This document shows positions 1 to 64,000 of a stretch of 64,000 bases of DNA, one piece after another. The notes under the pieces are model-generated. The model made no database searches. It was not told the DNA's origin and saw only the letters and a list, made by a program, of their open reading frames with translations. How positions within the stretch are numbered: position 1 is the first letter of the stretch; each line of letters opens with the position of its first letter. The position numbers and the translations under genes are program-made. Origin of the DNA: a virus. The stretch spans positions 19,708 through 83,707 of the IMG/VR virus record IMGVR_UViG_3300047095_000535; one strand, given 5' to 3'.

Positions 1-999
1 TATAATATAGAGTCCCTGAACTATACTTTATCCGCTCAAAATCATGGCGGGGCGTTTAGGGGGTATGTTGAGTTTCCGTATGACGGAACAACCGATTTAC
101 TTCAGAACGTCATTATCGGCGTATCGTATACCGATGCTGTAGGTCCAAACATAGTTTATGGCCAGTCGAACCCTTTTAATGTATACTCGAAGAACTACTA
201 CGATATATATAAGAAGAACGAGTCTTTCAACGCTTCTCAAACTCTCATGGACTTAAGGTTTCAAGAGACTTTACTAGATAAGACTATATTGTTTGAAGAT
301 TTTTTTGGAGCAGTTTTAGGGGATAGCGGGTACGACCATGAAACAGTAGGTACCAAGCTATATGAGAAAATATCCAACTTTGTTGCAAATACCCAAGACA
401 TCGACGATTGTGAGTATGAGTTTATTGATTCATTAGCACACTTCCTAGGCTATAACGAGGTTGGTGAAGAATCTTATAATTACCCGGAAAAGGTTAAGCG
501 TATTATAAGTCTTGCGTCTGTCAATAAAAACAAGCTGCTAGGCGAGTATAACCGATTCAAGGAGAACCTAGATATCAGGGGACATACTTCTAAGGATCAA
601 TACGGGACCAACATCGGCAACCAGATCAACCCGTTCACCTACATAGTAGATAGGGACGTTCCCATTGTCGCGCTGGAGAAGTTTAGCAACACGTATACCC
701 TTATAAACACTTATAAGTCTGACATGTCATTGTATCCATTGACAGATTACTCCATAGACTGGGGTTGGCCTCTGGTATTGCCCGATAATTTTAACTTTTC
801 GGACATTGAGAAGTATTATCTATTCTTTGAATACGTTCCGGGTTATGATAATACCGTGATTGGGGGCGTAGTGGATTTTGATAACACCAAGACTACTATA
901 TCTAGAGGGTTGAACAACTCGGAGCTATTTGGGGCTGATGCGGTGTTTGAGAACATGTTCCTAGACACCTTATACCAGTCGTTGTCGCTTACCTCTTAA
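1..999 (+). CDS. Virion structural protein, 5' end outside window
   Basis: The reading frame is open from the first base, so the N-terminus lies outside the window; at least 332 residues are visible. The C-terminal part contains the motifs WGWPLVLP and YYLFFEYVPGY, a composition I associate with virion proteins encoded near the neck and baseplate genes of T4-like marine phages. It converges on the gp14-like gene, overlapping it by 4 bases. The structural role is inferred from position and from a general resemblance; no catalytic motif is seen. A start at the ATG at 247 is possible in principle but would ignore 82 open upstream codons of similar composition. Confidence 0.6.
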   Translation, partial: YNIESLNYTLSAQNHGGAFRGYVEFPYDGTTDLLQNVIIGVSYTDAVGPNIVYGQSNPFNVYSKNYYDIYKKNESFNASQTLMDLRFQETLLDKTILFEDFFGAVLGDSGYDHETVGTKLYEKISNFVANTQDIDDCEYEFIDSLAHFLGYNEVGEESYNYPEKVKRIISLASVNKNKLLGEYNRFKENLDIRGHTSKDQYGTNIGNQINPFTYIVDRDVPIVALEKFSNTYTLINTYKSDMSLYPLTDYSIDWGWPLVLPDNFNFSDIEKYYLFFEYVPGYDNTVIGGVVDFDNTKTTISRGLNNSELFGADAVFENMFLDTLYQSLSLTS

Positions 1000-1838
1000 T
1001 AGTAGGTTCCGTATACGTCCGTGTCGTTCTTCGACATGTCATACACTTCATCATGGCTTATAGTGTCCACGTCGTAGTCGTATACTTTCTCCGGACTGGA
1101 AAGCGATGGGAACTCCACAGAAGATAGCTTACCAGAGAACAGGTTATCATATACTTGGTCGTTACCAAGTTCTTGTGGCGCGTTGGTCTCAGAGGAAGTT
1201 TCGTAGCGCTTGGCGGTTATTTTCCATACATAATGCCCCATGAGAGGATTGATTCCCCCACTAACCTGTTGGTCGAGTACTTCAGTGATGCGGAATATCT
1301 TAGATCCACGTGTTCCGGGTCTGTCACAACCCAATGCGGTGATTTCCACTAGATCATCCGCTTTCGGTTCGATTCTTTGTCCATGGGAGGTATGAAAGTT
1401 GTCCTCCGCTCCCACATAGTTACCATCCTCGGTGAGTATTACCAACTCAAGCTCGGTTACAAGATACTTTACAAATGCTTCTGTAAATGAGTCTATGGCT
1501 ATATACATAACCAACTCGTCATCGGATTCCATGCCATATCGGGTCAAAGAGACGGATTCTTCCAGTTCTAACATCGCTCGTACTACGAACGGGGGCGAAT
1601 ACTCCTGTGTAGGGTGTTCCCCGTATAGGATGTTACACTGGTTGAGGTTAAATCCATGTACATAAAAGTTTACATCAACTCCGTAGTTATTGATTTGTTC
1701 AATGAAAACGTGTTTAAAGACCAGTCGTTCAGCGGAGTATTTAGACGGGTCTGCGAACCCCCCGCAATTGGAATTGTATATCCCCGCGAATAGAACAGAG
1801 GGATTTAGACAGGATAGAGGTGTTACTGGACAGCCCAT
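996..1838 (-). CDS. Putative T4 gp14-like neck protein
   Basis: A 280-residue protein with features of T4 gp14, which with gp13 seals the head and connects it to the tail: an early segment NYGVDVNFYVHG followed by ILYGE, a central run of acidic and hydrophobic residues around RYGMESDDELVMYIAID, then DDLVEI and a motif KIFRITEVLDQQ ahead of GHYVWKITAKRYETSSE, matching the gp14 pattern of 'GDLIYFPL, FEI, FYQLG, FEYS.E'. Length is close to that family (about 256). It starts one base after the stop of the upstream minus-strand gene and is probably translated from the same late transcript. Assignment is by pattern, not by search. Confidence 0.5.
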   Translation of the reverse strand: MGCPVTPLSCLNPSVLFAGIYNSNCGGFADPSKYSAERLVFKHVFIEQINNYGVDVNFYVHGFNLNQCNILYGEHPTQEYSPPFVVRAMLELEESVSLTRYGMESDDELVMYIAIDSFTEAFVKYLVTELELVILTEDGNYVGAEDNFHTSHGQRIEPKADDLVEITALGCDRPGTRGSKIFRITEVLDQQVSGGINPLMGHYVWKITAKRYETSSETNAPQELGNDQVYDNLFSGKLSSVEFPSLSSPEKVYDYDVDTISHDEVYDMSKNDTDVYGTYY

Positions 1839-1839
1839 A

Positions 1840-2169
1840 TTATTGTAGAGATAATCCTTTCTTGATTTTAACCATCGGACCCGACAGACCCATTGTCATG
1901 TAACAATCGTTTCCAGAGTTCTTATAATTCTTGTAAACCTTACCAGCTTGGAATTTCAAGCCTAGTTTCGGCAATATCCTATCTAGCTGTACTCCTTGGT
2001 ACATTCCCGGTAGAATATTCTCTTCCCGGTCTCCTTTGGTATATAGTTGTTTCTTATCAGGACCGACTATATTAGGATTTCGACCATTGTCCGCGTAGAT
2101 GGACGGAGTTGGGGTACCATCCGCAAGATTATGTCTATATTCAAGGAAGAACTGTAAGAAAGGTTTCAC
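1840..2169 (-). CDS. Small virion protein with capsid-targeting-like N-terminus
   Basis: A 109-residue protein starting at GTG (2167-2169), placed six bases after a late octamer TTAAATAG. No family is recognised. The N-terminus, MKPFLQFFLE, resembles the T4 capsid-targeting sequence (MKTYQEFIAE in internal proteins), which is cleaved after the glutamate by the gp21 prohead protease; the 444-residue protein at 8829-10163 has a similar start. The rest is basic and contains YKNYKNSGNDCYM. First gene of a minus-strand late unit with the gp14-like gene. An internal-head role is inference. Confidence 0.6.
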   Translation of the reverse strand: MKPFLQFFLEYRHNLADGTPTPSIYADNGRNPNIVGPDKKQLYTKGDREENILPGMYQGVQLDRILPKLGLKFQAGKVYKNYKNSGNDCYMTMGLSGPMVKIKKGLSLQ

Positions 2170-2175
2170 TAATAA

Positions 2176-2183
2176 CTATTTAA
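2176..2183 (-). promoter_or_regulatory. Late promoter octamer
   Basis: TTAAATAG on the minus strand, six bases before the GTG start of the gene ending at 2169. It matches the core TAAATA of T4 late promoters (TATAAATA). Confidence 0.65.
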
Positions 2184-2186
2184 CGA

Positions 2187-2215
2187 AAAAGCCCATCGGG
2201 ACACGACGGGCTTTT
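2187..2215 (-). terminator. Intrinsic terminator after the prohead-core-like gene
   Basis: An A-run, GCCC, a short loop region with one mismatch, GGGC and a T-run form a stem; on the minus strand it ends in TTTTT. It lies 25 bases after the stop of the gene at 2240-3202 and before the next late octamer. Confidence 0.75.
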
Positions 2216-2239
2216 CTAAATTAGTTGTTATCGGATGAA

Positions 2240-3202
2240 TTACCGAATGAATTCTTGTCCTTTACCTTTAATGGTTGATTTAACCTTGTTATCGGTTCCC
2301 ATGTCGGGTTTCTTGCCGCTTGTAATGGCATGACCGTAGTCACCGTCATCACCAACATCATCAGTTACGGCTGAAGAGGCTTTTTTCTTATGGGGGACCA
2401 CTTTTCCGCCGACTTTGTTGCTTTTCGCTTGAAAAACCTTTTTCTTGTCGGGGGCAACGGCAGTACCTTGAACTTCTTCGTCTTCGTCAAAGTTGAATTC
2501 GTCGCCGCCTTCTTCTCCACCAAGGTCGCCTTCGTCGTCGAAGGACAGATCGTCACCTTCTTCACCAAAACCTTCTTCGTCTCCTCCTAATGCGCCTTGG
2601 AGAACATCTACAAGGGCTTGGGCGGTGGCGCGATCAAGCGTGAACGTTACGGAATCTTCTTCTCCACCAAATTCATCGTCTCCGAGACCTTCGTCTAGAT
2701 CAGAATCCGGGGTAGCGTCATCCAAACCAAGGGCGTCGAGATCTTCTCCTTCATTTTCCTGACCGAAGTTTTCTCTGAGAACCTTACTATATAGCTTATC
2801 AAAACTTGATTTACTCATGAAGTTATTTAGTATTTTTTTAGAAACTTTTTTACTTTCTTTCAATTCTTCGTCTTCTTCCGCTTCTTCTCCAGACCTGAGA
2901 TCACATTCTCTTTTCAGTTTTTTACGGGTTTCTGTGGATACGGTTGGGTCTTTGGACTTTTTATCCATCTCGGCGGTTTTCTTATTCCTCTTACTTACTG
3001 GGAGATACTTGGAAACGTCCTCCGCATCTTCCTCGTCCACGATCTTATTATACCCGTCCGTTTTTTCAGCGCCAGTCCCATTGGTTCCTTTTGCCTTTGG
3101 TTCCTCGAAGGGTTTTTGTGTGGATTCATTGATATTTCGTTTTACATCATTCAACATGGTACCGTAAATATCGCCAATTGAAACTCTGTCTGTTTGCTTC
3201 AT
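2240..3202 (-). CDS. Acidic prohead core / scaffold-like protein
   Basis: A highly charged, low-complexity protein of 320 residues with long Asp/Glu/Gly tracts in the second half and a Lys-rich C-terminus. The internal segment FDKLYSKVLRENFG precedes the acidic tract. Such proteins in T4-like phages include prohead core proteins (gp67/gp68 type), and its place next to terminase fits head assembly; the exact role is not shown. I choose the ATG at 3200-3202 (MKQTDRV) rather than the in-frame ATG at 3217 because the octamer CTAAATAT ends four bases before it, as at other late genes; the 3217 start would lie inside the promoter. Confidence 0.6.
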   Translation of the reverse strand: MKQTDRVSIGDIYGTMLNDVKRNINESTQKPFEEPKAKGTNGTGAEKTDGYNKIVDEEDAEDVSKYLPVSKRNKKTAEMDKKSKDPTVSTETRKKLKRECDLRSGEEAEEDEELKESKKVSKKILNNFMSKSSFDKLYSKVLRENFGQENEGEDLDALGLDDATPDSDLDEGLGDDEFGGEEDSVTFTLDRATAQALVDVLQGALGGDEEGFGEEGDDLSFDDEGDLGGEEGGDEFNFDEDEEVQGTAVAPDKKKVFQAKSNKVGGKVVPHKKKASSAVTDDVGDDGDYGHAITSGKKPDMGTDNKVKSTIKGKGQEFIR

Positions 3203-3206
3203 GTTT

Positions 3207-3214
3207 ATATTTAG
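3207..3214 (-). promoter_or_regulatory. Late promoter octamer
   Basis: CTAAATAT on the minus strand, four bases before the ATG at 3202. It is divergent from the terminase octamer at 3217-3224. Confidence 0.6.
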
Positions 3215-3216
3215 CA

Positions 3217-3224
3217 TTAAATAG
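3217..3224 (+). promoter_or_regulatory. Late promoter octamer of the terminase gene
   Basis: TTAAATAG, nine bases before the ATG at 3234. This is the longest octamer-to-start spacing among the late genes, so a leader of a few bases is possible here. Confidence 0.6.
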
Positions 3225-3233
3225 CATTATATT

Positions 3234-5054
3234 ATGGCAGGAAGAGGTAGACCCAAGAAAACAGTTGACGATATAAAGCTCAGTCGGAAGGAAATGTACT
3301 TAGGAAATCCTGATTTACCTTCAATTGAAGCTAAGTTCGCGTTTACTCCTGAAATGGAGGAGGAAATTATCAAATGTAAAAATGACATATTATATTTTGC
3401 GGAAACGTACTTCTACATCATTACAGACGAGGGAAAAGAGGTAATTCCCCTATTTGATTACCAGAAGAGGCTAATAGAAGCTTTCAAGAACAATCGGTTT
3501 AATATAATACTAAGTTCGCGCCAATCAGGTAAAACAACCATGTTATCCATTCTAGCCTTACATGAGGCGTGTTTCAATGAGTATAAAAACATAGTTATCG
3601 TTGCAAATAAGGAAGACACCGCCAAAATGATATTCAAACGGGTAAAGTTGGCGTATGAAGCTTTGCCGGTATGGTTAAAGCCTGCGGTTAAAACATGGGG
3701 GCAAACCAGCTTGGAACTTGCGAATGGTAGTTATATAGGTATTTCCACCACAACCGGGTCTGCTGCCCGGGGGCATACCATCCACGCACTTTTGCTTGAT
3801 GAGCTAGCCCACATCGAACCAGACTCCATTGTTGAAGACTTCATGAGGTCTGTTCTACCAACCATTTCCAGATCGAAAAAATCAAAAATCCTTATAACCT
3901 CTACTCCCAAAGGTAAGAATAATGTGTTTTATCGGATGTATACCGCCGCTACCAAGGAAGGAACCAAAGAATGGAATGGAATACACCCGGAGGTCGTTCA
4001 TTGGTCGGAAATACCGGATCGTGATGAGGCATGGAGACAGGTGGAAATCGCTAGAATGGGGTCAACAGAGGCATTCGAGCAAGAGTTTGGATGCGTTTTC
4101 ATGGACGATGGTTCTTCTGCCATTGATACAGAGTTATTTGAAGAACTTAAGAAGTTTTGTTGTGAGCCTAAACATAGTTTTGAAGACGGCCATTATAAGA
4201 TATGGGAAGAACCCGATCCATCCAGAGTGTATGTAGCGGGGGTTGATGTGTCCGAAGGGGTGAACCAAGATGCGTCCGTTATACAAATCTTGGATATAAC
4301 CGATCTGCGAGAGATTACACAAGTGGCCGAGTATCATAATAATACGATTGCTCCTGCGGAGTTCGCCAATAAGCTTTACGAAATATTATGTAATTGGGGG
4401 AAACCGCTGGTTCTAATCGAGCGTAATAATCAAGGGGGACAGGTCTGTGATAGGCTTGTACTAGACCTTGGATACGAGAAGGTGGTATCGTGGGGAGCTA
4501 AAAAGTCCCATCGGATGAATATCATGTATGGTATCATATCCCACACTAATACGAAATACACGGCGGTATTGAACGAGAGATACTTCATCAACGAAATCCG
4601 TGCGGTTAAGTTTAGAAGCTTACAGACGTTGAATGAGTTTAAAACCTTTATCAGATATCCAAATGGTACTTGGAAAGCGAAAGGCGGGGACCATGATGAC
4701 AGGGTTATGGCGTTTTTATGGGCGTTGATGATACTATACACTGAAATTACCCAATTATACTTCGAAATTGTTAAAGTGGATGACTTTGGAAAACCATTGA
4801 TCTTGGAGGTTATGGACTGGGGGACTAAGATGTTCGAAAACCCCACTTCCATATATACAAACGAGCAAGTAGATAGTATCGAAAACTCCATGTTGAACCC
4901 AATGAGCTTCGGCGCGTTCGAGGAAGGGGAAGATGAAGTATCGGGATTACTGGCGGAAGGATGGGTGTTTGTGAATGGGAGTATGCCTTATATACATCCA
5001 GATCGAAACATGACTAGGGAATCGTACGATATTATGAATAAGTGGTTTAAATGA
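3234..5054 (+). CDS. Terminase large subunit (T4 gp17-like)
   Basis: A 606-residue DNA-packaging motor that pumps DNA into the prohead and cuts the concatemer. The N-terminal ATPase shows Walker A SRQSGKTT (about residues 94-101), Walker B with catalytic Glu LLLDELAHI (about 185-193) and a coupling motif ITSTPKG. The C-terminal RNase H-like nuclease begins at VAGVDVSEG (about 333-341), with further acidic residues at VLIERNN and DHDDRVMAFLWA. Length matches T4 gp17 (610). It starts just after a late octamer and is divergent from the prohead-core-like gene. Confidence 0.97.
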   Translation: MAGRGRPKKTVDDIKLSRKEMYLGNPDLPSIEAKFAFTPEMEEEIIKCKNDILYFAETYFYIITDEGKEVIPLFDYQKRLIEAFKNNRFNIILSSRQSGKTTMLSILALHEACFNEYKNIVIVANKEDTAKMIFKRVKLAYEALPVWLKPAVKTWGQTSLELANGSYIGISTTTGSAARGHTIHALLLDELAHIEPDSIVEDFMRSVLPTISRSKKSKILITSTPKGKNNVFYRMYTAATKEGTKEWNGIHPEVVHWSEIPDRDEAWRQVEIARMGSTEAFEQEFGCVFMDDGSSAIDTELFEELKKFCCEPKHSFEDGHYKIWEEPDPSRVYVAGVDVSEGVNQDASVIQILDITDLREITQVAEYHNNTIAPAEFANKLYEILCNWGKPLVLIERNNQGGQVCDRLVLDLGYEKVVSWGAKKSHRMNIMYGIISHTNTKYTAVLNERYFINEIRAVKFRSLQTLNEFKTFIRYPNGTWKAKGGDHDDRVMAFLWALMILYTEITQLYFEIVKVDDFGKPLILEVMDWGTKMFENPTSIYTNEQVDSIENSMLNPMSFGAFEEGEDEVSGLLAEGWVFVNGSMPYIHPDRNMTRESYDIMNKWFK

Positions 5055-5103
5055 ACACCCATTATAATAGGATAATATATTTTTTTGAAGTAACCACATG
5101 TTA

Positions 5104-5307
5104 TCAGACATTGTTTTCTGGAATCAGCTTCTGCCCTTCTTCTGAAGAGAGAAAATCAATAATCGCCCTATCTAGGTTATCTCCAGTACAGTTAGCCGTA
5201 TTATAGGTTATACTTCTTCTTCCTACCGAAACAGTCACCTCGTCATCGGGATTTAGTGTTTTTTCATAGTCTGTTAAGATTTCTGATATTGTTCGGTTAT
5301 CGTTCAT
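5104..5307 (-). CDS. Hypothetical protein, 67 aa
   Basis: A small protein, not recognised. Its start overlaps the stop of the upstream minus-strand gene by 4 bases (ATGA), so translation is probably coupled. It contains DDEVTVSVGRRSITYNT and ends in an acidic helix-like stretch. It converges on the terminase gene. Confidence 0.55.
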   Translation of the reverse strand: MNDNRTISEILTDYEKTLNPDDEVTVSVGRRSITYNTANCTGDNLDRAIIDFLSSEEGQKLIPENNV

Positions 5308-5549
5308 AATGGTGGAGTTACGTTCACTTTCATCCCTCTAGTCTTGTTGAAGGAGTCATAGATAGCATCTTCTACTTTAATTTTATCACTATCTGGTACC
5401 TTAGATATCATTCCGCCTACTATGACATTCAATATACCTACTACCTTTGTAAGAGACATGTCAGCATTATTGACGATTCTAAAGGTTATATATCCATTCG
5501 GGGTCTCCCCAATCTCGATAATTGGAGTTATGTCTTGTTGTGTTATCAT
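5304..5549 (-). CDS. Hypothetical protein, 81 aa
   Basis: A small protein, not recognised, with the pattern ETPNGYITFRIVNNADMS. It is first in a two-gene minus-strand unit with the 67-residue gene. A late octamer TTAAATAA lies eight bases upstream of the ATG, so it is probably a late gene. Confidence 0.55.
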   Translation of the reverse strand: MITQQDITPIIEIGETPNGYITFRIVNNADMSLTKVVGILNVIVGGMISKVPDSDKIKVEDAIYDSFNKTRGMKVNVTPPL

Positions 5550-5557
5550 AATTACTT

Positions 5558-5565
5558 TTATTTAA
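5558..5565 (-). promoter_or_regulatory. Late promoter octamer
   Basis: TTAAATAA on the minus strand, eight bases before the ATG at 5549. A second, overlapping TTAAATAT at 5565-5572 is an alternative. Confidence 0.45.
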
Positions 5566-5572
5566 TATTTAA

Positions 5573-5735
5573 GTCTTCTGGGCCAGCCCATCAGATGGAA
5601 CTCTATGAAGGCTTTGAAGTTGCTCATACGGATATGATAGGGCATGGATTGGAAATGTCAAGAGGGGGATTTAAAAAATAGTGGAGGGGGGGGGGGGGTA
5701 TTTGAAAATGGGGCCGGTTGAAAATTACCAACATA
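5573..5735. other. Intergenic stretch with a 13-G homopolymer
   Basis: Divergent spacer between late units. It holds an uninterrupted run of 13 G at about 5686-5698. An ORF of 28 codons (5595-5681, starting MELYEGFEV) is present, but nothing supports it as a gene. No clear promoter or hairpin is seen apart from the flanking octamers. Confidence 0.6.
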
Positions 5736-5743
5736 TTAAATAG
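5736..5743 (+). promoter_or_regulatory. Late promoter octamer
   Basis: TTAAATAG, seven bases before the GTG at 5751. It argues for GTG 5751 as the start over the upstream in-frame TTG at 5718, which would put the promoter inside the gene. Confidence 0.55.
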
Positions 5744-5750
5744 TCATATA

Positions 5751-6332
5751 GTGAACACCACAGTCCAAAGTTATTTAAACAAGGCCCGCGAAGACAAGTT
5801 CTTACTTGTTTTCGACGTTCCACCTATTCTAAAGTCCACTATTAGTGAGTACATTCGGGATAATGAGCATATCAACCCGAATAGCGTCCAATTCAGCATA
5901 TTTGGCAGCATCGTTCCTCAGATTACGGTAAAAGGAGTGGAAGCTAGATACGCGGGGTCCACTTTATACGTCTCGTCCCACTCCAAAGACAGCTACCCTC
6001 CGGTAAACGTGAAGTTTGTAATAGACTCCATGTACGACAACTGGTGGGTCATATATCAGTGGTTGAACCTCCTACATGACCAGAAAACCGGGACTTATAA
6101 CGCCAATAACATCCCGGTTGATAAGAATTTCAATGATTATATGACAAATATGACCATTTATGGGCTGGATGAGTATGGGAAGAAGCGTATGAAGTTCACA
6201 TATATAAAAGCGTTCCCTACTTCTCTGGATGAGATAGTTTTCAACCAAAAAGCCGACGCGGGGAAGGAAATTGAAAGCGGATTTACGTTTCTCTACAGCC
6301 AGCTTCATACTGAAAGACTATTGGAAGTATAA
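5751..6332 (+). CDS. Putative tail-tube-fold virion protein
   Basis: A 193-residue protein if started at GTG 5751. The pattern of a central WWVIYQWLNLLHD helix and a late segment FTYIKAFPTSLDEIVFNQ resembles the T4 gp19/gp54 tail-tube family, in which a beta-sandwich ends in a '...FPTSL' motif. It lies directly upstream of the sheath gene, where tail proteins are expected. It could be a tube-terminator, neck or baseplate protein of the same fold. The alternative TTG start adds 11 residues overlapping the octamer. Confidence 0.55.
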   Translation: MNTTVQSYLNKAREDKFLLVFDVPPILKSTISEYIRDNEHINPNSVQFSIFGSIVPQITVKGVEARYAGSTLYVSSHSKDSYPPVNVKFVIDSMYDNWWVIYQWLNLLHDQKTGTYNANNIPVDKNFNDYMTNMTIYGLDEYGKKRMKFTYIKAFPTSLDEIVFNQKADAGKEIESGFTFLYSQLHTERLLEV

Positions 6333-6379
6333 TATTTCTCTTTTCTCTCTCCATACTTTATTTTTTTGGATGGAAAAGA

Positions 6380-6387
6380 TTAAATAG
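6380..6387 (+). promoter_or_regulatory. Late promoter octamer of the sheath gene
   Basis: TTAAATAG, four bases before the ATG at 6392. The predicted transcript would start on or next to the A of the start codon. Confidence 0.7.
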
Positions 6388-6391
6388 AAGT

Positions 6392-8773
6392 ATGGCAATT
6401 AGAACAATCCAATCCCCGAACGTCGAGATACGCGAACGTGATTTATCCCTTATCGCACCACAAAACGTCGGTACCAACGTGTTTATTACGGGGTATACCT
6501 CTCAAGGTCCGATGGACGAGGTGTTACAAATCTCCTCTAAAGACGAGCTGGAAGGCATTTATGGCATTCCAACTAATAGTGCGGAGAGATACTTTTATCA
6601 CGGAGTTAAGGAACTTTTAACTTCACCAGCAACCATCTATACATATAGACTGCCCTACGGCCCAGGAACCGGAGATGGATTCGGAAGTAATTACTCCGCT
6701 TTGGTGTATCCGGTCAATTTTGTGACTACCACAGTCGCAAACTCCTTATCGCTGGTCTCTTCAACACTATCAAGTACCGCTATCAACGATTTATCTGCGG
6801 CGGTTACTACAGACCTTGACCAACTGTCCGGAACATATGTTCTAGGAAATCCGGTACACCTTACACTGACGGAGAGTCAGTATAACCAAGCTCAACAAGG
6901 AATCAATTGGCAGTCCACCGCTCTAAATGCGGCCAACCTATCTTCCATAAACCAGATGGGTTATTCCGGGGTGATCATACTGAACAAGGCCCAGACCATT
7001 ATCAACAGCCAGTTCGAAGGATTTTATGTTGGTATCATGGATAACTCCAATATCAACCCTGCTACCAACTTTACCACTATTTTAGGAGCGAAAACCGTTA
7101 GCGTATCTGCGACTACGGCGGCTACCACTTATACCACGATTCCTAATGGAACCTTGGAATTCGGTCTATCTTCCAACTACCTGACTGGACCTAAGAACAG
7201 TATTTCCCAAGTTATGGAAAACCTTACCGACTATAACATCGACGGTAGGGAAGATGACGATCTGTTAAACGTTGGAGTATTTAAACTTCGTAAGAGTCTG
7301 TTCGCTACTGAAGCGTATAAACTGGATTACGTGGTGGACGGTGCGATTGTGGGATCTATCGACTCCTACCGCAAGCGTCTGAATCCTACCGGAGGACCGC
7401 AAGTATCCTTCTTCTTGGAGAGTGAGGACACTAATGACCGTAACGTGGAGATTTTAGTCAACCCATACATTTCCAACATCTACGGCAGAACCGCAGTTGA
7501 CGCCAACGGTATTCCTCAAAAGAAAGTCCGGGTGCTGACCAATGCGCTATATTCTAGTGTAAGCGCACTTAGTACTATAGCATCCCTTTCCGCCACCAAC
7601 AAATACGGTGTTCTTTATCCTCAACTGTCATATCTAGTGGCGAACTTGGGATACGCTGATAACCTGTATCCTCTTGGAGCGTTTAGTGACGCGCAAGTTA
7701 AGCAAAAGGATCTTGGGTCTATCCCAAGCAAAGTTGAACGTGCCTTGGACACCATCCGCAATGATGAGATTTATGACATAGATGTGGTTGTGGAAGCAGG
7801 GTTAGGAACCATTTATGCTTCAACTAAAGGCAGCAACCTATCATACTACGACGATACGGAAGCGTTTAACGCGCTTAGTTCACTTAGAACTTCCAACCCG
7901 CTAGACGAAACTGGTCTGGGCGTGCGGGCCAATTATAGCACGATTTTCAACCTGTTTGAAAACTTCTGTAACCTTCCTAGTAATACCGGGGGACGTGGAG
8001 ACTGTATGTTCATAGCCGACCCGATCCGTCATATTATGATCTCTGGAAAAAACACCCGCTATCTGTCTGACAGAAGCAAGAACTTCCAAACCGATATCTT
8101 CTGGGCGATGAGACACCAGTTCGAACTTGAGAATACTTCATACGCGGCCATGTATGCAAACTGGGCGCAAACATATGATGAATACTTGGGTGATAAGATC
8201 TGGGTACCGTTCTCATCCGTGGCGGCAGCGTCCTTCGCAAGAAATGATGCGGCAGAATTCCCATGGTCCGCTCCTGCTGGATATACCAGAGGATTGGTAA
8301 GTGGTAACGTGATTGACATCGCGGTAACTCCTAATCAGAAACAACGGGACGAGTTGTATAAGACCAACTTCAACCCTGTGTTGTTCTCCCCCTCACAAGG
8401 TATAGCGATCTTCGGTCAAAAAACCCTTAGCAGAAAACCAAGCGCATTCGACAGGATCAACGTCCGTAGATTGTTCTTGGCTCTGGAAAGACCGACCAAA
8501 AAGGCAGCCATCTTCTACGTATTCGAACCTAACAACGAATACACTAGAACACGGTTTGTCAACACTCTTACGCCTTTGTTTGAGTATGCGAAACAAAACG
8601 GTGGTCTGTATGATTACCTGATTGTCTGTGACGAGCGCAATAACACTCCTCAAGTTATAGATTCTAACGAACTTGTGGCTGATATATATATCAAACCAAC
8701 CAGAACAGCAGAGTTCATAATTTGTCAGTTCACAGCAACACGCACGGACGCTAACTTTTTGGAGCTAGTCTAA
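6392..8773 (+). CDS. Tail sheath protein (T4 gp18-like)
   Basis: A 793-residue contractile sheath protein. The N-terminus MAIRTIQSPNVEIRERDLS with GTNVFITGYTSQGP is typical of gp18-type sheaths, as is the C-terminal region with SRKPSAFDRINVRRLFLALE, FEPNN and the final DIYIKPTRTAEFIICQFTAT. Several central insertions make it longer than T4 gp18 (659). It is followed by a strong bidirectional terminator, consistent with high expression. Confidence 0.95.
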   Translation: MAIRTIQSPNVEIRERDLSLIAPQNVGTNVFITGYTSQGPMDEVLQISSKDELEGIYGIPTNSAERYFYHGVKELLTSPATIYTYRLPYGPGTGDGFGSNYSALVYPVNFVTTTVANSLSLVSSTLSSTAINDLSAAVTTDLDQLSGTYVLGNPVHLTLTESQYNQAQQGINWQSTALNAANLSSINQMGYSGVIILNKAQTIINSQFEGFYVGIMDNSNINPATNFTTILGAKTVSVSATTAATTYTTIPNGTLEFGLSSNYLTGPKNSISQVMENLTDYNIDGREDDDLLNVGVFKLRKSLFATEAYKLDYVVDGAIVGSIDSYRKRLNPTGGPQVSFFLESEDTNDRNVEILVNPYISNIYGRTAVDANGIPQKKVRVLTNALYSSVSALSTIASLSATNKYGVLYPQLSYLVANLGYADNLYPLGAFSDAQVKQKDLGSIPSKVERALDTIRNDEIYDIDVVVEAGLGTIYASTKGSNLSYYDDTEAFNALSSLRTSNPLDETGLGVRANYSTIFNLFENFCNLPSNTGGRGDCMFIADPIRHIMISGKNTRYLSDRSKNFQTDIFWAMRHQFELENTSYAAMYANWAQTYDEYLGDKIWVPFSSVAAASFARNDAAEFPWSAPAGYTRGLVSGNVIDIAVTPNQKQRDELYKTNFNPVLFSPSQGIAIFGQKTLSRKPSAFDRINVRRLFLALERPTKKAAIFYVFEPNNEYTRTRFVNTLTPLFEYAKQNGGLYDYLIVCDERNNTPQVIDSNELVADIYIKPTRTAEFIICQFTATRTDANFLELV

Positions 8774-8789
8774 GCGGTTCATAAGTCAA

Positions 8790-8819
8790 AAAAAGGGGAG
8801 CATTTCTGCTCCCCTTTTT
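8790..8819. terminator. Bidirectional intrinsic terminator
   Basis: AAAAAGGGGAGCA, loop TTTC, then TGCTCCCCTTTTT: a perfect 13-bp stem with an A-run on one side and a T-run on the other. It separates the convergent sheath gene and the 444-codon minus-strand gene. Confidence 0.93.
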
Positions 8820-8828
8820 CGTTGTAAA

Positions 8829-10163
8829 TTATCTAGGTCTGGACAGGATCGAACACGGCCCTTGTAGGAAAGACAACAGGATGTCTCCTAAATCTTGGGC
8901 GGTTCCGAGGTTCCCATCAGGAGTCGAGAACACTATCTTTATAATACCTAGACGGGCGTTTATAGAGACCCCTTGAAAAAACTCATTGTTCCATACCAGA
9001 TGGTCGTAGAATCCATGTTGTTTGGCGATTTTAGCGAACTCTGGATCTTTCCACATTTGAGGATTGTTTTTCGGGTTAAACGACCTAACCGGACTCTTTA
9101 TGGCATGTTTTATACTACTGTCTGTGATGAGCCAGTACACTCCTCCATACAACTGGAACGTATTATCCTCTTTGTCCACATCATAGCTATAGTATATATG
9201 GACGTTGTTTCTGTTGGCGCGGGACACCGCCTGCAATGCCTCGTTTTTAAGGTTGTCCATTGCGTACACTTCTTCCCGTATCTTATCTTCTACATCAGTG
9301 ACTTTCTGCAACCCTTCGGCATTATGTGGATCAGGGTAGACGTTATTGGCTAGCTTAAACCCACTTCTGTTCTTGACTTTACTATTGAAGTTCTTCACCG
9401 CCCATTTTTTACAGAAGTTGGTAAACTCCATCATTGCCGCCCCGTACGGCTTTGCCACCCCGTACCCAAGTTCCCCCTCCATGTTGCGTAACGGTTTCAG
9501 GGTTATTCTAGATACAGGTTTTCGTAAATCCACTTTACCGTTCGGTCTTACTTCAGAAGAAGGTATTAGGTATGCCACCAATGTCCCCTCGTTGACTTCA
9601 GCAGGTAGGGTACAGGAGTTGTTGCCTTCCTTACGGTATTTCAGGTCAACACAGGATGTCCATGACCGTCCGGTTGACATGCCATATATATCATACGGGT
9701 GTCGGGATATTACAATGCTGGTTTTATTGTCTTGTACATGGCGTATGGGGTCGGTTTTAAATAAATGGGTGTACTTTGGGCGATCCTTGGACTCCTCGTT
9801 TCTTCCCATAATAGATACCATGGGCTGTTTCAATTTTTCAAGGATTCGACCAATTTTATATATATTCTTATCTCCGGGTTTTTTACATATCCCGTCAATA
9901 TAAGCTTTTACGTTAGGAATATCATACCCGTGTTGCTCTATGAAATTGGAAATCTGGTTGTATGAGCTGGTCATGTCCGATACCACATTGGAGAACGCGG
10001 CTTCAAAATCAAAGTTGAAATCGTATACTAGACGGTCCTTGTTTCCAAACACTTCGTTTATTTCCGGTATTTTATAAGCATTACTCTTGGTACGGGTCAT
10101 TTGTTTCTCTTTGGCCAAGTTTAGATCTATCGCTTCTTGGAAAAAATTTGTGAACGGCTCCAT
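8829..10163 (-). CDS. Conserved phage protein with capsid-targeting-like N-terminus
   Basis: A 444-residue protein. Residues around 150-175 (VISRHPYDIYGMSTGRSWTS, then CVDLK) and the following GTLVAYLI and PVSRITLKP form a block I recognise as recurring in large-phage hypothetical proteins, function unknown. The N-terminus MEPFTNFFQE resembles a T4 capsid-targeting peptide, suggesting packaging into the prohead and cleavage by the prohead protease. The late octamer TTAAATAG is five bases upstream. The C-terminal 150 residues (HIYYSYDVDKEDNTFQLYG) look globular. An injected internal protein is possible but unproven. Confidence 0.7.
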   Translation of the reverse strand: MEPFTNFFQEAIDLNLAKEKQMTRTKSNAYKIPEINEVFGNKDRLVYDFNFDFEAAFSNVVSDMTSSYNQISNFIEQHGYDIPNVKAYIDGICKKPGDKNIYKIGRILEKLKQPMVSIMGRNEESKDRPKYTHLFKTDPIRHVQDNKTSIVISRHPYDIYGMSTGRSWTSCVDLKYRKEGNNSCTLPAEVNEGTLVAYLIPSSEVRPNGKVDLRKPVSRITLKPLRNMEGELGYGVAKPYGAAMMEFTNFCKKWAVKNFNSKVKNRSGFKLANNVYPDPHNAEGLQKVTDVEDKIREEVYAMDNLKNEALQAVSRANRNNVHIYYSYDVDKEDNTFQLYGGVYWLITDSSIKHAIKSPVRSFNPKNNPQMWKDPEFAKIAKQHGFYDHLVWNNEFFQGVSINARLGIIKIVFSTPDGNLGTAQDLGDILLSFLQGPCSILSRPR

Positions 10164-10168
10164 GGATA

Positions 10169-10176
10169 CTATTTAA
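10169..10176 (-). promoter_or_regulatory. Late promoter octamer
   Basis: TTAAATAG on the minus strand, five bases before the ATG at 10163. Confidence 0.7.
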
Positions 10177-10216
10177 CGGTTTTTGATACCTATTGAGCTA
10201 AAACATACATTAAATG

Positions 10217-10224
10217 GTAAATAC
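10217..10224 (+). promoter_or_regulatory. Late promoter octamer of the tail tube gene
   Basis: GTAAATAC, four bases before the ATG at 10229. A second, less regular TTAAATGG sits at 10210-10217 and overlaps the alternative ATG at 10214. Confidence 0.5.
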
Positions 10225-10228
10225 TAAC

Positions 10229-10792
10229 ATGCCAGTCGATATCAACAACTTTTTCAATGTAGCATCCCAGAAGCAATTTTCAAGAGACTTCTTCATGCGT
10301 ATCAAACAAATCACCGTTCCGGGGATGTCTCTTAACGGAGAAACAGACCTAGTGTTCGCCAAAACTGCTAAACTACCCGGGCGGGATATTGAGGACAAGA
10401 CCGTAAATTACTCTGGTCAAGTCTTCCATGTGAATGGTAGAGCAGTGTACCCCGGATCAGAGTCATATAGCATCGAGTTTTATATGGATCAGGAGTTGGA
10501 TTTACGCACCAAGCTTGAAAAAGCTTCTAGGTTGACCTTTAATAACGAAACCACGACAGGTAACATGTGTATGCCCGGACCAGAAAGCGTAATGGTAGTC
10601 GATGTTTTAGCACTTCCATGTGGAATTGGCAACCAAGCAGGTACAGGATTCCAAGTGGTCAAAGAGATCAAGTTCGTAGGGGTTTCCATTAGATCCATCG
10701 GAGAAGTGGAGTACGCTATTGCCGATGGTACAGGTGAAATCAAGACTCTAAACGCGACGTTCTCCTACCACTGGTACGAAGATTTCAGCTAA
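10229..10792 (+). CDS. Tail tube protein (T4 gp19-like)
   Basis: A 187-residue protein with hallmarks of the gp19 tube family: FFMRIKQITVPGMS near the N-terminus, AKLPGRDIEDKTVNYSGQVF, then VYPGSESYSIEFYMDQE and a C-terminal NATFSYHWYEDF. The tube is the inner channel of the contractile tail. It is followed by a strong intrinsic terminator. I prefer ATG 10229 (octamer four bases upstream); ATG 10214 would add five residues. Confidence 0.88.
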   Translation: MPVDINNFFNVASQKQFSRDFFMRIKQITVPGMSLNGETDLVFAKTAKLPGRDIEDKTVNYSGQVFHVNGRAVYPGSESYSIEFYMDQELDLRTKLEKASRLTFNNETTTGNMCMPGPESVMVVDVLALPCGIGNQAGTGFQVVKEIKFVGVSIRSIGEVEYAIADGTGEIKTLNATFSYHWYEDFS

Positions 10793-10810
10793 TTGTATCC
10801 CCTCTTTCTC

Positions 10811-10843
10811 AATCCGGTTGTCGAAAGATGACCGGATTTTTGT
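10811..10843 (+). terminator. Intrinsic terminator after the tail tube gene
   Basis: A 12-bp stem with two G-T wobbles (AATCCGGTTGTC / GATGACCGGATT) around a GAAA tetraloop, followed by T-rich sequence. It lies 18 bases after the tail tube stop codon. Confidence 0.92.
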
Positions 10844-10860
10844 ATTATATAACAGAGGCT

Positions 10861-10868
10861 CTAAATAT
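10861..10868 (+). promoter_or_regulatory. Late promoter octamer
   Basis: CTAAATAT, four bases before GTG 10873. It lies downstream of the terminator and excludes the in-frame ATG at 10828, which is inside the terminator stem. Confidence 0.65.
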
Positions 10869-10872
10869 TTGT

Positions 10873-11472
10873 GTGTCAGTGAGTATCGATGAGTTCTTTT
10901 CAGCGTTTTCCCAAGATAATAGGTTTTTCCTACATCTGCCTGTTTTATGGGGAGTGACCATTGACGGGGTGACGAAAGACGCCATCAACTCCGTTCTACA
11001 AGACGCGGATGAAAAATGGGTCGCTAAATCAGACCCTTCCAATTACACGAAAAGTGGTAATATCCTAGTCGCGCAAGAAGTCTCGCTGCCTAATGAAACT
11101 TCCGAGTTTACTACACTGGAGTCAGGATCAGGTATGGGTGGGTATTTTCCGGGGTATGGACTAAATGCTCGTTCTAACTTTCTAAATCGGAGTACGTCGG
11201 TCAACTTCCTACAGACGGAAGATGATATTGTCCATAACTTCTTCCGACCATGGATGATCGCAGTTGGTATAAAGGGATTGGTGGAGTACGGCCCCACCCT
11301 GAAATCTACGATGATAGTCAGGCAGTATAAGAACGATGGGGAGTTTATAAGAGGATTCCGGTTTCGTAAAGCCTTTCCAACCGCAGTTGAACCGTTTACT
11401 CTGAATTATGACAACACGGACTTTAAGATACAGTCAGTTACGTTTGCGTGTACCAACTACGAACAGTTATGA
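10873..11472 (+). CDS. Tail-tube-fold protein, gp19/gp54-like
   Basis: A 199-residue protein starting at GTG 10873. The C-terminal half carries the pattern of the gp54/gp19 family: NFFRPWMIAVGIKGLVEYGP, then TMIVRQY, FRFRKAFPTAVEPF and a final SVTFACTNYEQL. T4 gp54 starts tube polymerisation on the baseplate, and this gene opens the baseplate cluster, which fits. The ATG at 10828 would add 15 residues but sits in the upstream terminator. It overlaps the next gene by four bases (ATGA). Confidence 0.75.
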   Translation: MSVSIDEFFSAFSQDNRFFLHLPVLWGVTIDGVTKDAINSVLQDADEKWVAKSDPSNYTKSGNILVAQEVSLPNETSEFTTLESGSGMGGYFPGYGLNARSNFLNRSTSVNFLQTEDDIVHNFFRPWMIAVGIKGLVEYGPTLKSTMIVRQYKNDGEFIRGFRFRKAFPTAVEPFTLNYDNTDFKIQSVTFACTNYEQL

Positions 11473-12176
11473 ATACCATTACATTTGGTAAGTTGCGGGA
11501 ACTTACAATCGCTGATAATAAAAAGCAATCGCAGGTATTGGTGGACTATTTCAACACTTTTGAAGGAGATAACACTTTTGAAAAGTTTAAGTCTATTTTA
11601 ACTGCTTGGGAGAATGATGTATCATATACGATAACACTCAACATCAATAATATTCCTACTAAAATATCTTTATCTTATATATTATCAGAATTACCATCAA
11701 CACTTAATAATGAGATTGTAATACAGAACACAGACATGAAATTAGTACTTGACATTCCCCAAAGGTATGTTAGTACTAATGATATAATTCCTATTTACGA
11801 TATTATAAAATACATAAATCTATATGGTGTTTCTATAAATCTGATAAATCTATCTTTATACGAAAAAAGTACTATTATCAACAATCTACCCGCCTATTCA
11901 TACAATCTTATAATGAATAGTATATTAAACGACACCACGAAGGTCGTTTCATTCAATAATCCCCTTCTAGAGTCGTGTAAGTTCAACTTTTTAACGAACA
12001 ACCCATATTTGTTTTTAAAGGGGATATTTTCCAGATACACGGAAGACTATTTCAGAGATACTATCTATTTATTATCCAAGAAGATCGACGGGCAGCTATT
12101 ACTGGATAGCACTTTACAGGACATTGAGTATTATATAAATAGGTTCACGGAAGAAATGAACGCCGGGACCAATTGA
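11469..12176 (+). CDS. Putative baseplate hub assembly protein (gp26/gp51-type)
   Basis: A 235-residue protein started at ATG 11469, which overlaps the previous stop (ATGA). The N-terminus MNTITFGKLRELTIADN and the C-terminal helix NNLPAYSYNLIMNSI are similar in layout to the following protein (NLPISINKQIIEFIQ), so the two look like diverged copies of the T4 baseplate family containing gp26. The base composition is more AT-rich than the neighbours. Role: hub assembly, inferred from position. Confidence 0.55.
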   Translation: MNTITFGKLRELTIADNKKQSQVLVDYFNTFEGDNTFEKFKSILTAWENDVSYTITLNINNIPTKISLSYILSELPSTLNNEIVIQNTDMKLVLDIPQRYVSTNDIIPIYDIIKYINLYGVSINLINLSLYEKSTIINNLPAYSYNLIMNSILNDTTKVVSFNNPLLESCKFNFLTNNPYLFLKGIFSRYTEDYFRDTIYLLSKKIDGQLLLDSTLQDIEYYINRFTEEMNAGTN

Positions 12177-12194
12177 CAAATGGCAATCGTGTGC

Positions 12195-12202
12195 TTAAAT
12201 AG
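12195..12202 (+). promoter_or_regulatory. Late promoter octamer
   Basis: TTAAATAG, five bases before ATG 12208. The in-frame GTG at 12202 overlaps the octamer and is rejected as the start. Confidence 0.68.
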
Positions 12203-12207
12203 TGGGC

Positions 12208-12942
12208 ATGGACGACAACGTTAAGACTCTGCTGGATAAAATCCAAGAACTAAAAGCCCCTCTGGTATCGGTATATGTGAATTCTGCCAAACCTGCGGTT
12301 GATTGTACCCCTCTATCGTTTAAACAACAGAAGGATCTTATTTCCACAGTGGCGGATGGGGTTGTTGGGTCTTTAAAGTTCCAAAAGATTCTGAACGGAG
12401 TTGTCATGGAAAATACCGCGTTGGATGATTTAAAAACCACGGACAGGCTGCCCATTATACTACAACTAAGGGCCAATGCGATTGGTGATCAAATCAGGGT
12501 TGGTGGGGAGAAAGGAAAGCTGTCACCTATTTTGAAAAAGATTAAGAAGTTCAAGGTGGTCCAATCCAAGACGATTACCGGAGACTTGACAGTGGAAGTG
12601 GAAGTTCCTACTCTCGCATCGGAGAATCGGATTATACAGGTTACGATTGATCTACTTAAAAAAGACGGAGAAGCGGAGGTTGGAAAAAATATCGGTAATG
12701 TATATACCCATGAGATTGTAAAATACATCAAATCCATTAAGTTTGGAGAACAGGAATTGGTTTTCTTGGATATCCCCGTGAGTGATAGAGCCAAAATCGT
12801 GGATAATTTGCCAATATCCATCAATAAACAGATCATCGAGTTTATTCAGGACATTAAAAAGGCTGAGACTGAGTTGCTTACAATTGAGCTTAATGGGGAA
12901 ACCAAAATTCTGGAAATTGATGTAGGTTTCTTCGATTCTTAA
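12208..12942 (+). CDS. Baseplate hub subunit (T4 gp26-like)
   Basis: A 244-residue protein. The segment TPLSFKQQKDLISTVADGVV followed by KFQKILN and DRLPIILQLRANAIGD is the signature I associate with gp26-like baseplate proteins of T4-type phages. A C-terminal helix, NLPISINKQIIEFIQDI, is shared in pattern with the upstream gene product. It acts in assembly of the central hub of the baseplate. It precedes the large gp29-like gene, as expected for a hub cluster. Confidence 0.75.
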   Translation: MDDNVKTLLDKIQELKAPLVSVYVNSAKPAVDCTPLSFKQQKDLISTVADGVVGSLKFQKILNGVVMENTALDDLKTTDRLPIILQLRANAIGDQIRVGGEKGKLSPILKKIKKFKVVQSKTITGDLTVEVEVPTLASENRIIQVTIDLLKKDGEAEVGKNIGNVYTHEIVKYIKSIKFGEQELVFLDIPVSDRAKIVDNLPISINKQIIEFIQDIKKAETELLTIELNGETKILEIDVGFFDS

Positions 12943-12950
12943 TGATCGGT

Positions 12951-12958
12951 TAAATATT
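12951..12958 (+). promoter_or_regulatory. Late promoter octamer
   Basis: TTAAATAT, four bases before the GTG start at 12963. Confidence 0.66.
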
Positions 12959-12962
12959 ATTT

Positions 12963-14897
12963 GTGGATGATAAACTCATACAAATAGTAGGCGAGCTTTT
13001 AGGGCTATTAGACCAGCTTGTAGAAGAAAAGGGCGTTCCCAAGGATAAAGCCCTTGCTGATAAGAACATTGTTGGTACCTCTATTGGGAGTAAGAAGCTT
13101 CCCACCAAGTTACCTCCGAATGCCAAGCGTCTTCTTGAAGAAACATTTACGTTGTTTAACAAGATGTTCTTCGATTATCAGAAGAAAATGGCTCCCGACA
13201 CCAAGGATAAAACACTAGCCAAAACTACCATTCCGCCTTCCTTATCATCCAAGAACAAGGAAGGAAAAGAACAATCAGGGGGATTTTGGAGTGGAATAGG
13301 AAAAATCTTTATGGGAGTTGGTACAGCAGCGTTGGCAGCATTGATAGGTGGACTAATGGAGAATGGTCCGTTTAAAGGAGTGGCTAAAATATTTGCCAAA
13401 GTCGGGGTTGGGTTATTCGCTAAAATGTCGGTGAAGCTTCTTAGGCACTTCGGTATTGCGGCGAAACGAATTCCGTTTTTAGGGTCAATTGTATCTCTTT
13501 GGTTTGCGTGGGACCGATATCAGAATGATGATAACGTAGGTGCGATAATCGATGTGCTTAGTGCGTTATGTAATTTGATTCCACCCCCTTTTGGCACTGC
13601 TTTATCATTAGGGTTGGACGTTCTGAATGCGTATCTGGATGTAAAGTCTGGACAATCAGCAGGAAATCCACAACAGGCTAAAAAAATAGATATTCTTAAG
13701 GATATGGCGTCTTCTATTGGAACGTTTATATGGAATAATCGAAATTATATTCCGGTATTGAGTTCTATCGACAAGTTTGCGTCGTCGTGGGATGAGTTGA
13801 AGGCGGGTAAAGTTGTGTCAGGTGTTAAACATTTTGGGTATGCGATGTTTGAGTTGCTTACTGGAATCGATGTGGATAAATTCGCTACCGGATTTTCGAT
13901 ATTGACAGGTATGACCAGCAGTACTAAAGCGGAACCTGCCGCCGTTGCCGCCAGTTCGGTCATACCGGATGGTATGATGTCCGCTATCGGGTCGTGGTTA
14001 TGGAGTAAACGTCAGTATATACCGATTTTGAGTTCAGTCAATAGATTCATGATGGCGTGGGACGATATTAAAGCGGGAAACATCATGGATGGACTAGGAA
14101 ACATCGGTATAGGTCTTCTTAGTTTCTTAACCGGAGGGGATGCCAAAATGGTTCTCGACGGAATGGGAGCGTTTATGGGTATGGTCGGTGGAACGAAAGA
14201 AACCGTACAGAAACCCGTCGCGAATTCGTCCATGTTGGAAGATATAGCGGGTTGGATGGCCAAGAAGGTTTCGGAACTCATTGGATGGATAAAAGATCTG
14301 GTATGGGATAGGTTGAAGGCTTTGACCGGAGACTTGGCGAACATGGTTAGCTCTACTTGGACCGGAGACAACGTTAAGCAAATGGTTGACACTGTTGGTA
14401 ATAAGGCCAAGGAAGCGGCGAACATTACATTCTCCTATATGAGTAATATATGGGATTCCTTCTCCATGGGATCTAAATCATTGGCGGATAAGTCCGGTGA
14501 AATGATGAAGCAGGTACGCAACACGGTTGCTTCTGCGGAGGCAGGAGTTCGGGAATCCACCAAAGGGATCATGGCGGGAGCTTATATCAAGTTGGCTGAA
14601 GATAAACAATCACTGGTTTCCAAGAGTCCTCCCGTTACTCTGGTTATGCCTGAACGGGGAGAGACGGTGGACACACTAGCCAATTTATACAAAGCGTCCA
14701 TAGAGCAGATACGCCTACTTGGATTATTGGTCGGAGTTGGTAATAGCTCATTGTCCGAATTACGCCGAATCGCTGGTATAAGCGGGGGTGGTGGAGGCGG
14801 GGGTATAGCACCTCCCCAAGCATCCAATAAATCACCTCTCATCCAAGTAGCTACTAATAGGGAAGGGTTTGCTGACAGTCCTTATGTCATCGCTTAA
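12963..14897 (+). CDS. Tape measure / hub protein (gp29-like position)
   Basis: A 644-residue protein starting at GTG. It has hydrophobic, glycine- and alanine-rich helices and an internal duplication: WNNRNYIPVLSSIDKF with WDELKAGKVVSG (about residues 260-290) and WSKRQYIPILSSVNRF with WDDIKAGNIMDG (about 345-375), each followed by a short hydrophobic stretch ending in LLTG or FLTG. A Gly-rich linker (seven consecutive glycines) lies near the C-terminus. Position between the gp26-like and gp48-like genes matches T4 gp29, the tail tape measure and hub component (590 residues). Function is inferred from position and composition. Confidence 0.65.
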   Translation: MDDKLIQIVGELLGLLDQLVEEKGVPKDKALADKNIVGTSIGSKKLPTKLPPNAKRLLEETFTLFNKMFFDYQKKMAPDTKDKTLAKTTIPPSLSSKNKEGKEQSGGFWSGIGKIFMGVGTAALAALIGGLMENGPFKGVAKIFAKVGVGLFAKMSVKLLRHFGIAAKRIPFLGSIVSLWFAWDRYQNDDNVGAIIDVLSALCNLIPPPFGTALSLGLDVLNAYLDVKSGQSAGNPQQAKKIDILKDMASSIGTFIWNNRNYIPVLSSIDKFASSWDELKAGKVVSGVKHFGYAMFELLTGIDVDKFATGFSILTGMTSSTKAEPAAVAASSVIPDGMMSAIGSWLWSKRQYIPILSSVNRFMMAWDDIKAGNIMDGLGNIGIGLLSFLTGGDAKMVLDGMGAFMGMVGGTKETVQKPVANSSMLEDIAGWMAKKVSELIGWIKDLVWDRLKALTGDLANMVSSTWTGDNVKQMVDTVGNKAKEAANITFSYMSNIWDSFSMGSKSLADKSGEMMKQVRNTVASAEAGVRESTKGIMAGAYIKLAEDKQSLVSKSPPVTLVMPERGETVDTLANLYKASIEQIRLLGLLVGVGNSSLSELRRIAGISGGGGGGGIAPPQASNKSPLIQVATNREGFADSPYVIA

Positions 14898-14901
14898 ATA
14901 A
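14894..14901 (+). promoter_or_regulatory. Late promoter octamer
   Basis: TTAAATAA, four bases before ATG 14906, overlapping the stop codon of the gp29-like gene. Confidence 0.66.
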
Positions 14902-14905
14902 TGAT

Positions 14906-15772
14906 ATGGCTGATATAGATGTGGTAAACAATTATGATTGGACTTCTGCGCCAAAAAACTCGACGTTTAGAAAGAACGCGCCGAGGATATGGATGCGTTC
15001 ATATAAGTTGAAAACCAACAATCTAGTCCAGACTATTAAGAATTATCAAAATATAGTGGATAATAAGGACGGAAACGCCAAGTCGTTTTATGAGAGGATG
15101 TATGGGGATGTGGCGGAAGCGGACGAGACTTTCAGGTTCCCATATTTCAATGATTCTATTCGGGCGTTTTCAAACACTTTTGGAGATACTTTCCAAGATG
15201 GTATCGGGGGAGGAAACGGTATAGGAACAGCTTTAAACGATTGGACTAAATCTATGGTCGGCAATATCGCACAGGTGGGAGGGATTATAGGTACGGATGC
15301 TATGGCTACTGCTACTTCCCAAATATACAATAAAGATTTTATGGGAGCTATAAAAACTGTTTCTGGGGGAGTTGCAGGGGGAGGAAATCCTGGTTCATAT
15401 GTGGAAACTCCCATGTTCTATCAGTTTGAAAAAAATGATGGTCCGGTGGAGGTTACATTCGCGTTGTCTAATACTATCAACGAGGGAGCGATTAAACAAA
15501 ACAAGGATTTAATCACCAAGCTCACAAAGATGAACCGTCCATTGAGACATAACAGCATTTCAGTCGATCCTCCTAGAATATACAAGATAACTATCCCGGG
15601 CCATAGGTTCATTCAATGGGCGTGGTGTACCCAATTCAACGTCCAATTTTTAGGGACGAAGCGGATGATTGATAATGATATTGTTCCAGAAGGATATCTT
15701 ATTACCATGGTGTTCCAATCATTGACGCTGGAACACGGCGGGTTCATGGACCAAGTAAACACAGAAGACTAA
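14906..15772 (+). CDS. Baseplate tail tube cap (T4 gp48-like)
   Basis: A 288-residue protein. The pattern GSYVETPMFYQFEKNDGPVE followed by ALSNTINEG, then NRPLRHNSISVDPPRIYKI, PGHRFIQWAW, NVQFLGTKR and a final FQSLTLEHGGFMD is characteristic of gp48 of T4-like phages, which caps the baseplate hub and starts the tail tube. The middle is glycine-rich. The genes for gp53- and gp27-like proteins follow directly, making a baseplate operon. Confidence 0.82.
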   Translation: MADIDVVNNYDWTSAPKNSTFRKNAPRIWMRSYKLKTNNLVQTIKNYQNIVDNKDGNAKSFYERMYGDVAEADETFRFPYFNDSIRAFSNTFGDTFQDGIGGGNGIGTALNDWTKSMVGNIAQVGGIIGTDAMATATSQIYNKDFMGAIKTVSGGVAGGGNPGSYVETPMFYQFEKNDGPVEVTFALSNTINEGAIKQNKDLITKLTKMNRPLRHNSISVDPPRIYKITIPGHRFIQWAWCTQFNVQFLGTKRMIDNDIVPEGYLITMVFQSLTLEHGGFMDQVNTED

Positions 15773-15773
15773 C

Positions 15774-16172
15774 ATGATAGATACAGGATTATATCAAAAC
15801 CAGATAGACGCTCTTGATACATTGGATATCATGAACTACGAGAGGATTTTCAAGATTTTTGAGCTATCTGTAAACAACAAGGATTTTTACACCTACAACA
15901 TTTTAAAGCGTGTGGATTTTCCGGAGATAGATAATGAGTATATAGAGTTTAGAGACGTGCTTAACAACACTCCTCTAACCATACTTTCCTATAAGATTTA
16001 CGGAGATATTAAAAGTTGGTGGATATTATATCTTCTTAATAAGGATAAGTTTGTGGGCGCACCATTTGTTGTAGAAGGTGGTACGCAGATAAAATACATC
16101 AAGGATTCTTTCAGAACATCCATATATCAGGACATAAATAACGCTACAACGTATGGAGGGAGACACTACTAA
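15774..16172 (+). CDS. Baseplate wedge protein (T4 gp53-like)
   Basis: A 132-residue protein. The motif GDIKSWWILYLLNKDKFVGA and the preceding ILSYKIYG match the pattern of gp53 and related LysM-like baseplate wedge proteins ('DpslWwiI...N'). Length is shorter than T4 gp53 (196). It starts two bases after the gp48-like stop and overlaps the next start by one base (TAATG), so it is cotranscribed and coupled. Confidence 0.7.
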   Translation: MIDTGLYQNQIDALDTLDIMNYERIFKIFELSVNNKDFYTYNILKRVDFPEIDNEYIEFRDVLNNTPLTILSYKIYGDIKSWWILYLLNKDKFVGAPFVVEGGTQIKYIKDSFRTSIYQDINNATTYGGRHY

Positions 16173-17506
16173 TGGCTGAAGTTTTTCGTATCAATGATAT
16201 TGAATATGAGTGCGAGTTCACAATTACAAATGCGGACAGTCCTCCTATCAAGCTAACCAAGTCTGCCATTCGTGGTATGACTTTGGTGGATAACGTTTTC
16301 GATCCATTCGCTTCTGGAACAGTATCCATCGCTAACCCTTACAACTTTCTGGAAAAGGACTTTTTCATTCGGGGAGACGGGCGGGACGAGATGAAAATAA
16401 TGTTCAAAATCAAGGATACTTCTCCAACGCAGTATAATAAGCCGTATGAATATGTGTTTTCCATCGTTGATGAAATGGATATGGTAAATCCGGAAGTTCG
16501 TACAGAGAACATAAAAACCTTAACTCTGTTAGATAAGAACGCCTTACCATTCTCTGATAAAATCCCCTATGGTAAGAAATATAGCGGGTTTGTTGGGGAG
16601 ATTATAAAAGAGATTGTCACTGAGCTATTAGGGGCCGATAAGATATATAACGAGAGGTGGTCAACTGGAGATTTCGAGCTATTTGATTATATACCTCCCG
16701 CAACATATAGATATATCGACCTTATTCGGCATTTACTACGACTCTTCTACGCTAAGGATGGAGACTTATATGTTAAGGCTTTGATGGGGTATGACTACGA
16801 GGCCAAACAGTTCACCTTGGAGTTACTTTCAAACATTTTCAGGAAAAACAAACTAAATCTATTGGAAGCGTTCGTTGTGGGGGATTCATCAGACGAGATT
16901 AGAGTAAACAACCCCAACCATCCGTATGCGGAAGCACCCATCAGCAAATACTTCGGGGCGGTAAAAAACCTAGGATACTCCACTCCTCAATACGGGTGGA
17001 GTACGGACTATTTCATCAACAGTCTGGTATTTGGATATAACAAGTTTCTAGGAGTTCAAAATATACGCAAGCTCAAGTTCGAGGATATACGTAAAAAGTG
17101 GAAAACCAAGTTTGTAGACGTTTTTCAGACCCTTCAAGACGCACCAAAACCTTTCGCCGTTAAGAACAAGACGACACCTAAGAAGTTTCGTCGATTCCAC
17201 TTCCCATACCCCATTGAAAACGGGGTGAAGATAGTGGAGGCTGAGATGTATAACGTTCTAACATTTTATAATCTACAGGCGTCGTTCTCCAATGTGGGAG
17301 ACACAACCAGACGGTCAGGCAAGTTCATCGACATCATCTCTACCAGAACCAACGATAGGGACTGGAAGGTGGACCAAAAGCTGTTAGGTAGGTGGTTCAT
17401 CACGGAGTTGAGACATGTGTTTGTAGCGGACCTATATACCAATGAAATGATGTGTTCCAAGACCTACGTTGGGCCACACGCGAAGATATCGGAGGGAGTT
17501 GAATAA
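16172..17506 (+). CDS. Baseplate central hub protein (T4 gp27-like)
   Basis: A 444-residue protein. The N-terminal domain with VDNVFDPFASGTVSIANPYN, the middle segment ATYRYIDLIRHLLRLFYAK and a C-terminal motif GRWFITELRHVFVADLYTNE followed by MMCSKTY match the hub fold that gp27 shares with other contractile tail hubs. It forms the trimeric ring that binds the central spike. It is coupled by one-base overlaps to the genes on both sides. No lysozyme or spike gene (gp5) is seen in the window. Confidence 0.78.
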   Translation: MAEVFRINDIEYECEFTITNADSPPIKLTKSAIRGMTLVDNVFDPFASGTVSIANPYNFLEKDFFIRGDGRDEMKIMFKIKDTSPTQYNKPYEYVFSIVDEMDMVNPEVRTENIKTLTLLDKNALPFSDKIPYGKKYSGFVGEIIKEIVTELLGADKIYNERWSTGDFELFDYIPPATYRYIDLIRHLLRLFYAKDGDLYVKALMGYDYEAKQFTLELLSNIFRKNKLNLLEAFVVGDSSDEIRVNNPNHPYAEAPISKYFGAVKNLGYSTPQYGWSTDYFINSLVFGYNKFLGVQNIRKLKFEDIRKKWKTKFVDVFQTLQDAPKPFAVKNKTTPKKFRRFHFPYPIENGVKIVEAEMYNVLTFYNLQASFSNVGDTTRRSGKFIDIISTRTNDRDWKVDQKLLGRWFITELRHVFVADLYTNEMMCSKTYVGPHAKISEGVE

Positions 17507-18432
17507 TGACTAATAAAATCGAGACCCTGCGAGCGATATGCTTCACCCAAGAAGACCTACAAAATGTTGTAGGTATTCAGGATAGTCAATTCACGTCAGT
17601 TGATATCGACTTCATGGTGGAGTTTAAGAAGGTGTTTGAGCTGGGATTGCCGCAACTCAAAAAGTTCATAAGCAAGCTGGACGAGGAAGGCGCGGCATTG
17701 GACCCATACTCCATTCAGTACTATGTGGATAATTTGAACAATTGTGCGCTAACCGAGTATGTGAAGGAGTACTCCGCGAATAAGAAGTATTTCCGCCAGT
17801 CGCCCGATTGTATGGGATGCACGGGTAATGTGTCACGGTCATGTGCCAGCACTTCCGCCATCGGGTCGGATTATTACCCTACTGGATGCGGGTTGGACAC
17901 GTTTGTAAAGCTCCCGCCAATCGTACAGAACTCCCTTACCAATGCGGTAAAGCAGGTTGAGAATGTCTTTAGAAGCAGTATCGCGGGTTGTCTAGCTTTG
18001 GACAATACCCTCCCATTGGTTGATAAAAGTCCCCAATATCGATACATGGAAGAACCAAGAGGTGGAATGGCGCTATCCCCTGCGGGCAACTATCTGCTAA
18101 AAGACAGTCGTGCCTATGATAACGTGGCGGAATCGTTCTCTGATATAGCGGGTCAGGTACAATCGTATCTGGGATCTGAGGATTATAGAATGTACACCTC
18201 TAAAAAGCAATATTCTCCATTTACATTGGCACAGAATGAGTCCACTTCCACTAATATGCAGGTCACAGTCAAGGTGGCGGATAAGGACGAGGCGAAGGAG
18301 CTTGCATTTGACCTAATGGGTGATATATTCGATTCCGATGAGCGGAGGAAGTCCGAGATTGTGGTTCCAGTCGAGAACTCCAATAGTAAGATATATAAAT
18401 TAAATACTAATACAGGACAGCTAGGAACATGA
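17506..18432 (+). CDS. Hypothetical baseplate-operon protein, Cys-rich
   Basis: A 308-residue protein, not recognised. The start overlaps the gp27-like stop by one base, so it belongs to the baseplate operon. The middle has a cysteine cluster (CMGCTGNVSRSC, then a further Cys in YPTGCGLD) and the pattern LPPIVQNSLTNAVKQVENVF; the C-terminus has an acidic helix (DKDEAKELAFDLMGDIFDSD). A metal-binding or disulphide-stabilised virion part is possible. It converges on the minus-strand terminase-small-subunit-like gene. Confidence 0.6.
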   Translation: MTNKIETLRAICFTQEDLQNVVGIQDSQFTSVDIDFMVEFKKVFELGLPQLKKFISKLDEEGAALDPYSIQYYVDNLNNCALTEYVKEYSANKKYFRQSPDCMGCTGNVSRSCASTSAIGSDYYPTGCGLDTFVKLPPIVQNSLTNAVKQVENVFRSSIAGCLALDNTLPLVDKSPQYRYMEEPRGGMALSPAGNYLLKDSRAYDNVAESFSDIAGQVQSYLGSEDYRMYTSKKQYSPFTLAQNESTSTNMQVTVKVADKDEAKELAFDLMGDIFDSDERRKSEIVVPVENSNSKIYKLNTNTGQLGT

Positions 18433-18437
18433 CCGTT

Positions 18438-18911
18438 TTAAACGTCTATAACCGCTTTTTCCTTTTCAGAGTCCGTAGGTAAAAGTTTTGTTCTAAGTAG
18501 TTCTTCCCTACTTAATAGGTTTTCAGTGCCAATGTTCATCAGTTTCATTACATTGTTCTTGGAGTCGATATCCATCTGCTTGATCTCTTTTTGTCCCTTC
18601 AGCTTATCCTCCGCTAACTTCAGCTTGGAAAGAGCGTCAATAGCGGAAGTTGTGGCTTTTGCTAATTCGGCAATGCTTTCTACCATTTTGGCGTCTACCG
18701 CCCCGGTACCAACGTCTTTTGACAGGGTTTGTAACATGTCAACACAATTAGAGATTACAGAGGACGCATTATCTATTACAAACTTTTCAATATCGTCTTT
18801 TGATAAATCTGGTCGATCTTTTTCAATGGTAGAAGTTTTATGATTATGGTTTTTCAATTGGGATATAATATCCTCAACGTCCCGGTCCAAATCTTCATTA
18901 TAATCATTCAT
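18438..18911 (-). CDS. Putative terminase small subunit (gp16-like)
   Basis: A 157-residue, largely helical protein. Layout resembles gp16 of T4-like phages: a short disordered N-terminus, a helical core (FVIDNASSVISNCVDMLQTL, then IAELAKATTSAIDALSKLKL) and a C-terminal segment KNNVMKLMNIGTENLL. Small terminases form rings that regulate gp17. I set the start at the ATG at 18909-18911 because the octamer GTAAATAT lies exactly four bases upstream; the in-frame ATG at 18959 would add 16 residues and place the octamer within the gene. It is far from terL, which is unusual but not rare. Confidence 0.5.
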   Translation of the reverse strand: MNDYNEDLDRDVEDIISQLKNHNHKTSTIEKDRPDLSKDDIEKFVIDNASSVISNCVDMLQTLSKDVGTGAVDAKMVESIAELAKATTSAIDALSKLKLAEDKLKGQKEIKQMDIDSKNNVMKLMNIGTENLLSREELLRTKLLPTDSEKEKAVIDV

Positions 18912-18915
18912 GAAA

Positions 18916-18923
18916 ATATTTAC
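18916..18923 (-). promoter_or_regulatory. Late promoter octamer
   Basis: GTAAATAT on the minus strand, four bases before the ATG at 18911. A weaker TTAAATCA at 18965-18972 precedes the alternative start at 18959. Confidence 0.55.
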
Positions 18924-19002
18924 CCTTGACTTAGGGAAATGATAGGGTAAACTACTCATATGGTTGATTTAAATAACAAGACGATCCTTGTTCATCGTCG
19001 GG

Positions 19003-19010
19003 ATAAATAT
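19003..19010 (+). promoter_or_regulatory. Late promoter octamer
   Basis: ATAAATAT, five bases before ATG 19016. Confidence 0.62.
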
Positions 19011-19015
19011 AGTAG

Positions 19016-19393
19016 ATGAAAACCAAGAAACTTATCGAGGAGTTGATGAAAATCGACCCTGCCGGGGAATGTGAGGTCTATTCCATAGGAGATATAGAGT
19101 TTTTACAAAGGTTGCCTTGGTACTACGATGGAAGGCCGGGGGTTCTCATACGCGATTTAGACAATACCTTTGAAATGGATGGCAATGTGGTGGGTATCCG
19201 GCAACACACTGAAGAGGATGGAGATAAGATTTATCTACATTGCAAATGCTTGGATGATTTCGCGTGGGATGTGGTTGTAGACAAGGCAGATCCGGTTATA
19301 ATCGGGGATGAACATTTCATTGAAAAATGGAAAAGGTACAAAGAAGAAGTGGCTACAACCATGGCCGGGATAAAAGGTTCGTGCGGCGGCTGA
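19016..19393 (+). CDS. Hypothetical protein, 125 aa
   Basis: Not recognised. The N-terminus MKTKKLIEELMKIDPAGECE resembles small phage proteins that start with 'LIEEL.KLDPD', a common but uncharacterised family. It is likely late, from its own octamer. It ends in SCGG, and the next octamer begins just after its stop. Confidence 0.6.
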   Translation: MKTKKLIEELMKIDPAGECEVYSIGDIEFLQRLPWYYDGRPGVLIRDLDNTFEMDGNVVGIRQHTEEDGDKIYLHCKCLDDFAWDVVVDKADPVIIGDEHFIEKWKRYKEEVATTMAGIKGSCGG

Positions 19394-19401
19394 CTAAATA
19401 G
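19394..19401 (+). promoter_or_regulatory. Late promoter octamer
   Basis: CTAAATAG, five bases before GTG 19407; it begins one base after the previous gene ends. Confidence 0.64.
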
Positions 19402-19406
19402 ATGAA

Positions 19407-19634
19407 GTGAAAGACTTCAAATCCCACATAAAATATGCGATTAGGAGACAGGAAGATGGTTCCTACGCGATTCTACAAAAATACCGGAACAGGGTTGACA
19501 TTCACTCCCACTATGATACCTTGGAGGAAGCTCAAGACGCATTTGACGACTTACACACCAAACCTTCTCAAGCAGAGACATTAGATTTTTTCCACGGATT
19601 AAAAGATGCTATGGATTTTAAACATAAGATATGA
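19407..19634 (+). CDS. Hypothetical protein, 75 aa
   Basis: A small protein with GTG start and the octamer five bases upstream. The N-terminus MKDFKSHIKYAIRRQ could be a short amphipathic helix; DGSYAILQKYRNRVDIHSHYDT looks like a compact beta unit. Function unknown. It overlaps the phosphoesterase gene by 4 bases. Confidence 0.58.
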   Translation: MKDFKSHIKYAIRRQEDGSYAILQKYRNRVDIHSHYDTLEEAQDAFDDLHTKPSQAETLDFFHGLKDAMDFKHKI

Positions 19635-20680
19635 ATATACAAACACAAGTAGTTGAAGCCCGAAACAGTGGAAAAACTTATACGGAGATATATCAGGAAT
19701 TTGGAGTAGCCAAATCCACCGCACAAGATTGGGTGAGAAAATCACAGACGTCGGGGTACCCTACGGTCACTCCTTATATCAATCATAATTTGGACCGGGA
19801 CGGTAAACAAAAATTTCGTAGAACGGAAGAAGAAGTGTTGGACTTCTTGGAACAACTGGCCCCTATAAATCTTCCCGCCCTTAAAGCTTCTGTTCCAGAA
19901 GTGGAGCTGTCGTCCTATGCGGTGGTTTGTTCCGACTTACACTTTCCTTTACAGTGTGAGAAGTCCGTGGCGATATTATTTGAGACTATCAGGCGTCTAA
20001 ACCCCTCTACTATAATCATCAATGGCGATAGCTGCGATATTCTAGCTCTATCGAGATTTCCAAAAGATATTGTCAAGGGATATGACCTCTTGACAGAGAG
20101 AGTCGCCTACCAGAACTTTTTACATGAGTTGATTTCCATTAGTAATGGTGCAACCATTTATGAAACCAACGCCAACCACTCGTCCGGTGGAGTTGAATCA
20201 AGACTTAGACGGTACTTAAATGAACGGATTCCTGAGCTAGCCAAACTGCCGGAAGTGGTGGATATGTTGAGCTATGAGAACCTGTTTCTTGGTCCCTATA
20301 GAGAGTATGTTCAGTTGGTGGACTACGTTGATCTGAACGGGCTATATGTCATGCATGGCACTACAGTAAGGAAGAACCCGGGGAGTTCGGTGATGGGCGA
20401 AATGGAGCGATTCCGGGCGTCTATAATGATGGGACATGTTCACCGCATGGGATGCGTGAGTTTGCGTCAGCCTTCCATCGGTGCTAGAGAAGAACATCAG
20501 CTTCGCGGGTATGAAATAGGATGCATGTGCGACCTAAACCCGATTTATGCGAGTAGTCCGAATTGGACCAATGGGTTCGCGATTGTAGCTTTAGGAGAAG
20601 ACACGTTCGGAGTCGAACTGGTTTCTATTATAAACGGCGCGGCAACCATTTCAACATTAGGTGCAACAATTGTTGCGTAA
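19631..20680 (+). CDS. Metallophosphoesterase with N-terminal HTH
   Basis: A 349-residue protein. Residues about 15-35 (TYTEIYQEFGVAKSTAQDWV) form a helix-turn-helix of the resolvase/terminase type. The calcineurin-like phosphoesterase domain follows, with motifs SDLHFP (about 100), NGDSCD (about 131), NANH (about 178), MHG (about 238) and GHVHRMG (about 262), which bind the two metals. HTH plus phosphoesterase fusions occur in phages; the substrate is unknown (nucleic acid or nucleotide). It sits at the end of the late region, just before the first early box. Confidence 0.85.
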   Translation: MNIQTQVVEARNSGKTYTEIYQEFGVAKSTAQDWVRKSQTSGYPTVTPYINHNLDRDGKQKFRRTEEEVLDFLEQLAPINLPALKASVPEVELSSYAVVCSDLHFPLQCEKSVAILFETIRRLNPSTIIINGDSCDILALSRFPKDIVKGYDLLTERVAYQNFLHELISISNGATIYETNANHSSGGVESRLRRYLNERIPELAKLPEVVDMLSYENLFLGPYREYVQLVDYVDLNGLYVMHGTTVRKNPGSSVMGEMERFRASIMMGHVHRMGCVSLRQPSIGAREEHQLRGYEIGCMCDLNPIYASSPNWTNGFAIVALGEDTFGVELVSIINGAATISTLGATIVA

Positions 20681-20690
20681 ACATTATCGT

Positions 20691-20708
20691 TAAACACTAG
20701 GATAATTT
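20691..20708 (+). promoter_or_regulatory. Early-type promoter (TAAACACTAG box)
   Basis: Box TAAACACTAG at 20691-20700, -10-like TAATTT at 20703-20708, then six bases to GTG 20715. First copy of the box in the window. Confidence 0.7.
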
Positions 20709-20714
20709 GAGGGC

Positions 20715-21017
20715 GTGAAAAAGAAGATTACCAAGATCAACCTCAGTGAAACCACGACAGCGGAATCCGCTAAGTCTGTGGAGGAATATAGAAGCTCCGA
20801 TCACCTATCCCCCAATGTGGGATATTGGATTTTAGGGGAGATACAGGTCGAACCTGTGGTGGATGGTCATATGGTGGTTTATAGGACTGTTCGAAACGGT
20901 GTGGCTTGTCCCGGCGTTTTTGTATCGTCCAAGGTTGAAAAAGTAGAGGAAAAACACGGGGTTACATATGTGACCACTGCCAACAGCATTTATTTGATAG
21001 CGGATTACGAGAAATAA
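20715..21017 (+). CDS. Hypothetical protein, 100 aa
   Basis: Not recognised. GTG start exactly six bases after the -10-like hexamer. A lysine-rich N-terminus is followed by beta-rich sequence (YWILGEIQVEPVVDGHMVVY). It is the first gene under an early-type promoter. Confidence 0.6.
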   Translation: MKKKITKINLSETTTAESAKSVEEYRSSDHLSPNVGYWILGEIQVEPVVDGHMVVYRTVRNGVACPGVFVSSKVEKVEEKHGVTYVTTANSIYLIADYEK

Positions 21018-21022
21018 ATTGT

Positions 21023-21511
21023 ATGGAATTTTTAAGAACCAATATAACCCAAGAGTGGAAAGATCTCGTAGAAGAGTTTCCAGAAATCTTTTTAGAACCT
21101 TCCCCTGAAGTATTGGAGGACTTTAAAAGGTGTAAACGAACGTTTGAGGTTGATCAGATTTGCAACCTACGATACGGGTTTGAATGTGGCATTGGTTGGA
21201 AGGACATAATTCGGGATTTTTGTGTAAAAACCCGGGAACTTGTAAACACCGCTAAAGCGAACGGGCATGAGATTCATTTTAAAACCTTTATACTGAAGGA
21301 AAAGTTGGGCGGGCTTAGAAACCAAGGATTTTTCTATGGACCGGACTATAGGTTGTACTATGAGCAATTCCGGAAAATAGATTCCGAGTTGGAGTCCAAA
21401 TCTTACCATGTTTGTGAATGTACTGGCCTTTCAGGAAGTTTGGTCTCCCTCCCCGGTGGATGGTTACAGGTTTTAAACCCGGAGTTAGCTAAAGCGGCAA
21501 ACGCTAAGTAA
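21023..21511 (+). CDS. Conserved phage protein, 162 aa
   Basis: A protein of a family I recognise from many phages by the pattern CNLRYGFECGIGW near residue 50, KEKLGGLRNQGFF near 93-105 and a late ESKSYHVCECTG with paired cysteines. Function unknown; the C-terminal Cys pairs may bind zinc. A weak octamer-like AATAAATT precedes the ATG at 21023 but at only two bases, so the promoter is uncertain. Confidence 0.65.
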   Translation: MEFLRTNITQEWKDLVEEFPEIFLEPSPEVLEDFKRCKRTFEVDQICNLRYGFECGIGWKDIIRDFCVKTRELVNTAKANGHEIHFKTFILKEKLGGLRNQGFFYGPDYRLYYEQFRKIDSELESKSYHVCECTGLSGSLVSLPGGWLQVLNPELAKAANAK

Positions 21512-21515
21512 ATAT
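21508..21515 (+). promoter_or_regulatory. Late promoter octamer of the zincin-like gene
   Basis: GTAAATAT, four bases before ATG 21520, overlapping the stop of the previous gene. Confidence 0.6.
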
Positions 21516-21519
21516 TGGC

Positions 21520-22419
21520 ATGATATTTTCCACCTTATTAGAGAAGATTAGAAATCCTCTACGAAAGCAGGAGTTGGCGCGTACTGGCGGGAACATAGAT
21601 TACCGTAAAGTTAAAACGCCAACTGCGGACGACTGGAAGAATAAGGTTATTCAAGGGGAAGGTCTGAACGATGAGGAATCAATCATTAGAGCGAAATATA
21701 CGGCTCTACATAAGGTGTTTCCAGATAGGGCGGAAAAATGGCTTGATAACCTAGCCTTTGATAAGGGTCTTGGAATACTAAGAACCAAGCTGGACCCGTC
21801 TGTTCGAAAGCTTTATGAGAAGTATGGGGTTCAGGTTTTTGTGGATAAGTACGCGACTGGTAAGTACGCTCCAACCTCGTACGAGTATCGGGTATTTATT
21901 TACGCATTTAATAACTTTCTAAGTTCAATAACTGGACTTCTCCCTAATAAAAAGCCAAAAATAATAATTACGAATAAATACCAAAATCCTTTATTTAAGG
22001 CGTATACGAAGGATACCCCAATTGCGTTATATTATGATAGGATGATATACGTGGATGAATACGCGGCGGAAGATCCCGAATCCTATATACATGAGTACGC
22101 GCATTACCTTGCGGACCTGATTCCCAAGCAATCCGAACCTATGCTGGAGAAAGCGTACAATGATATGCTTGACTTTTACTGGAGACGTGCTAAAAAGAAG
22201 AGGTATGACGTATCGGCCAAACTAAGATCCAAGGAAGAGGAAGCGATTGCCGATAAATGGAGAAAGAGGATTTCCACTAAACTAGGAATCCCTGAGTATG
22301 GACTGACCAACAAGGACGAGTTTTTTGCGGTTCTGATTCAAAAATGGAATACGCTGCCCAACAATATGGCAACCTATCGGTATAAACAAACTGTGAAAAC
22401 GTTACTTTCAAGACTCTAA
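21520..22419 (+). CDS. Zincin-like metalloprotease
   Basis: A 299-residue protein with the zinc-protease motif HEYAH (H191, E192, H195) inside YIHEYAHYLADL; a downstream acidic motif DEFFAVLIQKW near residue 267 could supply the third ligand. The N-terminal half is basic and has no known domain. It is preceded by a late octamer, so it is made with virion genes. Candidate roles are virion maturation, host-protein cleavage after injection, or entry or exit; none is shown. It has no signal peptide. Confidence 0.75.
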   Translation: MIFSTLLEKIRNPLRKQELARTGGNIDYRKVKTPTADDWKNKVIQGEGLNDEESIIRAKYTALHKVFPDRAEKWLDNLAFDKGLGILRTKLDPSVRKLYEKYGVQVFVDKYATGKYAPTSYEYRVFIYAFNNFLSSITGLLPNKKPKIIITNKYQNPLFKAYTKDTPIALYYDRMIYVDEYAAEDPESYIHEYAHYLADLIPKQSEPMLEKAYNDMLDFYWRRAKKKRYDVSAKLRSKEEEAIADKWRKRISTKLGIPEYGLTNKDEFFAVLIQKWNTLPNNMATYRYKQTVKTLLSRL

Positions 22420-22442
22420 TCCAGACAAAATGAAACAAAACA

Positions 22443-22637
22443 ATGAATAAGGTGCTATATGAAGGCAATATAGGAAGCTACAGCTTCATCATGACTAGCG
22501 AAGACGTGATCGATGTATGGAACGATGTAAGTAATGAACGACCAGACTCTTTTATCTTCATAAAAGAGGGATGTATCAAGAACCAGAAGGATTTTGATAT
22601 GGAGATTAGTTATTGGTTCTTGAAAAACGTAGGATAA
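22443..22637 (+). CDS. Hypothetical protein, 64 aa
   Basis: Small and acidic; contains SYSFIMTSEDVIDVWNDVSN. Not recognised. No box or octamer is seen directly upstream, so it may be read from an upstream promoter. It is followed at 4 bases by the next gene. Confidence 0.5.
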   Translation: MNKVLYEGNIGSYSFIMTSEDVIDVWNDVSNERPDSFIFIKEGCIKNQKDFDMEISYWFLKNVG

Positions 22638-22641
22638 AAAT

Positions 22642-23040
22642 ATGAGAGTTATAAACAAACAAGTTAGTGATACATGTAAATGTCGCCATTGTCATGTAGG
22701 AGATTTTACATTAGACCCGGAGCTACAGGAATATTTTGATTCCATTCCGTCCTTTACGGACGAAGATCTTGTAGATTTCTTAGAGGCGATGCGAAGCATA
22801 CATGAAAAAGACGTCAAGTCTGAACAAGAAACCTTAATCGAGGAAGCCAAAGAAACCATAGAGTATACGCAGGGGTTGATAGATAACTTCTATGATAGCG
22901 TGATCGTCGATCTTAAACTTAAGGATGGGGGAGAAGATTGGGTATTTGATTACCTATTCAATAATTCCGAGGGAGAGACTTTCGAAGAATACTTGGCCCG
23001 ACACGGACGCCTCGTAAACGATGTATTGGAGGATTCATGA
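22642..23040 (+). CDS. Hypothetical protein, 132 aa, with Cys/His N-terminus
   Basis: The N-terminus has CKCRHCHVGDF, a possible metal site; the remainder is acidic and helical. Not recognised. The start is four bases after the previous gene, and its stop overlaps the next start by four bases (ATGA). Confidence 0.58.
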   Translation: MRVINKQVSDTCKCRHCHVGDFTLDPELQEYFDSIPSFTDEDLVDFLEAMRSIHEKDVKSEQETLIEEAKETIEYTQGLIDNFYDSVIVDLKLKDGGEDWVFDYLFNNSEGETFEEYLARHGRLVNDVLEDS

Positions 23041-23510
23041 GTAAGGATATCACGTTACCTTCGGAATTGATTGAACATGACCTGACTCCATCGGAGATAG
23101 GATCTATTTTTATACTGTTTTCGTTAGTTGATACTAACGAGTACTCTCCGGAAGTAGTAACTGATTGGGCGTCTAATAGGGATTTTTTAGAAGCGATTCA
23201 AAGTATAAGCCGTAAGGGTATTTTAGAATACGGTGACGACGGTAAATGGACCATAGACTTGACCCGACAAGAAGTTTTTTGGGAAAAGGGTACGGATAGT
23301 CTTACAGGCAATACCATTTATAAACATGAACGTTATATAGCGTTACCTTACTTATGGAAGGATTCTATACGCTGGATGTTGATGGATGATATTCATGTGA
23401 ATAGTCCAAGCAACAGGTTATTTGAAACATTGGAGCTGGCTAGAGAGGAAATAGAACGTAATGAGCGAATGGAAAGGGAAACAAAGCTGGGTTCGTCCGA
23501 GGGATCATAG
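23037..23510 (+). CDS. Hypothetical protein, 157 aa
   Basis: Not recognised. The N-terminal part (LTPSEIGSIFILFSLVD, then RDFLEAIQSISRKGILEYGD) has the feel of a small winged-helix or replication-initiator-like domain, in which a region such as LEYGDDGKWTIDL would be the wing. The C-terminus is acidic and helical. It overlaps the cREC-like gene by 50 bases. Confidence 0.55.
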   Translation: MSKDITLPSELIEHDLTPSEIGSIFILFSLVDTNEYSPEVVTDWASNRDFLEAIQSISRKGILEYGDDGKWTIDLTRQEVFWEKGTDSLTGNTIYKHERYIALPYLWKDSIRWMLMDDIHVNSPSNRLFETLELAREEIERNERMERETKLGSSEGS

Positions 23511-24003
23511 AAAGTATTGGGAAAGGTACGATAACATCGATTTTACAAAGGGTAAAAAACCACCAGACCTTCCAATACCCCCTAAACAAAAATACGAGTC
23601 AAAACCATCCTCAACAGGGGGTTTTCTGTTTTTAGACGATGTTAGGATGCCTTCAAGTGCGTACGCATATTCTCATAACCAGTATCTCCTCGCTGCGAGC
23701 GGGATTCCATACGGAAGTTGGGATATCGTACGGTCATACGAAGAGTTCGTGAAATACATCGAGGAAAAAGGTATTCCTGCCGTGGTGTCGTTCGATAACG
23801 ACTTGTACCACAACGGAAATCCCTCTTGTACGGAGAGAGTGAAATCCGGTTGTGACTGTGCGCGGTACTTGGTGGAACGGTGCAAGGAGCTTCAGCGGGA
23901 AATCCCGGTGTACTATATCCATTCGGCCAATCAACAAGCCCGTCTGGTAATTGAGAGAACGATGGAAATCGGACGAAAGCAGATAAACACTAGGACATCA
24001 TAG
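23461..24003 (+). CDS. Cyclic-phosphate-processing receiver-like (cREC) protein
   Basis: A 180-residue protein. After a basic N-terminus, residues about 53-170 match the cREC pattern: FLFLDDVRMP, W.IVRSYEEFVKYIEEKGIP, VVSFDNDL and, near the end, IHSANQQA. cREC is a receiver-like domain proposed to act on cyclic phosphate ends of RNA or nucleotides in conflict systems; the reaction is not settled. The last residues, INTRTS, are encoded by the promoter box of the next gene, and the stop TAG overlaps the -10-like hexamer. Confidence 0.7.
   Translation: MSEWKGKQSWVRPRDHRKYWERYDNIDFTKGKKPPDLPIPPKQKYESKPSSTGGFLFLDDVRMPSSAYAYSHNQYLLAASGIPYGSWDIVRSYEEFVKYIEEKGIPAVVSFDNDLYHNGNPSCTERVKSGCDCARYLVERCKELQREIPVYYIHSANQQARLVIERTMEIGRKQINTRTS
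23984..24001 (+). promoter_or_regulatory. Early-type promoter (TAAACACTAG box)
   Basis: Box at 23984-23993, -10-like CATCAT at 23996-24001, then six bases to GTG 24008. It lies within the end of the cREC-like gene. Confidence 0.7.
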
Positions 24004-24007
24004 CGGC

Positions 24008-24736
24008 GTGACTTACAACTTTAGAAAAAATGAAATTATCCTGCTTGGGGATACACACTCTTTGGAGATCACGCGGGATATCTTAAAAACCCGTGAGGTA
24101 ATAGAGGGCAGCGATATCTGGCATTGTGGGGATACGGCGTTGGGGTTTGGCGATATAGCTTATTCTATAAACAATGCCCTTACTTGGCTGGGAATGTATA
24201 ACCAGATATGTAAGGATTTGGATATCCGACTGTATATCAATCACGGAAATCACGACGCTACATATCCTGAGATTTGGGATTCCATATGGTGTAATGTAAC
24301 CATGGTCAAGACCGGAGACGTTGCGACATTCCCCAATGGAAAGACCGCACTTCTAGTAGGTGGTGGAATCAGCGTGGATAGGGTTACTCGAAAAAACAAT
24401 TTTGATTATTGGGCGGGTGAAGCCACTCCGATTCTTGAGGACGTTCCGAAGTGTGATATTGTGTTCTCTCATGATTGTCCTGAGAAGTTCAATCACCCCA
24501 CGGCGACCTTACCCAATCATTATGGATGGTATGTGGATAGAGATCCTACCTTAATGGCGGATTGTGCTAATCAGCGCAAAACCATGACTGATATTGTGGA
24601 TAGGTCTGAAGCGAAGACTTTGTTCTACGGACATTTTCACAATTCAATGACTCAGAAGATTGACGGGGTTTATGCGCGTTGTTTGGATATCAACGAATTG
24701 TTCTTTTTTGACGCGGAGAAGGAGTACACGGTATGA
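24008..24736 (+). CDS. Calcineurin-like metallophosphoesterase
   Basis: A 242-residue protein with GDTHS (about residue 13), WHCGDTALG (about 38), NHGNHD (about 79), FSHDCP (about 156) and YGHFHNS (about 204): the five metal-binding motifs of the phosphoesterase superfamily. Start GTG, six bases after the -10-like hexamer. Related in fold, not closely in sequence, to the phosphoesterases at 19631 and 50909. Substrate unknown. It overlaps the HAD gene by four bases. Confidence 0.85.
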   Translation: MTYNFRKNEIILLGDTHSLEITRDILKTREVIEGSDIWHCGDTALGFGDIAYSINNALTWLGMYNQICKDLDIRLYINHGNHDATYPEIWDSIWCNVTMVKTGDVATFPNGKTALLVGGGISVDRVTRKNNFDYWAGEATPILEDVPKCDIVFSHDCPEKFNHPTATLPNHYGWYVDRDPTLMADCANQRKTMTDIVDRSEAKTLFYGHFHNSMTQKIDGVYARCLDINELFFFDAEKEYTV

Positions 24737-25296
24737 GTGAAAGGTTTTTATTCTTAGATCTTGACGAGACTCTGATTTCCACTTTATATGCCAATAACGA
24801 GTATCATGCGGATCAGTTGTTGGAGATATATACCCAACATTGGAAAGGGGAGAAATATACCCTGTCTGATGGGTGGTATGTGTCTTTCTTACGGGAATGG
24901 TCGAAGGACTTGATAGCTTATTATCAGGCGATACTAGGACACAAGAACGTTGGCATTTTATCATGGGGAACAGTGGAGTATATTACGTATGTAAATCAAC
25001 TAATGGAGTTGAATGTAGCAGGATATAATATATATGGCCGGGAAGACATGGGGGCGAACGTTCCCAAGTTAAAAGGTCTTAACAAGGTTCTGGTGGATAA
25101 CGAGGATTATAACCATCACCTTAAAATGGGGTATCCATACACGAAGATAAACTTTTTAGAAGAGTTGCCAGCAAACAAATTGGTTACGGTTCGGTCGTTT
25201 GACGTACGGTACTCCTATGGGGATTTGTGGGATACGGAGTTTGAAGATTTAACGGTCCAGATTGATCTTGCGTTTAGGGCGGGCCAACCAGAGTAA
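24733..25296 (+). CDS. HAD-superfamily phosphatase-like protein
   Basis: A 187-residue protein. The N-terminal motif FLFLDLDETLIST has the DxDxT nucleophile of HAD phosphatases; GILSWGT (about residue 77) fits motif II and LVDNEDYN (about 118) the acidic motif IV. The layout resembles NLI-interacting-factor/Scp-type phosphatases. Its start overlaps the phosphoesterase stop, so the two phosphatases are cotranscribed. The stop TAA is the first three bases of the next promoter box. Confidence 0.75.
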   Translation: MSERFLFLDLDETLISTLYANNEYHADQLLEIYTQHWKGEKYTLSDGWYVSFLREWSKDLIAYYQAILGHKNVGILSWGTVEYITYVNQLMELNVAGYNIYGREDMGANVPKLKGLNKVLVDNEDYNHHLKMGYPYTKINFLEELPANKLVTVRSFDVRYSYGDLWDTEFEDLTVQIDLAFRAGQPE

Positions 25297-25312
25297 AACA
25301 CTAGGAGATAAT
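25294..25312 (+). promoter_or_regulatory. Early-type promoter (TAAAACACTAG variant)
   Basis: Box with one extra A at 25294-25304 (its TAA is the previous stop codon), -10-like GATAAT at 25307-25312, then six bases to ATG 25319. Confidence 0.7.
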
Positions 25313-25318
25313 AAAAAC

Positions 25319-26197
25319 ATGAAAGCATATAAGGCAACTATAAATATGAAATGCTGGGAGCTTACTTATGAGGTAGGCAAGACGTATTCGATAACCCGTA
25401 TGGAAATGTGTGACCACGGGTTTCACTTCTGTCCGGTAGTGAGGGACGTTTTCAACTACTATCTATATACCAAGGATATTGTGGTGATAGAAATTGAGAT
25501 TCTTGGTAGTGTGGCCATCCTTGGAGATAAGGGGGTCACGGATAAGATGAAGGTTCTACGAGTCGTTCCAAAGGAAGAATATGGGGCGGAAGCACCTACT
25601 CTTGTATATGATGAGAGAGGAAACGTGGTTTCTGAAAATATTCGTGTTTGCTCGAAGTTTGAAAACGGGTTGTATACGTATGAATATGACGAGCGTAACA
25701 ATATGACTCGTAAAACTCTTCCCAACGGTGTTGAATGGGTGTACGAGTATGATGAGGGAAACCGCATGACCAGACAGACTTGTTCGAATCGTGGTACTGA
25801 ATGTGAGTACGCGTATAATGAGCGTGGCAACATGATTTCTAAGACCTCTAGCCATGGCACATTGACGTTTGAGTATGATGAGCGCAACAATCTAATCTCT
25901 GAATCATCTTCCGGGGGAAATGCTCCAACGACACATAAATATGATGAGCGTAACAACCGGATCTCGACAGACCGGAACGGTAGCTTTACTACTTGCGAGT
26001 ATGACGAACGAGATAACAAGATTTCGGAAACAGATGGAAGTGGGCATAAGAGTGTGTTTGGTTATGATGATCAAAATCGACGCGTTTCTTCTATATACGG
26101 TCCTTACGGTGATACATACCTCAATAGGTATGACGAAGCGGGCAATTTGGTGTTTTCATCCACTCCTAGATATCATTGGGCCATAACAATCGAGTAA
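25319..26197 (+). CDS. YD-repeat protein with N-terminal DUF7666-like domain (copy 1)
   Basis: A 292-residue protein. Residues 1-89 (MKAYKATINMKCWELTYEVG, then MCDHGFHFCPVVRDVFNYY) resemble the small domain named DUF7666. Residues about 95-280 are eight or nine degenerate repeats of about 20 residues centred on YDERNN or YDERGN, the YD repeat of Rhs and teneurin proteins, followed by a C-terminal ITIE. A paralogue lies at 44023-44850 with the same plan. Start ATG 25319 is set by the promoter; the upstream in-frame ATG at 25262 lies in the previous gene. Function unknown; no toxin domain and no signal peptide. Confidence 0.85.
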   Translation: MKAYKATINMKCWELTYEVGKTYSITRMEMCDHGFHFCPVVRDVFNYYLYTKDIVVIEIEILGSVAILGDKGVTDKMKVLRVVPKEEYGAEAPTLVYDERGNVVSENIRVCSKFENGLYTYEYDERNNMTRKTLPNGVEWVYEYDEGNRMTRQTCSNRGTECEYAYNERGNMISKTSSHGTLTFEYDERNNLISESSSGGNAPTTHKYDERNNRISTDRNGSFTTCEYDERDNKISETDGSGHKSVFGYDDQNRRVSSIYGPYGDTYLNRYDEAGNLVFSSTPRYHWAITIE

Positions 26198-26213
26198 AAC
26201 ACTAGGATATCAT
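26195..26213 (+). promoter_or_regulatory. Early-type promoter without a start codon at six bases
   Basis: Box TAAAACACTAG at 26195-26205, -10-like TATCAT at 26208-26213. No start codon lies at the usual distance; the next gene starts at 26261 after a second promoter. Confidence 0.55.
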
Positions 26214-26224
26214 GGCGTCGTCAC

Positions 26225-26252
26225 TTGACAAATGGGATTTTAATAGTAGAAT
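26225..26252 (+). promoter_or_regulatory. Sigma-70-like promoter of the rIIB-like gene
   Basis: TTGACA at 26225-26230, a 16-base spacer, TAGAAT at 26247-26252, eight bases to ATG 26261. One of only two places where a canonical -35 is visible. Confidence 0.65.
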
Positions 26253-26260
26253 AAGAAGGT

Positions 26261-27262
26261 ATGAAGTACATTACAAACACAGCAGCAATCGTGCTTTTTC
26301 TTGACGGGAAAAGCGTTCGGGTGGAAAAAACGGACAGACGTTATCCACTAATTGTCAAGGTTTTCCAACTTCCGTTGGAAGATCAAGAGGCGGAAGTCAA
26401 TCGTATCCTTGGGATACCGGAGGATAAACTGGAAGATGTTATCGCGGATGAGGAACATTTCGATGTGGTAGACGGCAACGTGTATTACAATGGGGAGGAA
26501 CTCCCGCCCGCACTTTCAACGAAAGTGAAGTCCATTATCAAGGATGGTCTCCCACTAGGACACTTTGAAGCGTTTTGGAAGAAACTGTCTCTTAACCCTA
26601 GTTCCACTTCCGTTAAGGAGTTGGTGGACTTTTTGGAGTATAAGGAACTCCCTATTACGGAAGACGGATGCTTCCTTGCTTACAAGGGCGTTTCCCCTAC
26701 TCTTTATTCCATCCATGGAAACAAGGAAACTAAGGTTGTTAGAGGTCAGGTGGATGAAACCGGGCATATTTACAACGGAGTTGGTGAGATCGTGGAAGTT
26801 CTTCGTCGGGACGTCGATGACAATCGTCACAACGAATGTTCACACGGTCTCCATGTCGGTTCACTGGATTATGCTTCGGGATGGGGCCATATGATGGTTG
26901 TCGTCAAGGTCAATCCTGCGGATGTTGTGTCGGTTCCTGCCGGCTGTTCATTCCAGAAGTGCCGCGTTTGTAAGTATGAAGTGGTTTCCGCGTATGGACA
27001 GGAAATCACCGCATCCGTGGTTGACGAGAAGGGCGAATCCACGTTGGTTCCCGATGTTCAAAAGGAACGTTCCGCTACGGTGGATCGTATCGAGAAGTAT
27101 CTCACTGGAAAACGCGAAGACGGGTATGATGAAGTCACTGTTCGTCAGATTCAGAATATTTTCTCCCCTAATTGGGTGACTCGCATGGAAGTGTTGGACG
27201 CTTTACAAGAGTTGGATGAGTATTGGGAGTCTTATGACGGAGCGGACTACGTGGAACTGTAA
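26261..27262 (+). CDS. rIIB: rIIB-like protein
   Basis: A 333-residue protein with the layout of T4 rIIB: an N-terminal beta region, then a central domain with VDFLEYKELPITEDGCFLAY (about residues 122-141) and NECSHGLHVGSLDYASGW (about 190-207), the conserved core I recognise from rIIB-like proteins, and a C-terminal helical part with VTVRQIQNIF. In T4, rIIA and rIIB are linked to the membrane and affect lysis and exclusion by prophages. Here the rIIA homologue is about 30 kb away. It has a tandem promoter and its own terminator. Confidence 0.85.
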   Translation: MKYITNTAAIVLFLDGKSVRVEKTDRRYPLIVKVFQLPLEDQEAEVNRILGIPEDKLEDVIADEEHFDVVDGNVYYNGEELPPALSTKVKSIIKDGLPLGHFEAFWKKLSLNPSSTSVKELVDFLEYKELPITEDGCFLAYKGVSPTLYSIHGNKETKVVRGQVDETGHIYNGVGEIVEVLRRDVDDNRHNECSHGLHVGSLDYASGWGHMMVVVKVNPADVVSVPAGCSFQKCRVCKYEVVSAYGQEITASVVDEKGESTLVPDVQKERSATVDRIEKYLTGKREDGYDEVTVRQIQNIFSPNWVTRMEVLDALQELDEYWESYDGADYVEL

Positions 27263-27283
27263 GTTCTAAGCGGACAAAACAAG

Positions 27284-27320
27284 GGGATGGGAGAGCGAAA
27301 CATATCTCCCATCCCATTTT
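27284..27320 (+). terminator. Intrinsic terminator after the rIIB-like gene
   Basis: A perfect 11-bp stem, GGGATGGGAGA (27284-27294) with TCTCCCATCCC (27305-27315), 10-base loop, then ATTTT. Confidence 0.9.
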
Positions 27321-27368
27321 AAGAAAAAAAAATACTAGCTTGGTTTATCGAGCAATAAGATTTCACAT

Positions 27369-27386
27369 TAAACACTAGAATACTAT
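27369..27386 (+). promoter_or_regulatory. Early-type promoter (TAAACACTAG box)
   Basis: Box at 27369-27378, -10-like TACTAT at 27381-27386, six bases to ATG 27393. Confidence 0.72.
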
Positions 27387-27392
27387 AAACAT

Positions 27393-27719
27393 ATGGAAAA
27401 CGTATTAAAACTATATATCAGAAACGAGAAGAATCAACCAAGAGGCGTCGTGGTGGCGGTAAAAGTCGGTGATCAGATGTGTTACGGATTTTCCCTTCTA
27501 AACACTCGTCTTGACAAGTGGGATAGGGTGAAAGGTACTGCGATTGCGATGGCGAGAGCAGCGGCGGCATCTTATAAACTGCCTGTTGTTCCGGAACGCG
27601 AAAAGATGGTTGTTGATGGTTTTAACAAGCTTCAGGATCGGGCCTTGAAATACTTCAAGGACATTCCACCGGAAAACATTCGCATCGATCTTACGGTTGA
27701 TGAAGAAGAGGAGTGGTAA
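27393..27719 (+). CDS. Hypothetical phage protein, 108 aa
   Basis: Not recognised with certainty. The segment GVVVAVKVGDQMCYGFSLLN, then TRLDKWDRVKG and AIAMARAAA, is a pattern seen in small phage proteins of unknown function ('YGFSL.NP.DKFdk..G..IA..RA'). Acidic C-terminus. Ordinary early gene with its own promoter. Confidence 0.62.
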   Translation: MENVLKLYIRNEKNQPRGVVVAVKVGDQMCYGFSLLNTRLDKWDRVKGTAIAMARAAAASYKLPVVPEREKMVVDGFNKLQDRALKYFKDIPPENIRIDLTVDEEEEW

Positions 27720-27851
27720 CAGTTTTAATGCTCTCTGGAGTCCTGCATGTCGCGATCAGGATAGCCTGTCATGTGAGAACCATGCGGAGGGCAACCAATT
27801 TCGTCCATCAAAGGCGGGTTATTCCCATCCTGTCAATATAATAGGAATACC
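27720..27851 (+). other. Gene-free leader with possible RNA hairpins
   Basis: A 132-base gap. Possible pairings include CAGG with CCTG around ATAG near 27756, and GGTTATTCC with GGAATACC, whose second arm touches the GTG start at 27852. A TATAAT at 27837-27842 lies nine bases before that GTG but has no early box. It is not a tRNA by eye. Confidence 0.35.
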
Positions 27852-28076
27852 GTGAATAAAATAAACGGTCCCTTTAGACGATTTGATTTTATGAATAAAA
27901 GCGACTGGAATAAATACCAAGTCACCAATGTCAGTTTTGGTACGAAACTCGTATCCGAGCTGACATTGGCGCAGGCGAAAACAGAACTTTGTATTGCCAT
28001 AGACATGATCGAACAGATGGTCGAACATAATAAAAAAGCAATGCAGGTAGTTACAAAACAATACGACAATGATTGA
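27852..28076 (+). CDS. Hypothetical protein, 74 aa
   Basis: Small, starting at GTG. Contains FMNKSDWNKYQVTNVSFGTK and a C-terminal helix. The pattern 'LTLAQAKTELCIAIDMIEQM' suggests a helical hairpin. Not recognised. It overlaps the next gene by eight bases. Confidence 0.5.
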   Translation: MNKINGPFRRFDFMNKSDWNKYQVTNVSFGTKLVSELTLAQAKTELCIAIDMIEQMVEHNKKAMQVVTKQYDND

Positions 28077-28239
28077 CATAGAAGCAGGAGTTGATAAGGA
28101 CGGAAATCGATTTGTACAGGTGTTACAAGATAGATGGTTACAGTTTATTCGGGAGCAACCTTTAACAGCCGAAAGATATCAGCTTTGGGAAAAGTTGAAA
28201 GCGGATTATCTTGATGGACGGGAGGATTCCAATGACTAA
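28069..28239 (+). CDS. Hypothetical protein, 56 aa
   Basis: A small ORF (MIDIEAGVDKDGNRF...), embedded between two genes by eight-base overlaps on both sides (ATGATTGA and ATGACTAA), a layout used repeatedly in this phage. Helical and charged; function unknown. Confidence 0.55.
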   Translation: MIDIEAGVDKDGNRFVQVLQDRWLQFIREQPLTAERYQLWEKLKADYLDGREDSND

Positions 28240-28630
28240 TAGACTACCCAAACTAACGGGGCGGGAAATGCGGAAGTTTGATTTTTTCGGATGGTTTATG
28301 TGCGCGGTTGGAGGTCTTCTACTCTATGTTTATACGAAACATGCCATGGAGTTCGACTCCCATTCGTGGTGGGGAGTGGTTCTTGTCTTATGGGTCTTTT
28401 ATGACTATGTGACACGGGTAGCCTTCGGACGAGTCTACCAGTTCGTGTTTTTTGACACTATTCTGCGGAAGTTGTACAAGATACAGTCGTCTTCAGATAT
28501 GTATTACGTATGTGCCGAGAATGAAGAGGAGTTGGCCTTATACATGCACCTTCATTACCCGAATGTCAAGTATACGATTGAAGAGGAATCACACGTCGAG
28601 TCGTTTATCAGAACGGACGAACATCAATAA
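28232..28630 (+). CDS. Membrane protein, two TM segments
   Basis: A 132-residue protein started at ATG 28232, which overlaps the previous stop. Two hydrophobic segments are visible: FGWFMCAVGGLLLYVY and WWGVVLVLWVFYDYV. The C-terminal 70 residues look soluble. Its stop TAA is part of the next promoter box. The upstream in-frame ATG at 28211 lies inside the previous gene. Function unknown. Confidence 0.6.
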   Translation: MTNRLPKLTGREMRKFDFFGWFMCAVGGLLLYVYTKHAMEFDSHSWWGVVLVLWVFYDYVTRVAFGRVYQFVFFDTILRKLYKIQSSSDMYYVCAENEEELALYMHLHYPNVKYTIEEESHVESFIRTDEHQ

Positions 28631-28645
28631 ACACTAGCGGATAAT
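28628..28645 (+). promoter_or_regulatory. Early-type promoter (TAAACACTAG box)
   Basis: Box at 28628-28637 (its TAA is the previous stop), -10-like GATAAT at 28640-28645, six bases to ATG 28652. Confidence 0.72.
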
Positions 28646-28651
28646 ACTCAC

Positions 28652-29152
28652 ATGTTACTGAAATACACAGACGGGGATTTGTTGGATATGCTGGATGAGG
28701 GAAGGGTAAACTATGTCCTTCATTGTTGCAATTGTCAGGCTATAATGGGGTCTGGAATTGCGGTTCAGATCAAGAATCGATATCCAGCGGTCTATCAGGC
28801 TTATTTAAATCATCACGATCTCATGGGTCTTGAATTGGGTACGGTATCATACGGTAAAATAGGGGATATCGCAAGTATGATGAGGCGTTATATTTTTAAC
28901 TTACACGCACAACATTTATTTGGAACCGGGGATCGGTTTGTCGATTACGAGGCATTGTATAAATCGATGGAGCGGGCTAGGGATATTATCGTTAGTAATA
29001 TCGGGGGAGTTGGCACTGTAGGAGTGCCGTATAATATGGCGGCGTTTAGAGCGGGGGGAGATTTTCGCATCGTCGAGACTATGTTGGAAGTAATTTTTGA
29101 GAATACCAGTTTGGATGTAATGATAGTAAAATACAACGGAAAAAACGTATGA
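28652..29152 (+). CDS. Macro domain protein (ADP-ribose binding)
   Basis: A 166-residue protein formed by one macro domain. Visible motifs: YTDGDLLDM, HCCNCQAIMGSGIAVQIKNR (about residues 25-45), which is the ADP-ribose-binding loop of Poa1p/ALC1-type macro domains, and GVPYNMAAFRAGGDF near the C-terminus. Such domains bind or hydrolyse ADP-ribose derivatives, including removing ADP-ribose from nucleic acids or proteins. With the NADAR and NAMPT genes downstream it suggests handling of ADP-ribose during infection. It overlaps the next gene by four bases. Confidence 0.88.
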   Translation: MLLKYTDGDLLDMLDEGRVNYVLHCCNCQAIMGSGIAVQIKNRYPAVYQAYLNHHDLMGLELGTVSYGKIGDIASMMRRYIFNLHAQHLFGTGDRFVDYEALYKSMERARDIIVSNIGGVGTVGVPYNMAAFRAGGDFRIVETMLEVIFENTSLDVMIVKYNGKNV

Positions 29153-29784
29153 AAAAGACAGCAGTAAAGAAAACAGTGGCGAAAAAAACAGCGAAGAAAG
29201 TGGCGACCAAAACCTCTCCTAAAGACCCAAGAAAGGAAGCAGTGCGGGCGTTTTACAACTTCTTCAAGAAGTATGACCAAGCGGAATTATCTACCAAGGT
29301 GATTCCAGTTGACGGGGTGGTGATCAATGCGACTTACCAAATATGTATATATGAGGACTATATGGATATCGATTGGTGTTCGTATGACGACGAAACCGTA
29401 TCCCCTACGGTTAGAAAATTCATGGACGTGATGAACATGGAAAATTGGGAGTGCTGGTTCGACGATAACGTGGACTCGTCTTCTTTGGATGAGTATTCCA
29501 AGGAAGTCGATGCTATCTGTAACGAGTATAGAACCTTGATCAATGCTCTTATAAAACATGGGTTCTCCGTCGAAGGGGTGTTGGATATTTTCGAAACCGT
29601 CGATAACTTCGAGACTGCTTACAAGCAATGCTCGTCTAATAACGTGCGGACCATTTACCTGAACTCTTCGTATAGTGCGGAAGTTCGTGAAGGGTTCGGC
29701 TACGTCAAGGTCGGGTGTCAGAAAATTGACATCGACTCAGTGAGAGGCATTCTCGCCGCGTATGACGAGCTTAATCCTCAATAA
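29149..29784 (+). CDS. Hypothetical protein with Lys/Ala-rich N-tail
   Basis: A 211-residue protein. The first 25 residues are a repetitive Lys-Ala-Val-Thr tail (KKTAVKKTVAKKTAKK) like histone H1 or nucleoid-protein tails, probably binding nucleic acid. The remaining domain is acidic and not recognised. Coupled to the macro-domain gene by a four-base overlap, so a role with it is possible. Its stop TAA lies in the next promoter box. Confidence 0.6.
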   Translation: MKKTAVKKTVAKKTAKKVATKTSPKDPRKEAVRAFYNFFKKYDQAELSTKVIPVDGVVINATYQICIYEDYMDIDWCSYDDETVSPTVRKFMDVMNMENWECWFDDNVDSSSLDEYSKEVDAICNEYRTLINALIKHGFSVEGVLDIFETVDNFETAYKQCSSNNVRTIYLNSSYSAEVREGFGYVKVGCQKIDIDSVRGILAAYDELNPQ

Positions 29785-29799
29785 ACACTAGGATACCAT
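29782..29799 (+). promoter_or_regulatory. Early-type promoter (TAAACACTAG box)
   Basis: Box at 29782-29791, -10-like TACCAT at 29794-29799, five bases to ATG 29805. Confidence 0.7.
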
Positions 29800-29804
29800 A
29801 AGGT

Positions 29805-31202
29805 ATGAAGTTAAGCGTATCAAAGGATGCAGACCCTAACTACCTTGCGGTTGTTGTAACTATTCCCGAAATCAAGCCTCACCCCAACGCAGACAAGTTG
29901 AGTTGTGTGGAGATTTTCGGGAATAGCATCATCATCGCCAAGGATATGTATGCGGTTGGTGAGAAGGTCGTGTATTTCCCGGTGGAATCATGCTTGAAAC
30001 CCGAGTTTTTGTCTTGGGCGAATCTGTTTGACAAACCGGAGCTGAATGCGGATGAAAAGACCAAGGGGTTTTTCCATGTCAAGGGTTGTCGTGTCAAAGC
30101 GATCAATCTGCGGCAGATGCCCTCTCAGGGATTTCTATACAAGACCGAACAACTGGCCAAGTACTATAAGATTTCCGATTCGGAGTTTAAAGTCGGGGAA
30201 TCCTTTGATACGGTGGGCGACCACCAATTAGTTACCAAATACATTAGACCGGAGAGTAACAGTGGTCAACAGAACTTCAAGAAGAGTAAGATCCCAGCAT
30301 GGGTGAACAACACTCTAGGATATCTTCCTAGACCCGTTCGTAGGATGGTATATCCGCCTATCAAGTGGTACTACAAGGTGGATGCCCAAGAGGGGTTCAA
30401 ATCCAGAATTGTCGAAGGGCAGTTTCATTACCACTATAAAACCGAGCATCTTGGCAAGAATATCTTCGCGCTGAATCCGGATGATAATATCACGATTACC
30501 CACAAGTGTCATGGTACATCCGCAATTTATGGAAACCTGCTTTGTAAGAGAAACCTGTCCCTTCTGGACAGATTATATAAGGCTTGTGGAAAAGCGGTAA
30601 AAGAAACTGAGTATAGATTGGTATACTCTTCTCGTTCCGTGGTCAAAAACCGGAAGGATGGAAGATACACGGACGATCTATGGGGTAAACACGCGGAAGA
30701 ATTGGAAGGTAGGATTCCAGAGGGGTACACCGTGTACTCCGAGATTGTTGGATGGGCGTCTTCCGGTAAAATGATCCAGAAGGACTACGACTATGGTATT
30801 ACTAGAGGCGAGTCCGAGCTTTGGGTGTATAGAATCACTCATACCGATGCCGAAGGGGTGATCAAAGAATTGTCTTGGAACGCTATCGATGTTTTCTGCA
30901 CCGAGTATGAACTGAAGATGGTCCCGGTTATTTGGGACGGATTCGACGGAGACGCCAAGGATGTTTTTCCTGATATCGTCATAGATGACAACTGGAGGGA
31001 TAACTTCCTACACAGGCTCAAGGAAACTTACCTAGACAAACCATGCGCGTTCTGCTCTACTGGCGTAGTCGGGGAGGGTATCGTGGTTAAAATCAATTCC
31101 AAGGAAGCTAAACCAGCGTTGAAGTTCAAATCTCCTTTATTCACAATTAAAGAATCGTCTGCTAGAGACGCAGGAGAAGTTGACATGGAGGAGGAAAGCT
31201 AA
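29805..31202 (+). CDS. RNA ligase with N-terminal OB-like domain (DRB0094/Rnl5-like)
   Basis: A 465-residue protein. The N-terminal domain (EIKPHPNADKLSCVEIFGNS, EKVVYFPVESCL) looks like the OB-type domain of DRB0094-family RNA ligases. The nucleotidyltransferase core carries motif I as KCHG in THKCHGTSAIYGN (nucleophile Lys about 233), a later YSEIVGW and motif V-like VVGEGIVVKIN. It seals RNA ends through a lysyl-AMP intermediate. It is one of three RNA ligases in this window, each under its own promoter or leader. Confidence 0.85.
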   Translation: MKLSVSKDADPNYLAVVVTIPEIKPHPNADKLSCVEIFGNSIIIAKDMYAVGEKVVYFPVESCLKPEFLSWANLFDKPELNADEKTKGFFHVKGCRVKAINLRQMPSQGFLYKTEQLAKYYKISDSEFKVGESFDTVGDHQLVTKYIRPESNSGQQNFKKSKIPAWVNNTLGYLPRPVRRMVYPPIKWYYKVDAQEGFKSRIVEGQFHYHYKTEHLGKNIFALNPDDNITITHKCHGTSAIYGNLLCKRNLSLLDRLYKACGKAVKETEYRLVYSSRSVVKNRKDGRYTDDLWGKHAEELEGRIPEGYTVYSEIVGWASSGKMIQKDYDYGITRGESELWVYRITHTDAEGVIKELSWNAIDVFCTEYELKMVPVIWDGFDGDAKDVFPDIVIDDNWRDNFLHRLKETYLDKPCAFCSTGVVGEGIVVKINSKEAKPALKFKSPLFTIKESSARDAGEVDMEEES

Positions 31203-31441
31203 TGAGTACTCTAAAGCTAGTAAAAATTAAAACAATCTGCGGATGCGAAGGATGGGCGGGCTTTTTCGGCTATAATGAAAACGGTGATCAACCGGAATGT
31301 AACGCGGACGTTGTATTGGAGGTAGAGGAAGATTGTCTTTATGAAGAAGATGGAAGACTCTACTTGGCTTATGATGAGACTTGTCCGGTATGTGGGGGCA
31401 ACTTGGTATGGCCCCAAGAGTGGGAGATAGTGAAGGAGTAA
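31202..31441 (+). CDS. Small zinc-ribbon-like protein
   Basis: A 79-residue protein with two cysteine groups, TICGCEGW near the start and DETCPVCGGNLVW near the end, likely one zinc site. Acidic. Starts on the stop codon of the ligase gene (TAATG), so it is coupled to it. Function unknown. Confidence 0.6.
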   Translation: MSTLKLVKIKTICGCEGWAGFFGYNENGDQPECNADVVLEVEEDCLYEEDGRLYLAYDETCPVCGGNLVWPQEWEIVKE

Positions 31442-31456
31442 TAACAAGGAAGTACT

Positions 31457-31747
31457 ATGGATAGAATATACTGTGGCCATACAAAGTTGATTTTTTATAG
31501 AAACCCCAACGGAAGGGTAGTTTGTTATTCTGATTCCGGAGACTCTCTCTCTTTATTGATGGACACTGGTCATGACGTTCCATATATAGTGAATAAACGG
31601 GCAAAAGTCCCAAGAGTGAAGTATAAATGTTGTTCGGTTTCACCGGAACCTTTATATGATCATTATTGGTGGATGGAAACGCTTCGAAATAATCCCGTTC
31701 CCGAGTATAAACATCAGCCAAAATCATTTAGGTGGGATCTCGACTGA
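31457..31747 (+). CDS. Hypothetical protein, 96 aa
   Basis: Not recognised. Contains RIYCGHTKLIFYRNPNGRVV and a C-terminal basic segment. Aromatic-rich. No own promoter is seen; it probably follows the ligase transcript. Confidence 0.5.
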   Translation: MDRIYCGHTKLIFYRNPNGRVVCYSDSGDSLSLLMDTGHDVPYIVNKRAKVPRVKYKCCSVSPEPLYDHYWWMETLRNNPVPEYKHQPKSFRWDLD

Positions 31748-31754
31748 AGAGAGA

Positions 31755-31772
31755 TAAACACTAGGATATCAT
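31755..31772 (+). promoter_or_regulatory. Early-type promoter (TAAACACTAG box)
   Basis: Box at 31755-31764, -10-like TATCAT at 31767-31772, six bases to ATG 31779. An ATG directly abuts the hexamer at 31773, but the spacing rule picks the second in-frame ATG. Confidence 0.72.
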
Positions 31773-31778
31773 ATGACC

Positions 31779-32258
31779 ATGACGACAACAAAAACTTGCT
31801 CACACCCCTTTCAGATAGACGGGGAACCGTGTGGAATGTGTGAGTTATTAAACACCGCGCCTTCGGGCTTGAGAATGTATTTTTTTGTAATGGGGAATAT
31901 ATCTGGTCGGCAACAGGGTATTCAAGCGGGTCATGCCGCACTGGAATATGCTCGTAAGTATGGCCACCAAAAACAGTATCAGGAATTTGTAGACCTTGAC
32001 AAGACTTTTATCCTGTTGGATGGGGGCGGTTCCCGGGATATGGTGACTAGGGTTCAGGAGTTGTTTGTACACGGCATACAACATGTCACCTTCAGTGAAC
32101 CCGATCTAAGCAATTCTATAAGCGCAATCGCGTTCATCGTTCCCGAGGTTATATACAACTTCGACGTTCAGGCGTATTGTGATGGCGATCCACGCTACCC
32201 CGAGGAAAATTACACCATCTTTCAATACTTAAGATCATTTAAACTGGCGAGCAACTAA
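31779..32258 (+). CDS. Peptidyl-tRNA hydrolase 2-like protein
   Basis: A 159-residue protein. After a short Cys/His N-terminus (CSHPFQIDGEPCGMC, a possible metal site), the domain from about residue 28 (YFFVMGNISGRQQGIQAGHA) follows the Pth2 pattern: 'hhV....l.-GK.aaQ.aHA', with GGGSRDMVTRVQEL and VTFSEPDL in the positions of Pth2. Pth2 enzymes release peptides from stalled peptidyl-tRNA. Several catalytic residues differ from the cellular enzymes, so activity is uncertain. Start chosen at ATG 31779. Confidence 0.62.
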   Translation: MTTTKTCSHPFQIDGEPCGMCELLNTAPSGLRMYFFVMGNISGRQQGIQAGHAALEYARKYGHQKQYQEFVDLDKTFILLDGGGSRDMVTRVQELFVHGIQHVTFSEPDLSNSISAIAFIVPEVIYNFDVQAYCDGDPRYPEENYTIFQYLRSFKLASN

Positions 32259-32259
32259 T

Positions 32260-32487
32260 ATGTCCAGATTCAACCTCAACAACGGCGTTACCCATGAGAA
32301 GCATGGGGATGGGCATGTCATCGCGACTGGCGATAGAGTATATGTTCGTTTCTTGTCCGGTGTGGTTGAGGTATGTTCGGAAGACGAGCTGATATCCAAT
32401 CCCAAGATTGGTCTTACTAGGAGTTTTAACAGGGGAAAGCGTCAATACGGAGTTTTTTCCAAGAAAGGGAGTAGAAAATATGAGTGA
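32260..32487 (+). CDS. Small SH3-like protein, 75 aa
   Basis: NGVTHEKHGDGHVIATGDRV followed by YVRFLSGVVEV suggests a small SH3/CSD-type beta barrel, common in nucleic-acid-associated phage proteins; the C-terminus is basic. Starts one base after the Pth2-like stop. Function unknown. Confidence 0.52.
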   Translation: MSRFNLNNGVTHEKHGDGHVIATGDRVYVRFLSGVVEVCSEDELISNPKIGLTRSFNRGKRQYGVFSKKGSRKYE

Positions 32488-32653
32488 GGGTTCTTGTAAA
32501 ACAATGAGGGTGATGGCTAAGGAAGCGATTGATAATACTGATTGGGATTCTTATTGGAAAAAGGTGGACGTGGAAGTTGCCAAAGATGCGGAGGCGTATA
32601 GAGAGTCTAGACGAAGGTCTGTAAAGGATATGAACAATATAGTACTAGACTAA
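32480..32653 (+). CDS. Hypothetical protein, 57 aa
   Basis: Starts at ATG 32480, overlapping the previous stop by eight bases (ATGAGTGA). Charged and helical. It is interrupted downstream by the inserted homing endonuclease, whose stop overlaps this gene's stop by four bases. The longer ORF starting at 32408 overlaps the previous gene and is rejected. Confidence 0.5.
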   Translation: MSEGSCKTMRVMAKEAIDNTDWDSYWKKVDVEVAKDAEAYRESRRRSVKDMNNIVLD

Positions 32654-33513
32654 TATCTATTTGGATGTTTTTCATAATAATTAATAATATATGTTTCCAT
32701 TTCTTGAAGCTTCTCCAATTTTCTTGTTAGGTAACAATCTTCCATATCGGTGTATAGAAAGTTTTTAATTTTTAGTATATCCTTCCTATCGTTAATCGTA
32801 TATTTAAAAATCGATTTCTTAGTTAAAATCTTAGTGTTGGAACGTAGTTGTAACGTGTCTTGTAAATAATTTTTAATAAATGAACATATGCTATATGTTC
32901 CCAAAAAGGAAATAGACGTCGAGGTTTGACTTTTATATGTTTTAATAAACGCACAACCATCTCCATCAAAATATCCTCTAATAAAATGTTTTATATAATA
33001 TGGTTCTAGGCTTGGTGGTTTAAGGGTGAAGGTTTTATTATCATGCAATCCTTGCTTACGGGCGTTTTCATAAAATCCTTTACTATATATTTGTAACAGC
33101 TTTTGGTTTTGGTGATTTTTTGATGCCCCTTTTCGAAAAAGAATTGGTCCGTTAAACTCACAATAAAACGATAGTCGTTCTAAAATATATGAGTCCCTCT
33201 CTTGTAATCCTATTTTAACTCTATAACCATCTTTTGTTTTGGATATATTTCCATCGGCGTATAATAACCCTAGAAAGTAAGCTTTGTCTATACTATTAAT
33301 ATCATTAAAATATTCTTCATTTAAGGTATATCGCCTACGAGGTGGTCTCAGTGCTACTCGGTATCTTTTTAAATTGCTGATAACGGTTGGAACGGGTATG
33401 TCCAACTGAGTAGATATCTCTTTAGTAGTTCGTCCTTCTTCATATAAAGAGATTATACTCTTTACAGACTCAATTCCCAACTTTTTACATGATCGTTTTC
33501 TCCTAATGTTCAT
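32650..33513 (-). CDS. LAGLIDADG homing endonuclease (copy 1)
   Basis: A 287-residue free-standing homing endonuclease. The N-terminal HTH (SIISLYEEGRTTKEISTQLD, then IPVPTVISNLKRY) is followed by two LAGLIDADG motifs: YFLGLLYADG (79-88) and FIRGYFDGDG (177-186), each with its catalytic acidic residue. More AT-rich than its neighbours. It is on the strand opposite to all surrounding genes and has a late octamer upstream. It is a selfish element that cuts DNA to spread, probably inserted between two early genes. Confidence 0.92.
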   Translation of the reverse strand: MNIRRKRSCKKLGIESVKSIISLYEEGRTTKEISTQLDIPVPTVISNLKRYRVALRPPRRRYTLNEEYFNDINSIDKAYFLGLLYADGNISKTKDGYRVKIGLQERDSYILERLSFYCEFNGPILFRKGASKNHQNQKLLQIYSKGFYENARKQGLHDNKTFTLKPPSLEPYYIKHFIRGYFDGDGCAFIKTYKSQTSTSISFLGTYSICSFIKNYLQDTLQLRSNTKILTKKSIFKYTINDRKDILKIKNFLYTDMEDCYLTRKLEKLQEMETYIINYYEKHPNRY

Positions 33514-33517
33514 TTAT

Positions 33518-33525
33518 ATATTTAA
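33518..33525 (-). promoter_or_regulatory. Late promoter octamer of a homing endonuclease
   Basis: TTAAATAT on the minus strand, four bases before the ATG at 33513. Confidence 0.62.
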
Positions 33526-33544
33526 CCAAACCGAATAGATTTTT

Positions 33545-34246
33545 ATGGAAACATACCAAATTATTACCGACGAGAAGGCTTTGAGAGAGTACATTGACTG
33601 GCTTCCTGATTGTCAAGAACATGAACAATTTTATCTGACTTTATTCGCTAGAAAAAAGTATTGCCCGTCAGTTAAATGGATTAAAAGCGATAAAGGACAG
33701 CTTTGTAGAAAAACGTCTAAAAAAGAGTTTATTTTTGATAAGATCGCACAGATGGAATGTAAGCTCGGTGCTTATAAGATGGACGGAAATCCAGTTCCTC
33801 AAGAAGCGTTAGCGTGTTATATCAGCGTATCTCCAAGAGATTTATGGAAGGCTACAGTGCGTAGCATTGGGCAATTGGCGAAGGTATTGGAGTGTAATGG
33901 AAAGAACTCCAATCCCCATCAGGAGGTAATGAGTGAAATCCAGCGGGTTCCCGGTACCCGGAAGTTTGTAATGTTCGATATCGACGAGAAGAACGATGAT
34001 GTTTTAAGAGAGGTTGTCTCTACCGTGGATGGATATTGTGATGTGGTGGAAACCCGTGGAGGGTACCATGTCTTCGTTCGCAAGGACTCTATCGACAAGA
34101 TCACTGATAAGATGTGGTATAAGAAGATCGCGAACCATTCCGACGTTACAGGCGATGCCATGTCCGTCCCATGTGGGACTTTTCAAGGGGGCCACACTCC
34201 CAAGTTTGTATACAAGTATAGAGAGGCACCATATGATACCGATTGA
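33545..34246 (+). CDS. Primase/polymerase-like (AEP-type) protein
   Basis: A 233-residue protein. The segment FVMFDIDEKND (about residue 140) looks like an hDhD catalytic motif and ETRGGYHVFVRK (about 167) like the sxH motif of archaeo-eukaryotic primases; a later Asp in SDVTGDAM could be the third acid. The N-terminal half is not recognised. Similar small proteins occur in phages, function not established. The upstream promoter may have been disturbed by the homing endonuclease insertion; no box is seen. Confidence 0.5.
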   Translation: METYQIITDEKALREYIDWLPDCQEHEQFYLTLFARKKYCPSVKWIKSDKGQLCRKTSKKEFIFDKIAQMECKLGAYKMDGNPVPQEALACYISVSPRDLWKATVRSIGQLAKVLECNGKNSNPHQEVMSEIQRVPGTRKFVMFDIDEKNDDVLREVVSTVDGYCDVVETRGGYHVFVRKDSIDKITDKMWYKKIANHSDVTGDAMSVPCGTFQGGHTPKFVYKYREAPYDTD

Positions 34247-34415
34247 TATTGACACTAATACGTTTAGACGTAGATCAAAGATTTCTATTATGTATGTTTG
34301 CCTTTGGGTTTACTTACCATTTGCAATGGTTGCTGCATGGAACACCCTTAGAGGTCCATCAGGAGCGGAATATGATGTTTGTGGTATGAGGAACGATCTA
34401 ATGAAATACTGGTAA
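34233..34415 (+). CDS. Small membrane protein, 60 aa
   Basis: One clear hydrophobic segment, ISIMYVCLWVYLPFAMVAAW, follows a basic N-terminus (RRRSK), so the N-terminus likely faces the cytoplasm. Start ATG 34233 lies 14 bases inside the previous gene. An ORF starting at 34014 in the same frame only shadows that gene. Function unknown. Confidence 0.58.
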   Translation: MIPIDIDTNTFRRRSKISIMYVCLWVYLPFAMVAAWNTLRGPSGAEYDVCGMRNDLMKYW

Positions 34416-34687
34416 TGAAAGATGTAGTATATACTAGTTTTTACGAGTTACAACAGGTCTTAGAATCTGTTTCATCGGGGCATTATGAATATAATGATAG
34501 GTATGCCGAATACGCTTGTGCTTATTGTGGGGGCAACCAGCATTGGCGAGACGCCACGGAAGAGGCTCAAGATGGTTCTATGCATAGGCCGGATTGTATT
34601 AGGTTGGTTGCACAGAGGTTATTAGAAGAAACTGTTTTAATCGAGCCAGAGGAACCTATAGAAAATGAAAGCCAACATGACAGTTGA
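34415..34687 (+). CDS. Small protein with CxxC / HxxxC zinc-like motif
   Basis: A 90-residue protein started at ATG 34415 (TAATG coupling). The middle carries CAYCGGNQHW and HRPDCIRLVAQRLL, a likely zinc-binding helix. Acidic C-terminus. It overlaps the next gene by 23 bases. Function unknown. Confidence 0.55.
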   Translation: MKDVVYTSFYELQQVLESVSSGHYEYNDRYAEYACAYCGGNQHWRDATEEAQDGSMHRPDCIRLVAQRLLEETVLIEPEEPIENESQHDS

Positions 34688-35084
34688 AAAGACATTAAAG
34701 CTGATACACCGTCTTACTGACAAGCTCAACGAGTTAAAGGGTAGTATAGACGATCAGGTGTGTAAGGCCGCGTTTAAATACGCCATGGCCGATCCTAGTA
34801 AGCATGGGAATCCTAGTCATGCCGCTGATTTTGGCAATAGGTGGGACGTGGAGAATCCACAGACAGTTTCATGTAAATGGGATGATAGTTGGTCCTATGA
34901 AGGGTATGATAGCGGAGAGATTTATGTTCCTATTGCCTTTATATATGACGAGCAGGCTTTAGACCAGTATGTGCAGAAGTGTACAGAGGATCGACTTTCA
35001 AAGGAAGAACAGCAACGCGAACTTGAGCTACGCAACAAAAAGAAGCTGCTCGAAAAGCTTAAGAAAGAACTTGGAGAATCATGA
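34665..35084 (+). CDS. Hypothetical protein, 139 aa, coiled-coil C-terminus
   Basis: An N-terminal helix (TLKLIHRLTDKLNELKGSID), an aromatic middle (WDDSWSYEGYDSGEIYVPIA) and a long charged C-terminal helix, probably coiled coil. Start could also be the ATG at 34677. It overlaps the following gene by four bases; both end in 'LLEKLKKELGES'-like helices, so they may be related or form a heteromer. Confidence 0.52.
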   Translation: MKANMTVEKTLKLIHRLTDKLNELKGSIDDQVCKAAFKYAMADPSKHGNPSHAADFGNRWDVENPQTVSCKWDDSWSYEGYDSGEIYVPIAFIYDEQALDQYVQKCTEDRLSKEEQQRELELRNKKKLLEKLKKELGES

Positions 35085-35512
35085 AAGTTAAACTAATTAT
35101 AGCAGATGTGGTAACTACTGCCACATACAACCCTGACGACTATGACGATTACAGTGAGGTCTCTAAGATTTTTGCGGACGAATATAGTCAGTGGGAGGAA
35201 GTGGATGTGTATACACAGCTTGGCGACTTGAGGGGGTTCGTCTGTGATTTCAATACACAAGCTAGACAAACTAAGAGTCATAAGTTCGCTTTTATAGTGG
35301 AGGAGTCTACGCAGATCCCTATCAAATCCGCCCTCGCGGAAATGGTGGAGAAACGGAGAAAAGAACTAGAGGCGGCGAAAGCAGCGAGAGAAGAATATGA
35401 GAAGAGGGAAGCGGATAAAAAGAAGGCGAAGGCAATGAAAAAAGCCGCGAAGACTGAAGCAGAGCGAAAGAAGCTTTTAGAGGAACTGAAGAAGGAATTC
35501 GGGGAAGCTTGA
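35081..35512 (+). CDS. Hypothetical protein, 143 aa, coiled-coil C-terminus
   Basis: The first 80 residues look globular (KVKLIIADVVTTATYNPDDY); the last 60 form a Lys/Glu/Ala-rich helix ending LLEELKKEFGEA, similar to the end of the previous protein. Coupled by ATGA overlap. Function unknown. Confidence 0.52.
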   Translation: MKVKLIIADVVTTATYNPDDYDDYSEVSKIFADEYSQWEEVDVYTQLGDLRGFVCDFNTQARQTKSHKFAFIVEESTQIPIKSALAEMVEKRRKELEAAKAAREEYEKREADKKKAKAMKKAAKTEAERKKLLEELKKEFGEA

Positions 35513-35516
35513 GAGT

Positions 35517-35534
35517 TAAACACTAGGGTATAAT
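35517..35534 (+). promoter_or_regulatory. Early-type promoter (TAAACACTAG box)
   Basis: Box at 35517-35526, -10-like TATAAT at 35529-35534, six bases to ATG 35541. Confidence 0.75.
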
Positions 35535-35540
35535 CACAGT

Positions 35541-35741
35541 ATGAAACTACCTAAAGGCAAACCTACATTGGATCATTTAAACGACTACGCCAGTTTGTTT
35601 AGCTTTATTGGTAACGGGTTGGATTCGGCTAGAAATATACAAGGGTTGTCAAAAGGCGATAAGGAAGAACTTTGGGACATGGTGCTAACTTGCGCGAGAT
35701 GCTCTGCCGTGTTAGACAGAATAGAGATGCTTAACAGGTAA
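35541..35741 (+). CDS. Hypothetical protein, 66 aa
   Basis: Small, mostly helical, with SARNIQGLSKGDKEELWDMV. Not recognised. Directly behind a strong early-type promoter. Confidence 0.52.
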   Translation: MKLPKGKPTLDHLNDYASLFSFIGNGLDSARNIQGLSKGDKEELWDMVLTCARCSAVLDRIEMLNR

Positions 35742-35746
35742 CAATT

Positions 35747-36151
35747 ATGATCAATATAAACGCATTTAATAACGTAATCACCGGGACGTTCGACGAATGT
35801 CATACTGCTTTCGATAAGGTTGTGGGAAAACTCGAAAAGAGGAGTTGGCCGCTTAATGGTGGTGGATGCGCGGAGGAATGGGTGTATTTTTCAATGTATG
35901 ACTATGTTGACAACGACAGCGTTGATGCGGGTGTTATATATCCTGATTTCGAGGCGAATCCGTTGATTACCGAAGGTACCTTGAAAGTGGTTATCGATGA
36001 TTGGCTTAATACGTCTGTGTTTTTAACCAATCCGAGAATAAACGATGTTTTCCGGTTTTTCGCGAACAACCACGACGGCCATCACGGGTTTCTTGAAGGA
36101 GTGTATTATAGTTACAATGATGGTGCGCTACACTTGATATCGGGATCATGA
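35747..36151 (+). CDS. Hypothetical protein, 134 aa
   Basis: Beta-rich, aromatic, with NGGGCAEEWVYFSMYDYVDN and HDGHHGFLEGVYYSYNDGAL. The histidine pair HDGHH might bind metal. Not recognised. It overlaps the next gene by four bases. Confidence 0.52.
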   Translation: MININAFNNVITGTFDECHTAFDKVVGKLEKRSWPLNGGGCAEEWVYFSMYDYVDNDSVDAGVIYPDFEANPLITEGTLKVVIDDWLNTSVFLTNPRINDVFRFFANNHDGHHGFLEGVYYSYNDGALHLISGS

Positions 36152-36303
36152 ACATAATCGTTAAAACTTTTGAATGGATTAAAGGTATCGTCCTACCTAC
36201 TCCCAAACCGCCTATTAGATACGGTGGATGGCATTTTTGTTATGAGTGTGGGCAGATAGTGATGAACGGAACTCCACATACTTGTACTAAACGTAAACCA
36301 TAA
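36148..36303 (+). CDS. Small zinc-ribbon-like protein, 51 aa
   Basis: Starts at ATG 36148 by ATGA overlap. The C-terminal half carries CYECGQIV and TPHTC, a CxxC...HxC metal site, and ends in basic residues. Function unknown. Confidence 0.55.
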   Translation: MNIIVKTFEWIKGIVLPTPKPPIRYGGWHFCYECGQIVMNGTPHTCTKRKP

Positions 36304-36315
36304 AAACATAAACAT

Positions 36316-36510
36316 ATGATAATAACTATCTATTTTTTAATAAGTGCGGTGTTCGGGCTAGGGACATGGGTTTACATGGGAATGAACCCAATAGAAAGGT
36401 CGGCAGGTGGACTGGTTGTGATATCTATAGCTTGGCCGATTGTCCTTATTCTTGGGTTGGTTATAGGTTTTGACTACCTTATAAAAAAGAGCTTTACAAT
36501 TTTTGACTAA
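36316..36510 (+). CDS. Small membrane protein, two TM segments
   Basis: A 64-residue protein: IITIYFLISAVFGLGTWVYM and GGLVVISIAWPIVLILGLVI are two transmembrane-like segments with a short loop between. Could act in lysis or membrane remodelling; no evidence beyond topology. Confidence 0.58.
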   Translation: MIITIYFLISAVFGLGTWVYMGMNPIERSAGGLVVISIAWPIVLILGLVIGFDYLIKKSFTIFD

Positions 36511-36514
36511 TCAT

Positions 36515-36790
36515 ATGAAAGAAACTTTGAAACTAACAGGAGAACGAGGACAGGATATTGTATACGGATACGATGATGAGTATGTACTCGTAGAAGAGAA
36601 GATCGTAGGTACTTCGCGATGGTGTACTATCCATGAGATAGTAGTTAAAAGGGTTGAGGATGGGAAATTTTTCAAATCCGGGTATCGACAGGGGGCCACG
36701 GAAATACAGGACGAGCGGCCATATGAGTATGGTGATGCGTTATTTGAAGAGGTTTCTGCGGTGGAGAAAACGGTAATAGTTTACGAATAA
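36515..36790 (+). CDS. Hypothetical protein, 91 aa
   Basis: Started at ATG 36515, four bases after the previous stop; a TTG at 36503 is an alternative. Beta-rich (KLTGERGQDIVYGYDDEYVL), with RYGQ-type surfaces. Not recognised. Confidence 0.5.
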   Translation: MKETLKLTGERGQDIVYGYDDEYVLVEEKIVGTSRWCTIHEIVVKRVEDGKFFKSGYRQGATEIQDERPYEYGDALFEEVSAVEKTVIVYE

Positions 36791-36809
36791 TAGAACACGA
36801 ACTAAAAAT

Positions 36810-37757
36810 ATGGGATGCTGGAACGGTACATGCGCGATTACGAATCTTCCGATTTATGCGGGGGAAAAGGTATATGTTTTCTTCTTGAGGGAAGGGGCGT
36901 TTTATGATAAATATATAGGCAATCATTGTGACCCTGATAACTACTATTCCCTAGACCCTCTATATTTTGAGGGGGAGTACAATGACTATGGATCGGTTGA
37001 AAACATCACCGGAGACCTTGTGGATGTCATATTAGATAGACTCAAAGACGAATTGGTGGAAATGGAACAGGGAGAGAATCAGTACCATGACGTCGAAGTT
37101 AAGAAAGAAGGGCTGACGTTGGAGAAGGTTCTTGACATAGACCATGAAAGTCGTCTGTTCGTGGTTGCTGATGGTTTTGATCAACAACACGGAGCGGATA
37201 AACAGCGGTTGACCCATATTACCATTCGCAAGGGGGTGTTGGATAGGATTCTTGAAACTTATAAATGGGAGAGTTACGTCGAAGTCTCAGACGGCAAATA
37301 CGAGGACGTGGTTATGTCTTTTTCCAGTCTTTATGACGAAGATATAATCGAGTCAATTAGACTGGACCTGCAAAAAGCTTGGGAAAGTAAGACCAAGTTT
37401 AGAGAAATGTACGTGGCATTTCCTGAGCTTATATTCTCGTCGGTAGAGTCGGCAGTTTGGAGAGGTATTATTGCAGGTCGTTCTAATGGTAATGGAATAG
37501 ATCGGCTGGCGTGTCGGCTGGCGAGTCAAATGTGTAATGATCCGATAAAGTTTAAAGCCCTAATGCGGCAGGTTTTAACCCGGGTATGGTTGAACCGGTT
37601 CTATAATGATAGTCGTAGAATGTGGTTCAAGCCATCAGGGTGCGGTAGTCAAAACTCTAACACCGAAGCACAACGAATTATCGCACAAGTTACTATGGAC
37701 GGTATTCAGGACATGAAGCAGTATGGTATTGATAACGGGTGGGAGGAAGATGAATAA
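36810..37757 (+). CDS. Conserved phage protein (MGCWNGTC type)
   Basis: A 315-residue protein. The N-terminus MGCWNGTCAITNLPIYAGEK is a strongly conserved signature of a phage-encoded family whose function is unknown; the two cysteines close to the start suggest metal binding. The middle has acidic helices and a segment RLACRLASQMCNDPIKFKAL. It overlaps the following gene by one base (TAATG). Confidence 0.68.
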   Translation: MGCWNGTCAITNLPIYAGEKVYVFFLREGAFYDKYIGNHCDPDNYYSLDPLYFEGEYNDYGSVENITGDLVDVILDRLKDELVEMEQGENQYHDVEVKKEGLTLEKVLDIDHESRLFVVADGFDQQHGADKQRLTHITIRKGVLDRILETYKWESYVEVSDGKYEDVVMSFSSLYDEDIIESIRLDLQKAWESKTKFREMYVAFPELIFSSVESAVWRGIIAGRSNGNGIDRLACRLASQMCNDPIKFKALMRQVLTRVWLNRFYNDSRRMWFKPSGCGSQNSNTEAQRIIAQVTMDGIQDMKQYGIDNGWEEDE

Positions 37758-37984
37758 TGACAATAGAAGTACCAACAGAACTGGAAGAGGACTTTATCAA
37801 CTTTCTTATCGTATCCCTCAATATGTTCGCTGAAGACGAATTGACGATGATGACGGAATCGGAACGAGAGGTTATAGACTTTTTGGAGAACCTAGTCGGC
37901 AAGGGAAATATCGGTCGGTTTACTTCATTGGAGGATAAAAGCAAGGCCATGCGAATGATAACGTCTATAATGAATAGGGTATGA
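37757..37984 (+). CDS. Hypothetical protein, 75 aa
   Basis: Helical and acidic (TELEEDFINFLIVSLNMFAE). Coupled to genes on both sides by one- and four-base overlaps. Function unknown. Confidence 0.5.
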   Translation: MTIEVPTELEEDFINFLIVSLNMFAEDELTMMTESEREVIDFLENLVGKGNIGRFTSLEDKSKAMRMITSIMNRV

Positions 37985-38355
37985 AGAAGAAAACCGTAAA
38001 AAATAAAGAGGGCGACATGAAAGACCGGGAATATTTCGCGGCCTATATTGGACCTATTGATCGGGTGGAGTTGGATAAAACAAATCCTATGGGGGAGGGC
38101 AAGCTTCGATCCTATTTACAACAGGCGTTTCATGAGGTTGCGGGACATTGGGCGGATACGTGTTCTAGTGGATGGGGAGTTAAACCTGATATGATCCATC
38201 ATCTTAGTTTTGCCCATTGGGACGAAGATACTAAAAAAGGAGTAGTGGATTCTTACATTTGGGAAAGTAAAAAGATGCCTAGATGTGTTAAGGCATGGTA
38301 CCTGTTACTGGAATCCGAAGGGGTGTATAAGAAAGGGGATAATAAGGGATTATGA
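37981..38355 (+). CDS. Hypothetical protein, 124 aa
   Basis: A basic N-tail (MKKKTVKNKEGDM) precedes a compact Trp- and His-rich region (HEVAGHWADTCSSGWGVKPD). The motif FHEVAGHWAD superficially recalls a metalloprotease HExxH, but the spacing is HEVAGH and no other support is seen. It overlaps the phosphatase gene by four bases. Confidence 0.5.
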   Translation: MKKKTVKNKEGDMKDREYFAAYIGPIDRVELDKTNPMGEGKLRSYLQQAFHEVAGHWADTCSSGWGVKPDMIHHLSFAHWDEDTKKGVVDSYIWESKKMPRCVKAWYLLLESEGVYKKGDNKGL

Positions 38356-38972
38356 GACTGTTTTTAATTAGGCACGGCCAGTCCGAAGGCAACGTTGATA
38401 AAACCAAGTACTTTGAGAAGTTGGATTGTGAAATCGAACTTACGGAGTTGGGGGGTACCCAAGCGGTGACAGCGGCGTTGGATATAGCTGATTATTGTGA
38501 CGAGTCCCGATTTGCAGGCAACATATTCTACAGTCCATATATACGGGCGGAACAAACGGCCCATATCATATGTGATAAGCTGGAGAGCTATGGCAGCTAT
38601 GTTATATGTTATGAATGCGACCCGAGACTTCGTGAGAGGGAATGGGGAGGACTCAGGGACATTGTAATGTCTGGGCAGAAAACGGAAAGTCACTTCAATT
38701 TCTTCTATAGACCGGATGGAGGCGAGTCGTTCGCTGATTGTTATGATCGGGTGGCGTCTTTCCACCAATGGTTGCTTACTTATCACCCACAGGACGACAA
38801 TATCATTGTGGCGCATGGCGAGTTCAACAAGCTTTATGCGATGTATCTGATGCGGTGGACTTTGAAGGAATTTGATAAATGGAGGACTCCTAGAAACGGA
38901 GAAGTCATGTATTTCAATGACAGTGATTTAAGTGCGGAAACTCCACTCGCTCTAAAGGTCGATAAACACTAG
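38352..38972 (+). CDS. Histidine phosphatase (phosphoglycerate-mutase-like)
   Basis: A 206-residue protein with the catalytic RHG (residues 7-9 in FLIRHGQSEGN), a second SPYIRAEQTA, REREWGG and the late catalytic VAHGEFN. Members hydrolyse phospho-sugars, nucleotides or phospho-proteins. The stop codon TAG is the last three bases of the next promoter box, so the protein ends in promoter-encoded DKH. Confidence 0.85.
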   Translation: MRLFLIRHGQSEGNVDKTKYFEKLDCEIELTELGGTQAVTAALDIADYCDESRFAGNIFYSPYIRAEQTAHIICDKLESYGSYVICYECDPRLREREWGGLRDIVMSGQKTESHFNFFYRPDGGESFADCYDRVASFHQWLLTYHPQDDNIIVAHGEFNKLYAMYLMRWTLKEFDKWRTPRNGEVMYFNDSDLSAETPLALKVDKH

Positions 38973-38980
38973 GATATTAT
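38963..38980 (+). promoter_or_regulatory. Early-type promoter (TAAACACTAG box)
   Basis: Box at 38963-38972, -10-like TATTAT at 38975-38980, six bases to GTG 38987. An out-of-frame ATG at 38985 lies two bases earlier and would give no protein. Confidence 0.75.
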
Positions 38981-38986
38981 CAACAT

Positions 38987-39349
38987 GTGTCAACTGAACT
39001 TTACGCTATTACATTTAAGGAAACTGGAGAGGTTTTAAACGCCAAGTTGTTTTCACAGTATTGGAAGACCTATGGCGGCAGCCAGTTATACGGATGGAGA
39101 ATGCCGAAGAAGATATACACTACCTTGGGAAAAGCCAAGAGTGGATTCGCACATGTTCCATATGACTTGAAACCCCACTTGGAGATATCAATTTTCACTC
39201 GCTCGTCTGCTGTGATGGACGGAGAAACTCTGAGAGACGACCAAGAGGAACGACGGGCTAAGAAGGATCAAGCTAGAAAAGAACGTTTAGCTAAGTATAG
39301 ACTTAAACAGGCGCAAGAGGAACTGAATAAAGCACAAGCGGCGTTTTGA
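38987..39349 (+). CDS. Hypothetical protein, 120 aa, charged C-tail
   Basis: GTG start at the exact promoter spacing. The N-terminal 80 residues (ELYAITFKETGEVLNAKLF) look like a small phage domain; the last 40 residues are an extended Lys/Arg/Glu/Ala helix. Function unknown. Confidence 0.58.
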   Translation: MSTELYAITFKETGEVLNAKLFSQYWKTYGGSQLYGWRMPKKIYTTLGKAKSGFAHVPYDLKPHLEISIFTRSSAVMDGETLRDDQEERRAKKDQARKERLAKYRLKQAQEELNKAQAAF

Positions 39350-39364
39350 AACAGAAGGGTACTA

Positions 39365-39898
39365 ATGTCTAAGAAGTTTTACGCGGGGATCGGGAGTCGT
39401 GAGACACCTACATATGTTCGGCGCGACTTGACCGAAATAGCGAGAATCTTGGAGGGAAGGGGATATACTTTAAGATCTGGAAACGCCATAGGCGCGGATC
39501 AGGCGTTTGCTATGGGCGCGAAAAACGCTCAAATATGGTTGCCATGGGCGGGATTTGAAAACGATTTCAAACTATGTTATCCTAATCATGATTATAGACT
39601 GGTTGATATATCCACGGATATGGAAGCGGTTGAATCGGTCCATAAGTTCCACAAGTCACCATATAGGTTGACCCCAAACGGGGTGTTTTTCATGCAACGG
39701 AATTATAGACAAGTGGTAGGGTTGAATGAACCCGATTCATTGTTTATCGTATGTTGGACTCCCGAGGGGGAAGAGACCGGAGGAACTGGTCAAGCTATTA
39801 GAATCGCGAAAAGCCTATATATACCTGTTTTTAATGTTTTTAATTCAACTGCCAAACAACTTTTTTCAGAAATCGATAAATTGGAGATGTTATCATGA
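39365..39898 (+). CDS. SLOG-like Rossmann protein
   Basis: A 177-residue protein with GIGSRETP (residues 8-15) and TLRSGNAIGADQAFAMGA (about 36-53): the signature of the SLOG/YspA-like Rossmann family found in many phages. SLOG folds bind nucleotide or NAD-derived ligands, for example in the Thoeris effector ThsA. A stand-alone protein of this kind in a phage could process or sequester such ligands, but no function has been shown for this group. It overlaps the next gene by four bases. Confidence 0.75.
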   Translation: MSKKFYAGIGSRETPTYVRRDLTEIARILEGRGYTLRSGNAIGADQAFAMGAKNAQIWLPWAGFENDFKLCYPNHDYRLVDISTDMEAVESVHKFHKSPYRLTPNGVFFMQRNYRQVVGLNEPDSLFIVCWTPEGEETGGTGQAIRIAKSLYIPVFNVFNSTAKQLFSEIDKLEMLS

Positions 39899-40413
39899 AT
39901 ATATTCACAAGCCCTTACTATAGGCACGATTCATGGAGACGAGTTAAGGCGTGGTTCAACCCTCGTCAAAAATGGCTGACCAAGGCGATTGGAAACACAT
40001 GGATGGATCTGGATGGGGTGATCGAGACTACTCTATTTGAATGTATCAAGAGATATGTTGAAGCGGAAGAAGGATTGATAAGGGATTGGACTGGAAAAGA
40101 ACTAGTAAAAGCTGAATTGGAAAGAGCGTATAAATATGCCAAACACGATAGACCTTTATTGCAAAAGGAGTTGGATGAGTCGTATCCTAAGTGTGTCGGG
40201 AACGGTGATATGTTTGCTCGCGTTGCTGTACCTATCGATAAAGGTGATGGCAAAACTAGCTGCTACTACCAAATGAAATCCTGCGAGGAGTTATATGGGA
40301 TGCCCTATGAAGAAGCTTATCGGGAAGTCAACAGACTGGAGCAGTTGATCAAAGAGACCGATGATGATATATTGGGTACCATCGTGAAGTATAGGGAATA
40401 TATGTGGACGTGA
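39895..40413 (+). CDS. Conserved phage protein, 172 aa
   Basis: A family I recognise by W.NPRQKWLTKAI.NTW..LDG followed by TLFECIKRYVEAEEG and a C-terminal RLEQLIKETDDDI with a final REYMWT. It is common in large phages, without known function. Followed immediately by a promoter box. Confidence 0.62.
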   Translation: MNIFTSPYYRHDSWRRVKAWFNPRQKWLTKAIGNTWMDLDGVIETTLFECIKRYVEAEEGLIRDWTGKELVKAELERAYKYAKHDRPLLQKELDESYPKCVGNGDMFARVAVPIDKGDGKTSCYYQMKSCEELYGMPYEEAYREVNRLEQLIKETDDDILGTIVKYREYMWT

Positions 40414-40431
40414 TAAACACTAGGCCATACT
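40414..40431 (+). promoter_or_regulatory. Early-type promoter (TAAACACTAG box)
   Basis: Box at 40414-40423, -10-like CATACT at 40426-40431, five bases to ATG 40437. An in-frame ATG at 40404 would make a protein whose first residues are the translated box. Confidence 0.7.
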
Positions 40432-40436
40432 TCGGC

Positions 40437-40883
40437 ATGTTGAAAGCGGAAGGTAAAGTATTCGTAGATATACGAAAGAAGCGAGTGGTCGTTACCACTA
40501 CGTATGACTTCGTGCGGTACTACCAATGGTTCATACATAGGGCTTATTGGGTGTGGGTGGACCTTCCCTTCCATGGCAGTCATATTACCATAGCCAATGA
40601 CAAGTTACACAAGAATGTGAATTGGGCATGGGCGTATAAGAAGTACCATGGAAAGACCATTGAATGGGAGTATGACGAGGATATGATTATCGGAGGTTTC
40701 CGTAAAGGGTTTTATATGTTCTATATGAAGGTCTTTTCCAAAGACATGGAGGATATCAAAAAGGATATCGGAGTTCGTGAGAACGATGAATATCGCGGAC
40801 TTCATGTGACCCTTGGAAGTATTATGAAAGCTGGTGCTGTAGTAAGGTATTGGTGGCCCCCTATGATTGAGGTTAAACACTAG
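40437..40883 (+). CDS. 2H phosphoesterase, candidate Acb1-like anti-CBASS protein
   Basis: A 148-residue protein with two HxT motifs, HIT at 49-51 (HGSHITIAN) and HVT at 123-125 (RGLHVTLGS), the catalytic pair of 2H phosphoesterases. Length, motif spacing and a late Trp-rich tail resemble T4 Acb1 (57B, 152 residues, HxT near 44 and 113), which cleaves cyclic oligonucleotide signals of CBASS. It could equally be an RNA cyclic phosphodiesterase. Start set at ATG 40437 by the promoter. The protein ends in promoter-encoded EVKH. Confidence 0.75.
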   Translation: MLKAEGKVFVDIRKKRVVVTTTYDFVRYYQWFIHRAYWVWVDLPFHGSHITIANDKLHKNVNWAWAYKKYHGKTIEWEYDEDMIIGGFRKGFYMFYMKVFSKDMEDIKKDIGVRENDEYRGLHVTLGSIMKAGAVVRYWWPPMIEVKH

Positions 40884-40891
40884 GATACGCT
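40874..40891 (+). promoter_or_regulatory. Early-type promoter (TAAACACTAG box)
   Basis: Box at 40874-40883 (its TAG is the previous stop), -10-like TACGCT at 40886-40891, six bases to ATG 40898. Confidence 0.72.
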
Positions 40892-40897
40892 GAGGGC

Positions 40898-41302
40898 ATG
40901 AAACGACGATGTATCATTTTGAGAGGAACTGCGGGAGTGGGGAAGTCCACTTTCTGCGATCTTATCGCGGAACCAAAGGTTGTATGTTGCGCGGATTTTT
41001 TCTTTGAAAAAGATGGTGAATATAATTGGGACGGGGCGAAGTTGAGAGAAGCGCATGAACAGTCCGTCAACGCTTTTAAACAGGCGTTACTAGACCCTCA
41101 TGTGGATAATATCATTGTTGCTAATACCAATTGTAAGGAGCGTGACCTTTCAGTGTATATTGAAGAAGCCGAAAAGTTGAACATACCAGTTACGGTAGTG
41201 GTGTTGGAGAAAAGACATGACGGTGATAATCTTCATGGGGTACCTGATGAAGTGATTGCCCGACAAGAACAAAATCTAAGAAACAGTTTAAAGCTAAAAT
41301 AA
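40898..41302 (+). CDS. P-loop kinase (AAA_33 / PNK-like)
   Basis: A 134-residue kinase-sized protein with Walker A GTAGVGKST (10-18), a DFFFEKDG segment, NTNCKERDLSVYIEEAEK and a C-terminal RQEQNLR. It resembles the P-loop kinases of the N4BP2/T4 Pnk kinase-domain group, which phosphorylate 5' ends of nucleic acids; no phosphatase domain is attached. With the RNA ligases it could complete an end-repair set. Substrate unproven. Confidence 0.78.
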   Translation: MKRRCIILRGTAGVGKSTFCDLIAEPKVVCCADFFFEKDGEYNWDGAKLREAHEQSVNAFKQALLDPHVDNIIVANTNCKERDLSVYIEEAEKLNIPVTVVVLEKRHDGDNLHGVPDEVIARQEQNLRNSLKLK

Positions 41303-41303
41303 T

Positions 41304-41711
41304 ATGAAAGACATAGACACGGCTCAACTAGCCAAGGATATATATAAGGCTAGAAAATATTTGGGCAAACCAATGAAATGGAGGTTTTCCAGTCCTTATG
41401 AAATGGATTTTACCGGACACACTATTTTAGTGGCGGTTGATCATACTACTGCTTCATCGTCGTCCGCGTTGGTAAGCAACGAGTTTAATAAACAAGGATA
41501 TTGTGTGGCTCTGATTGGAGATATTGGTAGGGTGATCCCTGTCAATAACTTGGTCGAGGAATCCCCGTACGAAGATGTATATTTAAATGAGAACTATAAA
41601 GCCCGAGTCTTTGCCGATAAGATTATGGTGGACGGTAACGAGTTTCCTATAACCATCTTACAAGAATTACGGCTTGCCCATAGTGATGTGTTAGAAGCAC
41701 TCTCCGACTAA
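41304..41711 (+). CDS. Hypothetical protein, paralogue of the 61217 gene product
   Basis: A 135-residue protein. Residues 40-125 align by eye with the C-terminal part of the protein at 61217-61816: NEFNKQGYCVALIGDIGRVI matches EEFDKTGWVVVLVGDNNEVP, and VDGNEFPITILQEL matches VGCQTFPHSVIAEI. Conserved beta-rich domain of unknown role. Starts one base after the kinase gene. Confidence 0.6.
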   Translation: MKDIDTAQLAKDIYKARKYLGKPMKWRFSSPYEMDFTGHTILVAVDHTTASSSSALVSNEFNKQGYCVALIGDIGRVIPVNNLVEESPYEDVYLNENYKARVFADKIMVDGNEFPITILQELRLAHSDVLEALSD

Positions 41712-41721
41712 GAATAACTAT

Positions 41722-41994
41722 ATGACTACACATACTGAAGATTTTTTACAAACCCTAAAAACTCGCGAACTTTTATCAACACTGAATGATGTTAGAGCGT
41801 ATAAGCAGAAACATGCGGATTCGATAGATAATTGGGTGGTTGAGTATAGGGAACGCCTACAAAACCAGTTATCGGACTATGACCATAGCATCGCCTTACT
41901 TAAGAAGGTTCTAGCCACTAGGGAACACGTTCCTAATAAGGTTGAACGCGCAAAGACCCGTAAAGAAAAACAACTAGCCAAACAGAATCGATAA
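41722..41994 (+). CDS. Hypothetical helical protein, 90 aa
   Basis: Almost entirely helical and charged, basic C-terminus (RAKTRKEKQLAKQN). Probably a small coiled-coil protein. Function unknown. Confidence 0.5.
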   Translation: MTTHTEDFLQTLKTRELLSTLNDVRAYKQKHADSIDNWVVEYRERLQNQLSDYDHSIALLKKVLATREHVPNKVERAKTRKEKQLAKQNR

Positions 41995-41996
41995 TT

Positions 41997-42413
41997 ATGG
42001 CAAAACCTAAACAGATAGTTTTTCCTCCGGGGTTTGACCCGAACCGTAAACCACAGTTTCTTACAAGAAAACCTGTGGAGTTTATCGACGACAACACGGA
42101 GAAAGCGCGTGTGGAGATATATGATGAGGATTGGGTGGATCTCGATCCCGGGTTGAAATGGCGGTTTACAGCAGAGCGTTACCCATACGATGATTATTAC
42201 ACGTATTACATGGTTGGATACGTTAGAAATCGGGAGAAAAATCCTAATTATGAACGGGATCTGACCAATTACGAGTACCAGAAGGTCAAGCATGAGGAAG
42301 CTATTAAGTTTTGGGAAGACTGGAAATCGATTTGGGATAAAGAACAACAAAAGAAAGCAGAAGAGAAAGAACGAGAAATACTTAAACAACTAAAAGAAAA
42401 ATACGAAAAATGA
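41997..42413 (+). CDS. Hypothetical protein, 138 aa
   Basis: A proline- and aromatic-rich N-terminal half (FPPGFDPNRKPQFLTRKPVE), then a charged helix rich in Glu and Lys. Not recognised. It overlaps the next gene by four bases. Confidence 0.5.
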   Translation: MAKPKQIVFPPGFDPNRKPQFLTRKPVEFIDDNTEKARVEIYDEDWVDLDPGLKWRFTAERYPYDDYYTYYMVGYVRNREKNPNYERDLTNYEYQKVKHEEAIKFWEDWKSIWDKEQQKKAEEKEREILKQLKEKYEK

Positions 42414-42757
42414 ATGCTATTATGATGCTAACACCTTATAAGGACCGGGGAGTATGGATGTTTGATGACCCTTCGGTTGGACTATTACGCGAACCCTTCG
42501 TGTTGGGTATCGGGGAAATCTTGGATAAGATGACCGAGGATATTGCCGATGCCGTTAAGGGGTTTAACCTGTTTTTCTCCTCTACTGAGTTTCCCGCATG
42601 TCAAGGGTTTCTTAATCGGTGGAAAGCGGACTCCGGAGGTACTTGGTATGTTTGGGTGACGGAAGAAATGGCAGGATGGTTATGCCCCGCATTGTTCAAA
42701 TATTTTCAAATCGCTCCTGATGAATTGTACTTCCGAGCGGAAGCGATTAAACACTAA
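42410..42757 (+). CDS. Conserved phage/bacterial protein (DUF6717-like)
   Basis: A 115-residue protein with the pattern GVWMFDDPSVGLLREPFVLG, then FNLFFSSTEFPACQGFL, WYVWVTEEMAGWLCPALFKY and APDELYFRAEAI. I associate this with DUF6717, of unknown function. The stop TAA is the end of the following box variant TAAACACTAA, so the protein ends AIKH. Confidence 0.65.
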   Translation: MNAIMMLTPYKDRGVWMFDDPSVGLLREPFVLGIGEILDKMTEDIADAVKGFNLFFSSTEFPACQGFLNRWKADSGGTWYVWVTEEMAGWLCPALFKYFQIAPDELYFRAEAIKH

Positions 42758-42765
42758 GGTATGAT
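42748..42765 (+). promoter_or_regulatory. Early-type promoter (TAAACACTAA variant)
   Basis: Box at 42748-42757, -10-like TATGAT at 42760-42765, six bases to an ATG at 42772 that opens only a five-codon frame (MILPV, then stop). The transcript is therefore a leader or RNA. Confidence 0.68.
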
Positions 42766-42771
42766 TGGCAC

Positions 42772-42888
42772 ATGATTCTCCCTGTATAGGGAATCTATAT
42801 GCTTCATGTTTACGTCAAGCATTGTTGGTGACATTTCCAACTTGCCACATTATTCATATAGTATATTTAACACCGAAGTCCATTCATA
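42772..42888 (+). ncRNA. Structured leader or small RNA ahead of an RNA ligase gene
   Basis: About 117 bases from the predicted start of the 42748 promoter to the ligase ATG. Three consecutive hairpins are visible: GATT(CT)CCCT with AGGGAATC around GTAT (42774-42795), ATGCTT with AAGCAT around a 12-base loop, and GTTGG with CCAAC around TGACATTT. No usable ORF lies within. It may be an autoregulatory 5' leader of the ligase or an independent small RNA; no terminator with a T-run is visible. Confidence 0.5.
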
Positions 42889-44001
42889 ATGAAAATATCT
42901 GAACAAATACTCCATTTTTTAAAAGCTCCTTCTGACGAGTTTAAGCTTAAGTATGGTCAGGTGTTTGGTAGAGACTGTGTGTTGATTACGCCTTCCGATA
43001 TGGGAACACATTGGAACGCGGAAAACTCAATTTTTCGTAGTTGTTTATGTGATTGTAACAGCGGGCAGATTTATAATATCGGGTTTCGAAAGTTTGTAAA
43101 CTTCTCCGAACGTCCGGAATATGAACCTTGGGATAACGAGTGGAAGGTAGAGGCTCGCCACAAAATAGATGGTTCACTGCTATGTATTTCAAAAATAGAT
43201 AAAAATGTATTGGCTAGAACCAGAGGGGTGTTTGATGCTACAGTTCATGAGACTGGAGACGAGATAGAAACGTTTAAAAATAAGTATCCCTTGGTTTTTG
43301 ATAATGAATATATAAACTCAGAAAGATACACGATATTATGCGAACATACTACACCAAATCGTGTCATAGTTATTAGAGAGCATTCAATACCTACTCTAAC
43401 CCTATTGGGTATTATATCCCACGACACTTGTAAATATGTGTCACAAGACGAGTTGGACGAGTGCGCTATTCGATGGGGAGTGAACCGTCCTGAAAAATAT
43501 GAATATGCTTCCGTTTCGGAATGTCTCGCGGATGTGGCGGCTTGGAAAGGTAAGGAAGGGGTGGTACTATGTTCTCCTGATGGACAAACCCTGAAGAAAA
43601 TCAAGGCGGATTTGTATCTGGAACTCCACAAGGTTTCTACGGGGTACACCAACATCAATCAGGTTTTGGACCTGTTCATGACCACTCCTCGATTTCCTGA
43701 TTGGAAGGACTTCTACACATATGTCGAAACCACTTTGGATTACGAGGTTGCGGAGAAGCTGTGTGGTCATATTGGCAAGATCAGCGACTCTTATAAACTG
43801 GTTCTGGAGCATATCGACAAGATTCACAAGGCGGTGGACATGGTTCGTGGACCTTCGTTCACCCGTAAGGATCAAGCTTTGTTTATTACAGGGCGTTGGG
43901 ACGATTGGAGAAAGGTAGCGGCGTTCCAGATACTTGACAACCGGGAATTGGATGATAAGGTTATCCGGAAGGGAATTGAGACTTACCTACTTTACGATTA
44001 A
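42889..44001 (+). CDS. RNA ligase (T4 Rnl1-like type)
   Basis: A 370-residue protein. Motif I is KIDG (nucleophile Lys about 92, in EARHKIDGSLLCISK), followed by ARTRG, a YTILCEHTTPNR motif and motif V-like EGVVLCSPD with KKIKADLYLELHK, as in T4 RnlA-type ligases. The C-terminal part is helical. It joins RNA ends, for instance tRNAs cleaved by host anticodon nucleases. It is one of the few early genes with a long leader. Confidence 0.85.
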   Translation: MKISEQILHFLKAPSDEFKLKYGQVFGRDCVLITPSDMGTHWNAENSIFRSCLCDCNSGQIYNIGFRKFVNFSERPEYEPWDNEWKVEARHKIDGSLLCISKIDKNVLARTRGVFDATVHETGDEIETFKNKYPLVFDNEYINSERYTILCEHTTPNRVIVIREHSIPTLTLLGIISHDTCKYVSQDELDECAIRWGVNRPEKYEYASVSECLADVAAWKGKEGVVLCSPDGQTLKKIKADLYLELHKVSTGYTNINQVLDLFMTTPRFPDWKDFYTYVETTLDYEVAEKLCGHIGKISDSYKLVLEHIDKIHKAVDMVRGPSFTRKDQALFITGRWDDWRKVAAFQILDNRELDDKVIRKGIETYLLYD

Positions 44002-44016
44002 ACACTACAATACAAT
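43999..44016 (+). promoter_or_regulatory. Early-type promoter (TAAACACTAC variant)
   Basis: Box at 43999-44008 (its TAA is the ligase stop), -10-like TACAAT at 44011-44016, six bases to ATG 44023. Confidence 0.73.
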
Positions 44017-44022
44017 AACAAC

Positions 44023-44850
44023 ATGAAAGCATATAAAGCAACTTACAACATGAAGTGTGAGACCCTTACCTATGAGGTAGGGAAGACGTATTCAATAACC
44101 AGTATGGAAATGTGTGACCACGGGTTTCACTTCTGTCCTGTCATGAGCGACGTTCTTGAGTTTTATCCTTATCATAAGGACTTCATTCTAATGGAAGTGG
44201 AGATTCTTGGGAAGAGGGTGATTAAAAGGGAGAAAGGTCTTACTGATAAGATGAGGGTGGTTCGCATCGTTCCCCCGGAAGAGTATGAGTTTGATATTCC
44301 CGAGCAGGAGAAGGCTGACGAAGTTACATGTGTATATGACGAACGAGGAAATGTGATATCCAAGACTTATCACAATAACATCGTGTATACTTATGAGTAT
44401 GATGATCGGAATAACGTTATCGTGGAAGGGTTACCGAACGGGCGTAAAAAGTTTAACACATACGACGAGAGAAATAATCTGATTCGTCGGGAGGATGGTA
44501 GAGGGTATAGAGCGTATACATATGGATACGACGAGAGGAATAATAAGATTTTCATGAAGTATCCATCAGGTGAGCAGTGGGCTTATGGGTATGACGAACG
44601 TAATAACAATACTTACTGTATATCTCCAGAGGGTCTCACGACGAGGTATGAATATGATGAGCGGGGTAATATAACCCGTAGGATTGATCATGATGGTCGT
44701 TGTGCGTGTTTGACATATGATGAACATAACCGCAGGGCTTCCATTAGGTACTCGGATGGGGATATCACCACATGGAATTATGACGAGCAAGGAAACCTTA
44801 TCGAATACTCTACCACTGATGGGTCTACTTGGAGGATAACAATCGAGTAA
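44023..44850 (+). CDS. YD-repeat protein with N-terminal DUF7666-like domain (copy 2)
   Basis: A 275-residue paralogue of the protein at 25319. Residues 1-90 (MKAYKATYNMKCETLTYEVG, MCDHGFHFCPVMSDVLEFY) match copy 1 closely; residues about 100-265 are about eight YD repeats built around YDERNN, YDERGN or YDEQGN, and the end ITIE is shared. Between the copies the N-terminus and C-terminus are conserved while the repeats differ in sequence and number, suggesting recombination within repeats. Function unknown. Stop TAA is part of the next box. Confidence 0.85.
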   Translation: MKAYKATYNMKCETLTYEVGKTYSITSMEMCDHGFHFCPVMSDVLEFYPYHKDFILMEVEILGKRVIKREKGLTDKMRVVRIVPPEEYEFDIPEQEKADEVTCVYDERGNVISKTYHNNIVYTYEYDDRNNVIVEGLPNGRKKFNTYDERNNLIRREDGRGYRAYTYGYDERNNKIFMKYPSGEQWAYGYDERNNNTYCISPEGLTTRYEYDERGNITRRIDHDGRCACLTYDEHNRRASIRYSDGDITTWNYDEQGNLIEYSTTDGSTWRITIE

Positions 44851-44866
44851 AACACTAGGTTATAAT
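44848..44866 (+). promoter_or_regulatory. Early-type promoter (TAAAACACTAG variant)
   Basis: Box at 44848-44858, -10-like TATAAT at 44861-44866, six bases to ATG 44873. Confidence 0.74.
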
Positions 44867-44872
44867 AACCAC

Positions 44873-45070
44873 ATGATCACACAGTTGCTAAAGGAACTCC
44901 AAGACACTTGGGGGTACACCACGGAAGAGTTGAATGATATCGAGGAAAAGATGAAGGAGTTTGGCAACTCCTGCTTCTGGGAAGGGTACGCGGAAAAGAA
45001 CGATGAATTGGATAAAAACATTTCTCCGACTTTTTACGCTAAAAAGTCGGATATGGACGGGTATGAGTGA
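44873..45070 (+). CDS. Hypothetical protein, 65 aa
   Basis: Small helical acidic protein (TEELNDIEEKMKEFGNSC). Not recognised. It overlaps the next gene by eight bases (ATGAGTGA). Confidence 0.5.
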   Translation: MITQLLKELQDTWGYTTEELNDIEEKMKEFGNSCFWEGYAEKNDELDKNISPTFYAKKSDMDGYE

Positions 45071-45254
45071 TATTACCATAGATCAGGAAATCTTCGATAA
45101 CGACGAAGCACTAATTGCCTTGAAAAAGAGGTATTTTAGGATTTATAGGCAAGAAGACTACCCCCATACCAAGGAAATCACTTCCAAACTGGACGAACTG
45201 GAGAAGGTTATAAATCTTAGAAAACAAGAAATTATAAAGGAAAACACACCATGA
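45063..45254 (+). CDS. Hypothetical protein, 63 aa
   Basis: Started at ATG 45063, overlapping the previous stop by eight bases. Helical, charged (EALIALKKRYFRIYRQED). An earlier in-frame ATG at 44961 lies inside the previous gene. Function unknown. Confidence 0.5.
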   Translation: MSDITIDQEIFDNDEALIALKKRYFRIYRQEDYPHTKEITSKLDELEKVINLRKQEIIKENTP

Positions 45255-45370
45255 CTGCGAAACACAAACGAGATATCAGACGGAAAATAATGAGGGCGTT
45301 GTATCACAACGACTCTCTTCAACCAACCACACCAAAAGGCACTGTTGTCAAACTTCCAACCTTGAAATAA
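45251..45370 (+). CDS. Small basic protein, 39 aa
   Basis: A short ORF started at ATG 45251, overlapping the previous stop by four bases. Lys/Arg-rich N-terminus (MTAKHKRDIRRKIMRAL), likely nucleic-acid binding or disordered. It ends one base before the PRPP-synthetase-like gene. Confidence 0.42.
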   Translation: MTAKHKRDIRRKIMRALYHNDSLQPTTPKGTVVKLPTLK

Positions 45371-45371
45371 T

Positions 45372-46244
45372 ATGGACATTCTCAACTTAGATGCGAATTT
45401 TAAACCTTTCTCCGACTTGGACCTATTGGTAGGGTTTGTGTTGGAACATAAAACGTTCAACTTCTTAGGGGGAGAACCACACATCCAGATCCTATCGGAT
45501 AGAATAAGTTCGGAGTTGGTTATCACTCAAAGGTTCAATAACATTGCCGACCTGTTCAACATCGTTCTAGCCAATGATGCGGCTAAACGGAAGGGGTACG
45601 AGACGATTCACTTATATCTTCCATACTTCCCTGCTGCTCGTCAGGATCGTGTATGTAATCCCGGGGAACCTCTCACGGTTAAGGTTTTCACGGATATTAT
45701 AAACTCCTGCGGGTTCAAATCCGTGAAGATTTTCCGCCCACATAGTGAGGTTGTGGTGGCGTTGTTGGATAGGGTGATTGTGGTTGATCTTGAGAAGTAC
45801 CATGTCCAGAAAATCGTGCAACAAAATTCAGATGGTCGCTATTTCAACATCGTTTGTCCTGATGCGGGTGCTGGAAAATCTACAGAGAAGATCGTTCGGT
45901 TCTTAATAGAACAAGACAAACATAGGACGTATAACCTGATTCGTTGTGAGAAGATTCGTGACGTTACGGATGGTAAACTTCTAGGGTTCACTGTTCATGA
46001 AACAGATGATCTTAGAGGATATCCAACATTGATCGTGGATGATATCTGCGCCATGGGCGGAACGTTTATCGGACTCGCTAAGAAGCTGCGTACGATAAAC
46101 TGTGGAAAGCTTATGCTTTATACCAGTCACGCGGATTGTATGGCGGGTCTTAACAACGTCGCTTCGGTGTTTGATAAGGTTTATATCACTAACAGCAAAC
46201 AGGACTGGCCTTCGGATTCGGTTATCAACGTTATAAATCTATGA
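45372..46244 (+). CDS. PRPP-synthetase-like protein, candidate ADP-ribose pyrophosphokinase (Adps)
   Basis: A 290-residue protein with the ribose-phosphate pyrophosphokinase plan: LPYFPAARQDR (83-93; cellular enzymes IPYFxYARQDR), CPDAGAGKS (162-170, differing from the cellular SPDxGGxxRA) and the PRPP loop VDDICAMGGTF (222-232). In phages such proteins occur with NAMPT-like proteins; in the NARP1 pathway the homologue (Adps) makes ADP-ribose pyrophosphate from ADP-ribose and ATP. The altered SPDxGG segment fits a changed substrate, but this is inference. It overlaps the NADAR gene by four bases. Confidence 0.82.
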   Translation: MDILNLDANFKPFSDLDLLVGFVLEHKTFNFLGGEPHIQILSDRISSELVITQRFNNIADLFNIVLANDAAKRKGYETIHLYLPYFPAARQDRVCNPGEPLTVKVFTDIINSCGFKSVKIFRPHSEVVVALLDRVIVVDLEKYHVQKIVQQNSDGRYFNIVCPDAGAGKSTEKIVRFLIEQDKHRTYNLIRCEKIRDVTDGKLLGFTVHETDDLRGYPTLIVDDICAMGGTFIGLAKKLRTINCGKLMLYTSHADCMAGLNNVASVFDKVYITNSKQDWPSDSVINVINL

Positions 46245-46795
46245 TACTATATAAAAATCAACTATTAGGCGCGACGATGAACGTCACGCAGTGTCGGATC
46301 TATTTTTTGGGAGGCGTCTTCTCACAATGGACAAAGTGTAATATTTATGACGCGAATCTGGATATCACATTCAATTGTGCGGAACAGGCGATGATGTATG
46401 CCAAGGCACTCACGTTTTTCGATCAAGATGCGGCTCAACAAGTATTAGATACTTTAGATCCAAGGGAGCATAAGGCCATTGGGAGGTCCATTAAAAACTA
46501 CGATGATGCCAGATGGTCGGAAGTACGGTTTGATATCGTTAAGAATATCAACTATATGAAGTTCAACCAAAATCCTACGTGGAGGGAGCTGTTGATCATG
46601 ACATATCCATACGAATTGATTGAGGCGAATCCTAGTGATACGATATGGGGAGTTGGACTTCATGAAGACGACCCTCTTATTTTATCAAAGGATAACTGGA
46701 AGGGAACTAACTTATTGGGGCAAGCTATTATGGCTGCCAGAGATATGATTCTGAAAAACTATACTGTAAGCTTGAAGAACACTTATGAACGCTGA
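46241..46795 (+). CDS. NADAR (YbiA-like) protein
   Basis: A 184-residue protein. Motifs typical of NADAR: YFLGGVFSQWTKC (about 22-34), FNCAEQAMMYAKAL (about 46-60), then KAIGRSIKNYD with W...R and WGVGL (about 147) before NLLGQAIMAARD. NADAR proteins remove ADP-ribose from guanine in DNA (DarT1/NADAR) and hydrolyse N-glycosidic bonds in related metabolites. Coupled to the PRPP-synthetase-like gene by overlap, strengthening an NAD/ADP-ribose theme. An alternative start at residue 13 is possible. Confidence 0.85.
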   Translation: MILYKNQLLGATMNVTQCRIYFLGGVFSQWTKCNIYDANLDITFNCAEQAMMYAKALTFFDQDAAQQVLDTLDPREHKAIGRSIKNYDDARWSEVRFDIVKNINYMKFNQNPTWRELLIMTYPYELIEANPSDTIWGVGLHEDDPLILSKDNWKGTNLLGQAIMAARDMILKNYTVSLKNTYER

Positions 46796-47009
46796 ACATG
46801 CGAGGGCGATGTCTGATGACGCGAATCGAGCGAAGTATTCTAAAGACTTGAACAACATCGCTACCGCTATAATGGAACGTGCTAAAGACGGGTGTTATAG
46901 CGTTACGGTTCCTCCTACTGATGGGTATTCGTTCTTCGTCCAAGGGTATCTTCGTGCGATGGGGTATAAGGTTACGATGTATCAAGGAAGGTACGAGATA
47001 GATTGGTGA
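46785..47009 (+). CDS. Hypothetical protein, 74 aa
   Basis: Small; helical N-terminus with ANRAKYSKDLNNIATAIMER and a C-terminal GYLRAMGYKVTMYQGRYEI, a pattern seen in small phage proteins. Overlaps the NADAR gene by 11 bases. Function unknown. Confidence 0.52.
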   Translation: MNAEHARAMSDDANRAKYSKDLNNIATAIMERAKDGCYSVTVPPTDGYSFFVQGYLRAMGYKVTMYQGRYEIDW

Positions 47010-47011
47010 GT

Positions 47012-47029
47012 TAAACACTAGAATGACAT
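47012..47029 (+). promoter_or_regulatory. Early-type promoter (TAAACACTAG box)
   Basis: Box at 47012-47021, -10-like TGACAT at 47024-47029 (weak), five bases to ATG 47035. Confidence 0.62.
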
Positions 47030-47034
47030 AAGAT

Positions 47035-47310
47035 ATGGATATGAAATTAGAAGACATGAACTCCACCCAGCTTCGGGAGTATGCTAATGAACTGGACCGA
47101 CAGGAAAGGATTAAAGATATTCCAACTCCGAAAGACGACATAGACTTCGAGGAGGTAAAAAACGTGGCAAGGGAACATTTAGAATCTTTGGCATGTGGCC
47201 ATGTCTCCGAGTTAGAATGTTTCCATGAAGAACTTTATGATGAAGTCATGGAGGCGATTTATGGCGGCGATATTTTCAAGTGGATCATTGGACACACTGA
47301 ACGATCATGA
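47035..47310 (+). CDS. Hypothetical protein, 91 aa
   Basis: Acidic and helical (STQLREYANELDRQERIKDI). Not recognised. It overlaps the next gene by four bases (ATGA). Confidence 0.52.
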   Translation: MDMKLEDMNSTQLREYANELDRQERIKDIPTPKDDIDFEEVKNVAREHLESLACGHVSELECFHEELYDEVMEAIYGGDIFKWIIGHTERS

Positions 47311-48170
47311 CCAGCATCGAATTATTCAAGACAGAACTCCGTGAGTTGTTGGCAGGAATGAGTGATGAGGAACTTCTCAAATCGTTGGAAGATATCAGAA
47401 TCAAAAACGAAAACGCTTCCCCTACTTTCAAGTTTTATCGGGTATGTAACACCGATATAGAGCAAGGGTTATGGTATGATTACACCGGAAAGTTCCTTGG
47501 GTTGATCCACGATGAATTTTCATTCTGTTCCAACTCTTCTCTTAAAATGGATTATGATGAAGATTTGGTAGGGTGGCTATCCGCTACTTCTTCAATAGAA
47601 GACCTTTATAAATGGTTTACGGTTGACGATATATTAAAACTGCAATCCTATGGGTGGTGTATACATGAGTACAAAGTCCGTAGTTTTTGGTTTTATGAAC
47701 CGTTCCAACATTTTGTCATTTGTCAGGAAACCAGTGTACCAGTAAGAAAGATTATGCTAATAAAAACAAAAGAAGACATCCCTTCCGATTGGAAGGTTCT
47801 AAACGTAAGAAAAACAACCACGGTTGAAATGCGCCCATGTCAGGGTGTTGAAAGGTTCAAGGTATCTTGGTCCGACTCCGAACTGGTCAGTGATCCCGAA
47901 ACGGACGTCATTGTTATTTCCAGTGATAACGAGTACCCGTGTAAGAAGGACATTTTCATAGAGACTTATACTCCGTTGAAATGGATTAAGAAAGCGGTCA
48001 ATCAGATCGTGGAAATACCGCAAGGGGTTACTCTGGAAGTTGCGACTCTGGAAGGTACTGTCAGTGACGTGACTTATCCAGATTATATCGCAATTGGAGC
48101 TAGGGGAGAGGTGTACGTGAACACCAAGAAGTTCTTTGACGAGAGTCTTGAGGTTGTGAACGATGAATAA
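47307..48170 (+). CDS. Hypothetical protein, 287 aa, with conserved GLWYDYTG domain
   Basis: After a helical start, residues about 42-140 (EQGLWYDYTGKFLGLIHDEF, GWLSATSSIEDLYKWF) match a small domain of unknown function I recall from phage proteins; residues 150-287 are beta-rich and not recognised. It sits between the NADAR and NAMPT-like genes, so a link to NAD or ADP-ribose handling is conceivable but not shown. Its stop TAA is part of the next promoter box. Confidence 0.55.
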   Translation: MTSIELFKTELRELLAGMSDEELLKSLEDIRIKNENASPTFKFYRVCNTDIEQGLWYDYTGKFLGLIHDEFSFCSNSSLKMDYDEDLVGWLSATSSIEDLYKWFTVDDILKLQSYGWCIHEYKVRSFWFYEPFQHFVICQETSVPVRKIMLIKTKEDIPSDWKVLNVRKTTTVEMRPCQGVERFKVSWSDSELVSDPETDVIVISSDNEYPCKKDIFIETYTPLKWIKKAVNQIVEIPQGVTLEVATLEGTVSDVTYPDYIAIGARGEVYVNTKKFFDESLEVVNDE

Positions 48171-48185
48171 ACACTAGGCTATACT
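48168..48185 (+). promoter_or_regulatory. Early-type promoter of the NAMPT-like gene
   Basis: Box at 48168-48177, -10-like TATACT at 48180-48185, six bases to ATG 48192. Confidence 0.74.
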
Positions 48186-48191
48186 ATAAAT

Positions 48192-49820
48192 ATGAAAATG
48201 TTACCATGTCTGAATGAGGACGCCTATAAAATTGACCATCGGAGACAGTATCCGAGTAATTCACAATTAGTCTTTAGTAATTTCACTGCCCGTGGCAGTA
48301 GGGTCGAAGGAGTGGATAAGGTTATTTTCTTCGGGTTACAATATTTTATTAAAAAGTACTTGATTGACGAGTGGAACGATAATTTTTTCAATGTCGATGT
48401 GGAAGAAGTAGTGGCGAAGTATAACCGGAGAGTCCGTAACTACCTTGGCCCTAACTTGATTGGTGATCAACACATTCGGGAGTTGCATTCATTAGGATAT
48501 CTACCATTGGAGATACGGGCGGTTCCCGAAGGATCTAATGTCAATTTACGGGTTCCGATGTTGGTGGTATGGAACACCGATCCTAGGTTTTTCTGGTTGA
48601 CCAACCTCATTGAGACCATTCTTTCAACAACTATTTGGATGCCTTGTACCAGTGCGACTACTGCTTTAATGTATCGGAAAGAGTTGAACGAATGGGCAAA
48701 TAAGACTAACCCGGAAATGATTGATTTTGTACCTTGGCAAGGTCACGACTTTGCTTTTAGGGGACACGGTTCATTCGAATCCGCTTGTAGTAGTGGGGCG
48801 GCACACCTATTAAGTTTTTCCGGTACGGATACCGTACCTGCCGTTGATTTTCTCGAAGAGTATTATAATGCGGATAGCGATAACGAGCTTGTTGGAGGTA
48901 GTGTAGCGGCATCAGAACACTCTGTGGCCTGTATGGGGTCTACATATGATAAAGATGGCAACGCGAGTGATTACGCATATTTTGAAAGAATGGTTACGGA
49001 GGTATACCCATCCGGTATTGTCAGTCTTGTTTCAGATACTTTCGATTTTTGGGGAGTCATAAATCCTGACGGGGGTACTCTTGTCAAACTAAAGGATATC
49101 ATCTTGGCCCGCGACGGCAAGGTGGTGATTCGTCCTGATTCCGGAGATCCGGTGAAGATTGTCACTGGATGGACTGATAAGGAATTATATTTCGAAGACG
49201 GTAAGGCATACGAGAATCTTAGTATTCCTGCGGAAGGACCGCATGGGAGACCTACGAAGATTGATAGTAAGGGCCGTGCGATTTCCGAGGTTGAACGCAA
49301 GGGATTGATTCAATGCCTATGGGAAATCTTCGGTGGTACTGTGTCTTCTACTGGATATAAACAGTTGGATAGCCACATTGGAGCGATCTATGGTGATAGT
49401 ATCACCCTCAAGCGTTGTAAGGATATCTGTGATCGATTGGCTGCGAAGGGATTCGCGTCCACCAATCTTGTGTATGGTATTGGAAGCTTTACCTATCAAG
49501 GGGCGGTTACACCCAACGCAATCGTTACACGGGACACTTACGGGTTCGCTGTGAAGTCAACCTATGGGGAAGTTCTAGAGGATGGAAACATCGTGGGTGT
49601 GGAAATCTTCAAAGATCCCATCACCGATGATGGACTCAAGAAATCCGCCAAGGGACTGATTGCGGTTTATGAAGATGAACACGGCGAGTTCTATATGAAG
49701 GATCAGGCCACATGGGAAGATGTCAAGAATTGTGCGTTCGTTCAAGTCTTTAAGGATGGAAGCCTAATTACCGACCACACTTTGGGTCAAATTAGGGAAC
49801 GAGTTAGTAAGAATTTTTAA
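48192..49820 (+). CDS. NAMPT-like transferase, candidate nicotinamide ADP-ribose transferase (Namat)
   Basis: A 542-residue protein of the nicotinamide phosphoribosyltransferase family: N-terminal DAYKIDHRRQYP and SNFTARGSR, then GHDFAFRG, a GGSVAASEHS motif (about 237) and VIRPDSGDPVK (about 315), all in the order of NAMPT. Cellular NAMPT makes NMN; in NARP1 the phage homologue (Namat) joins nicotinamide to ADP-ribose pyrophosphate to rebuild NAD+. A strong terminator follows. Whether it works with the PRPP-synthetase-like protein at 45372 is inferred from proximity and family pairing. Confidence 0.92.
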   Translation: MKMLPCLNEDAYKIDHRRQYPSNSQLVFSNFTARGSRVEGVDKVIFFGLQYFIKKYLIDEWNDNFFNVDVEEVVAKYNRRVRNYLGPNLIGDQHIRELHSLGYLPLEIRAVPEGSNVNLRVPMLVVWNTDPRFFWLTNLIETILSTTIWMPCTSATTALMYRKELNEWANKTNPEMIDFVPWQGHDFAFRGHGSFESACSSGAAHLLSFSGTDTVPAVDFLEEYYNADSDNELVGGSVAASEHSVACMGSTYDKDGNASDYAYFERMVTEVYPSGIVSLVSDTFDFWGVINPDGGTLVKLKDIILARDGKVVIRPDSGDPVKIVTGWTDKELYFEDGKAYENLSIPAEGPHGRPTKIDSKGRAISEVERKGLIQCLWEIFGGTVSSTGYKQLDSHIGAIYGDSITLKRCKDICDRLAAKGFASTNLVYGIGSFTYQGAVTPNAIVTRDTYGFAVKSTYGEVLEDGNIVGVEIFKDPITDDGLKKSAKGLIAVYEDEHGEFYMKDQATWEDVKNCAFVQVFKDGSLITDHTLGQIRERVSKNF

Positions 49821-49844
49821 GGGTATTGGTTGTATACTTGAAAT

Positions 49845-49874
49845 GTCTCGACGAGATTAAACCCTCGTCGAGAC
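49845..49874 (+). terminator. Terminator hairpin after the NAMPT-like gene
   Basis: GTCTCGACGAG (49845-49855) pairs perfectly with CTCGTCGAGAC (49864-49874), loop of eight, followed by a modest T-rich stretch (GACTTAATTT). Strong stem, short T tract. Confidence 0.82.
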
Positions 49875-49886
49875 GACTTAATTTGA

Positions 49887-49904
49887 TAAACACTAGAGGA
49901 TAAT
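49887..49904 (+). promoter_or_regulatory. Early-type promoter (TAAACACTAG box)
   Basis: Box at 49887-49896, -10-like GATAAT at 49899-49904, six bases to GTG 49911. Confidence 0.73.
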
Positions 49905-49910
49905 AAAAAC

Positions 49911-50153
49911 GTGGAGAAGATCCTATGTAATAACCCATGGGAAGGTCTGTGCTTTATGATGAACAAGGCACTTATTCGAGAAAAGCTGGACCTTCCGGTG
50001 ATGAAAAGCTTCAAGGACGATCCTAAGTTTTTTAAAAAATACGAAGTGCGGACATGTCCGGTGCTATTGGTGCTTGACAAAGGCAAGGTCGTTGATAGGA
50101 TTAAGGGGATTCAAGAAATTATAAACCATTTAAAAGAAGATGTACAAACTTAA
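49911..50153 (+). CDS. Thioredoxin-fold-like small protein
   Basis: An 80-residue protein. The C-terminal part (KYEVRTCPVLLVLDKGKVVD, then RIKGIQEIINHL) looks like the second half of a thioredoxin/glutaredoxin fold with the conserved cis-proline after C (TCPV), but there is no CxxC redox pair, so redox activity is doubtful. GTG start set by the promoter. The homing endonuclease is inserted at its end. Confidence 0.58.
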   Translation: MEKILCNNPWEGLCFMMNKALIREKLDLPVMKSFKDDPKFFKKYEVRTCPVLLVLDKGKVVDRIKGIQEIINHLKEDVQT

Positions 50154-50878
50154 TAATACCTCTCTCCTACTGGATACTTCTTTTTGCGGTTGTTGATGTT
50201 TTCAACTAATTTTAAATACTTATCATATTTTCTAACTAACCCTTTACTCTCTTTATCATAAAACAAGGAAAGAATGTTGCGTATGCTGTTTGTATTTTTT
50301 ACACCAAGGCAAGATGACCTATGGACGACTCCTGATGGTTTTTGTCTTTCATACTTCCATATTTTATACGAGGTATCATGCTTTTGTAGAAAAGTAGTGA
50401 GAGGGGACCAGTCTTGGTCTATACCTGACCAAAATTGTAAGGTTATTGATTTATTCGCCCCGTTTCCTATGTATAAACACCCATCCCCATCAAAGAAACC
50501 ATGCCAAAAGCAAGTCTCATACTGGTCTCCGATATGTTGTAATATTTTTCTAGGGCCGACTGTCTTATTTTTATAATCCATACTTATTAAAAAGTTCACC
50601 AAATGTTTATTTGAAGTGTTTAGTTGTGATTGTACGCTTCCGAACGGGAGTCCTTTCTTAACTCTTTGCCGTTCATAATAGTTCCAACTTCCTATAGATT
50701 CAAATGTAGGTAACAATGCCAACATATCTTCTTTTTTTAGTTCTACATTTATAGCGTTTTTATAAATTGTTCCATCTGCCCATAATAATCCTAATATATA
50801 TGAAAGTTCTTCGTTTATACTGGTTAAAAATTGAGTGTGGTCTACTCGATAAATTTTGGTTGGTTTGTCAGTCTTCAT
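50150..50878 (-). CDS. LAGLIDADG homing endonuclease (copy 2)
   Basis: A 242-residue protein with two LAGLIDADG motifs: YILGLLWADG (27-36) and FWHGFFDGDG (124-133). No N-terminal HTH, unlike copy 1. It is on the strand opposite to the neighbouring genes, AT-rich, preceded by a late octamer, and its stop overlaps the previous gene's stop by four bases, as copy 1 does. A mobile selfish gene. Confidence 0.92.
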   Translation of the reverse strand: MKTDKPTKIYRVDHTQFLTSINEELSYILGLLWADGTIYKNAINVELKKEDMLALLPTFESIGSWNYYERQRVKKGLPFGSVQSQLNTSNKHLVNFLISMDYKNKTVGPRKILQHIGDQYETCFWHGFFDGDGCLYIGNGANKSITLQFWSGIDQDWSPLTTFLQKHDTSYKIWKYERQKPSGVVHRSSCLGVKNTNSIRNILSLFYDKESKGLVRKYDKYLKLVENINNRKKKYPVGERYY

Positions 50879-50882
50879 ATTA

Positions 50883-50890
50883 TTATTTAG
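50883..50890 (-). promoter_or_regulatory. Late promoter octamer of a homing endonuclease
   Basis: CTAAATAA on the minus strand, four bases before the ATG at 50878. Confidence 0.62.
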
Positions 50891-50908
50891 TCATTCACGA
50901 AACGAAAT

Positions 50909-51580
50909 ATGGTTAAAATCATAAAATATCCTTGGGACGCTAGAAACACTATCTTTTTTAGTAGCGATTGGCATATATTTCATAATCCATCTTGGGACGT
51001 TCCTATTTGGAAAGCGCGAGGGTATTCTTCCGCAGAGGAACACGCGGAAGAAGCGTTGGCGACTATCAATTCGCGAGTAGGTGAAAACGATATATTATAT
51101 TTTCTAGGAGACATGTTTTTAAACGCTACAGACGAGCAGTGTATAGAGTGGTTGTCAAAGATCAAGTGTCAAAACATTATTAAGCTGTGGGGCAACCACC
51201 ATTCAAATATGTATAGGCTTTATAAGCAGGCGGTCAAGGATCGGTTCGCGTTTATCGATGATGTTACCGAGGTTTATCCTATTCGGATGAACAACGTTGT
51301 TTTCGCTGGTAATCATGTGGAGATCCGAGTCGGGAAGCAACACATTTCCATGAACCACTTTCCACAACATAGCTGGAACCACATGAATCCTAGGGCCAAG
51401 AGCTGGTGTCTATCCGGCCATTCCCATAACAGTGACCGTACGCGGAATCCCGACTCCCCAACCAACAGGTGTTTGGATTGTTCATGGGACTGGAAGAAAG
51501 ACGTTTGGTCGTGGACTGATATTGAGGACGTTATGTCCACAAAAACTTTTGTGGCGGTTGACCACCACAAAGACACTTGA
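50909..51580 (+). CDS. Calcineurin-like metallophosphoesterase
   Basis: A 223-residue protein with SSDWHIFH (about residue 16), YFLGDMFLN (about 68), LWGNHHSN (about 96), MNHFP and SGHSHNS (about 171), the phosphoesterase metal ligands. A tail after the domain ends HHKDT. Third phosphoesterase in the window. No box lies upstream, as the homing endonuclease occupies that position. Confidence 0.85.
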   Translation: MVKIIKYPWDARNTIFFSSDWHIFHNPSWDVPIWKARGYSSAEEHAEEALATINSRVGENDILYFLGDMFLNATDEQCIEWLSKIKCQNIIKLWGNHHSNMYRLYKQAVKDRFAFIDDVTEVYPIRMNNVVFAGNHVEIRVGKQHISMNHFPQHSWNHMNPRAKSWCLSGHSHNSDRTRNPDSPTNRCLDCSWDWKKDVWSWTDIEDVMSTKTFVAVDHHKDT

Positions 51581-51605
51581 CATTGCCCCTTGTCCGTGGT
51601 AAGAT
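51577..51605 (+). promoter_or_regulatory. Sigma-70-like promoter
   Basis: TTGACA at 51577-51582, a 17-base spacer, TAAGAT at 51600-51605, then exactly six bases to ATG 51612. A canonical promoter without the TAAACACTAG box, still with leaderless spacing. Confidence 0.78.
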
Positions 51606-51611
51606 ACTCTT

Positions 51612-51839
51612 ATGAATGCGATAGACAATGAAACACGACTAACGACTCTAGATAACAGAGTTCAGGAAATAGCCGCCATCTTATCTGGAGGGAATACGTA
51701 TGTTTCTTCCGAGAGGTATGACGAGTTGATGGACGAACTTAAGATTATACAAGCGAAGTTGGAAGACATGGAGATAGAACTACAGGTGGAAGACTTCTTA
51801 GCCAATGGTGCGGGGCGGTCAAGAGACGTGGAATACTGA
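51612..51839 (+). CDS. Hypothetical helical protein, 75 aa
   Basis: Helical, acidic (DELMDELKIIQAKLEDMEIE), probably coiled coil. Its sigma-70-like promoter suggests very early expression by unmodified host RNA polymerase; function unknown. Confidence 0.55.
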   Translation: MNAIDNETRLTTLDNRVQEIAAILSGGNTYVSSERYDELMDELKIIQAKLEDMEIELQVEDFLANGAGRSRDVEY

Positions 51840-51847
51840 TTTCATAT

Positions 51848-52111
51848 ATGGAAACACAAACAATGAATACACAAAACAGATCGACCAAGAGCAGTCGTAA
51901 AAATAGACGGTGGATGCGTAATCCAAACCAATTAAAGAACCCTAAGATTTACTCCATGAAGGTTCTTAGAAACCCTGATGGATCGTTCCATGTGATCGGT
52001 GGCAATACACAGGTTCTCATGCGGAAGAACCAACACGCACTGGAATGGGTCAATGTGGACACCCGAGACTTTACCCGCGAACTGAAGAGTTCACGTATTA
52101 CTAGCTTCTAA
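51848..52111 (+). CDS. Small basic protein, 87 aa
   Basis: Arg/Lys- and Asn-rich (SSRKNRRWMRNPNQLKNPKI), then FHVIGGNTQVLMRKNQHALE. Likely nucleic-acid or ribosome binding by charge; not recognised. Possibly in the same transcript as the previous gene. A hairpin follows. Confidence 0.52.
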   Translation: METQTMNTQNRSTKSSRKNRRWMRNPNQLKNPKIYSMKVLRNPDGSFHVIGGNTQVLMRKNQHALEWVNVDTRDFTRELKSSRITSF

Positions 52112-52116
52112 CCTCA

Positions 52117-52149
52117 TGCTGGCAAATCTCTTAAGTGGGGATGCCAGCA
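52117..52149 (+). terminator. Hairpin without T-run after a small gene
   Basis: TGCTGGCA (52117-52124) pairs perfectly with TGCCAGCA (52142-52149), loop of 17. It could slow transcription or protect a 3' end; the lack of T's makes an intrinsic terminator uncertain. Confidence 0.5.
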
Positions 52150-52161
52150 ACTTTACCTCAA

Positions 52162-52179
52162 TAAACACTAGAACATAAT
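52162..52179 (+). promoter_or_regulatory. Early-type promoter with a short leader
   Basis: Box at 52162-52171, -10-like CATAAT at 52174-52179, then 23 bases to ATG 52203; about 17 bases of leader, an exception to the six-base rule. Confidence 0.65.
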
Positions 52180-52202
52180 AACAGCACAACACGACAGACA
52201 AT

Positions 52203-52658
52203 ATGAATATCGCACAATCGCTTAAGGAAAAGAACCGAATCGCTGGCAGGATCAACAAGCTTCAGAAGAAGGTTGAGGATTACAACGTCAAGGAGATCAA
52301 TGAGGTTAAGGACTTTGATAGTCTGGAGCTTTTGAAGGAACTACAGACGGAATGGGCGTACCTCATTGATATCAAGTCCCGGTTGGCTAGAGCCAACATC
52401 GGCATTTGTGAGAAACTTGTGCGATTGGCGGAAGCTAAGAGCGAACTGTCTTTCTGGAGTTGTTTCCATAACGCGGGACAAGCGGCGGAAACCTATCTCC
52501 ATCGGTACAACGACGGAGAGAAGATCGTTTCCGAGCAACGGACGAAGGTTTCCTTAATTACTTCCAAGGAAGTTACGGATCACCAAGAGCGGGTTCAAAC
52601 CATGATCGACACACTCCAAGACGAGATCGACATTTACAACGGAACCACACAGATTTAA
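52203..52658 (+). CDS. Hypothetical helical protein, 151 aa
   Basis: Long charged helices (LKEKNRIAGRINKLQKKVED, then LLKELQTEWAYLIDIKSRLA); likely coiled coil. Not recognised. It is followed by the large structured-RNA region, and its transcript may continue into it. Confidence 0.55.
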   Translation: MNIAQSLKEKNRIAGRINKLQKKVEDYNVKEINEVKDFDSLELLKELQTEWAYLIDIKSRLARANIGICEKLVRLAEAKSELSFWSCFHNAGQAAETYLHRYNDGEKIVSEQRTKVSLITSKEVTDHQERVQTMIDTLQDEIDIYNGTTQI

Positions 52659-52664
52659 CCCCCT

Positions 52665-52863
52665 TTTCAGACTGGTTGGACAAGAAGAAGGATATTACCT
52701 CATTCGGTCTAATGAACTACATAATAGATAACGATATTGACATTGAAACAGTGCGTCTTCGGACTATGCGCTACAAAATTCAAGATTCAAAACTTTGTGT
52801 TCAACCCTTAAAGATGAAAAAACAAAAATTAGCTTTCTTTCTAATTTGAAAACCAGTCTGAAA
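52665..52863 (+). ncRNA. Candidate structured RNA closed by a 13-bp stem
   Basis: TTTCAGACTGGTT at 52665-52677 is perfectly complementary to AACCAGTCTGAAA at 52851-52863, enclosing 173 bases with no gene. Inside are a UUCG-capped hairpin (AGTGC GTC with GAC and GCGCT, bulge UAU, near 52750) and AAATTAG with CTAATTT around CTTTCTTT near 52840. It follows the 52203 gene without its own promoter. It may be a processed RNA or a 3' UTR element. Confidence 0.6.
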
Positions 52864-52873
52864 CCCTCTTCAT

Positions 52874-52891
52874 TAAACACTACAATATACT
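52874..52891 (+). promoter_or_regulatory. Early-type promoter of a non-coding transcript
   Basis: Box variant TAAACACTAC at 52874-52883, -10-like TATACT at 52886-52891. Predicted start is about 52898; no start codon or ORF follows at the usual place, so the product is probably RNA. Confidence 0.7.
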
Positions 52892-52913
52892 AAATATATA
52901 ACAACAAGCTTTC

Positions 52914-52972
52914 GTCACCAGCTACCAGATGGGATATTATCTGTAAACAATCCTCCTGTCTAATCCGGTGAC
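52914..52972 (+). repeat. Structured RNA motif, unit 1
   Basis: P1 GTCACC/GGTGAC; CAGCTACC at 52919-52926; P2 AGATGGGA (52927-52934) with TCCTGTCT (52954-52961), two wobble pairs. Confidence 0.75.
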
Positions 52973-52982
52973 AATTTATTTA

Positions 52983-53043
52983 GGTTCAGCTACCGATAGG
53001 GATATTATTTATTAGGAAACAACACTCCTTATCTATTCGAACC
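52983..53043 (+). repeat. Structured RNA motif, unit 2
   Basis: P1 GGTTC/GAACC; CAGCTACC at 52987-52994; P2 GATAGGGA (52995-53002) with TCCTTATC (53026-53033), one wobble pair; followed by six T's. Confidence 0.75.
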
Positions 53044-53092
53044 TTTTTTCTCACCCGTTCATTTGGTGAAAATCTAAATGAGCGGGCCTTAT

Positions 53093-53156
53093 CCACCAGC
53101 TACCAGAAGAGATATTTTAACCTCAAATTAAACAACACTCTCTTCTAATTCGGTGG
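53093..53156 (+). repeat. Structured RNA motif, unit 3
   Basis: P1 CCACC/GGTGG; CAGCTACC at 53097-53104; P2 AGAAGAG (53105-53111) with CTCTTCT (53140-53146), perfect; followed by ten T's. Confidence 0.75.
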
Positions 53157-53169
53157 TTTTTTTTTTCGT

Positions 53170-53187
53170 TAAACACTAAAGTATAAA
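53170..53187 (+). promoter_or_regulatory. Early-type promoter (TAAACACTAA variant)
   Basis: Box at 53170-53179, -10-like TATAAA at 53182-53187, six bases to ATG 53194; it begins three bases after the ncRNA terminator T-run. Confidence 0.72.
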
Positions 53188-53193
53188 ACACAC

Positions 53194-55263
53194 ATGAACA
53201 TCGCAGCTAATAGATACTATATCGCGAATAAAGGGGCAACCAACAAGGTTTCATGGGCTATCGCCAATGCGATGGCTACGGAATTGGCTTGTTATAATAT
53301 CGGTGTAAGCCGTCCCCTGATGGAAGCTATCGCATCCAATACCAACAAGGACGCGATGGATTTCTGTAAGCAGATTCTCAAGGACTATACTGTAGGAAAA
53401 CTCAATCCGCCTTTGTTCAAGAATTGGGAGGATCGGGCCTATTTTTCCTTCGATGAAATGATTGTGCAGATTTTCGGATACATTCTTCAAATCTCTGGCA
53501 ACGATCTGGAAAGCGAAGGGTACATGGAAGATATCTTATCCAAGGCGCAATACACCAAGGCTAAGACTCTTCAATTGGTTACTCTGGACGAGGCGTTGGA
53601 CAAGTTCCAAAGTCTAGTCGATGTGAGGGTTTCCTTGGGTAAGAAGGCACAAAAGACCTTACAGGAAGCGGGAGAAGACTTCGCGGATGTTATCAGTATT
53701 TATAATAAGCGGATTTATAGCGACGAAGCTAGGATCGCCGTGCTTATGGGACTTCTTAATAGAGTCTCTCTTTACACCGCGTTGGGTATGCTGAAGTGCA
53801 AGCCCGCCGACGTACTTCGTTATGCGGCGGCATTACATGACTTCGGCGGTGTTAAGCTACCCTATGACGTTATCTATGGTAAGCTGTCATGGGCGGATCG
53901 GGTTGCCTTGTTGGGATATCTCAACGATTACTTTGAACATGACGAACTCATGGAAGCAATGGGTAACAATCGGGAAGCTTGGAACAGATTCTTCAAGCAT
54001 CTTCACGTCTTCCAACAAAAGGGATTTGTAAATAGATTCCCCTATGTCGGGGTTTCCGCAAGGGTTTCCAATGGACATAAGATGGATAGTTTTCCCTCTG
54101 CGTACGCTGGTATTCTAAAGACTTTGGCGGGGGAAGACCTGATCGAAGTTTTACCTACTGGTAACACGGTGTATAGAACCTTCGCGTCCCGTATCACTTC
54201 AGCTATCGAGGAAAAGAGTTTCGATAAGATCTATAAGCTTCTGAATAAGAACGCCGGATATCTTCTTCGCAATCTTGCTTCTGTTTCCAATGGAATCGGT
54301 AAGAAGGATGAGAAGGACTTCGTAGGGTTTGTCCGCACCAAGTTGAACACCGCGTCTCCTGATGTATTGTTCTCAATTCTTAGTCTTGATATGGACGCGG
54401 AATACCGTGTAATCGATGTGAAGGGTAATACTGTCATCCAACCCGCGAGTTATCCTAAAGTCATTGGAGATATCCAAGGGGATATCCGTAGGGTTATCCA
54501 TGAACGCTGGGGATATAAGGGCAAGGTGATCGTTGAGGATGGATTGGAAGATAACATCGTTCCGTTCTTGGCTAAGAACACCAACCTACAACGTGGAACG
54601 CGGATTCCTTTCGAAGATAAGGACAGTATTTACTTCTACATGCATTGGGTTCAATCTCAAAAATGTCGGACGGATCTGGATTCCAGTTATATCGCGTTCG
54701 ACAAAAACTGGAACTCCACTACGATCTACTTTGGTAATCAAGCCAACTCTTTCATAACTCATGGTGGAGATATCACCAGTGCTCCCGCACCTAATGGTGC
54801 TACGGAGTATGGAAGAATCCGGTTGGATCGTATTCCCAAAACAGTGAAGTATATTGTTCCGATTATCAACGTATACACCGGGGAATCATTCTCCGAGTTG
54901 AAGGAAGCGTATGCGGGATTCATGTTCTCCAATAGCAACAGTTTTAAAATCAAAGACTCCCATGTTCGGTATGACCTAACTAATCCTGCTAACTCCAATG
55001 TCCCCTTCATTGTGGATGTGGATAATCGGGAGATCATCGTAATGGATTATAATAGTCGGACGAGACTTGGGTTCACCGCCCATTCCGAGATCGACAATAT
55101 GAAGAAGCTGATTTCTGCGGTTCAAACCAAGAACTATATCACTATCCAAAAGCTGGCGGATATGCTGTCGGGAGATAGTGACGAGGTTTCATTGGAGATT
55201 CGCAAATCTGTCAGGAGAGACGATGAAATCGCTCCCGAATCACTGGCGACCTTGTTTAAATGA
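53194..55263 (+). CDS. Large accessory protein with TerD-like C-terminal domain
   Basis: A 689-residue protein. The N-terminal 400 residues are helical and not clearly recognised (a possible repeat-type scaffold: LMGLLNRVSLYTALGMLKCK, GRTIHDFGG-like segment AALHDFGGVKLPYD). Residues about 490-590 (CRTDLDSSYIAFDKNWN, ATEYGRIRLDRIPKTVKYIV, then INVYTG and AYAGFMF) follow the TerD beta-sandwich pattern, a calcium-binding domain of tellurite-resistance and stress systems. It starts six bases after its promoter. Its job in a phage is unknown. Confidence 0.55.
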   Translation: MNIAANRYYIANKGATNKVSWAIANAMATELACYNIGVSRPLMEAIASNTNKDAMDFCKQILKDYTVGKLNPPLFKNWEDRAYFSFDEMIVQIFGYILQISGNDLESEGYMEDILSKAQYTKAKTLQLVTLDEALDKFQSLVDVRVSLGKKAQKTLQEAGEDFADVISIYNKRIYSDEARIAVLMGLLNRVSLYTALGMLKCKPADVLRYAAALHDFGGVKLPYDVIYGKLSWADRVALLGYLNDYFEHDELMEAMGNNREAWNRFFKHLHVFQQKGFVNRFPYVGVSARVSNGHKMDSFPSAYAGILKTLAGEDLIEVLPTGNTVYRTFASRITSAIEEKSFDKIYKLLNKNAGYLLRNLASVSNGIGKKDEKDFVGFVRTKLNTASPDVLFSILSLDMDAEYRVIDVKGNTVIQPASYPKVIGDIQGDIRRVIHERWGYKGKVIVEDGLEDNIVPFLAKNTNLQRGTRIPFEDKDSIYFYMHWVQSQKCRTDLDSSYIAFDKNWNSTTIYFGNQANSFITHGGDITSAPAPNGATEYGRIRLDRIPKTVKYIVPIINVYTGESFSELKEAYAGFMFSNSNSFKIKDSHVRYDLTNPANSNVPFIVDVDNREIIVMDYNSRTRLGFTAHSEIDNMKKLISAVQTKNYITIQKLADMLSGDSDEVSLEIRKSVRRDDEIAPESLATLFK

Positions 55264-55598
55264 ACAAGTTCCATAAACTATTCAATGTAAAGCCCGCCCA
55301 TTTCAAAGATGGGTGGGCTTTCTTCGATCAAATCGACAAGCATACCATACAACAGGCGATGGCCATGGGTGGGAAGTTCGTACCCAATGGCAGTTTTATC
55401 AAGATCGTATTATTGTTGAAGGTATTTCCCGAGCTTATGGTATTCGGGCGGGTACATGAAACCAGCATGGATATCAAACTGGAAGGTTTGGTAGGCTTTG
55501 TGTTGGATGGTAAGAGTACCTCCCCTTTGAACTGGTTCTTTCCTGATGTCGAGAAGAAGAAGGTCACTACCAATTACGTATACGTGGATGTGAGTTAA
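55260..55598 (+). CDS. Hypothetical protein, 112 aa
   Basis: Coupled to the previous gene by an ATGA overlap. Contains HFKDGWAFFDQIDKHTIQQA and a beta-rich second half. It may assist the TerD-like protein. Stop TAA lies in the next promoter box. Confidence 0.52.
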   Translation: MNKFHKLFNVKPAHFKDGWAFFDQIDKHTIQQAMAMGGKFVPNGSFIKIVLLLKVFPELMVFGRVHETSMDIKLEGLVGFVLDGKSTSPLNWFFPDVEKKKVTTNYVYVDVS

Positions 55599-55613
55599 AC
55601 ACTAGATTATCAT
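55596..55613 (+). promoter_or_regulatory. Early-type promoter of an RNA ligase gene
   Basis: Box at 55596-55605 (its TAA is the previous stop), -10-like TATCAT at 55608-55613, six bases to ATG 55620. Confidence 0.74.
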
Positions 55614-55619
55614 AGGGGT

Positions 55620-56252
55620 ATGCTCTGCAAGTACAAACGAACCTACCATCTGCCATGGTCATTGGGTATTACCAGTGACGATAAGATGTTGAAGGATGTT
55701 TCATGCTTCGATGGAAAGACAGTGGTAATCACTGAGAAGATGGATGGTGAGAATACCACCCTATATAGGGATTATTACCATGCCCGATCATTGGATAGCA
55801 AGCATCATCCTTCGCGATCATACGTGAAGCAGATTCACGCACAAATCTGTAGGGACATTCCTACGGGATGGCGGATCTGTGGAGAGAATCTTTACGCCAA
55901 ACATTCAATCGGGTATGACAATCTGAGATCATACTTCTATTGTTTCTCCGTTTGGGATGAGAACAACCTTTGTTTGTCTTGGGCTGACACACTGGCATGT
56001 TGTGAGGTTTTGGGTATAGAGGTCGTTCCGGTCATTCGTCCTGATATGTTATGGGACGAAGCGGTTATTCGGGCGATTGATGTAGACCCTATCTTACAGG
56101 AGGGATACGTGGTAAGAAACGCGGACGCCTTCCATTATGATGATTTTGAAAACAACGTGGCGAAGTATGTTCGTCACAACCACGTTGTCACAACCGAACA
56201 CTGGATGCACTCTACTATAGAACCAAACAAACTAATAAACACTACAACATAA
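55620..56252 (+). CDS. RNA ligase family protein (compact)
   Basis: A 210-residue minimal nucleotidyltransferase: motif I EKMDGENTTLY (nucleophile Lys 40), ARSLDSKHHPSR, WRICGENLYAKHSIGYDNL (motif III-like, about 82-101), SVWDENN and motif IV-like EGYVVRN near residue 161. It corresponds to the ligase-core proteins found beside PNK-type kinases. The last residues, LINTTT, are encoded by the next promoter box. Confidence 0.85.
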   Translation: MLCKYKRTYHLPWSLGITSDDKMLKDVSCFDGKTVVITEKMDGENTTLYRDYYHARSLDSKHHPSRSYVKQIHAQICRDIPTGWRICGENLYAKHSIGYDNLRSYFYCFSVWDENNLCLSWADTLACCEVLGIEVVPVIRPDMLWDEAVIRAIDVDPILQEGYVVRNADAFHYDDFENNVAKYVRHNHVVTTEHWMHSTIEPNKLINTTT

Positions 56253-56253
56253 T
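56236..56253 (+). promoter_or_regulatory. Early-type promoter (TAAACACTAC variant)
   Basis: Box at 56236-56245, -10-like CATAAT at 56248-56253 (containing the ligase stop), six bases to ATG 56260. Confidence 0.73.
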
Positions 56254-56259
56254 ACACGT

Positions 56260-56625
56260 ATGCAAATTGGAATATATCTATTGATACTCGCGTTTTTAAT
56301 CATTTTAACCACGGGAGGCTTTTGGAAAGACAACCTAATGGTCTTGTTCATCATACCTGCGATATGTTTCGCTGTTGCCGGATTTATCGCTCCGATGGGA
56401 AAACTTGAAACATATACGGTTCCTGCGACTGTAACAAGAGTTGGAAACGAGTTTGTGGTCCAATCAGAGTTTCCGACTCTTCTTACAACTTCTGTGAAGT
56501 TTCTAACCGCGACAAAGGTATCAGTTACCCGTTCAGTTAGACATACTATTTGGGGATATAGGGTTTATAATCCTACATACCAAATCAAGGGGAGTTCCAC
56601 CACTAATACCACGCCCGAAAAATGA
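56260..56625 (+). CDS. Membrane protein, 121 aa
   Basis: Two hydrophobic segments, GIYLLILAFLIILTTGGF and LMVLFIIPAICFAVAGFIA, then a beta-rich soluble tail of about 75 residues rich in Thr and Val. Membrane-anchored small domain; function unknown. It overlaps the YopX-like gene by four bases. Confidence 0.6.
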   Translation: MQIGIYLLILAFLIILTTGGFWKDNLMVLFIIPAICFAVAGFIAPMGKLETYTVPATVTRVGNEFVVQSEFPTLLTTSVKFLTATKVSVTRSVRHTIWGYRVYNPTYQIKGSSTTNTTPEK

Positions 56626-57023
56626 TAACAAAACTATTTAGGATATGGTCGAAGGACACAGGTGAACTTTTGTTCCCCAATCCGGAGATCGGGGATTGGA
56701 TGGGGGGTAGTGGTACGTGTGTAAATCTATGGATGTATGCGGATGGTACACTGACTATGTCCGGTGTCAGTGCATCCACTCTTATTTTTCAACAGCTTAC
56801 AGGATTGAAAGATAAGAACGGGATTGATATTTATGAGGGGGATATCATGGAGAACGATAAAGGGAATAGACGACATGAAGTGGTCTGGAAGGATTATGGA
56901 TGGTTCGGTCATTCCATCTGCAACGATTTTAAGTATTATTGTTCCTTGTCAAGTAACGGAGCGGTGATTGGCAATATTATCGAGAATCCAGAACTTTTAA
57001 ATGAATTTGTTCCCCTTACATGA
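56622..57023 (+). CDS. YopX-family protein
   Basis: A 133-residue protein with the YopX pattern: KLFRIWSKDTGELLF, LIFQQLTGLKDKNGIDIYEG, DIMENDKGNRRHEVVWKDYG and the final IGNIIENPELL. YopX proteins are frequent in phages of many hosts; function unknown. It overlaps the next gene by 23 bases. Confidence 0.85.
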   Translation: MITKLFRIWSKDTGELLFPNPEIGDWMGGSGTCVNLWMYADGTLTMSGVSASTLIFQQLTGLKDKNGIDIYEGDIMENDKGNRRHEVVWKDYGWFGHSICNDFKYYCSLSSNGAVIGNIIENPELLNEFVPLT

Positions 57024-57495
57024 AAATCCCTTGGAAGCTGCCAAGCTTAATTGCGACACGCATCTTAACAAGATTCTAATTGAAGCGGCACAGATGTTAT
57101 GTATCCCATTTCATCTACAGAATATCGTCGCACCTTACAAACCGTCCCATGTGAATCATCCGGTTTCGAAGTGGGTGCGGGAGTCTCGCGAGAACTTCTT
57201 ATGGACGCTTCAACACGCCTATAAGTTATACTCAGAAAGGTACTATAGATTTACTAAGGGTCATAAGACAGGCGAGGTACTGGACTGGATAGCTAATAAC
57301 AGGTCGTCTCTGGTGTTTCTAAAAGAGGGAAGGACTCCGTTCGCCATAGCGATATCCGACGACAAACTTTGTCGTAAAGATCCCGAGTGGGATGAATCAA
57401 ACCCTGTGAAATGTTACCAGTTATTATATAAACACGATAAGAAGAGTATAGCCAAGTGGACGAATCGAGACATTCCCGAGTTTATGGGCGGTTAA
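57001..57495 (+). CDS. Conserved phage protein (pyrimidine-dimer-glycosylase-related family)
   Basis: A 164-residue protein of a widespread phage family with LDEDP..AA..NCDTHLNKILIEAAQMLC-type N-terminus (here HENPLEAAKLNCDTHLNKIL), then NHPVSKWVRESRENFLWTLQ and YSERYYRFTKGHKTGEVL. By overall pattern it belongs to the group related to pyrimidine dimer DNA glycosylases; catalytic activity is not established. Stop TAA lies in the next promoter box. Confidence 0.65.
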   Translation: MNLFPLHENPLEAAKLNCDTHLNKILIEAAQMLCIPFHLQNIVAPYKPSHVNHPVSKWVRESRENFLWTLQHAYKLYSERYYRFTKGHKTGEVLDWIANNRSSLVFLKEGRTPFAIAISDDKLCRKDPEWDESNPVKCYQLLYKHDKKSIAKWTNRDIPEFMGG

Positions 57496-57510
57496 ACACT
57501 AGGATACAAT
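57493..57510 (+). promoter_or_regulatory. Early-type promoter of the rIIA-like gene
   Basis: Box at 57493-57502, -10-like TACAAT at 57505-57510, eleven bases to ATG 57522, giving a leader of about five bases. Confidence 0.7.
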
Positions 57511-57521
57511 AACGGCACGAT

Positions 57522-59417
57522 ATGAAACTGCAACTTAAATCTTCGCCCAATATTACTTCCGGTGATATGGAGTACTCCAAGATGGAGCTAGACCCGGACA
57601 GCATGGACATGTTCACGTTGTTCCTACGGAATCAGGTTTATACTGACAAGGTTCTGGCTTGTGTTCGTGAGTATATCAGTAATGCCATGGATGAGCATAT
57701 CAAGTTTGATATTGATCGTCCAGTTGAAGTATCCTTGGTACAGGAAGATGGAGCATATATCTGGCGGTGTCGGGATTATGCTAATGGTCTGGATGATGAT
57801 GGTATCCGTAAGATCTTCGGGATGTATGGAAAGAGTACCAAACGGGATGACAACCGTCAGCATGGCGTGTATGGTATCGGTTCCAAAAGCTTTTTCTCCT
57901 TCACTGATACTTTCTATGTGACTTCCCATCACCAAGGTACGAAGACCAGTTACATCTGTATTCTTGGAGCGGGGGATAAGGGCGTTCCGGTTGGTGAGAT
58001 CTATAGAATCTCCCAAGAACCTACCACTGAAACTGGTATTGAAATCAAAGCGGATGTTTCCAGTGATTCTTGTAACTTTAACAGGGTAACTAAGAACTTC
58101 GTCCAGAGATTCACCAAGGCAAACTTACGCTATGAGGATGCCGCGAACGAGGTATGGTATCCCGAGACTCCCATTCGTACGAAGGAAGTGAATGGATATA
58201 CTTTTTCTCTATATCCAAAAAGTGGTCTTGGTCTGTTTTCCGACCCATACGTTGCAATACGCATGGGCGGGGTGATGTACGAATCAAGGGCGATTCCTTT
58301 GCGTCAAAGCCCGCTTGGTAAGGTTGTGGTGGATGTTCCCATTGGCAAGCTTACCGTTCCAATGTCCCGCGAAGGGATTGAACAAACTCCTACCAATTTA
58401 AAGGTGTATGAGGAAATCAAGAAAGCCTTGGCTATTCTGGAAGATGACGACATGAAGGCGGTGAGTGCCAACATTCCTAAGTTTGGAGAACATATGCTCT
58501 CCAGTTGGGGGATGATAGATAACAGGTATAATGGGGAGTGGGGGCAATATAATATACGTCAACTGTTTCCTGATACGGTTTATCTAAAAAACCTAATGAG
58601 TTGTTCTACTTATGCGACGACAGTCCCCAAACAACCTAATGGGAAGTGGGTTGTCTATGTGATTCCCAAGGTTAAGAACAACAAGAGTTGGTTGGCCCGT
58701 CTTAAAATCTGTTTGGATTCCATGCCCAACGGTCCTGCACCGTATTACTACGTGAATAATTCCGAGGCGTTTCCTTCGCTGCGTAATGGTACTAGTACCT
58801 TGGACGTGTCTGATTGTATGTTCGTGGATATCAAAGGTCTTGGTCTCCCCAAACTACCTACAAAAGGTCCACAGATGGCATACCAATGTATTTTCCGTAG
58901 TTGTAAGAAGGGTCCATGGACTCCTGACCAACTGGAAGATTATGTCACCAGTAAGGAATGTAATGGGGTGGAGATTGAGGATGAATGGTGGAAAGATGCC
59001 AAGACTATCGAAGAGTTGAATGCCCGCACCATTGCGATGCGGGAGGCGTACCCTTCCCATTGTTCGTTCTGGATCGTCAACAGTAAAAAGATGTACGATG
59101 CCATGTTGGAGATTGGATGGATCGCCCGGGATGGCGTGGAATATAGAACCCGTTACACGGAAATCCAAGAAGAACGTCAGCGTCAACGGGATCGCGAACA
59201 GGCGCAGGAAAAGCTTACCTCTGGATATTTCCGCACCACGTTTTCTCCATATCTTGTGAAGGCAATCGGAAACAAACCGGACAGGCTTCATAAGCTGGCG
59301 GCAGCGAAGGAAAAGATTACCGAAGAGAACTCTTTCCGTGGACGGATTCTTTCCAACTTTGGTTGGTCTACCGTTCCTCGCGAGGATATACGGGTTATTT
59401 TGAAGATGAAGGATTGA
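57522..59417 (+). CDS. rIIA: rIIA-like protein with GHKL ATPase domain
   Basis: A 631-residue homologue of T4 rIIA (725 residues). The N-terminal ATP-binding GHKL domain shows the N-box VREYISNAMDEH (about 49-60), RDYANGLDDDGIRKIFG (about 85-101) and the G2 motif HGVYGIGSKSFFSF (about 112-125). The middle and C-terminal halves have beta and helical regions ending in a charged tail. In T4 it acts with rIIB at the membrane and helps the phage survive exclusion. Its partner gene is at 26261, unlike the adjacent T4 order. Confidence 0.85.
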   Translation: MKLQLKSSPNITSGDMEYSKMELDPDSMDMFTLFLRNQVYTDKVLACVREYISNAMDEHIKFDIDRPVEVSLVQEDGAYIWRCRDYANGLDDDGIRKIFGMYGKSTKRDDNRQHGVYGIGSKSFFSFTDTFYVTSHHQGTKTSYICILGAGDKGVPVGEIYRISQEPTTETGIEIKADVSSDSCNFNRVTKNFVQRFTKANLRYEDAANEVWYPETPIRTKEVNGYTFSLYPKSGLGLFSDPYVAIRMGGVMYESRAIPLRQSPLGKVVVDVPIGKLTVPMSREGIEQTPTNLKVYEEIKKALAILEDDDMKAVSANIPKFGEHMLSSWGMIDNRYNGEWGQYNIRQLFPDTVYLKNLMSCSTYATTVPKQPNGKWVVYVIPKVKNNKSWLARLKICLDSMPNGPAPYYYVNNSEAFPSLRNGTSTLDVSDCMFVDIKGLGLPKLPTKGPQMAYQCIFRSCKKGPWTPDQLEDYVTSKECNGVEIEDEWWKDAKTIEELNARTIAMREAYPSHCSFWIVNSKKMYDAMLEIGWIARDGVEYRTRYTEIQEERQRQRDREQAQEKLTSGYFRTTFSPYLVKAIGNKPDRLHKLAAAKEKITEENSFRGRILSNFGWSTVPREDIRVILKMKD

Positions 59418-59435
59418 TAAACACTAGGATACACT
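59418..59435 (+). promoter_or_regulatory. Early-type promoter (TAAACACTAG box)
   Basis: Box at 59418-59427, -10-like TACACT at 59430-59435, six bases to ATG 59442. Confidence 0.73.
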
Positions 59436-59441
59436 ACACAT

Positions 59442-59942
59442 ATGAAAAACAGTTTTGATTGGGGTGATGACATTATCGACTCCCGCGATATTATAAGCAG
59501 ACATGAGGAACTTACCGATGAACTGGACGGTCTGAAGGAGGCTATTACAGACGTCAAGAAGGATTTAGAAGCGGCGAAGGTGGAAGATGATGAAGATTTG
59601 GTGGAAGAGTTGGAGGATGATCTGGAATCCGCTGAGACTGATCTATCAACCTTTCTGGATGATTATTTTACTGAAACTGAAATGAAGATCCTTGCTGAAG
59701 TGATCGAAGAAGGTGAATCTTCGCCGGATTGGTCTCATGGAGAAGGGTTGATTCATGAAAGGTATTTCACGGAGTACACTGAACAGTTGGTGGATGATTG
59801 CTGGGAAATGCCGAAAGAGTTTAAGTCCGGTGATTGGCCGTGGAATCATATGACTATGGATTGGGAGGCGGCGGCTGAACAATTAAAGGATGATTACCGT
59901 GAGTTCACAGTGGCGGGCGAAACCTATTATATTAGAGCGTAA
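59442..59942 (+). CDS. Acidic coiled-coil protein with conserved C-terminal domain
   Basis: A 166-residue protein. Residues 15-70 form an acidic coiled coil (ELTDELDGLKEAITDVKKDL, then DDLESAETDLSTFL). The C-terminal part (GLIHERYFTEYTEQLVDDCW, MDWEAAAEQLKDDYREFTV) matches a frequent but uncharacterised phage and bacterial domain. Function unknown; its acidity could hint at a DNA mimic, without evidence. Confidence 0.6.
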   Translation: MKNSFDWGDDIIDSRDIISRHEELTDELDGLKEAITDVKKDLEAAKVEDDEDLVEELEDDLESAETDLSTFLDDYFTETEMKILAEVIEEGESSPDWSHGEGLIHERYFTEYTEQLVDDCWEMPKEFKSGDWPWNHMTMDWEAAAEQLKDDYREFTVAGETYYIRA

Positions 59943-59944
59943 CC

Positions 59945-60202
59945 ATGAAAGATGTTTTGGGTCTTATACAACTATACGAAACAAAACTTCGCGAAAACAA
60001 GTTGGCATGGCAGGAATACCGAGCGCACTATGCGAAATACCGGAGGCATATGTCTAAAAACGCGTTAAGGCATTGTAATGTAGACAAACACATACCAGAC
60101 CCCCCGCACTCCTACGAGTATCTTGAAACGAATGAAAAAAACCTTAGAGTTAGACTAAATCAATACAAACAACAATCATGGACTTCAAAGAACTTACAGT
60201 AG
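59945..60202 (+). CDS. Hypothetical protein, 85 aa
   Basis: Basic and helical (QEYRAHYAKYRRHMSKNAL). Starts two bases after the previous gene. It overlaps the next gene by 25 bases. Function unknown. Confidence 0.5.
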   Translation: MKDVLGLIQLYETKLRENKLAWQEYRAHYAKYRRHMSKNALRHCNVDKHIPDPPHSYEYLETNEKNLRVRLNQYKQQSWTSKNLQ

Positions 60203-60483
60203 AAGATATCAAGCGGGACTACTCCGCTAGACACGGGTTTATATTCACCCATCCACAACCTTCCGATAGGAAGAACTGTGAGTTGGTGGAGAAGACTTTA
60301 ATACAAGCGGAGTTTACCACTTCCGACGTGGACTTTGTAGTGGTTCTAAACCCCAACACGTTTGTCTTTGTATATCCTGAAGGAATTTCTTTCGACATGC
60401 CAAGGTTTATGGCCATGGCTACTGGTTTTAGTAGGATGTTCGGTTGGCAGGTAGAAACCCTTATCAACTTTTCGAAACGATAA
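60178..60483 (+). CDS. Hypothetical protein, 101 aa
   Basis: Not recognised. Beta-rich middle (DFVVVLNPNTFVFVYPEGIS) and helical C-terminus. Its stop TAA is the first three bases of the next box. Confidence 0.52.
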   Translation: MDFKELTVEDIKRDYSARHGFIFTHPQPSDRKNCELVEKTLIQAEFTTSDVDFVVVLNPNTFVFVYPEGISFDMPRFMAMATGFSRMFGWQVETLINFSKR

Positions 60484-60498
60484 ACACTAGGATATAAT
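60481..60498 (+). promoter_or_regulatory. Early-type promoter with a short leader
   Basis: Box at 60481-60490, -10-like TATAAT at 60493-60498, then 23 bases to ATG 60522; leader of about 17 bases. Confidence 0.68.
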
Positions 60499-60521
60499 AA
60501 CTTTATACTTCTGATAAACTT

Positions 60522-60935
60522 ATGAGTATACCACAAACAATTAAACTTTACAATCTTATTTCAATGTCCCAAGAACACGTTGATGCGTGGGTGCGCTCAT
60601 ATGAAGAGAATAGGTTATATACATTGATGAGTGAGCCGGAACGAGAGGTTGCTAAAAAGAATCGCAAGGATCGTGGGTACGACCCATTTTTGGATTGTGG
60701 TAGGTCTTTCCGTGGTACCTTTCTAACCAAGGAAGCCGCGTTTGAGGTAGCCGAACAGTGGGCGGAAGGATTGCATGAAGGTTATTACAACCATCTATTG
60801 ATTGAGTCTTGTAACGCCAATGAGGTTGATTGTTCAGATCGGGAGGAGTATTGGTTCAAGTTGAATGATGACTGGAACGAGTACAGTCCCATTGAACGTC
60901 CGGAATGTTTTATTGGAACTTGTTGTCATTTATGA
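60522..60935 (+). CDS. Hypothetical protein, 137 aa
   Basis: Contains SYEENRLYTLMSEPEREVAK and KLNDDWNEYSPIERPECFIG; acidic. Not recognised. Coupled to the next gene by an ATGA overlap. Confidence 0.52.
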   Translation: MSIPQTIKLYNLISMSQEHVDAWVRSYEENRLYTLMSEPEREVAKKNRKDRGYDPFLDCGRSFRGTFLTKEAAFEVAEQWAEGLHEGYYNHLLIESCNANEVDCSDREEYWFKLNDDWNEYSPIERPECFIGTCCHL

Positions 60936-61195
60936 TACCCCCAACTTTTAAACGGAGGACACGTCCCCCTGATCCTATGTCCAAACCTCCCATACAAGGT
61001 AGATATAGTACCTGTGACCTTGAAAAGTTTATATTAGTTGTTTGGTATTGTGGTAAGAATAATATTCCATTGATTCGTAATTGGGATGATCAATATTGTC
61101 ATAACTTTGGTGGTGGGCCGATAATATCATATGACCTATCAATGAGGTTCAAATCACAAAAACAATTTCAATGCTTTCAAAAAAGATTTGGTTAA
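60932..61195 (+). CDS. Hypothetical basic protein, 87 aa
   Basis: Started at ATG 60932. Basic, proline-rich N-terminus (MIPPTFKRRTRPPDPMSKPP), then RYSTCDLEKFILVVWYCGKN. Not recognised. Stop TAA is part of the next box variant. Confidence 0.52.
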   Translation: MIPPTFKRRTRPPDPMSKPPIQGRYSTCDLEKFILVVWYCGKNNIPLIRNWDDQYCHNFGGGPIISYDLSMRFKSQKQFQCFQKRFG

Positions 61196-61210
61196 ACATT
61201 ACACAATAAT
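61193..61210 (+). promoter_or_regulatory. Early-type promoter (TAAACATTAC variant)
   Basis: Box variant at 61193-61202, -10-like AATAAT at 61205-61210, six bases to ATG 61217. Confidence 0.65.
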
Positions 61211-61216
61211 AACGAC

Positions 61217-61816
61217 ATGACAACGAGATACAAAGAAGGCGACATTCTAAAATGCGTGAACGACGTTGATACCAATGGGTATTTAACTTACGGTGGTACA
61301 TATACATTTATCAAATATGCTTCATATCCAGATGATCATGTAATGGTGGAGTATAATGGTAAACCGTCTTCGGCTGCGTGGAGAGCTGATAGGTTCGAAC
61401 CAGTAGTTGTGGCTAGTACTTTTCCAGAGAAAGAGAAGACTCTTAGTATGGAGGAACAGTTTAAACTCGCAAAGAGTTTGGTGGGAAGACGTGTCTACTA
61501 TTCTAGTAATACGGTGGATATTTGGTTTACTGCCGCGCAAGCTCTCATATATACTGAAGACTTTCAAGTGGGTAGGTCTTCCAAACTGGTCAGGGAAGAG
61601 TTTGATAAAACCGGATGGGTTGTTGTATTGGTTGGTGATAACAATGAAGTCCCTGTCGGTCAGGTTAAGGAGAGTACCTCAATTGTGGTTAAGCTGAATG
61701 ATAAGTATGAAGCTGTAATTGACGAGCGTACTGTGGTCGTCGGATGCCAAACTTTTCCTCATAGTGTTATCGCGGAGATTCAAGCCGCGATTGATACGGT
61801 GACACAGAAAAGTTAA
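61217..61816 (+). CDS. Two-domain protein: SH3-like plus the 41304 paralogous domain
   Basis: A 199-residue protein. Residues 1-60 (KEGDILKCVNDVDTNGYLTY, then VEYNGKPSSAAWRADRFEPV) look like a small SH3-like barrel. Residues about 75-195 align by eye with the protein at 41304-41711 (EEFDKTGWVVVLVGDNNEVP; VVGCQTFPHSVIAEI). Function unknown. Stop TAA is in the next box. Confidence 0.58.
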   Translation: MTTRYKEGDILKCVNDVDTNGYLTYGGTYTFIKYASYPDDHVMVEYNGKPSSAAWRADRFEPVVVASTFPEKEKTLSMEEQFKLAKSLVGRRVYYSSNTVDIWFTAAQALIYTEDFQVGRSSKLVREEFDKTGWVVVLVGDNNEVPVGQVKESTSIVVKLNDKYEAVIDERTVVVGCQTFPHSVIAEIQAAIDTVTQKS

Positions 61817-61831
61817 ACACTAGCCTAGGAT
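61814..61831 (+). promoter_or_regulatory. Early-type promoter of a 36-aa membrane peptide gene
   Basis: Box at 61814-61823, -10-like TAGGAT at 61826-61831, six bases to ATG 61838. Confidence 0.7.
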
Positions 61832-61837
61832 ACATAC

Positions 61838-61948
61838 ATGACAATGATGTTTTTAGCTGCTGCTGAAATGAGTCCAGCGGGAGAAGTAGCAATGGCGTTC
61901 ATGATTGGGTGGATCGTGACAACCCTTATTAAAGCGGTTTTAACATAA
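61838..61948 (+). CDS. Membrane microprotein, 36 aa
   Basis: A short ORF (starts MTMMFLAAAEMSPAGEV) with one hydrophobic segment (VAMAFMIGWIVTTLIKAVL) long enough to span a membrane. It has its own early-type promoter with the exact six-base spacing, which argues that it is a real gene. Function unknown; such peptides in phages can act on membrane proteins. Confidence 0.6.
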   Translation: MTMMFLAAAEMSPAGEVAMAFMIGWIVTTLIKAVLT

Positions 61949-61955
61949 TAATAAC

Positions 61956-62384
61956 ATGCCATTTCATAAAAACTACAAGAACGCCGCTGGCGAGGAAATC
62001 GACTTCGAATTGCGGGTCTATACCAGACCTAATCTTCGTTCCGATGATATGATGGTCTATATGGGGAAATCTTATGTGGACAACGCTTTTGACGGGGAAA
62101 AGGTTGATAAAGATACTACAGATATATACATCCAATACCCGGAACGGTGGACTAACCTTTTAGAACAACGGGTATTGGTTTATCGTCTTATGAGGTTTTA
62201 TCCAAATCTTAAGAAGATGACGATTACCACTCATTCTGTTTACACTATTCAATGTGTTCATCATGAGGTTATTCGCATCTATGATGATGCTTTACAATAT
62301 CCCGAGGAAAATACGGAAACTTCCACCTGTCGGTATTGCCCGCCACTGGTTGTAAACACAGGGTTGCAAATCTTTGGACTATGA
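61956..62384 (+). CDS. Hypothetical protein, 142 aa
   Basis: Beta-rich N-terminus (NAAGEEIDFELRVYTRPNLR) and a Cys-containing C-terminus (TSTCRYCPPLV) that may bind metal. Not recognised. It overlaps the next gene by four bases. Confidence 0.55.
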   Translation: MPFHKNYKNAAGEEIDFELRVYTRPNLRSDDMMVYMGKSYVDNAFDGEKVDKDTTDIYIQYPERWTNLLEQRVLVYRLMRFYPNLKKMTITTHSVYTIQCVHHEVIRIYDDALQYPEENTETSTCRYCPPLVVNTGLQIFGL

Positions 62385-62566
62385 ATGCTATACTCAACTA
62401 CTTTAAATGGATATTCCGGATTGGGTGGACCCAAGTAAGATATTGGGATAAGACTATTCGGAGAAATGATGGATCGATTGCGGGAGTGGTAGTTCATCGT
62501 ACTTATATAAACAACATAACCGGGGAAGAAAAAACCTCGATTAGTTACACCCAATTCTATTGTTAA
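62381..62566 (+). CDS. Hypothetical protein, 61 aa
   Basis: Started at ATG 62381 (ATGA overlap). Aromatic-rich (NYFKWIFRIGWTQVRYWDKT). Function unknown. The longer ORF from 62336 lies inside the previous gene. Stop TAA is part of the next box. Confidence 0.5.
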   Translation: MNAILNYFKWIFRIGWTQVRYWDKTIRRNDGSIAGVVVHRTYINNITGEEKTSISYTQFYC

Positions 62567-62581
62567 ACACTAGGCTACAAT
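62564..62581 (+). promoter_or_regulatory. Early-type promoter (TAAACACTAG box)
   Basis: Box at 62564-62573, -10-like TACAAT at 62576-62581, six bases to ATG 62588. Confidence 0.75.
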
Positions 62582-62587
62582 ACGGGC

Positions 62588-63283
62588 ATGTCCTTGCTAA
62601 CCACCAATACCAAACTTAAGAAGTCTCTAAAGGATGGGTATAAGTCTTTTGGTATCCATCTTGCACCGTATAAGTTATCGGGTAGAAACGTTTGTACCTC
62701 CGCGAGTAAGGGATGTGCGGCGGCTTGTCTATTCAATGCGGGGCACGGTGCATATGATAAGGTCAAGACCGCCCGTATCAACAAGACCATAAGATTTTGG
62801 GAAAACAAACAATTGTTCCTACAAACATTGATAAGCGAAGTGGAGACACAAGTGAGACGTTGTAGCAAGAATGGGTATATCCCAACGTTTCGACTGAACC
62901 TTACTTCCGATCTACCATGGGAAACCATGAGAATCGGAAAGAAGAACATCATGGAAATGTTTCCCAACGTACAGTTCTATGACTACTGTAAGAACATGAA
63001 GAGGATGTTGAGGTTTATAACCGGGAAGTTTCCCAAGAATTATCATCTTACATTCTCCCGTTCCGAGAAGAATCAATCGGATTGTGATATCGTGGCAGGA
63101 TGCGGGGGGAATGTGGCGGCAGTCTTCCTCGATAAGCTTCCCGAAACTTATATGAACCGTCCCGTTATCAATGGGGATATAAATGATCTGCGATTTTTGG
63201 ATAATAAGAATGTTGTTGTCGGTCTTATTGCCAAGGGAAAAAAAGCTAGACAAGACGACACAGGATTTGTAATTAAACACTAG
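62588..63283 (+). CDS. Conserved phage protein (DUF7227-like)
   Basis: A 231-residue protein of a well-spread phage family: NTKLKKSLKDGYKSFGIHLA, SGRNVCTSASKGCAAACLFN, FRLNLTSDLPWE, VQFYDYCKNMKR, NYHLTFSRSEKN, a late DINDLRFLD and VVGLIAKGKKA. The cysteines in CTSASKGCAAAC may bind a metal or iron-sulphur centre. Function unknown. The protein ends in promoter-encoded VIKH. Confidence 0.7.
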   Translation: MSLLTTNTKLKKSLKDGYKSFGIHLAPYKLSGRNVCTSASKGCAAACLFNAGHGAYDKVKTARINKTIRFWENKQLFLQTLISEVETQVRRCSKNGYIPTFRLNLTSDLPWETMRIGKKNIMEMFPNVQFYDYCKNMKRMLRFITGKFPKNYHLTFSRSEKNQSDCDIVAGCGGNVAAVFLDKLPETYMNRPVINGDINDLRFLDNKNVVVGLIAKGKKARQDDTGFVIKH

Positions 63284-63291
63284 AATACAAT
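63274..63291 (+). promoter_or_regulatory. Early-type promoter (TAAACACTAG box)
   Basis: Box at 63274-63283 (its TAG is the previous stop), -10-like TACAAT at 63286-63291, six bases to ATG 63298. Confidence 0.75.
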
Positions 63292-63297
63292 AAGCAC

Positions 63298-63825
63298 ATG
63301 GAAACCACTAAACACAATCCGCTTCCTGCGGAGTTCATTCGTCAAAAGATTCTCGATGCCAAGGGCAATTTTGTCAAGGCATATTGGAAATCAAACCCAT
63401 CCCCCGCCTCCTTCTATAAGAAGACCGGAGTGGTACTTGAAAAGGTTACTGCGGGCGTTGTTCGCGCTGGTATCAATTACGCCAATCTTTCAGCGGTGAA
63501 GGATGCCATTGAAGCGGGTGAACGTGGTGAAGTAGAACCTTTGCCGTGGGGCGAATGGAAGACCGCTTCCGATGGTACTTCCCTCTTTCCTTATATCATC
63601 ACCCATAAGGGCAATGATTATATCCGTCTTTACCCTAGTGAGGGTACCAACCATATCCCGCGTTCGACTTATTACGTCAATGGTAACGTGGTGGATAAGG
63701 AAACGTTCGCAACGTATCTTACGCCTAGTGACGCCAAGAAGTTGTTGGACCCTGAGACCACTCCTTTGTGCTTCACAATCAAAGCCGAGAATGTTCTTGG
63801 TGAACCGGAACTCTTTGAGGAATAA
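63298..63825 (+). CDS. Hypothetical protein, 175 aa
   Basis: Starts with a short polar N-tail (KHNPLPAEFIRQKILDAKGN), followed by AINYANL-type helices and a beta-rich segment FPYIITHKGNDYIRLYPSEG. Similar proteins occur in large phages, function unknown. Confidence 0.58.
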   Translation: METTKHNPLPAEFIRQKILDAKGNFVKAYWKSNPSPASFYKKTGVVLEKVTAGVVRAGINYANLSAVKDAIEAGERGEVEPLPWGEWKTASDGTSLFPYIITHKGNDYIRLYPSEGTNHIPRSTYYVNGNVVDKETFATYLTPSDAKKLLDPETTPLCFTIKAENVLGEPELFEE

Positions 63826-63853
63826 TACAATCTAACCAATAAAAAACAAACAT

Positions 63854-64000
63854 ATGAGTAATAATACAAATAGCGGGGGATCGTCCATAGGACAAATCGT
63901 TCTACTTTTAATTTCGTTGTTTACGGGTATTCTAGGGTACCATATCAACGTGGTTGCGAATAGTGAATGGCCTAAGTTTTGGGCGGTCATGGACTTCTTC
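63854..64000 (+). CDS. Membrane protein, 3' end outside window
   Basis: Open from ATG 63854 to the window edge, 49 codons. A polar N-tail (MSNNTNSGGSSIG) is followed by a hydrophobic segment QIVLLLISLFTGILGYH, a transmembrane helix or anchor. The gene continues beyond the window. No box lies directly upstream; it may be read with the previous gene. Confidence 0.55.
   Translation, partial: MSNNTNSGGSSIGQIVLLLISLFTGILGYHINVVANSEWPKFWAVMDFF

What the first reader, a model, noticed from the sequence alone, without database searches (positions are those of the whole stretch)
52874..53169. A separately promoted ncRNA with three tandem copies of a covarying two-stem motif
An early-type promoter (52874) is followed by no ORF but by three copies of a 59-64 nt motif: outer stem, CAGCTACC, inner stem, loop with TATT and AACAA, then TCTAAT/TCTATT and the stem partners. 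P1 and P2 sequences differ completely between copies yet keep pairing, while the unpaired segments are conserved: the signature of a selected RNA fold. A fourth 11-bp hairpin and a ten-T terminator complete a transcript of about 270 nt. It matches no RNA class I know and could be a ligand-binding array, a sponge or a host-factor decoy.
Basis: partly seen in the sequence, partly recalled or inferred. Interest (0 to 1): 0.95.

Follow-up and report, generated by a model that had tools for sequence, protein, structure and literature searches.

The report
Phage RNA array paired with TerD protein
A phage carries a small non-coding RNA made of three folded repeats, and it belongs to a previously uncatalogued RNA family that sits beside one particular protein gene in dozens of phages and some bacterial plasmids, so the two probably form an RNA-protein machine resembling the Ro60-Y RNA complexes.

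Summary
Three copies (52914-52972, 52982-53044, 53092-53157, +) fold as P1, internal loop, P2, large apical loop; 10 of 14 pairs covary between copies, with no Rfam match. The array has the phage's own promoter box without a start codon, and a T10 terminator. Beside its relatives in other phages lie arrays of the same two-stem architecture: 50 of 60 loci, 133 model matches, all on the gene's strand, none in 752 kb of other phage DNA. The two contigs with the closest proteins carry window-type units (E about 1e-8). Fifteen units display a permuted tRNA-like module, as YrlA Y RNAs do. A Variovorax plasmid has protein and RNA beside rtcR, the RNA-repair activator. Most likely the array is the RNA half of a ribonucleoprotein with the TerD-family protein, working like Ro60-Y RNA, though the protein is not Ro60 by sequence or fold. 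Transcription, binding and function are inferred.

The parts
52874..52891 (+). promoter box TAAACACTA (52874-52882) and -10-like TATACT (52886-52891); inferred start about 52898
   Evidence: box found 26 times exactly in the window, all on +, at gene starts; no start codon follows this one
52914..52972 (+). unit 1: P1 6 bp, AGCTACC, P2 8 bp, loop TATT..AAACAA, P2', AATCC, P1'
52982..53044 (+). unit 2, same architecture; followed by T6
53054..53086 (+). extra 11-13 bp hairpin between units 2 and 3
   Evidence: fold; sequence
53092..53157 (+). unit 3, same architecture; its P1 runs into the T-run
53157..53166 (+). ten-T run, intrinsic terminator using unit 3 as its hairpin (inferred)
   Evidence: sequence
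53170..53187 (+). next promoter box, for the 689-aa gene (start codon 24 nt downstream)
53194..55263 (+). 689-aa protein: helical N-terminal domain plus C-terminal TerD domain, SCO0854/MXAN_6230 family without a detected RING; proposed protein partner
   Evidence: Pfam TerD; NF041916, 185 bits, below its cut-off of 600; model, pLDDT 85; TerD fold only

Best explanation
The three units form one non-coding transcript, the RNA half of a ribonucleoprotein whose protein half is the TerD-domain, SCO0854-family protein encoded just downstream. Each unit is a binding handle: the protein reads the two-helix shape (P1 about 6 bp, asymmetric internal loop, P2 about 8 bp) and the conserved unpaired bases, while helix sequence is free to change; the distal apical loop is a display site that in other phages carries extra hairpins or a permuted tRNA-like module. 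It thus works like Ro60-Y RNA: an RNA tethers or gates a protein near tRNA-type substrates, probably in handling or repairing tRNA and other RNA damaged by host defences. Shown: the fold, covariation, promoter-box and terminator sequences, the gene-array linkage, RNA type following protein clade, tRNA-like modules in relatives, and one locus beside rtcR. Inferred: transcription, binding, and the RNA-repair role.
For: Structure and selection. Window-type units directly upstream of the same gene in two other contigs (L325, L327; E 1.3e-8 and 2.6e-8), where the L325 protein is 54% identical to this one against about 20% for the others; covariation holds over the 8 units (11 of 13 pairs). Wider family: 68 viral loci encode the protein; arrays seen beside it by script; 27-unit alignment, 94% of cells paired, 145 cells with double changes against 42 in shuffles. 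Model R2: 133 matches at E<0.1, all on the gene's strand, in 50 of 60 loci, 123 of 127 measured within 1 kb; 0 matches at E<1 in 752 kb of control phage DNA. Independent direction: a sequence pattern scan gave 60 stretches; 48 hold R2 units and 35 of those hold the protein, against 0 of 12 without R2 units. Window-type pattern: only the two stretches with R1 units, of 63, hold the protein. Permuted tRNA-like modules inside units. Rhodococcus phage Weasels2: array beside the gene, RtcB nearby. Variovorax plasmid: rtcR, protein, two units at E 1e-9; RtcR controls rsr-Y RNA-rtcBA operons (PMC7790460).
Against: No transcript or binding data. The protein's N-terminal domain matches no solved structure, Ro60 included, by profile or fold among the matches shown, so RNA binding by it is a guess. 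The window array itself carries no tRNA-like module. Its loop bases differ from the common family (CAGCTACC and TATT rather than GGCTAT and TTCCTTCT), and R2 does not match the window: kinship rests on architecture, the 3' loop ATTY, and the shared neighbour. R2 was trained on units from the same loci, so the forward linkage count is partly circular. Units also occur in 8 stretches where no partner was seen, some of them cut short.
Confidence: 0.6

Rival explanations
1. Cis-acting leader: the units bind the TerD-family protein (or a ligand) and tune expression of the adjacent gene by attenuation, like autoregulated ribosomal-protein leaders.
For: In the window the array lies directly upstream and ends in a terminator whose hairpin is unit 3; most units elsewhere lie upstream of the gene (83 up, 44 down).
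Against: A third of units lie downstream of the gene; the window gene has its own promoter box after the terminator; several loci have arrays on both sides; tRNA-like modules are not expected of an attenuator.
Confidence: 0.12
2. Antitoxin RNA of a type III toxin-antitoxin-like pair: the repeats inhibit the adjacent protein, which is the toxin.
For: Tandem RNA repeats, a terminator, then a protein gene is the layout of ToxIN-type systems (own knowledge).
Against: The protein matches only TerD and the SCO0854 family, no type III toxin family; repeats differ in stem sequence and some carry tRNA-like cargo; arrays are often downstream.
Confidence: 0.1
3. Decoy or sponge: the units mimic tRNA parts to soak up host anticodon nucleases or another host factor; the protein is incidental.
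For: Permuted tRNA-like modules in 12 loci; arrays lie among tRNA and tmRNA genes in several phages; YrlA has been suggested as a competitive inhibitor of an anticodon nuclease (PMC7790460).
Against: Most units, the window's included, lack the tRNA-like module; constant linkage to one protein family and RNA type following protein clade are unexplained.
Confidence: 0.1
4. Metabolite-binding aptamer array, for example for NAD-type ligands.
For: The phage encodes NAMPT, Prs and NADAR; compact two-stem folds with conserved loops resemble aptamers.
Against: No Rfam riboswitch match even at E<10; the same array architecture accompanies the TerD-type protein in phages not selected for NAD genes; no regulated gene is needed downstream.
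Confidence: 0.05

Closest known systems
Bacterial Y RNAs (YrlA) with Rsr/Ro60
   Same: Modular RNA: stem(s) for a protein plus a tRNA-like module with T arm, acceptor and D arm; RNA gene beside the protein gene; one new locus sits beside rtcR, which controls rsr-Y RNA-rtcBA operons
   Different: Protein has a TerD domain and no detectable TROVE/Ro60 similarity; RNA is a tandem array with different conserved loops; Rfam does not recognise it; most units lack the tRNA-like module
Type III toxin-antitoxin RNA repeats (ToxI, own knowledge)
   Same: Tandem structured RNA repeats, terminator, adjacent protein gene
   Different: No ToxN-type nuclease; stems diverge between repeats; arrays may follow the gene
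NAD+ and other riboswitch aptamers
   Same: Compact stems with conserved internal and apical loops, sometimes in tandem
   Different: No Rfam match; free-standing transcript in the window; linkage to one protein family
MXAN_6230/SCO0854 family RING proteins (NCBIfam NF041916)
   Same: The partner protein scores 185 bits over residues 122-629
   Different: Below the family cut-off of 600; no RING detected in the phage version; no published function found

Membership tests
Ro60/Rsr-Y RNA complex | Protein with a TROVE/Ro60 fold | tested here: not met
   Pfam finds TerD only; profile search of PDB sequences and Foldseek give TerD structures and no Ro60 among the listed matches
Ro60/Rsr-Y RNA complex | RNA gene next to the protein gene | tested here: met
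   50 of 60 loci, 123 of 127 measured units within 1 kb
Ro60/Rsr-Y RNA complex | tRNA-like effector module | tested here: met
   15 permuted T-arm/acceptor/D-arm modules inside units in 12 loci, none in the window (selected by eye from 39 script matches)
Ro60/Rsr-Y RNA complex | RNA recognised as a known Y RNA family | tested here: not met
   Rfam scans of window, the array and L257-L260
Ro60/Rsr-Y RNA complex | Protein binds the RNA | not testable with these tools
   needs biochemistry
Type III toxin-antitoxin | ToxN/CptN/TenpN-type endoRNase | tested here: not met
   Pfam, NCBIfam and PADLOC scans
Type III toxin-antitoxin | Tandem RNA repeats upstream of the gene with a terminator between | tested here: inconclusive
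   true in the window; elsewhere a third of units are downstream
NAD+ riboswitches and any Rfam class | Score above the family's gathering threshold | tested here: not met
   none; only chance matches at E>1
Two-stem array RNA of TerD/SCO0854-type phages (defined here) | P1 about 6 bp, internal loop, P2 7-8 bp, large apical loop, in tandem, covarying | tested here: met
Two-stem array RNA of TerD/SCO0854-type phages (defined here) | Adjacent to the TerD-domain protein gene on the same strand | tested here: met
   window layout; family
Two-stem array RNA of TerD/SCO0854-type phages (defined here) | Loop consensus GGCYAT / TTCCTTCT / TTTCC of the majority type | tested here: not met
   R2 does not match the window; window, L325 and L327 form a separate loop type

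The most novel reading that the evidence does not exclude
A new class of phage- and plasmid-borne ribonucleoprotein: a TerD-domain scaffold protein with its own cognate array RNA, whose units serve as interchangeable adapters, some displaying permuted tRNA mimics. It would act as an independent counterpart of Ro60-Y RNA in RNA repair or in countering tRNA-cleaving defences.
Probability: 0.5. Interest if true: 0.92.

Novelty: categorically new. Interest (0 to 1): 0.86.

Why it matters
If right, this is an undescribed RNA family in dozens of phages (named ones include Rhodococcus phage Weasels2, Rhodobacter phage RcXuper and Xanthomonas phage XacN1) and in Streptomyces and Variovorax plasmids, with an identified protein partner that so far carries only a domain name. 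It would add a second, apparently unrelated protein scaffold to the small set of bacterial RNPs that use tRNA-mimicking RNAs, give a function to a TerD-family protein, and offer a direct test of how phages protect or repair tRNAs under attack. The bacterial plasmid copies make it testable in laboratory strains.

Tried and rejected
Rfam at gathering and relaxed thresholds: nothing. Exact-pattern scans of IMG/VR and GTDB genomes with the window's loop bases: all matches failed the fold. R1 over 50 tail-sheath relatives and over all of G003, G004 and G016: nothing convincing; gene order shows the array plus 689-aa gene are absent there. The search for related loci with the window protein alone: no relative; the alignment of five homologues was needed. 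Candidate non-coding promoters in relatives turned out to be tRNA runs or unremarkable stretches. Ro60/TROVE homology of the partner: not found. A single-sequence structure was useless (pLDDT 35). A first, looser unit finder gave as many hits on the minus strand as on the plus strand over whole loci (274 and 279), so it was used only to pick seeds beside the gene and was replaced by the covariance model. A broad survey of bacterial genomes was not possible: only 10 genomes plus 14 controls were searched for the protein family.

Full report
OBSERVATION. The window belongs to an 83.7-kb IMG/VR record of a T4-like myovirus (terminase and tail sheath). ViennaRNA folds 52900-53170 into the three two-stem units plus an extra hairpin, z = -3.46. 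Of 42 stem cells 41 pair; 10 of 14 pairs change on both sides between the copies; sliding the partner strand by 1-3 columns drops pairing to 42-52%. P1 is 6 bp and P2 8 bp in every unit (one mismatch in the outermost pair of unit 3); the 5' internal loop is AGCTACC, the 3' internal loop WATYC, and the apical loop starts TATT and holds AAACAA. No meaningful ORF is present.

PROMOTER. TAAACACTA occurs exactly 26 times in the window, always on +, at gene boundaries, followed by a TATAAT-like hexamer and then usually a start codon about 24 nt from the start of the box. That spacing implies leaderless mRNAs (inference). The box at 52874 has no start codon after it, so the array looks like a free-standing RNA of about 270 nt (52898 to about 53166). 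Three relatives (G003, G004, G016) share the box. They keep parts of the surrounding gene order but lack both the array and the 689-aa gene, so array and gene appear to be present or absent together.

THE NEIGHBOUR. The 689-aa gene ends in a TerD domain (Pfam) and matches the SCO0854/MXAN_6230 family over residues 122-629 (185 bits, under its cut-off of 600). A 52-sequence AlphaFold model (pLDDT 85) matches only TerD structures in the PDB; the helical N-terminal two thirds match nothing convincing.

THE LINK. Looking beside relatives of this gene in Rhodococcus phage Weasels2, a gut phage, Rhodobacter phage RcXuper and an uncultured phage showed tandem two-stem units of the same geometry. A profile-based search found 68 viral loci with the protein, and a script showed repeated units flanking it, typically GG-CYAT-P2-TTCCTTCT...P2'-NATTT-CC. 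An alignment of 27 units has 94% of cells paired and strong covariation (score 0.95 against 0.22 shuffled). The covariance model R2 then gave 133 matches at E<0.1 in 63 sources, every one on the strand of the gene. Fifty of 60 loci have at least one; 123 of 127 measured units lie within 1 kb, 83 upstream and 44 downstream. The same model found nothing at E<1 in 752 kb of 85 other phage loci. Because R2 was trained on units from these loci, the reverse test matters more: scanning IMG/VR for a sequence pattern without regard to proteins gave 60 stretches; of the 48 with R2 units 35 encode the protein, against 0 of the 12 without R2 units; five more come from contigs whose other stretches carry it. 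Of the ten loci without R2 units, L325 and L327 have window-type units, L333 (Mycobacterium phage WXIN) shows at least four tandem units in its fold, and L317 and L319 show units with a tRNA-like module; five are unresolved. Some of the loci are near-duplicates, so the counts are not all independent.

WINDOW TYPE. The window does not match R2. It matches units directly upstream of the gene in L325 and L327 (E 1.3e-8 and 2.6e-8). The L325 protein is 54% identical to the window's, whereas other family members are about 20%. The joint alignment of eight units keeps covarying (11 of 13 pairs). Two further pattern scans returned 63 loci; only these two contigs have R1 units and only they encode the protein. 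So the loop bases change together with the protein clade, as expected if the protein reads them (inference). The L325 array also starts with the same promoter box.

tRNA-LIKE MODULES. In twelve loci the apical loop of a unit contains a T arm, an acceptor stem closed by a short loop, and a D arm, in that order: a permuted tRNA with P2 in the place of the anticodon stem (15 modules, chosen by eye from 39 script matches, of which many others are ordinary tandem tRNA genes). This is the plan of YrlA bacterial Y RNAs, whose tRNA-like domain has D, T and acceptor arms while its basal stem tethers Rsr (PMC8394870). Arrays often lie near tRNA or tmRNA genes.

RNA REPAIR. In a Variovorax plasmid the protein gene lies close to and diverges from rtcR, and two units (E 1e-9) follow downstream. 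RtcR controls rtcBA operons that often include rsr and Y RNA genes (PMC7790460). Streptomyces plasmids also have the pair. This is the best hint at function, but it is one bacterial locus.

VERDICT. Most likely the array is the RNA half of an RNP with the TerD-family protein, working like Ro60-Y RNA but not a member: the TROVE fold and Rfam membership were tested and not met. Transcription, binding and the biological role are inferred. Novelty is judged against Rfam 15 and open-access papers only; subscription papers and preprints were not searchable, so an unseen description is possible.

Noticed in passing
52665-52862: A second structured region, enclosed by a 13-bp inverted repeat (TTTCAGACTGGTT/AACCAGTCTGAAA), between the 151-aa gene and the array. 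It aligns with the gap downstream of the same gene in G003 (L233:18634-18917) and G016 (L248, minus strand, about 18440-18700), where the closing stem has different bases; possibly another conserved ncRNA.
   Followed up: partly
20691-63282, + strand: Gene-start box TAAACACTA-N3-TATAAT about 24 nt before start codons, mostly without Shine-Dalgarno sequences: apparent leaderless transcription in this phage group, box shared by G003, G004 and G016.
   Followed up: partly
42748-42889: A promoter box followed by a five-codon ORF (ATGATTCTCCCTGTATAG) and a hairpin before the next gene: a possible leader or small RNA.
   Followed up: no
45372-49820: Prs-like PRPP synthetase, NADAR-domain protein and NAMPT in one stretch: an NAD salvage set.
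   Followed up: no
50150-50878, - strand: LAGLIDADG-like protein on the opposite strand, a probable free-standing homing endonuclease.
   Followed up: no
L258:808-1108 and L259:1432-1868: Phage-borne tmRNA genes (the L259 one of the permuted alphaproteobacterial type) close to the arrays.
   Followed up: no
L325:2040-2235: Between array units lie repeated TTGACT...TATAAT promoter-like sequences, so single units may be transcribed separately there.
   Followed up: no
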